Shown here piece after piece: positions 1 to 49,810 of a stretch of 49,810 nucleotides of DNA; the stretch's first letter is position 1, and every line of letters begins with the position of its first letter. The notes beneath the pieces were generated by a model, which saw only the letters and a list, made by a program, of their open reading frames with translations, did not search any database and was not told the origin of the DNA. The position numbers and the translations under genes were made by a program. The DNA comes from Comamonadaceae bacterium (lineage in GTDB: Bacteria; Pseudomonadota; Gammaproteobacteria; Burkholderiales; Burkholderiaceae_C). The DNA is taken from NCBI GenBank assembly GCA_027491035.1, contig JAIXWZ010000045.1, positions 1 to 49,810 on the forward strand, read 5' to 3'.

Positions 1-680
1 GAGGCGGCGGCCAGCTGCGGGCTGCCCAAGGTCGACACCAGCAGCGTCACCAGCACACCGGTGAGCAGGAAGAGCGCGCACCAGCCCAGGGCGTAGACGG
101 TGAAGGCGCCCTTGTTCTTCCAGCAGGCCATGGCGCTGAAAAACAGGCTCTTGGCCGGCGCCACGTCGTGCCAGTGCACCAGCGCCGGCGCGTGCCAGAA
201 CAGCACCGACATCGGCGCGTAGACGAGCAAGGCCACCCACATGGCCGTCTGGAAATCCGGATCGTTGACCACCTCGGCATCGAGCCGGCCGCCAAACAGG
301 TACAGCTGCGCAAAATCGCCGCCGTCAAACAGGGCAGAGATGCCCAACATGATCAAAAAAGCGGCTGCGTAGGCGCCGCCGAGCACCATCATGGCGTGCA
401 TGCGCTGGCGGCCGGCGCGAAAGGCGGTGGCCAAGATGGCGGGCATGGGAAATTTGCCATGCTCGGCCTCCTTGGAGGCGGCCATCAGCCCCAGGGTGGC
501 CGCCGGCAGCAGCGCCAGTGCCAGCAGCGAGCCGATCAGTGGGATCAGGCTGGCCAGCGAGAGCACCGCCATGAACATGAAAAACAGGCCCGACATGGCC
601 AGCGGTTGCCGAAAAAACAGGCGCACGCCTTGGCCGATCCAGCGCAGGCCGGTTTTGGCGGGGACCAAATGGAGTCTCAT
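1..680 (-). CDS. BPSS1780-type integral membrane protein (partial, 3' end outside window)
   Basis: The frame opens with MRLHLVPAKTGLRWIGQG at 680 and runs off the window start, so only about 226 residues are visible. The protein is strongly hydrophobic: several membrane segments follow a short basic N-terminus, including one beginning near residue 30 and another near residue 100. The N-terminal pattern (VPA.TGL.W...G...F..QPL...GLFF.FMA) is the one I associate with the BPSS1780 family of betaproteobacterial membrane proteins, whose function is unknown. It lies 10 nt downstream of thrB on the same strand and is probably cotranscribed with it. No catalytic motif was seen. Confidence 0.7.
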   Translation of the reverse strand, partial: MRLHLVPAKTGLRWIGQGVRLFFRQPLAMSGLFFMFMAVLSLASLIPLIGSLLALALLPAATLGLMAASKEAEHGKFPMPAILATAFRAGRQRMHAMMVLGGAYAAAFLIMLGISALFDGGDFAQLYLFGGRLDAEVVNDPDFQTAMWVALLVYAPMSVLFWHAPALVHWHDVAPAKSLFFSAMACWKNKGAFTVYALGWCALFLLTGVLVTLLVSTLGSPQLAAA

Positions 681-690
681 GGCAGGGCTC

Positions 691-1692
691 TCAGGCAGGC
701 ACCAGATCGAGCGGCAAGGGCTGCTCGACGCTTTGGCGCAGGACTCGCTCGAAGTGGCTGGGGTCATGGGGCTTGAGCACCGAAGCCTGGCGCGGCAGGT
801 GGTAGTCCCACAGGCGCGAGGTCCAAAAGCGCAGCGCGCCGGCGCGCTGCATGGCCGGCAGCAAACGCCGCTCCTGCACGCTCAAGGGGCGCACCGCGTG
901 ATAGGCCGCCACCAGGGCGTGGGCGCGATCGGGGTCTTGCACGCCGGTGGCCAGCTCGATGCACCAGTCGTTAAGACAAACGGCCAGATCGAACAGGTAG
1001 CTGTCGCAGCCGGCAAAGTAAAAGTCAAACAGGCCGCACAAGCGCGCCTCTTGTCCCTGGCCCAGGAACATCACGTTGTCGCGAAACAGGTCGGCGTGGA
1101 CTGGGCCGCGCGGCAAGCTGCGGTAGGCGGGCTGGGCCGCGATGTGGTTCTGGTAGGCGAGCTCCCCGCCAATGAGCGCCTGTTGCGCATCGTCCAGGTA
1201 GGGCAGGACCACTGGCACGGTGTCGTTCCACCAGGCCAGACCGCGCAGGTTGGGCTGGCGCATCTCGAAATCGCCCCCGGCCAGGTGCATGCGCGCCAGC
1301 ATCTCGCCCAGGGCGCTGCAGTGGTGAGCTTGGGGCATGAGCTCACTGGCGCCCTGGAGGCGGTTGACCACCGCGGCGGGCTTGTCCTTGAGGCGGTGCA
1401 AGATGGGCCCGCTGCTGCTGTGGCCCTTGCGGGTCTGCGGCGCGGCTTGCGGATCGGGCACCGGAATGCCGCGCCCGGCCAGGTGCTTCATGAGGTGCAG
1501 GTAGAACGGCAGCTGCTCGAAGCTCAGGCGCTCGAAGATCGTCAGCACCCACTGGCCCTGGTCGGTGTCGGCAAAGTAGTTGGTGTTTTCGATGCCGCCG
1601 GCGCAGCCCTGCAGCGATTGCAGCTGTCCCAGGCCGAGCTGGCCCAGCAAGTGTGCAGCCTCCTCGAACGAGACCTCGGTAAAGACGGCCAT
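691..1692 (-). CDS. thrB: homoserine kinase, ThrB of the APH-fold type
   Basis: Cytoplasmic kinase phosphorylating L-homoserine to O-phospho-L-homoserine in threonine synthesis. The 333-residue protein belongs to the aminoglycoside-phosphotransferase-fold ThrB (not the GHMP type of E. coli). It shows GIENTNYF near residue 34, the catalytic HADLFRDNVMF (HxDxxxxN) in the middle and GLFDFYFAGCD, whose Asp would bind metal. The length fits the family. The start ATG at 1692 opens MAVFTEVSFEE, the usual beginning of these proteins. It sits 42 nt after the DUF2782 gene and 10 nt before the BPSS1780 gene, so the three probably form one minus-strand unit, an arrangement common in Burkholderiales. Confidence 0.93.
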   Translation of the reverse strand: MAVFTEVSFEEAAHLLGQLGLGQLQSLQGCAGGIENTNYFADTDQGQWVLTIFERLSFEQLPFYLHLMKHLAGRGIPVPDPQAAPQTRKGHSSSGPILHRLKDKPAAVVNRLQGASELMPQAHHCSALGEMLARMHLAGGDFEMRQPNLRGLAWWNDTVPVVLPYLDDAQQALIGGELAYQNHIAAQPAYRSLPRGPVHADLFRDNVMFLGQGQEARLCGLFDFYFAGCDSYLFDLAVCLNDWCIELATGVQDPDRAHALVAAYHAVRPLSVQERRLLPAMQRAGALRFWTSRLWDYHLPRQASVLKPHDPSHFERVLRQSVEQPLPLDLVPA

Positions 1693-1734
1693 GCGGGTCG
1701 GGGTGTCGAGAACGTGGGGAAGGGCGGGGAGGGG

Positions 1735-2079
1735 TCAGAAGGGCAGGAAATTCCAGACCCGTGCACCGCCGAGGCCCGATCCGCCCCGGGCATCGGCCGG
1801 CCGCACCTCGTAGGCGGGCACGTCGAGCTTGGGTTGCACGACGATGCTGCGCGTCTGCCCGCCCACGCGCAGCTCGTCGATGCGGCTGCCGGCGTCTTCG
1901 GTGCGGATGCGCTCGATGGTCTGGTTGCTGCGGCCCGGCTCGATCGCTGGATCCTGGGCGCGGGCTGCGGCAGGAGCGGCCGCAGGGGCGCCCGGTGCCA
2001 CGGCCTGGGCCAGCGCCGCCGGGGCCAGGCTTGCACCGAGCAGGAGCAAACCGATGGCAAGGGATGGGGTGGAAGGCAT
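1735..2079 (-). CDS. DUF2782 small exported protein
   Basis: A 114-residue protein with a signal peptide (MPSTPSLAIGLLLLGASLAP, Ala-rich region to about residue 40) followed by a short conserved domain containing ERIRTEDAGSRIDELRVGGQ and VYE-like strands (VPAYEVRP), ending in WNFLPF. This matches DUF2782, a short periplasmic family of unknown role often found between polA and thrB in betaproteobacteria. The start at 2079 (GAT-ATG-CCT) was chosen because it leads directly into the signal peptide; the same frame stays open far upstream across polA, which is a GC-driven shadow. It is divergent from polA, with 66 nt between the starts. Confidence 0.8.
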   Translation of the reverse strand: MPSTPSLAIGLLLLGASLAPAALAQAVAPGAPAAAPAAARAQDPAIEPGRSNQTIERIRTEDAGSRIDELRVGGQTRSIVVQPKLDVPAYEVRPADARGGSGLGGARVWNFLPF

Positions 2080-2145
2080 ATCGCCATTGTAGGTCGGCCA
2101 GCGGCGCCCCACGGCGCGGCCCGCGCCTTGCCTGACAATGCGTCC

Positions 2146-4911
2146 ATGAGCCAGAACATGAGCCCCAAAACCCTGCTGCTGGTCGACGGGTCCAGCTATT
2201 TGTACCGCGCGTTTCATGCCATGCCCGATCTGCGTGCCGTGCCGGGTGATCCGGGCAGTGCGGCCACTGGCGCGATTCGCGGCATGATCAACATGATGCA
2301 CAAGCTGCGCAAGGATGTGCACGCTGACTACGCCGCCTGCGTGTTCGACGCCAAGGGGCCGACCTTTCGCGATGCGATCTATCCGCAGTACAAGGCCCAG
2401 CGCGCGCCCATGCCCGATGATCTGCGCAGCCAAATCGAGCCGATCCACGAGGTCGTGCGCCTGCTGGGCTGGCCGGTGCTCGAGGTGGCCGGCGTCGAAG
2501 CCGATGATGTGCTGGGCACGCTCGCCCGCCATGCCAGCGAGCAGGGCGTGGAGGTGGTGATCTCCAGCGGCGACAAAGACCTGTCGCAGCTGGTCAATGC
2601 GCACATCACCATCATCGATACCCTCAACGACAAGCGCCGCGATGTCGCCGGCGTGCAGGCCGAGTTTGGCGTGCCGCCCGAGCGCATGGTCGATTTTCAG
2701 ACCCTGGTGGGCGATGCGGTGGACAACGTGCCGGGCGTGCCCAAGGTCGGGCCCAAGACGGCGGCCAAATGGCTGCAGGAGTACGGCTCGCTCGATGCGC
2801 TGATTGCGCGCGCCGATGAGATCAAGGGCGCGACCGGGGAGAACCTGCGCGCAGCGCTGCACTGGCTGCCCACGGCCCGCCAGCTGCTGACCATCAAGAC
2901 CGATTGCGACTTGACGGCGCAGCTGCCCGACCTGCCCGCGCTCGACGCGCTGCATCTGGCCCAGCAAGAGGCCAGCGGCTTGCACGCTTTTTACGAGCGC
3001 TATGGTTTTAAATCGCTGGCTCGCTCGGTGCAGGGCGGGGCCGAGCCGGGCGCAGCGCCAGCGCCGGGCCCAGCTGCAGCTCAGCAGGAGGCCCCGGCAG
3101 CGGCGCGGCCGCTCGACTATGGGGTGGTGCTGGACTGGCCCGCCTTCGAGGCGCTGCTCGAGAGTCTGTGGGCGGCCGATCTGGTGGCCCTTGACACCGA
3201 AACCGATTCGCTCGACGCCATGCAGGCCCGCGTGGTCGGGCTGAGCCTGAGCACCGCGCCCGGGCAGGCCCGCTACCTTCCCCTGGCCCACGACTATCCG
3301 GGCGCGCCCGATCAGCTGCCACTGGGCGAGGTGCTCGAGCGGCTGCGCCCCTGGCTTGAAGACGCCAGTCGCGCCAAGCTCGGTCAGCACATCAAGTACG
3401 ACCGCCATGTGCTGGCCAACCACGGCATCGAGGTGCGCGGCTACTGCCACGACAGCATGCTGCAAAGCTACGTGCTCGAAGCGCACAAACCCCACGGGCT
3501 GAGCAGCCTGGCCCAGCGCCACCTCGGGCGCAGCGGCATCAGCTACGAGGACCTGTGCGGCAAGGGGGCTTCGCAGATCAAGTTTGGCCAGGTCGACATT
3601 GCGCGGGCGGCTGAGTATTCCTGCGAGGACGCCGACCAATGCTTGGAGGTGCACCGCATCTTGTGGCCGCAGATCGAGGCCGACGAGCGCTTGCGCTTTG
3701 TCTACGAGCTCGAAATCCAATGCAGCGAGGCGCTGTACCGCATCGAGCGCAATGGCGTGCTGATCGACGCGCCGACCCTGGCGCGGCAAAGTGCCGAGCT
3801 CGGCGCGCGCATCGTCGAGCTCGAGGGCCAAGCCCATGCGCTGGCCGGTCAGCCGTTCAATTTGGCCAGCCCCAAACAGATCGGCGAGATTTTTTTCGAC
3901 AAGCTGGGTCTGCCGGTGGTCAAGAAGACCGCCACCGGCGCGCCGAGCACCGACGAGGAGGTGCTCGAAAAGCTGGCCGAAGACTACCCGCTGCCGGCCA
4001 AGATCCTGGAGCACCGCAGCCTGTCCAAGCTCAAGGGCACTTACACCGACAAGCTGGCGCAGATGGCCCATCCGCGCACGGGCCGCGTCCACACCCACTA
4101 CGCGCAGGCGGTGGCGGTGACCGGCCGGCTCTCAAGCAACGAGCCCAACCTGCAAAACATTCCGATCCGCACGGCCGAAGGCCGGCGGGTGCGCGAGGCC
4201 TTCATCGCCCCGCCCGGCTGCCTGATCGCCAGCGCCGACTACTCGCAAATCGAGCTGCGCATCATGGCCCACCTGAGCGAAGACGAGGCCCTGCTGGGCG
4301 CTTTCAGCCAGGGGCTCGATGTGCACCGCGCCACTGCCGCCGAGGTCTTTGGCGTGCCGCTCGAGCAGGTCAGCAGCGAGCAGCGCCGCTATGCCAAGGT
4401 GATCAATTTTGGGCTCATTTACGGCATGAGCAGTTTCGGCCTGGCCAAGAATCTGGGCATTGAGACCAAGGCGGCAGCGGCCTACATCGACCGCTACTTT
4501 CAGCGCTATCCCGGCGTCAAACGCTACATGGACGACACCCGTCTGATGGCCAAGAGCCAGGGCTATGTGCAGACCGTGTTTGGCCGGCGCCTGTACCTGC
4601 CCGAGATCAATTCGCCCAACGGGCCGCGCCGCGGCGCGGCCGAACGCGCGGCGATCAATGCGCCGATGCAGGGCACGGCCGCTGACCTGATCAAGCTGAG
4701 CATGGTGCAGGTGCAGCGCGCCCTTGACGAGGGCCGGCTGCAGACCCGGGTGATCATGCAGGTGCACGACGAGCTGGTGTTTGAGTTGCCCCAGTCTGAG
4801 CTCGACTGGGTGCGCGCCGAGGTGCCGCGCCTGATGGCCGGCGTGGCTCGCCTGCGTGTGCCTCTGCTGGCCGAGGTGGGCTTTGGCCCCAATTGGGAAC
4901 AGGCCCACTGA
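2146..4911 (+). CDS. polA: DNA polymerase I
   Basis: Repair and Okazaki-fragment-processing polymerase, 921 residues (E. coli 928). The order is: 5'-3' nuclease at about 1-290 (LLVDGSSYLYRAFHA, VEADDVLGTLA, DAVDNVPGVPKVGPKTA); 3'-5' exonuclease with DTE at 350-352, HIKYDRHVL and EDADQCLEV, so all four proofreading carboxylates appear present; polymerase with motif A (ADYSQIELRIMAHLS), motif B (RRYAKVINFGLIYGMSS) and motif C (VHDELVFE). A short Ala/Pro linker precedes the exonuclease domain. The start is the ATG giving MSQNMSPKTLLLVDG; an in-frame reading continues upstream but is antisense to thrB and is not real. A small tandem duplication spans the stop codon. Confidence 0.97.
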   Translation: MSQNMSPKTLLLVDGSSYLYRAFHAMPDLRAVPGDPGSAATGAIRGMINMMHKLRKDVHADYAACVFDAKGPTFRDAIYPQYKAQRAPMPDDLRSQIEPIHEVVRLLGWPVLEVAGVEADDVLGTLARHASEQGVEVVISSGDKDLSQLVNAHITIIDTLNDKRRDVAGVQAEFGVPPERMVDFQTLVGDAVDNVPGVPKVGPKTAAKWLQEYGSLDALIARADEIKGATGENLRAALHWLPTARQLLTIKTDCDLTAQLPDLPALDALHLAQQEASGLHAFYERYGFKSLARSVQGGAEPGAAPAPGPAAAQQEAPAAARPLDYGVVLDWPAFEALLESLWAADLVALDTETDSLDAMQARVVGLSLSTAPGQARYLPLAHDYPGAPDQLPLGEVLERLRPWLEDASRAKLGQHIKYDRHVLANHGIEVRGYCHDSMLQSYVLEAHKPHGLSSLAQRHLGRSGISYEDLCGKGASQIKFGQVDIARAAEYSCEDADQCLEVHRILWPQIEADERLRFVYELEIQCSEALYRIERNGVLIDAPTLARQSAELGARIVELEGQAHALAGQPFNLASPKQIGEIFFDKLGLPVVKKTATGAPSTDEEVLEKLAEDYPLPAKILEHRSLSKLKGTYTDKLAQMAHPRTGRVHTHYAQAVAVTGRLSSNEPNLQNIPIRTAEGRRVREAFIAPPGCLIASADYSQIELRIMAHLSEDEALLGAFSQGLDVHRATAAEVFGVPLEQVSSEQRRYAKVINFGLIYGMSSFGLAKNLGIETKAAAAYIDRYFQRYPGVKRYMDDTRLMAKSQGYVQTVFGRRLYLPEINSPNGPRRGAAERAAINAPMQGTAADLIKLSMVQVQRALDEGRLQTRVIMQVHDELVFELPQSELDWVRAEVPRLMAGVARLRVPLLAEVGFGPNWEQAH

Positions 4912-4931
4912 GGGGAGCAGGCCCACTGAGG
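4900..4931 (+). repeat. tandem 14-bp duplication at the 3' end of polA
   Basis: The 14-mer caggcccactgagg occurs at 4900-4913 and again at 4918-4931, a period of 18 nt. The first copy carries the last codons and TGA stop of polA; the second lies just behind the stop. The protein is unaffected. It looks like replication slippage. Confidence 0.75.
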
Positions 4932-5024
4932 CCCGTTGGCGCCGCAATAACCCTGTGGCGCAGTCAGCGCGCCTTCTTCCTATGATGGCGGGCTTGTTGT
5001 TTTCAGCCCCCCAAGGAGACTTTC

Positions 5025-5933
5025 ATGCTCACCCAAGATTTGATTGGCGACAGCCAGGCTTTGCTCGACAGCCATGAGCCCAAGAGCGGCGCGTCGCGGC
5101 GCACCGCCATCAAGGCCGCACTTGGCGTGGGCTACGCCGCAGCGGCCGCCCCCATCATGGCGCAAACGGCCATCAAGACCTCATCGGAGGGCTTGCGCAC
5201 GGGCGAGGTGAGCTTTGAGGTGGCTGGCTTCAAGGTGCCGGCCTACTTTGCCGCACCCGCGGGCAAGACCGATTTGCCGGTGGTGCTGGTGGTGCACGAG
5301 ATTTTTGGCGTGCACGAATACATTGCCGATACCGCCCGGCGCTTTGCCCGCGCCGGCTTCATGGCCGTGGCGCCCGAGCTGTTTGCCCGGCAGGGCGATC
5401 CGAGCGCCTACGGTGAAATCGCCAAGCTGCAGGCCGAAATCGTCAGCAAGGTACCCGATGCGCAGGTGATGGCCGACCTCGACGGGGCCATCCAGTGGGC
5501 CGCCGCCAACGGCGGCAGCGCCCAGAAGGTGGGCATCACCGGTTTTTGCTGGGGCGGGCGCGTCGTCTGGCTCTACGCGCAGCAGCGCCCGATCCGCGCC
5601 GGTGTGGCCTGGTACGGCCGGCTCGTGGGCAACAGCACGCCCAACACGCCCAGCCATCCGGTGCAGGGCGCAGCGGCGATGCAGGCCCCGGTGCTCGGGC
5701 TCTACGGCGCGGCCGATACCGGCATTCCGGTGGCCACCGTCGATCAGATGAAGGCTGCTTTGGCCGACGCGGCGGGCAAGGGCAACAATGCGGCCCGCCA
5801 ATCGAGCTTTGTGGTCTACCCGGATGCGCCCCATGCCTTTCATGCCGACTACCGTGCCACCTTCCGCAAGGAGCCGGCCGAGGACGGATTTCGCCGCGCG
5901 CTCGAGTGGTTTCGCAGCCACGGCCTGAGCTGA
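5025..5933 (+). CDS. dienelactone hydrolase family protein with Tat-like signal
   Basis: A 302-residue alpha/beta hydrolase. The N-terminus carries a twin-arginine-like stretch (SRRTAIKAALGVGYAAAA, about residues 24-41) ending in APIMAQT, suggesting export. The body is DLH-like: VVLVVHEIFGVHEYIADTAR (oxyanion strand), GFCWGGR with the nucleophilic Cys typical of dienelactone hydrolases, and a late His in YPDAPHAFHADYR; the Asp is probably in LYGAADTGIP. Substrate unknown; the family hydrolyses lactones and esters, and most exported members are uncharacterised. An AAGGAGA ribosome site lies about 7 nt before the ATG. It follows polA by 113 nt and appears to be a single-gene unit. Confidence 0.88.
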   Translation: MLTQDLIGDSQALLDSHEPKSGASRRTAIKAALGVGYAAAAAPIMAQTAIKTSSEGLRTGEVSFEVAGFKVPAYFAAPAGKTDLPVVLVVHEIFGVHEYIADTARRFARAGFMAVAPELFARQGDPSAYGEIAKLQAEIVSKVPDAQVMADLDGAIQWAAANGGSAQKVGITGFCWGGRVVWLYAQQRPIRAGVAWYGRLVGNSTPNTPSHPVQGAAAMQAPVLGLYGAADTGIPVATVDQMKAALADAAGKGNNAARQSSFVVYPDAPHAFHADYRATFRKEPAEDGFRRALEWFRSHGLS

Positions 5934-6051
5934 AAGCCGGGGGCTTGACAGCCTTGGGATAATGCAGCAAGGGGCGCGGGCATCGCGCCTATCGGTCCGG
6001 CGCTGGCTGCTGCCGGGTTTTTTGTTGCCCTGAGGATTGCTTGCTCCCGTG

Positions 6052-6879
6052 ATGACCCTGACTGCCATCATCCTGGCCACGCTGGCTGCCGGCATCGGCA
6101 GCGTCTGGCTTGCCGCCCTGCTGGGCTTTGGCCTGCTTGCGCGCTACACCCAGCACATGCTCAGCCTGGCCGCCGGCGCCTTGCTGGCCACCTCCTTCAT
6201 GCTGCTGCTGCCCGAGGCCTTCGAGTCGGACGTGGAGCCGCAGCTGTTGTTCGGCACGGTGCTGGCTTTTTTGATTTTCTTTTTCCTGCTGGACAAGGCC
6301 GAGCTTTGGCACCACGGGCACGAGCACCATCACGAGCACCATCACGAGCACGCGCAGGGTCACGGGCATGATCGTGGGCCTGGGGCACACCACGCTGCCC
6401 CTGGCGATCGACCGTTGGGTTCGGGCGGCTGGGCGGTATTGGCCGGCGACAGCCTGCACTGCTTTGCTGACGGCGTGCTGATCGCCTCGGCCTTTGTCGC
6501 TGACATGGGCTTGGGCGGGCTGGCGGCCATGGCCGTGCTGCTCCATGAGGTGCCACACCACATGGGTGACTTGGCCGTGGTTCGCGCCACCAGCCACAAC
6601 CGCCGCGCTGCCATCATCAAGGTGTCAATGGCCGGCTCGGTGACCGCGCTCGGTGGCGTGGTCGGTTTTTTCCTGGTCGACCAGTTGCATGACCATCTGC
6701 CGTACTTCCTGGTCGTCGCAGCCAGCAGCTTCATGTACGTCGCGCTGGCCGATCTGATTCCGCAGCTGCAGAAAAAGCTCAACCTGCGAGAAATTGGCGC
6801 CCAGCTGTTCTGGCTCGCCCTGGGGCTGGCGCTGGTGAGCATTGCCGCGCACATCGCCCACAGCGGCCACGCGCACTGA
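6052..6879 (+). CDS. ZIP family metal transporter
   Basis: A 275-residue inner-membrane divalent metal transporter (Zn/Fe/Mn class). About eight hydrophobic segments are visible. A His-rich cytoplasmic loop at about residues 84-112 (repeated HEHHHEHHHEH and HGHD) precedes the two metal-conducting helices, marked by HCFADGVLIASAF and HEVPHHMGDLAVV, which are the ZIP signature motifs. Metal specificity cannot be read from the sequence. Possible starts are TTG 6037, GTG 6049 and ATG 6052; the GAGGA at 6032-6036 is too close for 6037 and a little far for 6052, so the start is uncertain within five codons. The gene stands alone. Confidence 0.9.
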   Translation: MTLTAIILATLAAGIGSVWLAALLGFGLLARYTQHMLSLAAGALLATSFMLLLPEAFESDVEPQLLFGTVLAFLIFFFLLDKAELWHHGHEHHHEHHHEHAQGHGHDRGPGAHHAAPGDRPLGSGGWAVLAGDSLHCFADGVLIASAFVADMGLGGLAAMAVLLHEVPHHMGDLAVVRATSHNRRAAIIKVSMAGSVTALGGVVGFFLVDQLHDHLPYFLVVAASSFMYVALADLIPQLQKKLNLREIGAQLFWLALGLALVSIAAHIAHSGHAH

Positions 6880-6900
6880 GCCTTCCGCGGCCCCCCTTCC

Positions 6901-6990
6901 TGTAGGAGCCGCGCCCTCGCGGCGATGGGACCTTGGATCAAGCGTGCAGCTTGTTTGAGGCCCCATCGCGCCGAGGGCGGCGCTCCTACA
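6901..6990. repeat. about 90-bp inverted-repeat element (REP/MITE-like), copy 1
   Basis: Arms of about 30 bp, TGTAGGAGCCGCGCCCTCGC... at 6901 and its near-complement ending ...CGGCGCTCCTACA at 6990, enclose a roughly 30-nt centre. A related element with the same arms is at 24457-24548. The remainder of the 321-bp gap 6880-7200 holds no recognisable gene; only the ribosome site and possible promoter of the next gene are expected there. The family resembles the TGTAGGAGCG-type extragenic palindromes of many gamma- and betaproteobacteria. Confidence 0.8.
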
Positions 6991-7200
6991 GGTCGCTGCG
7001 ATGCCGCGGTCACGGCTCGTGCGAGGGCGGTACAGGGGCGATGGGGTGCGTACCGACAGCGGCGCGCGAAATTGACCGGCGGGGTGGCGATGACCCGCGG
7101 CGCAAGATGGCTTTCGGCGGCGTGAGCGGGGTTGTTTCGGGGATGCCGGACGGCTCAGGTGCCGACGCCATTTTTGTCCGACCGTGAAAAGGAAAATCAA

Positions 7201-7821
7201 ATGACACGCATCAGCTATCGACGCGCCGCCGTGGCGCTGGCCGGCTTGGCCTTGGTCATCGCTGTGGCGCCCGCGCGGGCGCAAAGCGACGGCTCTTCAT
7301 CGGCCTCGCCTTTACCGTTGACGAGCAAGACCACGTCCTTGACTTCGGGTGACCGCACCTTCTTGTTGCAGGCAGCGGCCGATGAGCTCTTCGAGTTCGA
7401 AATGAACCGCCTGGCCATGGAGAGAACCACGGCCGATGACCTCAAGGCCTATGCGACCAAGATGGTGGCCCAGCACACCGAGGTGCAGCAGCAGTTGGGC
7501 GCGTTGGCGCAGGCCAAGGGATTGGTTCTACCCAACACGCTGGGCATGCTGCGCCAGCGCGAACTCGATCGCTTGCAGGCCCTGAGCGGCGAAGAGTTTG
7601 ACCGGGAGTATTTCCAGCGCGTGGGCCTGCGGGCGCACCGGCAAAACATCAAGCTGTTTCGCGACGCCAGCCGGCTGGCGCGCGATCCCGATGTTCGCTC
7701 CTGGGCCAGCAAGATGGCGCCAGCCCACGAGCAGCACCTGGCCGAGGCGCGCTCCTTGCCTTCGGCGCGTTGGCTGACCCACACGCCTTACGACCCCGGT
7801 AACTTCCAGGGCGGCATGTAA
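7201..7821 (+). CDS. DUF4142 periplasmic protein
   Basis: A 206-residue exported protein. A signal peptide (MTRISYRRAAVALAGLALV) ends at about ARAQ-SDG (residues 28-31). The mature part is an all-helical DUF4142 domain: FLLQAAADELFEFEMNRLA, DDLKAYATKMVAQHTEVQQQL, a middle LSGEEFDREYFQ, and AHRQNIKLFRDASRLARDPDVRSWASK near the end. DUF4142 proteins are ferritin-like-fold envelope proteins of unclear role, often stress-linked. An AAAAGGAAA ribosome site precedes the ATG. The gene faces the minus-strand sulfurtransferase, whose stop is 26 nt away. Confidence 0.85.
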   Translation: MTRISYRRAAVALAGLALVIAVAPARAQSDGSSSASPLPLTSKTTSLTSGDRTFLLQAAADELFEFEMNRLAMERTTADDLKAYATKMVAQHTEVQQQLGALAQAKGLVLPNTLGMLRQRELDRLQALSGEEFDREYFQRVGLRAHRQNIKLFRDASRLARDPDVRSWASKMAPAHEQHLAEARSLPSARWLTHTPYDPGNFQGGM

Positions 7822-7846
7822 GTGGGCAGGCCCTGCGCGTTCGGCC

Positions 7847-8713
7847 TCAGCCTTTGGACACCGGACGCGCCGGGTCGCTGCACCACTGGCTCCAGCTGCC
7901 GGCAAACAGCGGCGCGCGGCCCAGGCCGGCGATTTCCATCGCCAGCAGGTTGACGTTGGCGCTGACGCCGCTGCCGCACTGGTGCACCACGCTGGCCGGA
8001 TCGCATGGGCCAAGCAAGGCCTGGAATTCCTGGCGCAGTTGTTCGGCTGGCTTGAAGCGCCCGTCGGGCAGCATGTTCAGGCCCAGCGGGCGGTTGAGCG
8101 CACCTGGGATATGTCCTGCCACCGGGTCGAGCGGCTCGACCTCGCCGCGGTAGCGCGCCTGGGCGCGCGCGTCGATCAGGGTCTGGCCGGGCTGCCCCAG
8201 ACCCTGCGCGACTTGATCGACCGTCAGCAGGCGTGCCTTTGATGCCGTGGGCTTGAAGGGCGGGTCGGCCGGGACAGCCGCCGGCCCCGCGCCGCTGTCG
8301 ACCGCGCCTCCTGCGCCCTGCCAGGCGGCCAGGCCGCCATCGAGCACTGCCACGGCTTCATGCCCCACCCACTTGAGCATCCACCACAGCCGGCCGCAAA
8401 ATCCGCTGTTTTGGCGGTCGTAGACCACCACCTGTGTTTGGGCATTCACGCCGACGGCGGTGAGCCACTGGGCAAAGCGCTCGGGTGTGGGCAGCGGGTG
8501 ACGGCCGCCGCTGGCCGTCGCAGCGCCGGCTCGCTTGTCGCTCAGTGCGGTGTCGAGATCGGCGTAGTGCGCCCCGCAGATGTGCACGGTTTCATACTGC
8601 TCGCGGCCGGCCTTGGGCTGCGTGAGCTCGTAGCTGCAGTCAAAGACCTGCAAGGCGTGGCCCTGCTGCATGAGTTGACGCAGCTCGTCAGCGGTGATCA
8701 GTGTGGTGTACAC
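7847..8713 (-). CDS. sulfurtransferase, 3-mercaptopyruvate type (two rhodanese domains)
   Basis: A 288-residue tandem-rhodanese enzyme that moves sulfane sulfur from 3-mercaptopyruvate or thiosulfate to an acceptor. Domain 1 (about 1-140) contains VVVYDRQNSGFCGRLWWMLKW and VLDGGLAAW; domain 2 (about 155-288) contains LIDARAQARYRGE..DPVAGHIPGALNRP and the active loop VVHQCGSGVSANVN with catalytic Cys246. CGSGV-[TS] favours mercaptopyruvate over the CRxGR loop of rhodanese, so sseA-like is the better call. Its start overlaps the end of the upstream DMT transporter by 26 nt, placing it third in a Rieske-DMT-sulfurtransferase unit. The function in that unit is not clear. Confidence 0.88.
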   Translation of the reverse strand: MYTTLITADELRQLMQQGHALQVFDCSYELTQPKAGREQYETVHICGAHYADLDTALSDKRAGAATASGGRHPLPTPERFAQWLTAVGVNAQTQVVVYDRQNSGFCGRLWWMLKWVGHEAVAVLDGGLAAWQGAGGAVDSGAGPAAVPADPPFKPTASKARLLTVDQVAQGLGQPGQTLIDARAQARYRGEVEPLDPVAGHIPGALNRPLGLNMLPDGRFKPAEQLRQEFQALLGPCDPASVVHQCGSGVSANVNLLAMEIAGLGRAPLFAGSWSQWCSDPARPVSKG

Positions 8714-9632
8714 GGGGGCTCCTCAGGGGTCGCAGGTTGGGGGCGCTCTTGGGCTCGCGCAAGATGGTGGCTAGCACGCCGCTGGCGGTGATGAGCACCA
8801 TGCCCAGCCAGCCGATGAGTGGGATCTGGTCGCCAAACAGCAGCAGGCTGTAGAAGGCGCCGAAAACGATGCCACTGTACTGCAGGTTGGCCACCACCAA
8901 GGTAGCGCCTTGCCGGTAGGCGCGGGTCATGCACCACTGTCCGATGGTGGCCAGCACCCCCATGGGCACCAACCACAGCGCAGCCATCGTGTTCAGGCTG
9001 GAGAAGTCGAGTGCGGCGCTGGCCAGGCCGCCAAAGAGTGCGCAGGCCAGTCCGAAGAAAAGCACCGTGCGCTCGTCGGGCTCGCCCATGCGGCCCAGCG
9101 TGGTCACCTGCAAATAGGCCAGCGCCGACAGCAGACCCGACACCAGGCCGATCAAGCCGGCAAGCAGCTGCTGCTGCTCCAGCGTCGGCCGCAGAACCAT
9201 GACCACGCCAACAAAGCCGGCCAGCACCGCCAGCATCAGCGGGGCCTGCTGCGGCGCGCGTGACCGGCCCAGCAGCCATTGGCTGCCGACGAGGAATGCG
9301 CCCACCCAGACGCTGCTCATGTAGTTGAGGGTGATGGCGGTGGCCAGCGGCAAGCCGGCAATGGCCACAAACCAGGCCGTCAGCGCAACCACGCCGGTGA
9401 CGCTGCGCCAGGCATGGGCTGCTGGCACCTGGGTGCGCCAGGTCAGAGCGCGCAGGCGCAAGGCGGCGGCCATGATGAGCGCGCTGATGATGCCGCGGTA
9501 GAACACCAGCTCGGCGGCGTGGAAGTGCTCGCTGGCGTACTTGACGCACACGCCCATGGTGGCAAAGGCCAGGGAGCCCAGCAGCATCCACAGCGCCCCC
9601 CGTGAGGAGACGCCCAGCGCGGTGGCGCTCAA
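8688..9632 (-). CDS. EamA/DMT superfamily exporter
   Basis: About 314 residues with ten hydrophobic segments in two EamA repeats (first starting LWMLLGSLAFATMGVCVKYA, second after the ERTVLFFGLACALFGG region). DMT proteins of this length are metabolite exporters; the substrate is not readable. The preferred start is TTG at 9632, which overlaps the stop of the Rieske gene in a TTGA junction and leaves a short N-terminus before the first membrane helix. The next ATG, at 9587, would cut into that helix. The C-terminal tail overlaps the start of the sulfurtransferase, so the three genes are probably translationally linked. Confidence 0.85.
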   Translation of the reverse strand: MSATALGVSSRGALWMLLGSLAFATMGVCVKYASEHFHAAELVFYRGIISALIMAAALRLRALTWRTQVPAAHAWRSVTGVVALTAWFVAIAGLPLATAITLNYMSSVWVGAFLVGSQWLLGRSRAPQQAPLMLAVLAGFVGVVMVLRPTLEQQQLLAGLIGLVSGLLSALAYLQVTTLGRMGEPDERTVLFFGLACALFGGLASAALDFSSLNTMAALWLVPMGVLATIGQWCMTRAYRQGATLVVANLQYSGIVFGAFYSLLLFGDQIPLIGWLGMVLITASGVLATILREPKSAPNLRPLRSPRVHHTDHR

Positions 9633-10747
9633 ATGCTCTGGGTGGTCTTGGTGGCGCCCATTTCGCGCCGATACCACTCGTGAAAGTGCTGCATGCCGTC
9701 TTCCATGGGGCTCTGGTAGGGGCCGAACTCGTCGTCGCCGCGCTCGAGCAGGGCCAGGCGGCCGGCGTCCATGCGCTGCGCGATCTCGTCGTCTTCGACG
9801 CAGGTTTCCATGTAAGCGGCCTGCTGCGCCTCGACGAACTCGCGCTCGAAGGCGCAAATCTCTTCGGGGTAGTAAAACTCGATCAAGTTGAGCGTCTTGT
9901 TGGGCCCCTGCGGATGCAAGCTGCTGACCACCAGCACATGCGGGTACCACTCGACCATGATGTGCGGATAGCAGGTCAGCCAGATCGCGCCGTACTTGGG
10001 CGGCTCGCCGCTGCGGTACTGCAGCACCACATCGTGCCACTTCTTGTAGACGTCGGTGCCGGGCTTGCCCAGCTTGTCGGACACGCCCACGGTCTGCACC
10101 GAGTAGTGCTGGCCCAGCTGCCAGCGCAGGTCGTCGCAGGTGACGAAATTGCCCAGCCCTGGGTGAAACGGCCCGACGTGGTAGTCCTCGAGGTAGACCT
10201 CGATGAAGGTTTTCCAGTTGTAGTTGCACTCGTGCAGCTGGACCCGATCGAGCTGGTAGCCGGCAAAGTCCAGATCGGCCTGCGCGGTCATGCCGGCCAG
10301 ATCGGCTGCCACGTCCCGGCCGTTGTCCTCAAAAATCAGACCGTTCCAGCGGGTGGTTTTGTAGCGGTTGAGGTTTAGGCACGGGTCGGTTTGAAAATGC
10401 GGCGCGCCGATGAGTTCGCCCCGGGTGTCATAGGTCCAGCGGTGCAGCGGGCAGACGATGTTGCTGCCGGTGTTGCCCCGTCCCTTGAGCATCACCGCCT
10501 GGCGGTGGCGGCAGACATTGGAGATCAGCTCGATGCCCGCTGCATTGCGCACCAGAGCGCGGCCTTCGGACTCTTGCGGCAGAGCGTAGAAGTCACCGAG
10601 TTCGGGCACTGCCAGCTCGTGGCCCAGGTACCGCGGTCCGCGGGCAAACAGCTTTTGCCGCTCGCGCTCGTACAAGGACGGATCGAAGTAGCTGCTGACG
10701 GGCAGCTGGCTGGTCGCTTGCAACAGGCGTAGGCTCAGGTCGGACAT
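9629..10747 (-). CDS. Rieske-type ring-hydroxylating oxygenase, alpha subunit
   Basis: A 372-residue oxygenase large subunit. The Rieske [2Fe-2S] ligands are C79-x-H81 and C99-x2-H102 (CRHRQ...CPLHRW). The mononuclear iron site is in NWKTFIEVYLEDYHVGPFH, with H190 and H195; the third carboxylate ligand would lie later (near the ERGDDEFGPYQ region). It resembles the phenylpropionate/choline-type dioxygenase alpha subunits, so the substrate may be an aromatic acid or a quaternary amine. No ferredoxin reductase is adjacent. It is the first gene of the minus-strand unit; upstream is a 252-nt region shared divergently with xseB. Confidence 0.88.
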   Translation of the reverse strand: MSDLSLRLLQATSQLPVSSYFDPSLYERERQKLFARGPRYLGHELAVPELGDFYALPQESEGRALVRNAAGIELISNVCRHRQAVMLKGRGNTGSNIVCPLHRWTYDTRGELIGAPHFQTDPCLNLNRYKTTRWNGLIFEDNGRDVAADLAGMTAQADLDFAGYQLDRVQLHECNYNWKTFIEVYLEDYHVGPFHPGLGNFVTCDDLRWQLGQHYSVQTVGVSDKLGKPGTDVYKKWHDVVLQYRSGEPPKYGAIWLTCYPHIMVEWYPHVLVVSSLHPQGPNKTLNLIEFYYPEEICAFEREFVEAQQAAYMETCVEDDEIAQRMDAGRLALLERGDDEFGPYQSPMEDGMQHFHEWYRREMGATKTTQSI

Positions 10748-10913
10748 GGCGTGTGTGGGTTCACCCCGTCAAATGGAGGTCTGGGGTGCGCCCGGGCAAC
10801 CGTCGACTCCAGCAGCTCGGTGTGCAAGCTGCGGGACCTGGGATTCTACCCCCCGGCGTCGGGTCAGGGCATTCCCGGGTTTGGGGCAATTTCAGACATT
10901 TTGTTGCGTTAAG

Positions 10914-10931
10914 TGACACCTTGGGGTGTCA
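10914..10931. promoter_or_regulatory. 18-bp dyad upstream of xseB-ispA-dxs
   Basis: TGACACCTTGGGGTGTCA: perfect 7-bp arms around TTGG. It lies just upstream of a candidate -35 for the isoprenoid operon. The half-site GTGTCA also occurs in the dyads upstream of bchG. The order is ACA..TGT, not the TGT..ACA order of PpsR sites, so another regulator or an inverted arrangement is possible. Function inferred only from symmetry and position. Confidence 0.45.
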
Positions 10932-10936
10932 GGCGC

Positions 10937-10966
10937 TTGGGTGCGACGCTCCGATGAGCCTAGAAT
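10937..10966 (+). promoter_or_regulatory. candidate sigma-70 promoter of xseB-ispA-dxs
   Basis: TTGGGT (10937-10942), 18 nt, TAGAAT (10961-10966), 33 nt before the xseB ATG. The match is moderate. The other bases of the 252-nt gap 10748-10999 show nothing else recognisable apart from the dyad just upstream. Confidence 0.4.
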
Positions 10967-10999
10967 GCCCGACAGATCGACTCCGGTATTGTTTTGCCC

Positions 11000-11236
11000 A
11001 TGCCCACAACCCGCGACAGCGCAGACCCCATCGCTGACAGTTACGAGACCGCCTTGCAGGAACTCGAGCAACTGGTGGCGCGTTTGGAGGGGGGGCAATT
11101 GCCGCTCGACCAGTTGCTGGGCAGTTACCAACGGGGCGCCCAATTGCTGGCTTTTTGCCGCGACAAACTTGCGGCCGTCGAAAACCAGGTCAAGCTGCTA
11201 GAAAGTGGCGAACTCAAGACCTGGTCTGCCGACTGA
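11000..11236 (+). CDS. xseB: exodeoxyribonuclease VII small subunit
   Basis: A 78-residue protein with the typical XseB core: [33 protein letters not shown] and [19 protein letters not shown], two helices that pack on the large XseA subunit. ExoVII degrades single-stranded DNA from both ends to oligonucleotides. ATG 11000 is chosen; a TTG two codons upstream (10994) is possible. It heads a run xseB-ispA-dxs, a widespread order in proteobacteria. xseA is not in the window. Confidence 0.93.
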
Positions 11237-11261
11237 GCCGGCGCAAGTGAGAGGACCTGTC

Positions 11262-12182
11262 TTGACCGCTGCGCCCAACGCCTGCCTTGCCCACTTCGAC
11301 CTGGGTCGATGGATGAACCAGTGCCTGGGCCGCGTCGAGTCGGCGCTCGAGCGCTGGGTCGGTCCGGCTGGCAGTTTGCCGCCCTCGCTGGCCGAGCCGA
11401 TGCGCTATGCGGTGCTCGACGGCGGCAAGCGGCTGCGGCCCTTGCTGGTGCTGGCCGCCTGTGAGGCGGTTGAGGGCCACTCGGCCGCTGCCTTGCGCGC
11501 AGCCTGCGCGGTCGAACTCATCCATGCCTACTCGCTGGTGCACGATGACATGCCCTGCATGGACAACGATGTGCTGCGCCGGGGCAAGCCCACGGTGCAT
11601 GTGCAGTTTGGCCAGGCCAGCGCCATGCTGGCCGGCGACGCCTTGCAGGCCCTGGCCTTCGAGCTGCTCACGCCCGAGGTCGCCGAAGTGGCGGCGCCGC
11701 TCCAGGCCCAGCTGTGCCGCATGCTCGCGCGCGCCGCCGGTGGCCAGGGCATGGCCGGCGGCCAGGCCATCGACTTGGCCCATGTGGGCCAGCGCATTGA
11801 TGCGCAGCAGCTGCACGAGATGCATCGGCTCAAGACCGGCGCGCTGCTGCTGGCCAGTGTGCAGATGGGAGCCGTCTGCGGTCAGCCCGATGCCCAGGCC
11901 ATGGCCGCGCTGAGCGAGTACGGCCGCACGGTCGGCCTGGCTTTTCAGGTGGTGGACGATATTTTGGACGTCACAGCCGACTCTCATACTCTGGGCAAGA
12001 CGGCCGGCAAGGATGCCGCGCAAGACAAGCCCACCTTTGTCTCGCTCATGGGTTTGCGCGAATCGCAAAACTATGCGCAGGAGCTGCTGTCGCAGGCGCA
12101 GGCCAGCTTGCGCCACAGTGGTTTGTCTGAGACCCGGGCGCTGCAAGCCCTGGCCGACAAGTTGGTCAATCGCGCCTTTTGA
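11262..12182 (+). CDS. ispA: farnesyl diphosphate synthase
   Basis: Condenses DMAPP/IPP to farnesyl diphosphate, feeding quinone, carotenoid and bacteriochlorophyll tails. The 306-residue all-helical prenyltransferase shows GGKRLRPLL (about 54-62), the first Asp-rich motif DDMPCMD at 95-101 preceded by HAYSLVH, GQAIDL, and the second Asp-rich motif VVDDILD near residue 229. HAYSLVHDDMP is the bacterial FPP-synthase version, so C15 is the likely product, although C20 cannot be excluded in a phototroph by eye. The start is TTG 11262, preceded by GAGAGG; ATG 11313 is the alternative but would drop conserved N-terminal helix. It lies 25 nt after xseB. Confidence 0.9.
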   Translation: MTAAPNACLAHFDLGRWMNQCLGRVESALERWVGPAGSLPPSLAEPMRYAVLDGGKRLRPLLVLAACEAVEGHSAAALRAACAVELIHAYSLVHDDMPCMDNDVLRRGKPTVHVQFGQASAMLAGDALQALAFELLTPEVAEVAAPLQAQLCRMLARAAGGQGMAGGQAIDLAHVGQRIDAQQLHEMHRLKTGALLLASVQMGAVCGQPDAQAMAALSEYGRTVGLAFQVVDDILDVTADSHTLGKTAGKDAAQDKPTFVSLMGLRESQNYAQELLSQAQASLRHSGLSETRALQALADKLVNRAF

Positions 12183-12212
12183 GGCCGGCCCTTGCATTTC
12201 GAGGAGCACCGC

Positions 12213-14105
12213 ATGCATGCCTTGCTTGAATCCATCCACAGCCCGGCCGATGTGCGCCGGCTCGGGCGCGCCGACCTGCCTGAGCTGGCGCAGCAGTTGC
12301 GCGCCTATTTGCTTGAGAGCGTCGCGCGAACTGGCGGCCACCTGAGCTCCAATCTGGGGACGGTCGAGCTGACGGTGGCGCTGCACTATGTGTTCAACAC
12401 CCCGCACGATCGGCTGGTGTGGGACGTGGGCCACCAGACCTATCCCCACAAGATCCTGACGGGCCGGCGCGAGCGCATGTCCAGCCTGCGCCAGCTCGGG
12501 GGCCTGTCGGGCTTTCCCAGGCGCGAGGAGAGTGAGTACGACACTTTCGGGACGGCCCACTCGTCGACGTCGATCTCGGCGGCTCTGGGCATGGCGCTGG
12601 CGGCCAAGCAAAAAGGCGAGGAGCGCCGTGCTGTGGCCATCATTGGCGACGGCGCGATGAGTGCGGGCATGGCGTTTGAGGCGCTCAACAACGCGGGCGT
12701 GGCCGACTGCAATGTGCTGGTGGTGCTCAACGACAACGACATGAGCATCAGCCCGCCCGTCGGCGCGCTCAACCGCTACCTGGCCCAGCTCATGAGCGGG
12801 CAGTTTTATGCGGCCGCCAAGAACATGGGCAAGCAGATGCTCAAGGCGGCCCCACCCCTGTTCGAGCTGGCCAAGCGCCTGGAGTCGCATGCCAAGGGCA
12901 TGGTGGTGCCGGCCACTTTGTTCGAGAACTTCGGTTTCAACTACATCGGCCCGATCGACGGCCATGACCTCGACTCCCTGATCCCGACCCTCGAGAACAT
13001 CCGCCAGCTCAAAGGCCCGCAGTTTTTGCATGTGGTGACCAAAAAGGGCCAGGGCTACAAGCTGGCCGAGGCCGACCCCATCGCCTACCACGGACCGGGC
13101 AAATTCGATCCGGCGGTGGGCCTGACCAAGAGCAGCGCGCCGGCCAAGCCCACCTTCACCCAGGTGTTTGGCCGCTGGCTGTGTGACATGGCCGAGCACG
13201 ATATGCGTCTGGTGGGCATCACGCCGGCCATGCGCGAGGGCTCGGGCATGGTCGAGTTTCACCAGCGCTTTCCCGGGCGCTACCACGACGTGGGCATCGC
13301 CGAGCAGCATGCGGTCACTTTTGCCGCCGGCCTGGCCTGTGAGGGGCTCAAGCCGGTGGTGGCGATTTACTCCACGTTTTTGCAGCGCGGCTACGACCAG
13401 CTCATTCACGACGTGGCATTGCAAAACCTGCCGGTGGTCTTTGCGCTCGATCGCGCCGGCTTGGTTGGCGCTGATGGGGCCACGCATGCGGGCGCCTACG
13501 ACATCGCTTACATCCGCTGCATTCCCAATATGGCGCTGGCCTGCCCGGCCGATGAAAACGAATGCCGCAAGCTGTTGACCACAGCTTATGAGCAAAACCA
13601 CCCGGTGGCGGTGCGCTACCCGCGCGGTGCCGGCGCTGGCGTGGCCATCGAGCCTGGGCTGCAGGCCTTGCCCTACGGCAAGGGCGAGCTTGCCTTGGCC
13701 GGCTCGGGTGTGGCGATCTTGGCCTTCGGCACCTTGCTCTACCCGGCCCTGGAGGCCGCCCGCAAGCTCGGCGCGACGGTGGTCAATATGCGCTGGGCCA
13801 AACCCATTGACACGGCTTTGCTGCTAGAGGTCGCGGCCTCGCATCAGGGCTTGGTCACGCTCGAAGAGGGCGCGATCATGGGCGGTGCCGGAAGCGCTGT
13901 GGGCGAGGCCTTGGCTCAGGCCGGCGTGGCCGTGCCGCTGCTGCAACTGGGCCTGCGCGACGAGTTCATCGAGCATGGCGATCCGGCCCTGCTGCTGGCC
14001 GCCCAGGGCCTCGACGCCGCCGGCATTGAGGCCTCGGTGCGCGCGCGCTTTGGCGATCTGCTCGGCCAGGGGCTGGGCAAGCCAGGCCTGAAGTCCGTGG
14101 CCTGA
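12213..14105 (+). CDS. dxs: 1-deoxy-D-xylulose-5-phosphate synthase
   Basis: Thiamine-diphosphate enzyme joining pyruvate and glyceraldehyde 3-phosphate, the entry step of the MEP isoprenoid pathway. The 630 residues cover the whole family length. Visible motifs: [32 protein letters not shown], the TPP/Mg motif [28 protein letters not shown], and in the pyrimidine domain [16 protein letters not shown] and [21 protein letters not shown] at 12201-12206 supports ATG 12213. It follows ispA by 30 nt and precedes the EgtB/SenA-like gene by 28 nt. The product feeds both the phytoene and the phytyl/geranylgeranyl pools used by the photosynthesis genes in this window. Confidence 0.97.
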
Positions 14106-14133
14106 TGCGCCGCGGGGCAGGTGGCCTGAGGCG

Positions 14134-15411
14134 ATGACCGGTCCCTTGCCGGCCCGTTTGCCCGATCACAGCGACAGCGCGCGCTGGCTCGACACGCCGC
14201 TCATCCGCCAGGCCGGCCCCGAGGTCTTGTCGTTGGCGCTCATGAATGCGCGCAACCACACCCTGGCTCTGCTCGAACCGTTTGAACAGGCCATGGCTGC
14301 CGGCTGGCGCGCCCAGCCGCATCCGGCCTTGCCCGCGCCGCAGTGGTTGGTCGGTCGCATCGGCTGGTTTCAGGAGCGCTGGATCTTGCGCAACCTTCAG
14401 CGCAGCCGCGGGGCCGCCTGTGATCCGGCGGCGATCCGGCTGGCACCGCTGCGCCCGCAAGCCGACTTGTGGTGGCAGGCCGAGCCGCCGGCCGGTGTGC
14501 AGATGACCTGCCCCATCGATTTTGAGCCATTGCGCGGCGATCTGCTGCAAATTCTGGAGAGCACGCTCGACTTGCTGGCTGGCGCGGCGCACAGTGACGA
14601 GGCGCTTTATTTTTACCGGCTGGCCCTGCACCACGAGGACGTGCGGGCCGAGCAATTGGTGCAGATCATGCAGGCTCAGGGGCTGCCGATTGAGCGCCGC
14701 TGGCGCGAGCGCTGGAGCGCGCCGGCGCTGACCGCGCGCGAGCCGCTGTGGCTGCCGGCCAGTCGGGCCGAGCTGGGCAGCAGCGGGCCTGGGTTTGCGT
14801 TTGACAACGAGCAGCCTGCGCACCGGCTCGATGTGCCTGAGTTTGAAATCGACGCGCAGCCCGTGTGCTGGGCCCAGTACCTGGAGTTCGTCGACGATGG
14901 CGGCTACGACCGGCAGGAGCTGTGGGCGCCCGGCGGCTGGGACTGGTTGCAGGCGCTGGCCCAGGGCGAGGGCCGGCGCGCGCCCCGTCACGTCGAGCAG
15001 ATCGGCGTGGCCAGCGGCGCCGTGATGCAAACCCGCTTTGGCCAGCCCACCCGTATGGCGGCGCAGCAGCCGGTGATGCATGTCAGCTGGTGGGAGGCCG
15101 ACGCCTGGTGCCGCTGGGCGGGTCGGCGGTTGCCGCTGGAGCCCGAATGGGAGTTGGCGGCCAGCGCGGCCAGCTCGCGCGGCTTTCGCTGGGGCGATGT
15201 GTGGGAATGGACGGCCAGCCGCTTTGCACCCTACGAGGGCTTTGTCAGCGGACCCGACGCCAGCCACACGCTCGACGGTTTGGGTCGCACCCGGGTGCTG
15301 CGCGGTGGCTCGCGCGTGAGCGCCTCGCGTCTGAAGTCGCCGCGCTTGCGCCACTTCGCTGCGCCCGAGCGCGACGACCTGTTCTGCGGCTTTCGCTCCT
15401 GCGCGGTCTGA
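14134..15411 (+). CDS. EgtB/SenA-like sulfoxide/selenoxide-synthase family protein, iron site degenerate
   Basis: A 425-residue protein with an N-terminal DinB-like helical domain (about 1-190) and a C-terminal formylglycine-generating-enzyme-like domain (about 205-425: QPVMHVSWWEADAWCRWAG, RLPLEPEWELAA, WEWTAS, RVLRGGS, FCGFRSC). This is the architecture of ergothioneine synthase EgtB and selenoneine synthase SenA; EALYFYRLAL-HHED recalls the SenA-like branch. In those enzymes iron is held by a His in GHxxWFQE and by HX3HXE. Here the first is G-R75-IGWFQE and the second reads H167-EDV-R171-A-E173, so two of three ligands are arginine. The codons are clear (cgc 14356, cgg 14644) and the frame is intact. 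No senB, senC, egtD or egtC is adjacent. The catalytic role is therefore doubtful. It is 28 nt after dxs and 12 nt before tupB. Confidence 0.75.
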   Translation: MTGPLPARLPDHSDSARWLDTPLIRQAGPEVLSLALMNARNHTLALLEPFEQAMAAGWRAQPHPALPAPQWLVGRIGWFQERWILRNLQRSRGAACDPAAIRLAPLRPQADLWWQAEPPAGVQMTCPIDFEPLRGDLLQILESTLDLLAGAAHSDEALYFYRLALHHEDVRAEQLVQIMQAQGLPIERRWRERWSAPALTAREPLWLPASRAELGSSGPGFAFDNEQPAHRLDVPEFEIDAQPVCWAQYLEFVDDGGYDRQELWAPGGWDWLQALAQGEGRRAPRHVEQIGVASGAVMQTRFGQPTRMAAQQPVMHVSWWEADAWCRWAGRRLPLEPEWELAASAASSRGFRWGDVWEWTASRFAPYEGFVSGPDASHTLDGLGRTRVLRGGSRVSASRLKSPRLRHFAAPERDDLFCGFRSCAV

Positions 15412-15423
15412 GCCGGGCCCGTC

Positions 15424-16179
15424 ATGACGTCATTGCACGAGAGTTTGCTGCTCGCTGTGGGCCTGATTGCAGGGCTGGACGCGCAGCTTGCCGCCATCGT
15501 GCTGCGCTCGCTGGCCGTCAGCGGCCTGGCCTGTCTGCTCGCTTGCGCCTTGGGCCTGCTGCTCGGTGCCTGGCTTGCGGTGAGCCGATTTGCCGGCCGT
15601 GCGGCCCTGCTGGCGCTGCTCAACACCCTCTTGGCGCTGCCTTCGGTGGTGGTCGGGCTGATCGTCTATCTCATGCTTTCGCGCTCAGGGCCGCTGGGTT
15701 TTTTGGGTTGGCTGTTTTCTTTCAAGGCCATGGTGCTGGCGCAGACGCTGCTGGTGCTGCCGGTGGTGGTGGCGCTGACGCGCCAGTTGGTCGAAGACGC
15801 CGATGCCGACCATGGCGAGGCCCTGCGCTCCATGGGCGCCGGCCCTTTTTGGCGTGGTCTGATCCTGCTGTGGGACGAGCGCCATGCGCTGGCCACGGCC
15901 GTGTTGACCAGCTTCGGCCGTGCGATCTCTGAGGTCGGGGCGGTGATGGTGGTGGGCGGCAATATCGAGGGTTTTACCCGCGTCATGACCACCGCCATCG
16001 CGCTCGAAACCAGCAAGGGCGACCTGCCGCTGGCGCTGGCCCTGGGCTTGGTGCTGCTGATGGTGGTGCTCGTGCTCAATGTGCTGCTCGCTGTGCTGGC
16101 ACGTTGGCGCCGCCGTCTTGATGGACGGGCGTCGTCGTCTGCCAGTCCCCATGCTTGGGCCCAGGCAGGCCCCAGATGA
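15424..16179 (+). CDS. tupB: tungstate ABC transporter permease
   Basis: A 251-residue inner-membrane permease with five to six hydrophobic segments. The cytoplasmic EAA-type loop (HGEALRSMGAGPFWRGLIL, about 138-156) contacts the ATPase. SEVGAVMVVGGNIEGFTRVMTTAIALETSKGDLPLA is highly characteristic of TupB-type tungstate permeases as opposed to molybdate ModB. Together with TupC and TupA below, it imports tungstate for cofactor biosynthesis. It begins 12 nt after the EgtB/SenA-like gene and ends in an ATGA overlap with tupC, so it is part of a continuous transcription unit. Confidence 0.88.
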   Translation: MTSLHESLLLAVGLIAGLDAQLAAIVLRSLAVSGLACLLACALGLLLGAWLAVSRFAGRAALLALLNTLLALPSVVVGLIVYLMLSRSGPLGFLGWLFSFKAMVLAQTLLVLPVVVALTRQLVEDADADHGEALRSMGAGPFWRGLILLWDERHALATAVLTSFGRAISEVGAVMVVGGNIEGFTRVMTTAIALETSKGDLPLALALGLVLLMVVLVLNVLLAVLARWRRRLDGRASSSASPHAWAQAGPR

Positions 16180-16865
16180 GTCCGATGCTGTTTGAGTTGG
16201 ACCAGGTCGGTGTGCGTTTCGGCGCGGCCTGGGCGCTGCGCGATTGCACGCTGCGCATTGAGGCGGGCGAGTCCGTCGCCCTGGTGGGCGGGAACGGCAG
16301 CGGCAAGAGCACCTTGCTGCGCTGCCTGCACGGCTTGCAAGAGGTCAGCGCCGGGCGCATGGCGCGCGCACCGGTGCCCCAGGCGATGGTGTTTCAGCGC
16401 CCCTTTGTGCTGCGCAGCAGCGCGCGCAGCAATATTGCGCTGGCGCTGTGGCTGCGCGGTGTGCCCTGGCGCCAGGGCCTCGAGCGAGCCGCTGCCGCCC
16501 TTGAGCGGGTGGGTCTGGCCCAGCAGGCCAGGTGCAACGCGCGCACGCTCTCGGGCGGCCAGCAGCAGCGCCTGGCGCTGGCACGCGCCTGGGCGCTGCA
16601 GGCGCAGGTGCTGCTGCTCGACGAGCCCACCGCGGCCCTGGATCCGGCCGGCAAGCGCGAGGTCGAACACTTGATGGCGCAGTTCGCCCAAGCCGGCATG
16701 ACGCTGATTTTTGCCAGTCACAATCTCGGCCAGGTCAAGCGCTTGGCCGATCGGGTGCTCTACCTCGAAGAGGGCCGCTTGCAGGTCGATTGGCCTGCGC
16801 AGCGTTTTTTCAGCGATCGGCTGCCCGATGGGGCGGCAGCTTTTCTCAAAGGGGAGTCGGTTTGA
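16176..16865 (+). CDS. tupC: tungstate ABC transporter ATP-binding protein
   Basis: A 229-residue ABC ATPase: Walker A GGNGSGKST (about 38-46), Q-loop in VFQRPFVLRSS, signature LSGGQQQRLALARA, Walker B VLLLDEPTAALD, and switch His in FASHNLGQ. The FQRPFVLRRS-type Q-loop and short length are usual for TupC/WtpC. ATG 16176 overlaps the tupB stop (ATGA); the 3' end overlaps tupA in a TTGA junction. Confidence 0.88.
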   Translation: MSPMLFELDQVGVRFGAAWALRDCTLRIEAGESVALVGGNGSGKSTLLRCLHGLQEVSAGRMARAPVPQAMVFQRPFVLRSSARSNIALALWLRGVPWRQGLERAAAALERVGLAQQARCNARTLSGGQQQRLALARAWALQAQVLLLDEPTAALDPAGKREVEHLMAQFAQAGMTLIFASHNLGQVKRLADRVLYLEEGRLQVDWPAQRFFSDRLPDGAAAFLKGESV

Positions 16866-17689
16866 AACGCTTGTGGTGGGCTTTTGTGTGCGCCTGGATC
16901 GCGCTGCCAGCGGCGCTGGCTCAGGTTCCGGCCATCGTGCTGGCCTCGACCACCTCGACCGAGCAGTCGGGTTTGTTTGCCCACCTGTTGCCCCAGTTTC
17001 AGCGGGCCACAGGCATTGCGGTCAAGGTGGTGGCGGTGGGCTCGGGCCAGGCCATTGACATGGCCCGTCGGGGCGACGCCGATGTGCTGCTGGCCCATGA
17101 TCCGCCGGCCGAAGAGCGGCTGGTGGCCGAGGGTTTTGCGCTGCGGCGCATGCCGGTGATGTACAACGACTTCGTGCTGATTGGGCCGGCGGCCGACCCG
17201 GCACGCGCGCGCGGCAGCGACATCGTGCAGGCCTTGCGGCAGGTTCGCGATCAGCGCGCCCTGTTTGTCTCGCGCGGCGACCGCAGCGGCACCCATGCGG
17301 CCGAGCTGCGTTTTTGGCAGCAGGCCCAGGTCGACGTTGCTGCGCTGGCCGCCTACCGGGCCTGCGGCTGCGGCATGGGTCCGGCGCTCAATATGGCCGC
17401 CAGCTTGGACGCTTACACACTGGCCGATCGCGGTACCTGGCTGGCTTTTGGCAACCGGGCCGCTCTGGCCCTGCTGGTCGAGGGCGACCGGCGCTTGTTC
17501 AATCCCTACGGGGTGATGGCGGTCAATCCGGCCAAGCATCCGCATGTCAAGCATGCGCAGGCGCAGCAGTTTGTCGACTGGATCACCGGGGCGGCCGGTC
17601 AGGCTGCGATCGCTGCTTTTCGCATGGGCGGGCAGCCCCTGTTTTTTCCCAACGCGGCCCCCGTCCCCAACGTCTCTAAAAGCCCCTGA
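16862..17689 (+). CDS. tupA: tungstate ABC transporter periplasmic binding protein
   Basis: A 275-residue periplasmic protein. The signal peptide (KRLWWAFVCAWIALPAALAQ) is cleaved near residue 21. ASTTSTEQSGLF at the mature N-terminus is the oxyanion-binding TTTS motif of TupA; VGSGQAIDMARRGDADVLL and SRGDRSGTH follow. The family binds tungstate tightly and selectively over molybdate. Start TTG 16862 overlaps the tupC TGA (TTGA), and the signal peptide begins immediately, so this start is well supported. Confidence 0.88.
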   Translation: MKRLWWAFVCAWIALPAALAQVPAIVLASTTSTEQSGLFAHLLPQFQRATGIAVKVVAVGSGQAIDMARRGDADVLLAHDPPAEERLVAEGFALRRMPVMYNDFVLIGPAADPARARGSDIVQALRQVRDQRALFVSRGDRSGTHAAELRFWQQAQVDVAALAAYRACGCGMGPALNMAASLDAYTLADRGTWLAFGNRAALALLVEGDRRLFNPYGVMAVNPAKHPHVKHAQAQQFVDWITGAAGQAAIAAFRMGGQPLFFPNAAPVPNVSKSP

Positions 17690-17711
17690 GCGGTCGGCTG
17701 ATTCTGGCTAT

Positions 17712-17729
17712 CCCCGCCTCAAGCCGGGG
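17712..17729 (+). terminator. weak hairpin after tupA
   Basis: CCCCG (17712-17716) and CGGGG (17725-17729) around an 8-nt loop, 23 nt after the tupA stop. There is no clear T-tract, so intrinsic termination is only possible, not shown. Confidence 0.25.
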
Positions 17730-17760
17730 TTGGTGGCGGTGCTTCTAAAATTGGGGCTCC

Positions 17761-18108
17761 ATGACGCTTGCCCGCTTGTTCGAACGCTTCAAAGGCCTGG
17801 CCCTGTGCCTGAGCCTGTTGGCTTTGTGCTCGGCGCTCATGGCGCCGGCATCGGCGCTGGCGCAGGAGGCAGGGTCGGGCAAGTGGTCGGGGCTGTGCGC
17901 CGCCGCAGTGCCCGACTCGCACGGCCAAGCCGACGACGACGACCACTGCGGCTTGTGCCTGTTGCCCGCTCTGGCCTTAACGGGGCTCGATCGCACACCG
18001 ACCCCGCTGGCCGATTCAGCGGCCGATCCGCAGCGCTTGCCCCGCTCGCTGCGGCCGGTGCAGCAGTCGGCGCCGCCTTCGATTCGCGGCCCGCCCCACA
18101 CGCTCTGA
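17761..18108 (+). CDS. DUF2946-like small exported protein
   Basis: A 115-residue protein with a hydrophobic N-terminal signal or anchor (about residues 11-35), then an acidic, Cys/His segment DDDDHCGLCLLPA (about 59-71), and a Pro-rich tail. The H-C-x2-C arrangement and the position upstream of copper-binding proteins fit the DUF2946 group, which recurs in copper and TonB-receptor contexts in proteobacteria. A role in metal binding is inference. It precedes the YcnI gene by 121 nt. The N-terminal start ATG 17761 is the only good one. Confidence 0.6.
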   Translation: MTLARLFERFKGLALCLSLLALCSALMAPASALAQEAGSGKWSGLCAAAVPDSHGQADDDDHCGLCLLPALALTGLDRTPTPLADSAADPQRLPRSLRPVQQSAPPSIRGPPHTL

Positions 18109-18229
18109 AGCGCTCGCGCGGCTTGCCTCGCGCCGGCGTCTGAATTTGACTCGCGTGCGTCGGGCGCTGCTCGCCCGCTCGCGTTGATCCCTGGGCCAAC
18201 CCGCCGGCCCGCCTTTTCAGAGCTTACCC

Positions 18230-18772
18230 ATGAAATTTGTTTTTTCTCCCTTGCTGGCGCTTGCCTTGTTGGGTGCGCCATCGGCCTTTGCACACATCAC
18301 CTTGGAGCACCAGACCGCTCACGCGGGCAGCTATTACAAAGCCAACTTCAAGGTCGGTCACGGCTGCGGCTCCTCGCCGATTCGGCAAATCGTGGTGCAG
18401 ATCCCGGTCGGTGTGCAAGGCGCCAAGCCCATGCCCAAGCCGGGCTGGGACCTGCTGATCGAACGGGCCCCATTGGCCCAGCCCTATACGGATCACGGCC
18501 GTCGGGTCACCGAGGATGTGGTGCGCATCAGCTGGAGCGCCAAAACGCCAGCCGACCACTTGCTCAACGAGCACTACGACGAATTCGCGCTGCACGCCAA
18601 GTTGCCGGCTCAGCCTGGCCCGCTGTACTGGTCTGTCAGTCAGATTTGTGTGGACGGCCGCATCGATTGGAGCCAAACGCCTGCGGCTGGACAGACCTTG
18701 CGCCAACTCAAGACTCCGGCTGCCTTGCTCGACCTGCTGCCCGCTGCCGGTGGCGCGAGCCACGCCCATTGA
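18230..18772 (+). CDS. YcnI/DUF1775 copper-binding periplasmic protein
   Basis: A 180-residue secreted protein. Signal peptidase cleavage after SAFA (residue 21) would expose an N-terminal His22 in HITLEHQTA, the feature that YcnI proteins use for copper coordination. The body has VGHGCGSSPIRQIVVQIP, a conserved Trp (PKPGWDLLIER, about 71), and VRISWS/YWSVSQICVDG of the DUF1775 fold. It lies just before the PCuAC copper chaperone, an arrangement seen widely, and probably works with it in supplying copper to a membrane cuproprotein such as cytochrome oxidase. Confidence 0.88.
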   Translation: MKFVFSPLLALALLGAPSAFAHITLEHQTAHAGSYYKANFKVGHGCGSSPIRQIVVQIPVGVQGAKPMPKPGWDLLIERAPLAQPYTDHGRRVTEDVVRISWSAKTPADHLLNEHYDEFALHAKLPAQPGPLYWSVSQICVDGRIDWSQTPAAGQTLRQLKTPAALLDLLPAAGGASHAH

Positions 18773-18801
18773 TTGAACCGAATTTTTACGGGAGTGTTTT
18801 G

Positions 18802-19299
18802 ATGACTGTTTTTAAAGTGAAGATGGCAATGCTTGCCGCTGGGGCCCTGGTGGCTTTGAATGCCATGGCGCAAGCGCCTGCCGTGAAGATCGATACGCCC
18901 TGGGCCCGCGCCACCGTGCCGGGTCAAAAGGGCACGGGCGCCTTTATGACGCTGACGGCCCAGCAGAGCCTGCGCTTGGTGGGCGTGGCCTCGCCGGTGG
19001 CCGGCGTGGCCGAAATCCATGAAATGAAGATGGAGGGCGATGTGATGCGCATGCGGGCCATCGCAGCCCTTGACCTGCCCGCCGGCAAGAGCGTTGCCCT
19101 GCGCCCGGGTGGCTACCACCTGATGCTCATGGACCTCAAGCAGCCCCTGGTCAAAGATACGCAGGTTCCGGTGACGCTGCGCTTTGCCGACGCCCAGGGC
19201 AAAACCAGCGAGATGCAACTGAGTCTGCCGATCGCCCTGACGGCTCCGGCCGGTGCCCCCAAGGCAGCGGCCGGGCATGGGGCCCACAAGCACCACTGA
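18802..19299 (+). CDS. PCuAC-family copper chaperone
   Basis: A 165-residue periplasmic copper(I) chaperone. A signal peptide ends at about NAMAQ (residue 25). The mature domain has WARATVPGQKGTGAFMTL, the ligand run HEMKMEGDVMRM and the second ligand pair in GGYHLMLMDLKQPL, that is, the His/Met set of PCuAC proteins that pass Cu(I) to the CuA site of cytochrome oxidase. A His-rich tail (GHGAHKHH) may add binding. It is 29 nt after the YcnI gene. Confidence 0.92.
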   Translation: MTVFKVKMAMLAAGALVALNAMAQAPAVKIDTPWARATVPGQKGTGAFMTLTAQQSLRLVGVASPVAGVAEIHEMKMEGDVMRMRAIAALDLPAGKSVALRPGGYHLMLMDLKQPLVKDTQVPVTLRFADAQGKTSEMQLSLPIALTAPAGAPKAAAGHGAHKHH

Positions 19300-19309
19300 C
19301 GCGGCTGAC

Positions 19310-19330
19310 GGGCCCGCAGCACCCGGGCCC
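19310..19330 (+). terminator. GC-rich hairpin after the copper genes
   Basis: GGGCCCG (19310-19316), loop CAGCACC, CGGGCCC (19324-19330): perfect 7-bp stem 10 nt after the PCuAC stop. There is no following T-run, so it may only slow transcription or protect the 3' end. Confidence 0.35.
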
Positions 19331-19406
19331 TGACCGGTTCAGTCCCTTATGATCTTCGAATGCCGGAGTTTGTCATCCTCGGCACTCAAAGAAGGGGTGC
19401 GTGTTC

Positions 19407-20330
19407 ATGTCTGGTTTTCGAGCGTTGTTGGCCCCGGTGCTGGCCTGCGTGGTTTTTGGGGCCGCCTCAGCCGCGACTGCCCAAGCCTGGAGGGATGCGC
19501 CGGCCTATGACAAAAAGCACGCCGCCAATGTCCTTGACCGCAGCGTGTTTTTCCTGCCCCTCTTTGGATCGGTCTACCGGGCAAAGTTCGAGGTCATGCT
19601 CAAGGAAATTCCTGGGCTGCGAGGCATCGTGATTCACAACCACGGCTGCGGGGGGCAGTGGGGGTGGGAGACGCATGTGTCGCAGTTTTTCTATCGGGAG
19701 GGATTTGCGGTGGTCACCCCCGAATTTGTCAGCCGAGAAGGCAACAAGACCGGCTGCCCGGGTGGAACGGCCGAGGAGTCTTTGCGGCGGGGAGGGGAGC
19801 GGTTTCGTGAGGGGATCTACACCGCGCGCAATCCAGCCAGGCTGTCGGCGCGCGGCGATGAAATCGAGATCGTGATCAAGTGGCTCAAGGAGCATTCGAC
19901 GCTGCCCATCATTTTGAGCGGACACTCGGAAGGTTGCCGCACCGTTTATGCCTGGAATCGATCGGAAGATCGGGTCAAAGGCGGCGTGTGTCACAAGCAG
20001 AGCCTGAACGCCAGCTACGAGCACCTGTGGAGATGGGACACCCGGCTGCCCATGTGGTCTTCCAACGAGGACGAAGACCCCTGGGCGCAGGGCACCAAGG
20101 CCAACCCGGCGGTCGGATTTGAGCGAAAGTTTCTGGACCGCCCTGAAAATCTGACCTCCTACCGGTTTGCGGGCAACAGCCACGACCCCCTGATTCGGCC
20201 AGACGAAGTGGCGAGCTTGAGATCTTGGCTCAGAAAATACTTCCCGGCCGACCCGGCCAGACCCGCCTCGCCCATGGTCTATGAAGACAAGTTGCCACTG
20301 CTTCAAGAACAGCTTCGAAAAAGCCGCTAG
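19407..20330 (+). CDS. secreted alpha/beta hydrolase, substrate unknown
   Basis: About 307 residues. A signal peptide (SGFRALLAPVLACVVFGAAS) ends near residue 24. IVIHNHGCGGQWGWETHVSQ forms the oxyanion region and ILSGHSEGCRTVYAW the nucleophile elbow (GHSEG, Ser catalytic). FAGNSHDPLIRPDE near the C-terminus could supply the His. The protein resembles DLH/alpha-beta hydrolase superfamily members but I cannot name a close family. GAAGGGG precedes the start; GTG 19401 and ATG 19407 are both possible. Codon use looks less GC-extreme than in neighbouring genes, which might reflect recent acquisition. It is flanked by non-coding stretches on both sides and is probably monocistronic. Confidence 0.75.
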   Translation: MSGFRALLAPVLACVVFGAASAATAQAWRDAPAYDKKHAANVLDRSVFFLPLFGSVYRAKFEVMLKEIPGLRGIVIHNHGCGGQWGWETHVSQFFYREGFAVVTPEFVSREGNKTGCPGGTAEESLRRGGERFREGIYTARNPARLSARGDEIEIVIKWLKEHSTLPIILSGHSEGCRTVYAWNRSEDRVKGGVCHKQSLNASYEHLWRWDTRLPMWSSNEDEDPWAQGTKANPAVGFERKFLDRPENLTSYRFAGNSHDPLIRPDEVASLRSWLRKYFPADPARPASPMVYEDKLPLLQEQLRKSR

Positions 20331-20519
20331 GCAGGGTCTGCAACACCGCGTCAGCTTGAGTCTGGCGTGAATTTCGGTTTCCGCCCACGCCGCGCTAGGG
20401 TTTGTCCTCGGTGATTCCGACCGTCCTTCTCCAACAATTGGCTTAGAGTTGTCGGTTTGAGCGACTTCAGGTCCATCGCGGACGTTTTCTTTTTGAGGCA
20501 GGACAGGAGAGGACACCCC

Positions 20520-20993
20520 ATGCAAATAGAACTTAAGGTCAACGGCAAGAGCCAGCAGGCTGACGTGCCAGCGCACACCCTGCTGGTGCAACTCATCCGT
20601 GAGAAGCTGCAACTGACCGGCACCCATGTCGGCTGTGACACCGCCCAGTGCGGCGCGTGCACCGTGTTGATGAACGGCCATGCGGTCAAGTCCTGCAATG
20701 TGCTGGCCGCCCAGGCCCACGGCGCAGAAGTGACCACCATCGAGGGTCTGGCCGCAAGCGACGGCACCATGCACCCGATGCAGGCTGCCTTCAAGGACTG
20801 CCATGGTCTGCAGTGCGGCTTTTGCACCACCGGCATGGTGATGAGCGCAGTCGACCTGTGCCACAAGCACCCGGGTGCCGGCGCCGGTGAAATCCGTGAG
20901 TTGCTCGAGGGCAACATCTGCCGTTGCACGGGCTACCAGAACATCGTCAAGGCTGTCGAGCAGGGCGGTCGGGCCATGAAGGCGGCCGCTTGA
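20520..20993 (+). CDS. molybdenum hydroxylase [2Fe-2S] subunit (CoxS-like)
   Basis: A 157-residue iron-sulfur subunit of the xanthine-oxidase family. The plant-type cluster uses C39, C44, C47 and C59; the second cluster uses C99, C102, C134 and C136 (CGFCTTG and CRCTGYQNI). It passes electrons from the molybdenum site to FAD. The gene order small-large-medium, with this gene first, is that of form II CODH-like enzymes. AGGAGAGGA lies 5-10 nt before the ATG. The 189 nt upstream (20331-20519) contain no gene and no clear promoter I can defend. Confidence 0.9.
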   Translation: MQIELKVNGKSQQADVPAHTLLVQLIREKLQLTGTHVGCDTAQCGACTVLMNGHAVKSCNVLAAQAHGAEVTTIEGLAASDGTMHPMQAAFKDCHGLQCGFCTTGMVMSAVDLCHKHPGAGAGEIRELLEGNICRCTGYQNIVKAVEQGGRAMKAAA

Positions 20994-21086
20994 GAAGCGG
21001 TCACGTTTGAATGTTTTCTCGCTTCGGTGCCGGCTGCCTGATTCTGCGGTCCGGTGCTTGAGCCTCTTCATTTATGGAGTCAAGAC

Positions 21087-23462
21087 ATGGGTGCTTCCGA
21101 TTTCACCAAACTGCCGCACATAGGCGAGGCCCTCAAGCGCAAAGAGGACTATCGCTACCTGACTGGCGGCGGGCAATACACCGATGACATCACGCTGGCG
21201 GCGCAGTGCCACGCGGTGTTCGTGCGCTCGCCCCACGCCCACGCCCGCATCAAGTCCATTGACACGTCGGCTGCAAAAGCAGCGCCGGGTGTCCTTGAGG
21301 TCTACACCGGCGAGCATGTGGCCGCCGACAAGATCGGCGGTCTGCCATGCGGCTGGCTCATCAACAACCCCGATGGCACGCCCATGAAGGAGCCGCCCCA
21401 TCCGATCTTGGCCCAAGGCAAGGTGCGCTATGTGGGTGACCATGTGGCCATGGTGGTGGCCCAGACGCTGGAGCAGGCCAAGAATGCGGCCGAGCAGGTT
21501 CAGGTCGACTACGAGGTGCTGGGCAGCGTGGTGCGCGTGACCGATGCCGCCAAGGCGCCGGCCCTGCACGATGCGGCGCCCGACAACCATTGCTACAAGT
21601 GGGCCATCGGTGACAAGTCGCAGGTCGATGCGGCCTTTGCCCAGGCCGCCCACGTGACCCGGCTCGATCTGGTCAACAACCGCTTGATTCCCAATGCCAT
21701 GGAGCCACGTGCGGCCATTGGCAGCTACAGCCGGGCCACCGAGGAATACACCCTTTACGTGTCCAATCAGAACCCGCACGTCGAGCGGCTCTTGATGACC
21801 GCCTTCGTGATGGGCCTGCCCGAGCACAAGGTCAGGGTCATCGCGCCCGATGTCGGCGGTGGTTTTGGCTCCAAGATCTATCTCTACGCCGAGGACGTCT
21901 GCCTGACTTGGGCGGCCAAGAAGCTCAACCGCAGCATCAAGTGGACGGCCGAGCGCAGCGAGTCTTTTGTGAGCGATGCCCACGGGCGCGACCATGTCAG
22001 CCACGCTGAAATGGCCCTGGACAAGGACGGCAAATTCCTCGCGCTGCGGGTGCACACCCATGCCAATTTGGGCGCCTACCTGTCCACCTTTGCGACCGCG
22101 GTGCCCACCATCTTGTATGCCACTTTGCTGGCTGGGCAGTACGCCACGCCGCAGATCTACGTCGAAGTCGACGCCTGGTTCACCAACACCGCACCGGTCG
22201 ATGCCTACCGCGGCGCCGGCCGGCCCGAGGCGACCTACCTGCTCGAGCGTTTGGTCACGCGGGCGGCTTGGGAAACCGGTCTGGGTCAGGATGAGATTCG
22301 CCGGCGCAACATGATCCGCAGCTTCCCGTACCAGACCCCGGTGGCCTTGCAGTACGACACCGGTGACTTCCCGGCTTTGCTCGAGCGCAGCAATGAGCTG
22401 GCCGAGGTGGCCGGCTTTGCGCAGCGCAAGGCGGCCTCCGAAGCCAAAGGTCTGCTGCGCGGCATCGGTTACTCCAGCTACATCGAAGCCTGCGGCATTG
22501 CGCCGAGCAATATCGCTGGCGCCCTGGGCGCGCGTGCCGGTTTGTTCGAGTGCGGCGAGATCCGGGTGCACCCGACTGGCAGCGTGACGGTCTTTACTGG
22601 CTCGCACAGCCATGGCCAGGGCCACGAAACCACCTTTGCACAGGTCGTGGCCGCCCGTCTGGGCATCTCGCCCGATCAGGTCGATGTGGTGCATGGCGAC
22701 ACGGGCCGCGTGCCCTTTGGCATGGGCACCTATGGCTCGCGCTCGCTGGCCGTGGGCGGCACCGCCATCATGAAGGCGCTCGACAAAATCGAGGCCAAGG
22801 CCAAGAAGATCGCGGCTCACCTGATGGAGGCCAGCGATGCCGACATCGACTTCGTCGGTGGTGAGTTCATCGTGCGCGGCACCGACAAGAAGATCCCCTT
22901 CGGTCAGGTGGCGCTCACGGCCTATGTGCCGCACAACTACCCTCTCGACAAGCTCGAGCCGGGCCTGAACGAAACCGCCTTCTACGACCCGACCAACTTC
23001 ACCTTCCCGGCCGGCACCTACATCTGCGAGGTCGAGGTCGATCCGGCCACCGGCGTGGTGCGTCTGGACCGCTTCACCGCGGTCGACGACTTTGGCAACA
23101 TCATCAACCCCATGATTGTTGAGGGCCAGGTTCATGGCGGGCTGGTGCAGGGCATCGGCCAGGCGCTGATGGAAAACTGCATTTATGACCCCGAGTCCGG
23201 GCAGCTGCTGACCGGCTCCTTCATGGACTACGCCATGCCGCGTGCGGACGACGTGCCCGATTTCCGGCTCGACACCCTGGTCACGCCTTGCACCCATAAT
23301 CCGCTGGGTGCCAAGGGCTGCGGCGAGGCCGGTGCCATCGGCTCGCCGCCGGCGGTCATCAATGCGGTGCTCGATGCGCTGCGGCCGTTGGGCGTCAAAG
23401 ATCTGGACATGCCGGCTTCGCCAGCACGCGTCTGGCAGGCCATTGAGTCGGCCAAGCACTAA
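21087..23462 (+). CDS. molybdenum hydroxylase large subunit (form II CoxL-like)
   Basis: A 791-residue molybdopterin-binding catalytic subunit. The CODH-discriminating loop reads AYRGAGR at residues 373-379, the form II signature; true CO oxidisers carry AYxCSFR. The catalytic Glu is E747 in [28 protein letters not shown] and the [15 protein letters not shown] loop bind the cofactor. It should hydroxylate an aldehyde or N-heterocycle, using water as oxygen source; CO is unlikely. It is followed 26 nt later by the FAD subunit. The cofactor could be supplied by molybdate, whose transporter is not in this window. Confidence 0.9.
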
Positions 23463-23488
23463 GCAGACAAGAACAGGAGAAAAGCAAA

Positions 23489-24283
23489 ATGTATCCCTTC
23501 ACCCTCGAACGCCCAACCTCCAGCGCCGATGCGGTCAAGCTTGCCGGCGCGGGCGGCCGCCCCCTGGCCGGCGGCCAGACCCTGCTCGCTTCGATGAAGC
23601 TGCGCCTGACCAGTGCCGATCAATTGGTTGATCTGAGCGGCGTCAAGGAATGGACCGGCATTTGCCGCGATGGCGACGCCTTGGTCATCGGTGCCATGAC
23701 GCGTCATGCCGACGTGGCCAGCCACGCCGATGTCAAGGCCCTGATTCCGGCTCTGGCCGACCTGGCCGGCAACATCGGTGATCGCCAGGTGCGCGCCATG
23801 GGCACGCTGGGCGGATCGGTGGCCAACAACGACCCGGCCGCCTGCTACCCCAGCGCGGTGCTGGCGCTGGGCGCCACCGTGCACACCAACAGCCGCAAGA
23901 TCGCAGCTGACGACTTTTTCAAAGGCATGTTCAGCACCGCGCTGCAAGACGGCGAGTTGATCACCGCGATCAGCTTTCCCATCCCCAAGCGTGCGGCTTA
24001 CATGAAGTTCAAGCAGCCTGCCTCGCGTTTCGCGATGGTCGGCGTGTTCTTGGCTCAGTTTGCCAGCGGCGTGCGCGTGGCGATCACCGGCGCGTCCAGC
24101 GACGGCGTGTTCCGTCACGCTGGCCTGGAGCAGGCGCTGTCGGCCAGCTTTACCGCGCAGGCAGCGGCCGGCGTGAAAATCGACGCCAGCGGTCTGAACC
24201 AGGACATCCACGCCTCGGCGGCCTACCGCGCCAATCTCATCAGCGTGCAAACCCAGCGCGCCGTGACCAAAGCCCTGGCCTGA
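23489..24283 (+). CDS. molybdenum hydroxylase FAD subunit (CoxM-like)
   Basis: A 264-residue flavoprotein of the CoxM/XdhB type. FAD-binding motifs are AGGQTLLASMKLRL (about 28-40) and TLGGSVANNDPAACYP (about 107-122). The C-terminal domain (about 160-264) carries FAMVGVFLAQFASGVRVAITGAS. It completes the S-L-M trimer and hands electrons to an unknown acceptor. AGGAGA precedes the ATG. Downstream to 24570 there is only repeat DNA. Confidence 0.9.
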   Translation: MYPFTLERPTSSADAVKLAGAGGRPLAGGQTLLASMKLRLTSADQLVDLSGVKEWTGICRDGDALVIGAMTRHADVASHADVKALIPALADLAGNIGDRQVRAMGTLGGSVANNDPAACYPSAVLALGATVHTNSRKIAADDFFKGMFSTALQDGELITAISFPIPKRAAYMKFKQPASRFAMVGVFLAQFASGVRVAITGASSDGVFRHAGLEQALSASFTAQAAAGVKIDASGLNQDIHASAAYRANLISVQTQRAVTKALA

Positions 24284-24301
24284 GGGGCAGCGCGCCTTCC
24301 T

Positions 24302-24385
24302 CGCCATTGCCAGTCGCGTCGCGACGGGAAAATCGACGTCTGCGCACAAGCGGCCGATGGATTGCTTCGTTCCTCGCAATGACGG
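24302..24385 (+). repeat. dispersed 82-bp-type repeat, diverged copy
   Basis: The right half (GATGGATTGCTTCGTTCCTC then GCAATGACGGGG) is nearly identical to the copies at 49531 and 49658; the left half is diverged. Same orientation as those copies. This family resembles the CGTCATTGCGAG...GCAATGACG elements dispersed in many proteobacterial genomes. Confidence 0.8.
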
Positions 24386-24430
24386 GGCAGGGGGCGCAAT
24401 GACGGGGCAGGGGTCGCAATGACGGGGTGG
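24375..24430 (+). repeat. three tandem 20-bp units
   Basis: CGCAATGACGGGGCAGGGG-type units start at 24375, 24395 and 24415 (period 20). They are a local amplification of the right end of the dispersed repeat. Confidence 0.75.
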
Positions 24431-24456
24431 GCGGCGATGGCGGCTTGACATCCCTT

Positions 24457-24548
24457 TGTGGGAGCGCCGCCCTCGGCGCGATGGGCCTGCGATGAAGCCC
24501 GGCCTATCCTGCAAAGGCCGATTGCCCCGAGGGCGCGGCCCCTACCAG
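24457..24548. repeat. about 90-bp inverted-repeat element, copy 2
   Basis: TGTGGGAGCGCCGCCCTCGG at 24457 and its near-complement ending at 24548 enclose a 30-nt centre. The arms match the 6901-6990 element. It sits directly behind the bchP stop. Confidence 0.8.
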
Positions 24549-24570
24549 TGTCCGGTTGGGGCCGGCCGCC

Positions 24571-25776
24571 TCAGACCCGCGCCAGCCCCAGCAGGTGGGC
24601 CATGTCCTTGAAGAAGATGCGCACGTGCGCCATGGGCTTTTTGCGGGTGAGCTTCTTGTTCATGTAGGACTCGAAGGTCAGTTGCTGCACGTCGCGGTCT
24701 TCGCAGATCTTGACGAAGCGTTCGCGCCGGCGGTCGGTGGTGTACCAGAACCACTGCATCATGCCGAGCACCCAAAACACGGTGCCGTGCTCCTTCATAA
24801 AGCGTTTGCGAGCCAGTTTGAGCGCGCTGGCTTGCCCGGTGCGCAGCAGCTCGCCGGCTGCCTCGGCTGCGAGCTGGCCGCCGAGCATGGCGTAGTAGAT
24901 GCCTTCGCCTGAAGCCGGTGCGACCACGCCGGCGGCGTCGCCGGCCAGCACCACATCGCGGCCGTTGTCCCAGCGCGGCAGCGGCTTGAGGGGCAGCGGC
25001 GCGCCTTCGCGGCGCAGGGTTTCAGCACGGTCCAAGCCGCTCATGCGGCGCAGCAAGGCGGTGGCGCCCTTGAGCGAAAAGCCCTTGTCGGCGCTGCCCG
25101 TGCCGATGCTCAGCGTGTCGCCGTGCGGAAACACCCAACCATAAAAGTCGGGTGAGACCTGGCGCTGGTAGAACACATCACAGCGTGTGCCGTCGTAGCC
25201 AGCGGGTTTGTGCTCGGGCGCGCGCACGATCTCGTGATAGGCAAAGACGAACTTGCCTTTTTCCGAGCCAGGCACTTGCTGCTTGGCCACTTCGGAGTTG
25301 GCGCCGTCGGCACCGATGATGCAGCGCGCGCGCACGCTTGCAGGCGTGCCTTCGCCCTTGGTGTGGGGCGCTTTGGCCATGTAGTGGACCACTGCCGTGC
25401 CGTCCGCATCGCGCTCGATGCGATCGAAGGTGCCGGTGCGCCGCTGGGCGCCGGCTTGCGCCGCGCGCTCGCGCAGCCACTCGTCGAACTCCTCGCGGTT
25501 GACCATGCCGACAAAGCCGTTGTCGATCGGGATGTCGACCCGGTGGTTGGACGGTGCGATCATGCGCGCGCACTGGGCTTTGGCCACGAGCAGCTGGTCG
25601 GGGATGTCGAAATCGCGGATCAACCGCGGCGGGATGGCACCGCCGCAGGGCTTGATGCGACCGGCGCGATCGAGCAGCAGGACGCGGTGGCCTTTTTGGG
25701 CCAGTTCGCGCGCGGCGGTGGCGCCGGCCGGGCCGCCGCCGATCACCACCGTGTCAAAGAGGTCTGGAGTCGTCAT
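24571..25776 (-). CDS. bchP: geranylgeranyl reductase of bacteriochlorophyll synthesis
   Basis: A 401-residue flavoprotein reducing the geranylgeranyl tail of bacteriochlorophyll a to phytyl in three steps. The N-terminal dinucleotide fold is VVIGGGPAGATAARELAQKG (about 10-29), followed by KPCGGAIPPRL, the conserved CGG segment of the BchP/ChlP family; GWVFPHGDTLSIGTGS and GDAAGVVAPASGEGIYYAM mark the rest of the FAD site. The length is normal. It is the third gene of the minus-strand unit bchG-pucC-like-bchP, 48 nt after its neighbour. Confidence 0.96.
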   Translation of the reverse strand: MTTPDLFDTVVIGGGPAGATAARELAQKGHRVLLLDRAGRIKPCGGAIPPRLIRDFDIPDQLLVAKAQCARMIAPSNHRVDIPIDNGFVGMVNREEFDEWLRERAAQAGAQRRTGTFDRIERDADGTAVVHYMAKAPHTKGEGTPASVRARCIIGADGANSEVAKQQVPGSEKGKFVFAYHEIVRAPEHKPAGYDGTRCDVFYQRQVSPDFYGWVFPHGDTLSIGTGSADKGFSLKGATALLRRMSGLDRAETLRREGAPLPLKPLPRWDNGRDVVLAGDAAGVVAPASGEGIYYAMLGGQLAAEAAGELLRTGQASALKLARKRFMKEHGTVFWVLGMMQWFWYTTDRRRERFVKICEDRDVQQLTFESYMNKKLTRKKPMAHVRIFFKDMAHLLGLARV

Positions 25777-25824
25777 GCTGGAGCCTTTCGGGTCTGGTCG
25801 GTGCAGCGTGCTGCGGTGGGTTGC

Positions 25825-27216
25825 TCAGGTTTCATGGGCCACTTGCAGGGCGGGTGCCCTGGGCTCTGGCGAGCGCGGCGGTGGCGGATCGGCGGCTGCT
25901 TGCTGGACGGCCAGACGGATCTTCCAGGCCAGCGCCGCCGAGACAAAGAACATGCAGGACTCCAGCGCAAACACGCTGGCGTAGGCCGAACCCTCGGCGG
26001 CCAGGAGCCAGTGGGCAATGTCGCTGGCCAGGGTGCCCAGCAGCCCGCCGATGCCAAAGGCCAGCGCCTGCGCTGCGCCCCACAGGCCCATGCGCACGCC
26101 CTCGCGCGCCGAGCGGCCCTCGCCGGCCATGCGCATCATCGAGCCGATGGCCCCGATGGAAAACGCGCCATTGGCCACGCCGAGCAGGAAGACATTGGTC
26201 TTGAGCGGCCAGTCGGTGCCCACCAAGCCGGCCAGGGCCAGGCCGGCCATGGCCACGCCCGAGGCCAAGCAGCCGCCGACAGTCCAGCCGCGCAGCGAGC
26301 CGATGGCGCGCGCCCAGGCTTGCTGCGGCCTGCGTGCCGAAAGCAGCCCGGCGCCGGCCACCATGAGCATGCCCAGCAGTACGCCGCCGTGCTGCACGCC
26401 CGACAACTGGGTCGACGAGCCCGGCGTGTAGCCAAAGACGGTGCCGGCGAAGGGCTCGAGGATCAGGTCTTGCGCGCTGTAGGCCAGCATCGAGACGAAG
26501 ACGAAGATGGTAAAGCGCCGAGCGGCAGGCTCGGCCCAGACTTGCTGCAGGGCCAGGCCGAATGCCACCGGGGTGGCAACCGGCCTCGCATCGCCGGCCT
26601 GCCCCTGATCTTGACTTGGGCCGCGCTCAAGGCCGAGCACCGCCAGCGTGGTGATCGCCACGGCCAGCGCGCAGATGCAGGCGGCCACTTGCAACAGGCG
26701 CTCGGGCGAGTAGGGGTCGAGCCAGCGCCCGGCCAGCCCGGCGGTGATGGCAAAGCCGGCGATCATCATGATCCAGACCAGGGTGGCCGCTGGTCCGCGC
26801 CGCTGCGCTGGCACCGACTTGGCCAGCATGACCAGCAGGTTGGTGCCGCAGGCGCTCACGCCGGTGCCGATGAGCAAAAATCCCAGCAGCGCCACGGCCA
26901 GGCCTGGGACCGTCTCGGAGCCGGCCCAGACCGTGCCCAGCGTGGCCGTCATGCCGCCTGTGGCCAGCAGCACCATGCCGCCGATGATCCAGGGGGTGCG
27001 CCGTCCACCGACATCAGAGCCGTGGCCCATGCGCGGGCGGGAAATCTGCACCAGGTAGTGCAGCGCCACCATCAAGCCGGGCAGCACCGCCGCCAAGGCG
27101 AGCTCGACGACCATCACCCGGTTGAGCGTCGAGGTGGTCAGCACCACCACCGCGCCCATGCAGGCCTGCACCAGGCCCAGACGGGCCACGCCGGCCCAGC
27201 CGATCTGTTGTGTCAT
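25825..27216 (-). CDS. PucC-family MFS transporter-like protein of the bchG-bchP unit (ORF428/Bch2 type)
   Basis: A 463-residue protein with about twelve membrane segments, belonging to the PUCC branch of the major facilitator superfamily. STLNRVMVVELALAAVLPG near residue 28 is the family signature and recurs in LhaA in this window. The position between bchG and bchP is the same as ORF428 (bch2) in Rhodobacter. Its role is unproved; pigment delivery or light-harvesting assembly is the usual suggestion. ATG 27216 overlaps the bchG stop (ATGA), implying coupled translation. Confidence 0.88.
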   Translation of the reverse strand: MTQQIGWAGVARLGLVQACMGAVVVLTTSTLNRVMVVELALAAVLPGLMVALHYLVQISRPRMGHGSDVGGRRTPWIIGGMVLLATGGMTATLGTVWAGSETVPGLAVALLGFLLIGTGVSACGTNLLVMLAKSVPAQRRGPAATLVWIMMIAGFAITAGLAGRWLDPYSPERLLQVAACICALAVAITTLAVLGLERGPSQDQGQAGDARPVATPVAFGLALQQVWAEPAARRFTIFVFVSMLAYSAQDLILEPFAGTVFGYTPGSSTQLSGVQHGGVLLGMLMVAGAGLLSARRPQQAWARAIGSLRGWTVGGCLASGVAMAGLALAGLVGTDWPLKTNVFLLGVANGAFSIGAIGSMMRMAGEGRSAREGVRMGLWGAAQALAFGIGGLLGTLASDIAHWLLAAEGSAYASVFALESCMFFVSAALAWKIRLAVQQAAADPPPPRSPEPRAPALQVAHET

Positions 27217-28097
27217 GGCAGACCTCCGAGATTGCGCAGGGCAAAGGCGCTGACCATCATCCCGCCGACAAACAGCGGCACGCCAAAACCGCTGTACCAA
27301 AGCGCCTTGCCGATGGGGTCGCTGAGAAAGCGGCGCATCAGCACGCCTTGAAGCACCAGCAAGGCGGTCACCCCGAGCGCATGAGCGGGCTGATGCCAGG
27401 CCAGCAGCAGGCCGATCACCGCCACCTGCGGCACCGCCATGAACCAGCAGGCCACGCGGGCTGCGCGCTGCACGCCGAGTTGCACGGGCAAGGAGCGCAC
27501 CCCCATTTGCCGGTCGCCCTCGATGGCCTTGAAGTCGTTGAGCGTCATGATGCCGTGCGTGCCGGCGCTGTAAAGAGCGGCGAGCACCAGCGATTGCCCG
27601 TCCGGCATGGCGCCGCCGGCCATCACCGCTGCGCCCGTGATCCAGGCGATGCCCTCGTAACTGATGCCGCATGCGGCATTGCCCCACCAGCCGTTTTCTT
27701 TCAGGCGCAGCGGTGGCGCGCTGTAGGCCCAGGCCAGCAGCAGGCCCAGCACAGCCGCGCCAAATCCCCAGGGTCCGAGGGCGGTGGCCACCAGCAGCGA
27801 CACCAGCGTCCAGGCGACCGCCAGGTACAGGCCCCAGCGGCCCGGCATGCGGCCCGAGGGAATCGGCCGGTGCGGCTCGTTGATCGCATCGACATGCCGG
27901 TCAAACCAGTCGTTGACCGCCTGGCTGGTGGCGCACACCAAGGGCCCAGCCAGGGCCACGCCGATGATGGCCAGGCCCCAGCGCCCGTCCATCGACACGC
28001 CCGAGGCGACCACCCCGCAGGCAAAGGCCCACATGGGTGGGAACCAGGTGATGGGCTTGAACAGCTCGGTGACGGCTGATAGGGCTGGAAGTGCCAT
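27213..28097 (-). CDS. bchG: bacteriochlorophyll synthase
   Basis: A 294-residue UbiA-type prenyltransferase that esterifies bacteriochlorophyllide a with geranylgeranyl diphosphate in the membrane. The first Asp motif is NDWFDRHVDAINEPHRPIPSG (residues about 61-81); the second lies near TLNDFKAIEGDRQMGVRSLP. About nine hydrophobic segments are visible. The start ATG 28097 gives MALPALSAVTELF; an upstream in-frame ATG (28145) would run through the promoter dyads, so the shorter form is preferred. First gene of bchG-pucC-like-bchP, driven by the promoter with a PpsR-type site. Confidence 0.95.
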   Translation of the reverse strand: MALPALSAVTELFKPITWFPPMWAFACGVVASGVSMDGRWGLAIIGVALAGPLVCATSQAVNDWFDRHVDAINEPHRPIPSGRMPGRWGLYLAVAWTLVSLLVATALGPWGFGAAVLGLLLAWAYSAPPLRLKENGWWGNAACGISYEGIAWITGAAVMAGGAMPDGQSLVLAALYSAGTHGIMTLNDFKAIEGDRQMGVRSLPVQLGVQRAARVACWFMAVPQVAVIGLLLAWHQPAHALGVTALLVLQGVLMRRFLSDPIGKALWYSGFGVPLFVGGMMVSAFALRNLGGLP

Positions 28098-28103
28098 AGC
28101 CGT

Positions 28104-28132
28104 GTTGTAACCGGGACATTTCAAAATGTCAA
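28104..28132 (-). promoter_or_regulatory. sigma-70 promoter of bchG
   Basis: Read on the minus strand: TTGACA (28132-28127), 17 nt, TACAAC (28109-28104), ending 6 nt before the ATG at 28097 (which leaves a very short leader, so initiation would be close to or at the start codon). The -35 is the right half of the PpsR-type palindrome at 28127-28144. A further TTGACA upstream (within the outer dyad) could give an alternative start. Match to consensus is good for -35, moderate for -10. Confidence 0.5.
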
Positions 28133-28158
28133 TCCAGATTGACACATAGAAGGTGTCA
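28115..28158. promoter_or_regulatory. nested dyads with a perfect PpsR/CrtJ palindrome upstream of bchG
   Basis: Three overlapping inverted repeats: GACATTTCAAAATGTC (28115-28130); TGTCAATCCAGATTGACA (28127-28144), an exact TGT-N12-ACA match to the PpsR/CrtJ consensus; and TTGACAC, 7 nt, GTGTCAA (28138-28158). The middle one covers the -35, the classical place for repression by PpsR under oxygen. The ppsR gene lies next door. The outer dyads may allow cooperative binding by PpsR dimers or a second factor. Confidence 0.7.
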
Positions 28159-28311
28159 ACCTTGGCTGTGCCTTGCCATGTCCGCTTGTCAGCTCAGCGG
28201 CGTGCGCAAAAGGCCCGCCGCCTGGGGCCGGCGCCAGTCAGGGCAGGAGAGGGGGGGACAGGTGTAACCCGGCGCCGAGCCCGGCTGCCAGGGTGAGGCA
28301 GCGCAGGGGAC

Positions 28312-29787
28312 TCAGAGCGAGCGGCTTGAGCCTTCGCCCGGCTCGGGCAGGGGCTCGACGCTGCCATCGACCATGTCAAAGCGCCTGAGCTTGATGTACA
28401 GGCTCTGGCGCGACAGGCCCAGCATTTCGGCGGCCGAGGCGCGGTTGTCACCGGTCAGCTGCAGCGCCGCTTCGATGCACAGCTGCTCGATCAGGTCGGT
28501 GGTCTCGCGCACGATGTCTTTGAGCGGCATGCGCCCGACCAGCTCGGTCATTTGGCTGGCCGAGCGGGGCAGCTCGCGTGGCGCGCGCACGTCACTGGCC
28601 AGGCGGCGGCCCATCTCGCGGATGGTAAAGCCCAGGCATTTGTCCTCGCCGCGGCTGACGCTGACAGCCGATATCTCGACCTCGGCTGTGGCGCCGAGTT
28701 CGCCGCGCATCTGGGTGGCAAACAGGCGCACCACGCCATGCTGGCGCAGATTGGTCAGCAGCACCCTCAGGTCGACACCCGAGCGCCCCAGCCAGGTGTC
28801 GAGCAGCTGCCCGCGGGCCAGGTCCGCCGCGCCAAGTTGGCCCAGATCCGCAAAGGCCTGGTTGACCGTCAGCACCCGGCCGTCCAGGTCGGTGATGGCC
28901 AGCGCATCGGGGGCTTGCTCCATGGCCTGCCAAAGCAGCTGGTGGGTGCTCGGTACGCTGGGCGCAGCCCGGCTGGCCTGCGTGCACAAGCGCAACAGGA
29001 ACTGCAGGGTCTGGTCTTCGCGAAACTGCGAGGCCGCGGCCATGAACTCCTGGCCATTGCGCAAACGCACCAAGACCGGCTCGCAGCGGCCCGTGCTGCG
29101 CAGGCGGTCGAGCATCTCGCGCAGGGCGGTCAGGCTCGGCTCATCGAGCTGTTCGGCCAGGCTCAGGCCGGCACGGCTGGCTTTGTCACCTAGCAATGCT
29201 TGTGCGGCCGGATTGATTTCCGAGACCTTGTCGAGCGCGCCGTCAAGGATGAGCACAGGCTCGGAGGCCAGCTGAAACAGCAAGCGGTAGCGCGTCTCGG
29301 CTTGGCGCAGGCGCCAGTAGTCGCGCTCCATCGACAGCTGCGCCGTCACCAGGCGCTGCTGCAAGGTCATCTGCGGCCGCAGGTCGCGGGCAAAGGCCAC
29401 GCTGTGGGCGGGCCCTCCAGTGCTTGGCAGGGTGACCAGCGAGTAGGCCAGCGGCAGGTCGACGCCATCGGCCATGGGGTGGTTGATGTGGCGCCAGGCC
29501 GCGCCGGTGGCGCCGTCGACTTGCCCAAGCAGGGCCTGCACCTTGGGCTGGCTCTCGACAGTGACGGTTTGCACCCAGGGCTTGCCGCGCCATTTCTGGC
29601 ACCCTTTGTTCAGCAGGTCCTCTTCGCCCACCGCGAGGTCGACGATCACCCCCTTGGCATCGAGGACCAGCACCAGATCGGCGGCGGTGCTGAGCAGCTC
29701 GGCCACCACATCGGCCGCCAGGTGGCTGAACACCTTGTCGGCTTTTTCCAGGCGTCGGTCAGTCAAAGCCTGCTTGGCTGGAGACAT
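28312..29787 (-). CDS. ppsR: photosynthesis repressor PpsR/CrtJ
   Basis: A 491-residue aerobic repressor of photosynthesis genes. The layout is: N-terminal domain (about 20-130) beginning LLSTAADLVLVLDAKGVIVD; a helical linker; PAS 1 (about 165-270, LLFQLASEPVLILDGALDKVSEINP); PAS 2 (about 295-410, AMEQAPDALAITDLDGRVLTVNQAF); and a Fis-type helix-turn-helix (about 435-475: LCIEAALQLTGDNRASAAEMLGLSRQSLYIKLRRF). A Cys precedes the recognition region (LCIEAAL), the position of the redox-active Cys of CrtJ. AAGGA lies 7 nt before ATG 29787. It is 54 nt downstream of aerR on the same strand. Confidence 0.95.
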   Translation of the reverse strand: MSPAKQALTDRRLEKADKVFSHLAADVVAELLSTAADLVLVLDAKGVIVDLAVGEEDLLNKGCQKWRGKPWVQTVTVESQPKVQALLGQVDGATGAAWRHINHPMADGVDLPLAYSLVTLPSTGGPAHSVAFARDLRPQMTLQQRLVTAQLSMERDYWRLRQAETRYRLLFQLASEPVLILDGALDKVSEINPAAQALLGDKASRAGLSLAEQLDEPSLTALREMLDRLRSTGRCEPVLVRLRNGQEFMAAASQFREDQTLQFLLRLCTQASRAAPSVPSTHQLLWQAMEQAPDALAITDLDGRVLTVNQAFADLGQLGAADLARGQLLDTWLGRSGVDLRVLLTNLRQHGVVRLFATQMRGELGATAEVEISAVSVSRGEDKCLGFTIREMGRRLASDVRAPRELPRSASQMTELVGRMPLKDIVRETTDLIEQLCIEAALQLTGDNRASAAEMLGLSRQSLYIKLRRFDMVDGSVEPLPEPGEGSSRSL

Positions 29788-29841
29788 TAGGGGGTCCTTC
29801 GTCCGGTGGGTGTCATGAGATAAGGTGTCTGCGCCAGCCGA

Positions 29842-30723
29842 TCAAGATTCGGTTTTGAGCCTGGCCAGCGCGCGCGTGGCCAACTCGGGCGCTTGGCTGG
29901 CATCAAGAATGACCGCATCGGCACTGATGCGCTCCGACAGCTCGGGTTGCAGGCAAAAGATCGACCCCCCCGCAATGATGTGCACGTGGGGGTTCATGCT
30001 GGCGCGTCTGGCCTGACGGATCGATTCGTCGAGCAGGCGCAGCCTGGCTTCGGAGCCCAGCGAAAAGCCGATCACGTCGAACCATTGGCGCTCAACCAGT
30101 GCCGACAGGGAACCGGTGGGCTGAATAAAGCTGGTCGAGACATCCCAGCCGGCCCGATAAAAGAACTCGGCCACCAGCGACAGCCCGAAGGTGTGCTGCT
30201 CGCCCGGGCAGGGCAGCAGCAAGACGCGCCGCTCGGGTTGGCTCGCTTCGCGGACATTGTTGAGTCCGAAGCTCGCACTGTTGGCCCGCAGCAACTGTTG
30301 CAGTCGGCCCATGGCCACCGTGACCTCGGTGAAGTCGCAGACGTCGCATTCCCAAAGCTGCCCCAGGTGGCGGGCCGTGGGCGCCAGCAGGTCCAAAAAG
30401 ATGGCCTGCACCGACACGCCGCGCTGACGCAGGGCGGCCACCGCTGCATGCAGCGCGGCATCGTCCTCGTGCACGATCAGGCGAGCCAGCTCGAGAACCT
30501 CGGTTTGACCGATGACGGGTGCAGCCGGGGCGGCGGCCTGGGCCTTGACCGCGCCGGCATGAGCGCGCACCAAGCGCGGAATGATTTCCTGTGCAACCGC
30601 TTGCGACAGCAACTGGGCCGGCTCACCCGTGTGCGCCACTGACCTTGATGGCGGGGCAGCACCCAGCCGGCCGAACAGTCCTTCGGCGGCTGGATCTGGT
30701 TTCTTGTCCGATTGCGAGCCCAT
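29842..30723 (-). CDS. aerR: AerR/PpaA cobalamin-binding photoreceptor and antirepressor
   Basis: A 293-residue regulator of the AerR/PpaA family, which binds vitamin B12 and modulates PpsR/CrtJ. A Gln/Ala-rich N-terminal part is followed by a helical B12-cap (about 75-150, including WECDVCDFTEVTVAMGRLQQ) and a Rossmann-type cobalamin fold with GEQHTFGL, whose H177 takes the place of the lower-ligand His of DxHxxG. No BLUF domain is attached (unlike AppA). The strong AAGGAGGT 6 nt upstream supports ATG 30723. A second in-frame ATG at 30771 would add 16 residues; long and short AerR forms are known in Rhodobacter capsulatus. It is divergent from bchF. Confidence 0.9.
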   Translation of the reverse strand: MGSQSDKKPDPAAEGLFGRLGAAPPSRSVAHTGEPAQLLSQAVAQEIIPRLVRAHAGAVKAQAAAPAAPVIGQTEVLELARLIVHEDDAALHAAVAALRQRGVSVQAIFLDLLAPTARHLGQLWECDVCDFTEVTVAMGRLQQLLRANSASFGLNNVREASQPERRVLLLPCPGEQHTFGLSLVAEFFYRAGWDVSTSFIQPTGSLSALVERQWFDVIGFSLGSEARLRLLDESIRQARRASMNPHVHIIAGGSIFCLQPELSERISADAVILDASQAPELATRALARLKTES

Positions 30724-30816
30724 GGGTTGACCTCCTTGTGCACTCAGTCTGTGCTGCGGACTTGAGCGCATGTCCCCTGATTGTTTTTCAAACCGGTCCG
30801 AGAACCCTTGGATTGA

Positions 30817-32820
<2,004 letters not shown>

Positions 32821-32831
32821 GAGTCGCATCC

Positions 32832-34455
32832 ATGCAACTGACGCTGTGGACTTACGAGGGCCCCCCCCATGTGGGCGCGATGCGGGTGGCCACCGCCTTG
32901 ACGGATGTGCATTACGTGCTGCACGCTCCCCAGGGCGACACCTACGCCGACCTGCTGTTTACCATGATCGAGCGGCTGCCGCGCCGGCCTCCGGTGACCT
33001 ACACCACTTTTCAGGCGCGCGACCTCGGCGGTGACACGGCCGAGCTGTTCAAGACCGCTGCGCGCGAGGCCTACGAGCGCTTCGCGCCACGGGCCATGAT
33101 GGTGGGCTCGTCCTGCACGGCCGAGCTGATTCAGGACGACCCCGGCGGCTTGGCGCGCGCGCTCGATCTGCCGGTGCCGGTGGTGGCGCTCGAATTGCCG
33201 TCTTACCAGCGCAAGGAAAACTGGGGTGCGGCCGAGACCTTCTACCAAATGGTGCGCCACCTGTGCAGCGCCCCGGCGCGTTCAAGCCGCGCCGTCAGAC
33301 CCGAGGGCCAGCGGCCGAGCTGCAACATCCTCGGGCCCACGGCGCTGGGTTTTCGCCATCGCGACGATGTGCGCGAGATCAAAGGGTTGCTCGCTGACTT
33401 GGGCATCGAGGTCAAAGTGGTGGCTCCGATGGGTGCCGGCGCGGCCGATCTGGCCCGCTTGCACGAGGCCGATTTCAACGTTGTGCTCTACCCCGAAACC
33501 GGCATGAGCACCGCGCTGTGGCTGCAGCGCCAGTTCCAGCAGCCGTTTACCCGGGTGGTGCCGATCGGCGTGCATGCCACGCAGGACTTCGTGGCCGAGG
33601 TGGCGGCTCTGGCCGGGCTGCCGCAGGTGCCCGATCTGCGCGAACAGTCCCGTGCTGGCTGGTACGCCCGCTCGGTTGACTCGACCTATCTGACGGGCAA
33701 GCGCGTGTTCATCTTCGGAGACGCCTCGCACGTGGTGGCCGCGGCCCGGGTGGCTGCGCAAGAGATGGGGTTTGAGGTCGTGGGGCTGGGCACCTACAGC
33801 CGTGAATTCGCTCGCGAGGTGCGCGATGCAGCCAAGCAATACGGCTGCGAGGCGCTGATCACCGACGACTACCTCGAGGTCGAGCAGCGCATCAGCGACT
33901 TGCAGCCCGAACTGGTGCTGGGCACCCAGATGGAGCGGCACATCGCCAAGCGCCTGGGCCTGCCCTGTGCCGTCATTTCGGCGCCCGTGCACGTGCAGGA
34001 TTTCCCCGCCCGCTACAGCCCGCAAATGGGTTTCGAGGGCGCCAATGTGCTGTTCGACACCTGGGTTCATCCCCTGATGATGGGGCTCGAGGAGCACCTG
34101 ATCGGCATGTTTCGCGGCGACGCCGAGTTTCACGAAGACGCCGCGCCTTCGCATCTGGGGCGCGCGGGCTCGCCCGTGCGACCGGCGGCCAATGAACCCA
34201 CCGTTTCTGCACCCGCCGTGCCCCTGGCCGTGGTCGCCAGCGCACCCAAGGCCGCCCCAAGCGCAGCAGCAGGCGGCGCAACAGCAGGCGGCGCTGCGGC
34301 GGGCGACGCAGCGGGGCATCCCACCGTCTGGGGTCCGGACGCCGAGCGCGAGCTCAAGAAGATTCCCTTTTTCGTGCGTGGCAAGGCCAAGCGCAACACC
34401 GAGCTCTACGCGCGCGAGCGTGGAGTGCCCGTCATCACCGTGGATACGCTCTACG

Positions 34456-34481
<26 letters not shown>
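32832..34481 (+). CDS. bchB: light-independent protochlorophyllide reductase subunit B
   Basis: A 549-residue partner of Bch[21 protein letters not shown] is the standard N-terminus and D36 ([12 protein letters not shown]) is the unusual Asp ligand of the NB cluster. The nitrogenase-like core ends near residue 435. It is followed by a 60-residue Ala/Gly/Pro-rich linker (about 437-497), then a C-terminal PCP_red module ([20 protein letters not shown]) at about 498-549. AGGAG precedes the ATG. The last 26 nt overlap the bchH start. Confidence 0.96.
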
Positions 34482-39232
<4,751 letters not shown>

Positions 39233-39233
<1 letters not shown>

Positions 39234-39937
39234 TGAACAGCACCGGTTATATCGAGCGCCGCGAAGAAATCGAGACCTACTTTGACCGCACCGCGGCCAA
39301 GGCCTGGGAGCGGCTGACCTCCAACGCGCCGGTGGGCCGTATTCGCGCCACGGTGCGCGCCGGCCGTGACCAGATGCGCAGCACCTTGCTGTCCTGGCTG
39401 CCGCAGGACATGCGCGGGCTGCGCTTGCTCGATGCCGGGTGCGGCACCGGGGCGCTGGCCATGGAGGCGGCCGCGCGTGGCGCCGAGGTGGTGGCCATCG
39501 ACTTGTCGCCCACGCTGGTCAAGCTCGCTGCCCAACGCTATGAGCAGCTGCCTCAGGCCGGCACCGGTCGTGTGCAATTTTTAAGCGGTGACATGCTGGC
39601 CGATGCGCTCGGCCGCTTCGACCATGTGGTGGCGATGGACTCGCTCATTCACTATGACGTGCCGCACATGGTCGAGGCCATGCAGCGCCTGGCTGCGCGC
39701 ACGCAAGCCTCGATCCTGTTCACCTTTGCGCCGCGCACACCGGCGCTGGCCGCCATGCATGCGCTGGGGCGGCTGTTTCCGCGCGGCGATCGTTCGCCCT
39801 CCCTCACTCCGGTTTCCGAGCCCGTGCTGCGCGCAGGGCTGGCACAGGGCCTGGGGCCCCTGGGCTGGCGCGAGGGGCGCACCCTGCGCATTCAAAGCGG
39901 CTTCTACACCTCACAGGCCTGGGAGTGGCACGTTTGA
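39233..39937 (+). CDS. bchM: magnesium-protoporphyrin IX O-methyltransferase
   Basis: A 234-residue SAM-dependent methyltransferase adding a methyl ester to the C13 propionate of Mg-protoporphyrin. The SAM motif is LLDAGCGTGALAMEAAARGA (about 64-83); DHVVAMDSLIHYDVPHMVEAM and FTFAPRTPALAAMHALGRLFPRGDRSP are typical of BchM. It supplies the substrate of AcsF, encoded downstream in the same run. Confidence 0.96.
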
Positions 39938-41358
39938 ATCCACGCCTGCTCAAGCCGCCGGCTTGGCTGGTGGCCTTTGCCAACCGCCATCTGCCGTTTG
40001 CCGATGCGGCCTCGCACGAGCTGCCGCTGGCCCGTCTGCTGCGCCTGTCGCTGTTTCAGGCGGCCATCGGCATGGCCACGGCGCTGCTGGTGGGCACGCT
40101 CAACCGGGTGATGATCGTCGAGCTGGGCGTGCCGGCCTGGTGGGTGGCCTTGTCGGTGGGCTTGCCCCTGCTGTTTGCGCCGGCGCGCGCCCTGATCGGC
40201 TACCGCAGCGACACCCATCCGTCACCCCTGGGGCTCAAACGGCTGCCCTACCTGTGGATGGGCAGCCTGCTCATGTTTGCAGGCTTGGCCATGATGCCTT
40301 TTGCTTTGCTGCTGCTGTCCGACGCGCCCGAGGGCACGCTCTGGTTTGGCCGGCTCGGCGCGGCGCTGTCCTTTTTGCTGGTGGGCGCTGGCATGCAGAT
40401 CACACAGACGGCCGGCTTGGCCCTGGCCAGCGATGTCTCGCCGATCGACAAGCGTCCCCGGGTGGTGGCGCTGCTGTACGCCATGCTTCTTGTCGGGTTG
40501 ATGGTGGGCAGCGCTTTGCTGGCCTGGCTGTTGCAAGATTTCAGCCCCAAGCGCCTGATCCAGGTGGTGCAGGGCTCAGCGGTGTTGGTGATTGTGCTCA
40601 ACCTGGTTTCGCTGTGGAAGCAGGAGGCGCGCGGCCAGCGCCGTGGCCAGCGCGAGGTCGGCGGCTTTTCTCGCAACTGGGCCCGCCTGATGGCCGTGCC
40701 GCGCATGCGGCGATTCCTCTGGACGGTGGGCCTGGGCACTGCCGCTTTCAGCATGCAGGACATTATCTTGGAGCCCTATGGCGGACAGGTGCTGGGGCTC
40801 GACGTGAGCTGGACCTCCTCGCTGACGGCCCTGACCGCTGGCGGCTGTCTGCTGGCCTTTTTGATCTCGGCGCGCCTGTCTGCGCGCGGCCTCGACACCG
40901 GCCGACTGGCCGGCCTGGGCGCCTTGCTCGGCCTGCCCGCTTTTGCTTGTGTGATTTTTTCAGCGCCGCTCGAGTCGGCCTGGATGTTCCGCTTTGGCGC
41001 TGCCTTGATTGGCTTTGCCGGCGGACTTTTTTCAGTGGGCATGCTGCTCAATGCGATGGAGATGCCTGAGGGTGAGTTGACCGGGCTGGTGCTCGGCGCC
41101 TGGGGCGCGGTGCAGGCCAGCGCCGCCGGTCTGGCCATGGTCGTCGGCGGCGTGCTGCGCGATCTGGTGGGCGCGCTGGCCGAGTCGGGCTGGCTGGGCC
41201 AGGCCCTGGCCTCGCCGGTCACCGGCTACAGCTTTGTCTTTCACCTTGAGATGTACCTGCTTTTTGTGGTGCTGATTGCGCTGGGCCCCTTGGTCAAGCG
41301 CCATCAGGACCTGCCCCGCAGCCCCCGGCGCATCGGCTTGGCCGAAATGCCGGGATAG
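39925..41358 (+). CDS. lhaA: light-harvesting 1 assembly protein LhaA (PucC family)
   Basis: A 477-residue, twelve-span PUCC-family membrane protein needed for LH1 assembly in purple bacteria. The signature GTLNRVMIVELGVPAWWVAL lies near residue 54; LASDVSPIDKRPRVVALLYAML and SMQDIILEPYGGQVLG are further family landmarks. The position between bchM and puhA is the standard place of lhaA. Two starts are possible: GTG 39925 (13-nt overlap with bchM) and TTG 39934, which forms a TTGA junction. It is a paralogue of the PucC-like protein at 25825-27216. Confidence 0.93.
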   Translation: MARLNPRLLKPPAWLVAFANRHLPFADAASHELPLARLLRLSLFQAAIGMATALLVGTLNRVMIVELGVPAWWVALSVGLPLLFAPARALIGYRSDTHPSPLGLKRLPYLWMGSLLMFAGLAMMPFALLLLSDAPEGTLWFGRLGAALSFLLVGAGMQITQTAGLALASDVSPIDKRPRVVALLYAMLLVGLMVGSALLAWLLQDFSPKRLIQVVQGSAVLVIVLNLVSLWKQEARGQRRGQREVGGFSRNWARLMAVPRMRRFLWTVGLGTAAFSMQDIILEPYGGQVLGLDVSWTSSLTALTAGGCLLAFLISARLSARGLDTGRLAGLGALLGLPAFACVIFSAPLESAWMFRFGAALIGFAGGLFSVGMLLNAMEMPEGELTGLVLGAWGAVQASAAGLAMVVGGVLRDLVGALAESGWLGQALASPVTGYSFVFHLEMYLLFVVLIALGPLVKRHQDLPRSPRRIGLAEMPG

Positions 41359-41406
41359 CCTTTGAACCGATTTTTGCCAGCCCGCCCTGACTGAAGGAGA
41401 CCCATC

Positions 41407-42165
41407 ATGGGAACAGGAGCCATCACCCAGTACGTCGACGTCGCCCAGCTTGTGCTTTATGCCTTCTGGATTTTCTTTTTCGGCCTGATCTATTACCTTG
41501 CGCGTGAGAACCATCGCGAGGGCTATCCCATGGATGCGGGCCGAGAAAATGGGCCCAAGATCACCGGCTGGCCGGTGCCCGATCCGGTGACGTACAAGCT
41601 GCACGACGGCCGCGAAGTGCATGCCCCCGATCCGCAGCGCCCTGACGGCCAGTACAGCGCCCAAGCCGCGCACGGCTGGAACGGTGCGCCCATCGAGCCG
41701 GTGGGCAATCCCTTGCTCGCTGGCGTGGGCCCTGGTGCCTGGGCCATGCGCGCCGACACGCCCGATCTGACCCATCACGGTGAGGCCAAGATCGTTCCCT
41801 TGCGCGTGGCAAGCGACCACAGCGTGGCCTTGCGCGACACCGACCCGCGCGGCCTGCCCGTCTACGGCGGCGACGGCCAGCAAGCGGGCACAGTGACCGA
41901 CATCTGGGTCGACCGCATGGAGATGATGTTTCGCTACCTGGAAGTGCAGACCCAGGGCGGCCGCCGGGTGCTGGTGCCCATCATGTTTGCGCGCATCAAG
42001 CGCACCGGCGTGCATGTTCATGCCCTCATGGCCGATCAGTTCGAGGGCGTGCCCGCCACCGCCCATCCCGAGCAGATCACCATGCTTGAGGAAGAGAAGA
42101 TCCCCGCCTACTTTGGCGCCGGACTGCTCTATGCCGCGCCCGAGCGCCAGGAGCCGCTGTTTTGA
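41407..42165 (+). CDS. puhA: photosynthetic reaction centre subunit H
   Basis: A 252-residue H subunit that caps the cytoplasmic face of the reaction centre and governs proton entry to QB. A single membrane helix lies at about residues 11-32 (VAQLVLYAFWIFFFGLIYY), followed by LARENHREGYPM and the cytoplasmic PRC-barrel (KIVPLRVASDHSVALRDTDPRGLPVYG, GTVTDIWVDRMEMMFRYLEV). AAGGAG precedes the ATG. It starts 48 nt after lhaA, the longest gap inside the 14-gene run, and ends in a TTGA overlap with puhB. Confidence 0.98.
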   Translation: MGTGAITQYVDVAQLVLYAFWIFFFGLIYYLARENHREGYPMDAGRENGPKITGWPVPDPVTYKLHDGREVHAPDPQRPDGQYSAQAAHGWNGAPIEPVGNPLLAGVGPGAWAMRADTPDLTHHGEAKIVPLRVASDHSVALRDTDPRGLPVYGGDGQQAGTVTDIWVDRMEMMFRYLEVQTQGGRRVLVPIMFARIKRTGVHVHALMADQFEGVPATAHPEQITMLEEEKIPAYFGAGLLYAAPERQEPLF

Positions 42166-42818
42166 GCGCCCAACACGAACACGAGTTCGAGGCAGCCCCG
42201 GGGCTGCCCGAGGCGCTGCCAGCGGGTGAAAAGATCCTCTGGCAGGGCGCACCGGACTGGCGGCAGCTGGCGCTGCATGCTTTCCATGTGCGCAAGCTGA
42301 CGATCTACTTTGCGCTCATCATCGCGCTGCAAGCCTGGGTGCTGCAGGGCCAAAACCCGCAAGTGGTGCTGGCCTCCATTGGGACCAGTGCCATGCTGGC
42401 GCTGACCGCCGTGGGCATGCTCACGGCCATTGCCTGGTTCGCCTCGCACACCTGCCTCTACACGCTGACCAACAAGCGCGTGGTCATGCGCGTGGGCATC
42501 GTGCTGACCATGACGTTCAACCTGCCGCTCGTGCGCATCGCTGGCGCTGCACTTAAGCCACGCGGGCGAGGCTGTGGCGACGTGGCCCTGCAGATCCGCG
42601 AGCCCGACCGCATCGCCTATTTGCATCTGTGGCCGCATGCACGCGCCTGGCGTCTGAAAAGCCCAGAGCCCAGCTTGCGCTGCGTCAAGAACGCCGATGC
42701 GGTCGGAGCGCTCATCTTGCAGGCTTGGCGCACTGCCAATCCCCATGAGGCTGTGCTCGCTCAAGGCGCCTCGCAGCATGGCCCCTCGTCCTCGATGCGC
42801 GATCCCATTGCCGCATGA
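42162..42818 (+). CDS. puhB: photosynthetic complex assembly protein PuhB
   Basis: A 218-residue membrane protein helping reaction-centre assembly. After LPAGEKILWQGAPDWRQLALHAFHVRK come three or so hydrophobic segments (YFALIIALQAWVLQ, VLASIGTSAMLALTAVGML, and AWFASHTCLYTLTNKRVVMRVGIVLTMTFNLP, a PH-like segment). The length and motifs match PuhB. The start must be TTG 42162, overlapping the puhA TGA, since no other start codon lies nearby before the conserved region. Confidence 0.93.
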   Translation: MSAQHEHEFEAAPGLPEALPAGEKILWQGAPDWRQLALHAFHVRKLTIYFALIIALQAWVLQGQNPQVVLASIGTSAMLALTAVGMLTAIAWFASHTCLYTLTNKRVVMRVGIVLTMTFNLPLVRIAGAALKPRGRGCGDVALQIREPDRIAYLHLWPHARAWRLKSPEPSLRCVKNADAVGALILQAWRTANPHEAVLAQGASQHGPSSSMRDPIAA

Positions 42819-43312
42819 AAGCCCTGGCCGCGATGAGCATCGTCAAACCCCTGCCCACTGTTCGCCGCAGGCCTTGGCCGTTGTGGATGGCGCTGGTGCT
42901 GGTCGTATTGACGTTGCTGTCGGTGGCCTGGCAGCGCCAGCAAACGGCACCGCCCGAGCCGCAAGCTGATTTGCGCTGGCAGCGTCTGCTGCGTTTTGAG
43001 GACAGGCCCAATGGCGATATCGCGGTCATCGATGCCGCCACCGGCCGCGAGGCCGCCCGCTTGCGCGGTGAGCAGGGTTTTGCCCGTGGCGCGCTGCGCA
43101 CGCTGGCGCGCGAACGCATGCGCCGCCAGCTCGGCCCCGAGCTGCCCTTTGAGCTGTCGGCCCACCGGGACGGCAAGCTGGTGCTGCGCGATCCGGCCAC
43201 TGGCGAGCGCATCCACCTTGAAGCGTTCGGTGCGAGCAACATCGCCGTCTTTGCCCAATTGCAGTCCGTGGGGCTGCCCCACATGCCTACATCTCCAGGA
43301 GTCCAACCATGA
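42815..43312 (+). CDS. puhC: photosynthetic complex assembly protein PuhC
   Basis: A 165-residue protein with a single N-terminal membrane helix ([19 protein letters not shown], about 23-41) and a periplasmic domain ([49 protein letters not shown]). This is typical of PuhC, which influences LH1-reaction-centre assembly. It overlaps puhB and acsF at ATGA junctions on both sides. Confidence 0.92.
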
Positions 43313-44427
43313 ACGCCTCCATCGCCAACGATCGCAACACCGACCATGTGGCCTTGCTGATGGACCGGGTCGAGAGCTCGGCCGATGCCACCGCCCGCGC
43401 GCTGGTCAACACCGTGTTGTCACCGCGCTTTTACACCACCGACTTTGAGGCCTTTGATCGTCTCGACATCGAGCCCGTGCGCGCCGAATGGGACGCCATG
43501 ATGGCCGAGTACGAGGGCGACAACAACCACGACCACTTTCAGCGCGACGCCCAGTTCGCCGAAGAGGTCAAGCGCCTGATGCCCCAGCTCAGCCCCGAGC
43601 TGCGGCAGGAGTTTTTAGACTTTCTGATCTCTTCGCTTACCTCCGAGTTTTCCGGCTGCATCCTCTACAACGAAATTCGCAAGAACATCCGCAACCCTGA
43701 TATTCGTCAGCTCATGACCTATATGGCGCGCGACGAGTCGCGCCATGCGGGCTTTCTCAACCAGTCGCTCAAGGATTTCAACCTGGGCATTGATCTGGGC
43801 GGCCTCAAGCGCAGCAAGAAGTACACCTTCTTCAAGCCCAAGTACATCTACTACGCCACCTACCTGTCCGAGAAGATCGGCTACGCCCGCTATATCACCA
43901 TCTTTCGCCAGCTCGAGCGCAACCCTGACAAGCGTTTTCACCCGATCTTTCGCTGGTTCGAGCGCTGGTGCAACGACGAGTTTCGCCATGGTGAGTCCTT
44001 CGCGCTGATCATGCGCGCCAACCCCAAGTTGCTGACCGGCGTGAACCGGCTGTGGATCCGCTTTTTCATCCTGGCCGTCTACGCCACCATGTATGTGCGC
44101 GACCACAACCGGCCCCTGCTGCATGAGGCCATGGGTCTCAATTCGGGCGAGTACGACTACGAGGTGTTTCGCATCACCTCGCAGATCTGCCGGCAGGTCT
44201 TTCCTGTTGAGCTCGATATGGACCATCCCACCATGCGCCGCGGTCTCGACAAATTGGTCGAGATCTCTGCCGCGCACAGCCGCGCCAAGCTCAGAGGCGG
44301 CCCGCTGGGCCTGTTGCTGCAGGGCGTGCATGCCGCGCGGGCGGCGCTGACCTTCACGCGGCTGTTCTTTCTGCCCGTGAAGTCGCAGGAGTTGCCCGCT
44401 CAGGTGCGCAGCGTCCCGGTGTGGTGA
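43309..44427 (+). CDS. acsF: aerobic Mg-protoporphyrin IX monomethyl ester oxidative cyclase
   Basis: A 372-residue diiron enzyme that builds the isocyclic E ring of bacteriochlorophyll using O2. The carboxylate/His iron ligands are in [32 protein letters not shown] and [13 protein letters not shown] (ExxH motifs). Its presence means ring closure can proceed in oxic conditions; no bchE is in the window. It lies between puhC and puhE, a conserved purple-bacterial order. ATG overlaps the puhC stop. Confidence 0.97.
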
Positions 44428-44464
44428 CCCAGCACGGCCAGGCCAGCCCAGCCCGCAATTGCCC

Positions 44465-45319
44465 ATGATGGACTTCGCCTCCCCGATTGCCGCTGCTGCG
44501 CTGTTTGCGCTGCTCAGTTGGTGGTTGGGCACGGGTGTCATCTTGTGGCTGGTGCGCCGGCCCGCGGCCAGTTTTCGCTGGAGCTTGGCTCTTGCCACGG
44601 TCATGCTGCTGCTGGGCTTGTGGGGCAGCGCGCACAGCATGAAGACAACAGGCAGTGCCTCGGCCTATTTGGGTTTTGCCAGCGTGATCTTGATGTGGAG
44701 CTGGCATGAGCTGGCCTTTCTGACTGGCGTGTTGGCCGGTCCCAGGCGGCAGGCCTTGCAAAGCGGCGCCACTGGCTGGCTGCGGCTGAGCCAATCGGTG
44801 CAAGCCATTGCCTACCATGAGCTGGCCTTGATCGTGAATTTTGCGCTGCTGTGGATGCTGCAAGTGGGGCAGCCCAACCATGTGGCGCTTTGCACCTTTG
44901 CCTTGCTGTGGTGCATGCGCCTGTCGGCCAAGCTCAACCTCTTTGTGGGTGTGCCGCAAACGGGCGTGCAGTACCTGCCGGAGCACTTGCGCTATTTGGG
45001 CAGCTACTTCAAGACTGCGCCGGTGCGCGGCTTTTTCTTTTTGACCCTGGCGGCGTCGGCCCTGACCCTGGGTTGGCTGACTTGGCAGGTGCGCAGCGGT
45101 CAAGTGGCGGCCAGCACCGGCTGGGTGTTGTTGGCGGCCTTGCTGGGTCTGGCCATCGTCGAGCATGTGCTCATGGCTTTTCCCTTGTCGATAGAAAAGC
45201 TTTGGGGCTGGGCCATGCGTCAGCGGCCATCACCGCGCGAAAGCGCGGTGATGGCGCGACCGATCGTTGCGGCGGTGCCGCCTGTGCCGGTGGCGGCGAG
45301 CAAAGGGGATGCGTCATGA
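44465..45319 (+). CDS. puhE: photosynthetic complex assembly protein PuhE
   Basis: A 284-residue polytopic membrane protein (DUF3623), about seven hydrophobic segments, with ILMWSWHELAFLTGVLAGPR and MRLSAKLNLFVGVPQTGVQYLPEHLRYLGSY as family motifs. PuhE affects bacteriochlorophyll supply to photosystem assembly. ATG 44465 or 44468 is possible. It follows acsF by 37 nt and overlaps crtI (ATGA). Confidence 0.92.
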   Translation: MMDFASPIAAAALFALLSWWLGTGVILWLVRRPAASFRWSLALATVMLLLGLWGSAHSMKTTGSASAYLGFASVILMWSWHELAFLTGVLAGPRRQALQSGATGWLRLSQSVQAIAYHELALIVNFALLWMLQVGQPNHVALCTFALLWCMRLSAKLNLFVGVPQTGVQYLPEHLRYLGSYFKTAPVRGFFFLTLAASALTLGWLTWQVRSGQVAASTGWVLLAALLGLAIVEHVLMAFPLSIEKLWGWAMRQRPSPRESAVMARPIVAAVPPVPVAASKGDAS

Positions 45320-46878
45320 ATGCGGTCAATATGCTCGAGACCCGCCAGCTGATCGGGGCGGGGCAGCGGCCCCAGGCCCTGGTCATAGGCAGCGGCTTTG
45401 GCGGGCTGGCAGCGGCCATTCGCTTGCAGCTGCGAGGCTGGCAGGTCACTGTGCTGGAAAAGTTAGATGCGCCCGGCGGGCGCGCCTATGTGCATCGCGT
45501 CAACGGACATGTGTTTGACGCCGGCCCCACCATCATCACGGTGCCGGCGCTGCTCCAAGAGCTTTGGCAGCTGGCCGGGCAGCAAATGAGCGACCATGTC
45601 ACGCTCAAGCAGCTCGATCCTTTTTACCGCATCCGCTTTGACGACGGCGACCATTTTGACTACAGCGGCGACATCGACCGCATGCGCGCCGAGGTGCGCC
45701 GCATCAGCCCCTCGGATGCGGCGGGTTTTGAAAACTTCATGCGCGAGGCTGACGATTGCTACCTGCGTGGCTTCGAGGTCCTGGGCACCCGGCCCTTTAG
45801 CACCGTCGTCGATTTGCTGCAGGCCTTGCCCGCCATTGCGCGCATGCGCGGCTGGCGCAGCTTGCACCAGATGGTGGCCGGTCACCTCAAGCATCCCAAG
45901 CTGCGCATGGCCATGAGCCTGCAAAGTCTGCTGATTGGCGGCAACCCGTATTCGGTGACCTGTGTCTACAGCCTGGTCAATGCGCTGGAGCGCCAGTTTG
46001 GGGTGCACTGGACCATGGGGGGCACCGGTGCACTGATTCAGGGCATGGTCAAGCTGCTGCAAAGTCTGGGCGGCCAGCTGCGCTGCAACGCGCAGGTCGA
46101 TCGCATCGATGTGCAGGACGGGCGTGCCAGCGGCGTGACCTTGGCTGGCGGGCAGCAACTGGCAGCCGACATCGTGGTCTCCAACGCCGATGCCGCCTGG
46201 ACTTACAAGCACCTGGTGGCCAGCGAGCTGCGCCGCAGCTGGACCGACCGGCGCATTGCCCGCGGCCGCTATTCCATGAGTCTGTTTGTCTGGTACTTTG
46301 GCACCGACCGTCGCTATGACGAGGTGCCGCATCACATGATGGTGCTGGGCCCGCGCTACAAAGAATTGCTAGCCGACATCTTCAAGCGCCACCGACTCAG
46401 CAGCGACTTCAGCCTTTATCTGCATCGCCCGAGCGCCACCGATCCTTCAATGGCGCCGGCCGGCTGTGACACGTTTTATGTGCTCTCTCCAGTGCCGCAT
46501 CTGGACAGCGGCACCGACTGGCGGGCGCATGCCGAACCTTACCGGCAAGCGGTGGAGCAGGCGCTCGAGCGCACCGTGCTGCCGGGCCTGTCCCAGCATG
46601 TGCGCGCTTCGCTGATGACCACGCCGCTCGATTTCCAGGACCGTCTGCTGTCCTACAAAGGCGCTGCCTTCGGCTTGGAGCCGCTGCTGCTGCAAAGCGC
46701 GTACTTTCGGCCGCACAACCGCAGCGAGGATGTGCCCGGTCTGTTCATGGTTGGCGCCAGCACCCATCCGGGCGCGGGCGTGCCCGGTGTGTTGATGTCG
46801 GCCAAGGCACTCGATCAGGTGGTGCCCGATGCGCTGGACTATTTGACGCGGGGCTTGCCCTCGCTGACAGGAGCCTGA
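45316..46878 (+). CDS. crtI: phytoene desaturase
   Basis: A 520-residue FAD enzyme converting phytoene to neurosporene or lycopene. The FAD motif is VIGSGFGGLAAAIRLQLRGW (about 23-42); GGRAYVHRVNGHVFDAGPTII follows and the C-terminal signature is LFMVGASTHPGAGVPGVLMSAK. The number of desaturations cannot be told from sequence alone; in Rubrivivax both 3- and 4-step products occur. Its ATG overlaps the puhE stop, which ties carotenoid desaturation to the reaction-centre operon. crtB follows with no gap. Confidence 0.95.
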   Translation: MNAVNMLETRQLIGAGQRPQALVIGSGFGGLAAAIRLQLRGWQVTVLEKLDAPGGRAYVHRVNGHVFDAGPTIITVPALLQELWQLAGQQMSDHVTLKQLDPFYRIRFDDGDHFDYSGDIDRMRAEVRRISPSDAAGFENFMREADDCYLRGFEVLGTRPFSTVVDLLQALPAIARMRGWRSLHQMVAGHLKHPKLRMAMSLQSLLIGGNPYSVTCVYSLVNALERQFGVHWTMGGTGALIQGMVKLLQSLGGQLRCNAQVDRIDVQDGRASGVTLAGGQQLAADIVVSNADAAWTYKHLVASELRRSWTDRRIARGRYSMSLFVWYFGTDRRYDEVPHHMMVLGPRYKELLADIFKRHRLSSDFSLYLHRPSATDPSMAPAGCDTFYVLSPVPHLDSGTDWRAHAEPYRQAVEQALERTVLPGLSQHVRASLMTTPLDFQDRLLSYKGAAFGLEPLLLQSAYFRPHNRSEDVPGLFMVGASTHPGAGVPGVLMSAKALDQVVPDALDYLTRGLPSLTGA

Positions 46879-47946
46879 ATGCTGATGCCCACTGCCCAGA
46901 CCCAGGCCCTTCGTCGCGAGCAGGACTTGCTGGCCTGCGTCGAGATGATGCGCGGCGGCTCCAAGAGCTTTTTTGCCGCCAGCCGCCTTTTGCCTGCTCG
47001 CATGCGTGCGGCCAGCATCGCCCTGTATGCTTTTTGCCGGGTGGCCGACGACCTGGTCGATCAGGCCCAGGGCGATGACATGCACGAGAGCCTGCGTCAG
47101 TTGCATCACCGCCTCGATCAAATCTATGACGACCGGCCGCAGGCCTTCGTTGAGGACCGAGCCCTGGCCGTGGTGGTTCACCAGTACGGTTTGCCGCGGG
47201 CTTTGCTCGACGCCTTGCTCGAGGGTTTTGCCTGGGATGCGCAAGCGCGCCACTACGACAGCCTGGAGGATGTGCAGGCCTACGGCGCGCGGGTGGCCGG
47301 CAGTGTGGGCGCGATGATGTGCTGGATCATGGGTGGGCGCAGCGCCAGCACACTGGCGCGTGCCTGTGAGCTGGGCGTGGCCATGCAGCTGACCAATATT
47401 GCCCGCGACGTGGGCGAAGATGCGCGCAATGGCCGCCTTTATCTGCCCAGGCAATGGTTGCGCGACGCCGGTCTGGACCCCGACACCTGGCTTGCTCAGC
47501 CGCGCATCAGCCCGGCCCTGCAAGCGGTGGTCGAGCGCTTGCTGCAAGAGGCCGACCGGCTGTATCAGCAGGCCACTGCCGGTGTGGCCGGCCTGCCGCG
47601 CGACTGCCGCGCCGCCATCGTCGCGGCCCGCCTGATTTACGCCGAAATCGGCCATCAACTGCGCCGCGACGGCCTCAATCCGGTCGATCAACGCGCCGTG
47701 GTGGGGCGCTCGCGCAAGCTGGCCTTGCTCAGCCGCGCCTGGTGGCCCTTGCTGCCCTCCTCTGGGCTGGCTGCGCTCCCGCCTTTGCCCGCCATTGCCT
47801 ACCTCGTCGACATTTGTGTCGATGCGGGTGCGGCGCCGGCTGAGCTGCGCCCAGGCCGGGCGCTGCGCCGGCCCGTGGGTGAGCGGGTGGTCTGGATGAT
47901 CGAGCTCTTCGAGCGCCAACAGGTGCTGCGTCGCTCGGCGCGCTAA
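46879..47946 (+). CDS. crtB: phytoene synthase
   Basis: A 355-residue head-to-head prenyltransferase joining two geranylgeranyl diphosphates to phytoene. The first Asp motif is YAFCRVADDLVD (about 51-62) and the second TNIARDVGEDARNGRLYLP (about 173-191). The ATG immediately follows the crtI stop; ATG 46885 is an alternative two codons in. It is the last gene of the photosynthesis run and converges with the histidine kinase, 7 nt away. crtE, which makes the C20 substrate, is not in the window. Confidence 0.96.
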   Translation: MLMPTAQTQALRREQDLLACVEMMRGGSKSFFAASRLLPARMRAASIALYAFCRVADDLVDQAQGDDMHESLRQLHHRLDQIYDDRPQAFVEDRALAVVVHQYGLPRALLDALLEGFAWDAQARHYDSLEDVQAYGARVAGSVGAMMCWIMGGRSASTLARACELGVAMQLTNIARDVGEDARNGRLYLPRQWLRDAGLDPDTWLAQPRISPALQAVVERLLQEADRLYQQATAGVAGLPRDCRAAIVAARLIYAEIGHQLRRDGLNPVDQRAVVGRSRKLALLSRAWWPLLPSSGLAALPPLPAIAYLVDICVDAGAAPAELRPGRALRRPVGERVVWMIELFERQQVLRRSAR

Positions 47947-47953
47947 CAGCCCT

Positions 47954-49369
47954 TTAGAAGCTCTGCGCCGTCTGCGCTGCGTGAAGACGGGTTGCACCCA
48001 TCAAGTCCTGTAGCACCGACTCGATCCGCGCGAGGTCGGCTGGCTTGGCCAGGTGGGCTGAGAACCCCGCGGCTGTGCAGCGTTGGCGGTCTGTGGCCGT
48101 GCCCCAGCCGGTCATTGCCACCAGGGTGAGCGCAGCATCCTGGGCGCGCAGCAGACGCGCCAGCTCAAAGCCGTCCATGCCTGGCATGCTCAGGTCGACC
48201 AGGGCCGCTTGCGGTCGGTGCAAGCGGGCCAGGCCGAGAGCGCTCGGGCCGTCGTAGGCCACCCAGGTTTGGTGGCCGCTCCAGTTCAAGGCACTGGCCA
48301 GGGTGTCGGCACCGTCCGGGTTGTCGTCGACCACCAAAATGCGCCAGCTTGAGCTGCCGCAGGCGGCCACCGGCCGGCTCTCGGGCGCGCGGATCGGTGG
48401 GGGCATCGCGCTCGATCCGCAGACGGGCAGGTCGATCGTGAACACGCTGCCCAGGCCGCGGCCGCGGCTTTCGGCGGCCAAATGCCCGCCGTGCAGCTCG
48501 GCCAGTTGACGCGCCAGCGCCAGCCCGATGCCCAGACCGCCCTGGGCCATGTGCAAGTTGCGATCGACCTGGCTGTAGAGCTCAAAGACATGCGGCAGGT
48601 CGCTGGCGGCAATGCCGATGCCGTTGTCCTCCACTTGCAAGACAACCCGCTCCTCGCGCCGGTGAGCCTTGAGCGCGATCTGCCCGCCCGGTGGGGTGTA
48701 CTTGGCTGCGTTATTGAGCAGGTTGACCAGCACCTGGGTCAGCCGCGGCGGATCGGCCCGCAGCGCAACCGTCTCATCGGGCAGGCTCACGCTCAAGCGG
48801 TGTTCACGCTCGCGCATCGGGTGCTCGCTCAATTCGATCGCACCGACGACAAGCTCGCGCAAGGTCAGAGTTTGCAGCTGCAACTCGATCTTGCCCTGCG
48901 CGATGCGCTCGAGATCGAGCAGATCGTCGACCAGGCTGAGCAGGTGGTGGAGTTGGCGCTGCATCATGGTGCAGGAGCTGCTGACCCGATCGGGCTGGTC
49001 GGCTTGACGCTGCAGCAACTGCAGCCCGTGCATCAAGGGTGCAAGGGGATTGCGCAGCTCATGGCTGAGCCGCGCCAGAAATTCGGACTGGCGCCGGTTG
49101 ACCTGTTGCAACTGACGTGCAATGCCGCGCCATCTCTGCACCCGCCGCCGCAGCCGCTCATCGGGCCCCGCCGCGGCCTGAGGCGGCGCACTTGCTGCAG
49201 GCCTGCTTTCTGCTGGATCAGCGCCCATTGCCGCGGCTGCATTGAGCCCAGCCACGGTGCTGTGGCCGTTGGGGCGAGGCAGCCGCGCCTGCGCTGCAAT
49301 CCAGGAGCCACTCCAAGATTGCAGCGAGCTCGCTTGTGGGTCGATGCGGTAAGGGATGGATCTGATCAT
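47954..49369 (-). CDS. soluble hybrid histidine kinase with receiver domain
   Basis: A 471-residue protein. After an unassigned N-terminal part (about 1-95, Ala/Pro-rich, then a helical LRRRVQRWRGIARQLQQVNR) comes HisKA (FLARLSHELRNPLAPL), HATPase (N box NLLNNAAKYTPPGG, G1 DNGIGI, G2 GGLGIGLAL) and, after a linker, a receiver (ILVVDDNPDGADTLAS, phosphoacceptor in ALVDLSMPGMDG, Lys in AHLAKPAD). There is no membrane segment and no PAS or GAF domain I can recognise. No output regulator is adjacent. ATG 49369 is the longest start; a shorter one is possible. A link to photosynthesis control is guesswork. Confidence 0.9.
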   Translation of the reverse strand: MIRSIPYRIDPQASSLQSWSGSWIAAQARLPRPNGHSTVAGLNAAAAMGADPAESRPAASAPPQAAAGPDERLRRRVQRWRGIARQLQQVNRRQSEFLARLSHELRNPLAPLMHGLQLLQRQADQPDRVSSSCTMMQRQLHHLLSLVDDLLDLERIAQGKIELQLQTLTLRELVVGAIELSEHPMREREHRLSVSLPDETVALRADPPRLTQVLVNLLNNAAKYTPPGGQIALKAHRREERVVLQVEDNGIGIAASDLPHVFELYSQVDRNLHMAQGGLGIGLALARQLAELHGGHLAAESRGRGLGSVFTIDLPVCGSSAMPPPIRAPESRPVAACGSSSWRILVVDDNPDGADTLASALNWSGHQTWVAYDGPSALGLARLHRPQAALVDLSMPGMDGFELARLLRAQDAALTLVAMTGWGTATDRQRCTAAGFSAHLAKPADLARIESVLQDLMGATRLHAAQTAQSF

Positions 49370-49410
49370 GACTGCGCCAATTTAACCCCAGGCGGCATCC
49401 TGAGCGGCAG

Positions 49411-49422
49411 TGACAACTGTCA
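49411..49422. promoter_or_regulatory. short dyad upstream of the hybrid kinase
   Basis: TGACAACTGTCA: 5-bp arms TGACA/TGTCA around AC, 42 nt upstream of the kinase start. It is a candidate operator only because of its symmetry and location. Confidence 0.25.
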
Positions 49423-49530
49423 TGCAGACGCAAGCAAATGTAAGGGGGCTCGCCTCGTTGGTGCGAGGCGCGGCCCTTAGCCGCGAGGAGCTCGCGACGT
49501 GGCAGGACGGGGTGCAGCGGCGGCCCCTGC

Positions 49531-49612
49531 CGTCATTGCGAGGCGCGCAGCGCCGTGGCAATCCAGGTCTTCGTGCAGCCGCCGATGGATTGCTTCGTTC
49601 CTCACAATGACG
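49531..49612 (+). repeat. dispersed 82-bp repeat, copy A
   Basis: Runs from CGTCATTGCGAGGCGCGCAG to ...CACAATGACG. The ends are partly complementary (CGTCATTG/CAATGACG), and an inner pair ATTGCGAGG / CCTCACAAT makes it an imperfect palindrome. Copy B at 49658 differs at few positions. The region 49370-49530 before it has no gene that I can support. Confidence 0.85.
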
Positions 49613-49657
49613 GGGAGAGGGGCCAATGACGAGGCGGGGGCAATGACGGCCCCACTG

Positions 49658-49739
49658 CGTCATTGCGAGGCGCGCAGCGCCGTGGCAATCCATGTCTTCG
49701 TGCAACCGCCGATGGATTGCTTCGTTCCTCGCAATGACG
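49658..49739 (+). repeat. dispersed 82-bp repeat, copy B
   Basis: Same length and orientation as the copy at 49531, offset 127 bp. The spacer between the two holds further CAATGACG fragments (near 49624 and 49641). Confidence 0.85.
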
Positions 49740-49784
49740 GGGAGGGGCGCAATGGCGGGGCAGGGGCGTTGACGTACCCACGTC

Positions 49785-49810
49785 CGCCATTGCGAGGCGC
49801 GTAGCGCCGC
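49785..49810 (+). repeat. dispersed 82-bp repeat, copy C, cut by the window end
   Basis: CGCCATTGCGAGGCGCGTAG and following bases match the left end of copies A and B, again about 127 bp further on, so a tandem array continues beyond the window. Confidence 0.75.

Follow-up and report, generated by a model that had tools for sequence, protein, structure and literature searches.

A SenA-like protein without the iron and catalytic residues in a Comamonadaceae bacterium, and its relatives

The gene at positions 14134–15411 (+) of a 49,810-nucleotide stretch of DNA from a Comamonadaceae bacterium (the window, by which the whole stretch is meant) was found to encode a SenA-derived protein of 425 aa in which the iron site and the catalytic Tyr are lost. 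The protein is probably a pseudoenzyme that was disarmed after its selenosugar supplier had been lost or replaced and was kept for an iron-independent binding or regulatory role. The change is not peculiar to the window protein; it recurs elsewhere in step with the loss or replacement of SenB.

Fold and active site of the window protein

The open reading frame is complete and has no internal stops. Against the NCBIfam profiles the protein was nearest to SenA (NF041186, 361.2 bits, under the cut-off of 420), followed by EgtB (TIGR03440, 205.6 bits, under the cut-off of 360) and OvoA; its C-terminal domain matched PF03781 (115.9 bits), and the nearest solved structures were those of SenA of Variovorax paradoxus (8k5i, 8k5j, 8ryz). 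An AlphaFold2 model (62 sequences, pLDDT 88.1) was compared with hercynine-bound SenA (8k5j) and matched it over the whole length (TM 0.86/0.91, rmsd 2.2, 38% identity). On this model the protein is predicted to have the two-domain fold of SenA, in agreement with the original prediction, which had claimed the ergothioneine/selenoneine synthase fold over the full length and proposed a structure prediction as a check.

The replacement of two iron-binding His by Arg, also claimed there, was borne out in a gap-free alignment with intact SenA and actinobacterial EgtB. R75 (codon CGC, 14356–14358, +) occupies the first iron His column, that of GHxxWFQE, and R171 (CGG, 14644–14646, +) the third, that of the second His of HExxHxE; H167 (CAC, 14632–14634, +) is the single ligand His retained, and the triad reads R75, H167, R171 in place of H75, H167, H171 of intact SenA. 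The three positions align with H51, H134 and H138 of MthEgtB, and D375 (15256–15258, +) with its catalytic Y377 (mapped via actinobacterial EgtB aligned to 4x8b; the numbers were hand-counted and are one off the chain index). The codons are clear and the gene is free of a frameshift, as had been stated. A sequencing error is unlikely, as a second genome of the genus, G034, has the same R/R pair in a protein 89% identical. That genome also holds a second partial copy at a contig end (G034:C55:5-283; first 93 residues, 87%).

The dismantling extends beyond these residues to several that the earlier claim did not name. The catalytic Tyr column, occupied by Tyr in 51 of 52 intact rows (sample described below), holds D375; H378 (15265–15267, +) and H407 (15352–15354, +) stand where all 52 intact rows have Tyr and Asn, respectively, and only F408 is retained of the hercynine residues Y378, N407 and F408. 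Columns 378 and 407 are those of M401Y and Q430N in OvsA (read off the ungapped alignment), and OvsA M401Y/Q430N/A431F is, according to the title of entry 8ux5, a hercynine-binding variant with selenoneine activity. H119, R122 and W123, conserved in intact rows, are lost as well. Judged from the aligned residues, this wider loss supports the suggestion that the protein may bind no iron and may act as a pseudoenzyme or binding protein.

For MthEgtB Y377F, the available part of PMC10903977 describes strongly lowered sulfoxide synthesis and a cysteine dioxygenase activity that stays. The available part of PMC13426267 concerns EgtB evolved for a non-native reaction: in the variant CHF1, activity was abolished and the iron content lowered when H51 or H134 was changed to D/E/A, and some activity stayed when H138 was changed to A/D/E; in another such variant, CHF2, the H138 mutants had hardly any fluorination left; Y377W was selected in the directed evolution. 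From the mutants of CHF1 and CHF2 it follows that R75 alone should be severe and that R171 alone might not be.

Relatives and recurrence of the loss

A match to the window protein (E 1e-3) was present in 49 of 61 sampled genomes. The alignment of 110 rows was made up of 30 from the sampled genomes and the best 80 of at least 433 relatives in named genomes; this sample is tied to similarity to the window protein, so that decayed copies are disfavoured, and many of the genomes are incomplete drafts. The iron ligands were HHH in 59 rows and other in 51. After removal of 9 duplicates, 101 distinct rows were left, mostly from Comamonadaceae, 52 of them intact and 49 without the His triad (broken). 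In the broken rows, position 171 was R (31), Q (14), V (2) or C (2) and never His; position 375 was W (33), D (10), C (2), G (2), H (1) or N (1). Neither Y375 nor S116, each present in 51 of the 52 intact rows, occurred in any broken row. H75 or H167 was lost in addition in 18 of the 49 and both were held in 31; the copy of Polaromonas sp. JS666 has H75, F167, R171 and W375. Of 187 positions conserved to at least 95% in intact rows, 129 were held at 90% or more in the broken ones, a third being loosened, and 141 were kept in at least 8 of the 9 rows of the window clade.

A clade with conserved R/R replacements had been put forward as a check. A window clade of nine rows was indeed found, all with D375, but the replacements within it vary: R75 in five rows and E or Q in four, Q171 in seven and R171 in two, with the R/R pair itself in 2 of 9. 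A conserved new R/R ligand set was rejected, as R171 occurs in just two of the nine. In the five R75 rows (L005, L006, L004, L003, L001), H166 and R394 are fixed alongside R75, which gives the impression of a pocket remade with positive charge. The case that the true ligand His lie elsewhere, named at the outset as a refuting one, was also dismissed: the alignment contains no shifted His conserved across the broken rows.

A separate observation concerns a large clade of broken SenAs from Variovorax, Ramlibacter and Rhodoferax (rows L070, L074, L078, L081, L082, L084, L087, L088, L090-L092, L095, L097, L101-L111, L114), which mostly keeps H75 and H167 and has R171 and W375; Q80 is replaced by A or S and W357 by H, R or Q. 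From these residues, a two-His site is possibly present there.

A tree of 110 rows was built with nine second SenAs (see below) as outgroup and with 13 active-site columns blanked. The His triad was lost nine times on it, five of the losses being forced by well-supported branches, and 200 bootstrap trees required 8–9 changes; a quick tree made from the full set of columns required 7, of which 6 were forced. It is very improbable that the recurrence is overstated, i.e., that the broken proteins have one or few origins and were scattered by the tree. That reading draws on the five forced losses, which are just 5 of 9, and on the long branches of several broken rows and of the outgroup; against it, a tree with all broken rows in a single clade was rejected with the 13 columns removed (log-likelihood 214 lower, p-AU 4.4e-6), the bootstrap trees agree on the number of changes, and broken and intact loci have neighbour genes in common.

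The first steps over the nine losses were Trp (5), Asp (2), Cys (1) and Asn (1) at position 375, and Arg (5), Gln (3) and Cys (1) at position 171. Since Tyr to Trp takes two base changes, its recurrence suggests selection rather than drift; Cys, found at 375 in L055 and L069, is a possible one-step intermediate. The likeness of the natural Trp375 to the Y377W selected in EgtB may be a coincidence. Ten positions conserved to at least 90% in intact rows were lost in at least five of the nine losses (115, 116, 170, 171, 361, 375, 382, 407, 409, 415), and three of them (171, 375, 407) are catalytic or pocket residues.

These residues also bear on the proposal that the broken proteins are metalloenzymes with new chemistry, binding iron or a different metal with a reduced or altered set of ligands, with Tyr to Trp tuning the reaction. 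The candidate ligands would be H167, H166 and E173 in the window protein and the H75/H167 dyad, which might bind iron, in most broken relatives; the proposal gains from the 31 rows that keep this dyad, from Trp375 in 5 of 9 losses and the fixed H166 of the R75 rows, and from the H138 mutants of CHF1 that stayed active and the selected Y377W, both in the available part of PMC13426267. It is nevertheless unlikely. H75 or H167 is gone in the 18 rows mentioned, on several branches, and the same part of that source has MthEgtB lose activity and iron without either H51 or H134, and the CHF2 H138 mutants nearly without fluorination; moreover, the replacements vary (R/E/Q/Y at 75, R/Q/V/C at 171), and the window clade has D375, not Trp.

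SenB, other partners and gene order

In the window genome (90% complete) the best SenB match scored 49.5 bits (cut-off 300), with none at 1e-30; EgtD, above its cut-off in 44 of 61 genomes of the genus, gave no match, and an EgtB-like gene was not found. In the four other genomes with R75, one of which (G013) is rated 100% complete, neither SenB nor EgtD was above cut-off; these four and the window genome each had one SenA-family match at 1e-30. The window genome retains a selenophosphate synthetase match (302 bits, G000:C6:8028-8954) within an open frame of 768 aa, perhaps a fused selenophosphate synthetase. That the protein is still a synthase of the selenoneine, ergothioneine or ovothiol type, with iron ligands from elsewhere in the protein or from a partner, is hardly credible: the overall fold and many SenA residues are retained, which speaks for it, but the catalytic Tyr and the hercynine residues are also gone, no shifted His is conserved across the broken rows, and neither the window genome nor its four R75 relatives yielded a SenB, EgtD or EgtB-like gene.

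Among the relatives, SenB was found within the examined stretch at 27 of 59 intact loci and at none of 51 broken ones (the stretches were not of equal length). Genome-wide, for 100 rows (L101 left out; states compiled by hand), SenB accompanied 49 of 52 intact copies; with the broken copies it was either missing (35 of 48) or present together with a second SenA (13 of 48). The three intact rows without SenB were the incomplete drafts L008 and L076 and, in addition, L100, which has the His triad together with W375, A116 and C382 and looks transitional by its residues.

The second SenA adjoins SenB in 11 of the 13 genomes (one copy is cut by a contig end); in G119 it lies 3.7 kb from SenB on the same contig, and in G021 it is only a C-terminal fragment of 68 residues on another contig. 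All nine second SenAs aligned (the G142 copy was left out) keep H75, S116, H167, H171, Y375, Y378, W382, N407 and F408. In a fresh check of 13 new SenB-bearing genomes of the genus, 13 of 13 were intact at 75, 167, 171, 375, 378 and 407, and no new broken copy was met. In 14 SenB-less genomes of the genus, a SenA-family gene was present in nine (8 broken, 1 intact) and none was found in five, from which it follows that the gene is dispensable. An independent-pairs test of the SenB link gave 5 supported pairs and none against the trend (median p 0.25); with this number of pairs significance is out of reach. A role as partner subunit of an intact SenA was rejected, as 35 of 48 broken rows are without SenB and the window clade has a single SenA-family match.

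Two further observations were made on these genes. The SenA of G028 (L126, about 9128-10376), which adjoins an intact SenB, reads in two frames, by a frameshift or an assembly error. EgtD and SenB are adjacent to each other and away from SenA at G018:C119:16337-18228 and also in G005, G009, G030, G077, G079 and G084, a different arrangement of the sen genes within the genus.

In the window, dxs (12192–14105, +; TIGR00204, 873.5 bits, cut-off 466) lies directly 5' of the SenA-like gene, which is followed by genes for a TupB-like ABC permease of the tungstate/molybdate type (15424–16179, +; NF038017, 228 bits, cut-off 100; TupB equivalog 168.8 bits, below its cut-off of 320), an ABC ATPase (16155–16865, +; no equivalog above its cut-off among the best 25 matches listed) and a TupA-like substrate-binding protein (16811–17689, +, start approximate; TupA equivalog 204.8 bits, below its cut-off of 400). 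The same-strand gaps of 28 bp from the dxs stop and 12 bp to the permease ORF agree with the tight operon described earlier, and dxs and the SenA-like gene are likely on one transcript. Farther downstream (20457–24283) are genes for the small, large and FAD-type subunits of a molybdenum hydroxylase; the large subunit scored 664.6 bits against a CO dehydrogenase cut-off of 991.

In the window clade, dxs was directly 5' of the gene at 8 of 9 loci, 22–62 bp away (stop codon counted); at the ninth, the contig begins too near the gene to show it. In relatives the order is dxs, TRAP transporter genes, selD, senB and senA, with a ModE-like gene and tupBCA coming next (gene names beyond the profile matches of the window are the author's reading of the sequences). 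As far as sequence comparison goes, dxs-TRAP-selD-senB-senA is the ancestral order. Most relatives have genes between dxs and senA, selD and senB among them, that the window lineage has lost; their deletion probably placed the orphan gene under the dxs transcript. selD remains within the examined stretch at 9 of 48 broken loci (L122, L049, L054, L069, L055, L064, L070, L078, L089).

A link in function with either the tungstate transporter or the genes of the molybdenum hydroxylase was considered and rejected, as intact and broken loci have a common neighbourhood. In the neighbourhood table, which leaves out six loci whose SenA gene the ORF picking missed, tupB was near the gene at 23 of the 39 intact loci and 27 of the 48 broken ones, and coxS at 5 and 10 of these, respectively; tupB was absent beside the gene at three of the nine window-clade loci (L119, L036, L038). 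The tupB neighbourhood looks like an inherited order.

Constraint, preferred reading and comparison with known systems

Close broken pairs (dS 0.1–0.5, n = 12) gave dN/dS 0.116–0.285 (median 0.17), close intact pairs (same range, n = 26) 0.075–0.277 (median 0.15), and the window gene against G034 0.18; none of the 101 rows, the 49 broken ones included, had an internal stop. The claim that the gene is maintained rather than decaying is upheld by the purifying selection in close pairs and by these unbroken frames. Over all pairs of dS 0.1–1.0 the median dN/dS was 0.39 for broken (805 pairs) and 0.19 for intact rows (427 pairs), so that constraint on the broken proteins looks weaker over wider distances; these pairs lack independence, and many of the broken ones join rows from separate losses.

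Slow decay, in which the function went with SenB and the frame is merely still unbroken, is accordingly a quite improbable account. It would explain why the ligand and pocket positions have wandered to a variety of residues, why wider pairs have the higher dN/dS and why the gene was not found in 5 of 14 SenB-less genomes of the genus. It does not sit well with the dN/dS of 0.12–0.29 in the 12 close broken pairs and the absence of a stop in 49 broken rows, with a window clade of nine rows on deep branches whose frames are intact throughout, with the return of one and the same two-base change, Tyr to Trp, in 5 of the 9 losses, which is unlike drift, or with retention in 12 genomes that also have a second, intact SenA (and in one more with a fragment only).

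The best reading is that of a disarmed SenA kept for another job, which accounts for the partner rule, the order of the losses and the constraint. SenB, the selenosugar supplier, would have been lost, or a second sen cassette would have taken over, and SenA would have been left without a productive reaction. With iron bound and no donor at hand, SenA may consume thiols and oxygen, as the Y377F result lets one suppose. Disarming would then have been tolerated or favoured, in the order Tyr375 and Ser116, His171, and His75 or His167, and an iron-independent function of the same scaffold would have kept the gene; as a guess, this is small-molecule binding or regulation, seated in the former pocket or where the two domains meet.

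Disarming on several occasions suggests that intact SenA already had a second role. More tentatively, SenA of Comamonadaceae may be a two-job protein whose iron-free job is the one retained. On this view the old SenA was disarmed on each loss of SenB or arrival of a second sen cassette (at 375, Tyr to Trp or Asp; at 171, His to Arg or Gln) and would live on as a new family, so far without a name, of binding or regulatory proteins that are free of iron. If the second function exists, this would be a rare case of natural experiments, run repeatedly, in which the catalytic and non-catalytic roles of an enzyme come apart.

Selenoneine synthesis was described recently (Kayrouz et al., as cited in the available part of PMC10702425). 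The literature searched, with most subscription journals outside its coverage, contained no description of a SenA- or EgtB-derived pseudoenzyme or of an inactive protein related to EgtB, FGE or ergothioneine; the earlier statement that such a variant has no described role stands within that coverage. Some proteins of the broken type pass the 420-bit SenA cut-off (Polaromonas jejuensis, 475.8 bits; Polaromonas sp. JS666, 461 bits), and genome-based counts of selenoneine producers may therefore include non-makers.

Compared with SenA, the window protein is alike in full-length homology, in the two-domain fold predicted for it and in 38% identity in the structural alignment, and intact orthologues in relatives (54–60% identity) adjoin SenB; it differs in the replacement of two iron His, the catalytic Tyr and two hercynine residues, in a profile score of 361 bits against 420, and in a genome where neither SenB nor EgtD was found. 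With EgtB and OvoA/OvsA it has superfamily and fold in common, but these are farther from it than SenA, and the same catalytic residues are missing from it. The formylglycine-generating enzyme (FGE) is matched by the C-terminal domain only through PF03781; FGE has no DinB-like N-terminal domain and uses copper and cysteines. As in pseudoenzymes generally, an enzyme fold has been retained under selection after the catalytic residues went; what sets the present case apart is a recurrence across lineages that matches the loss or replacement of one pathway partner, together with the repeated change of Tyr to Trp.
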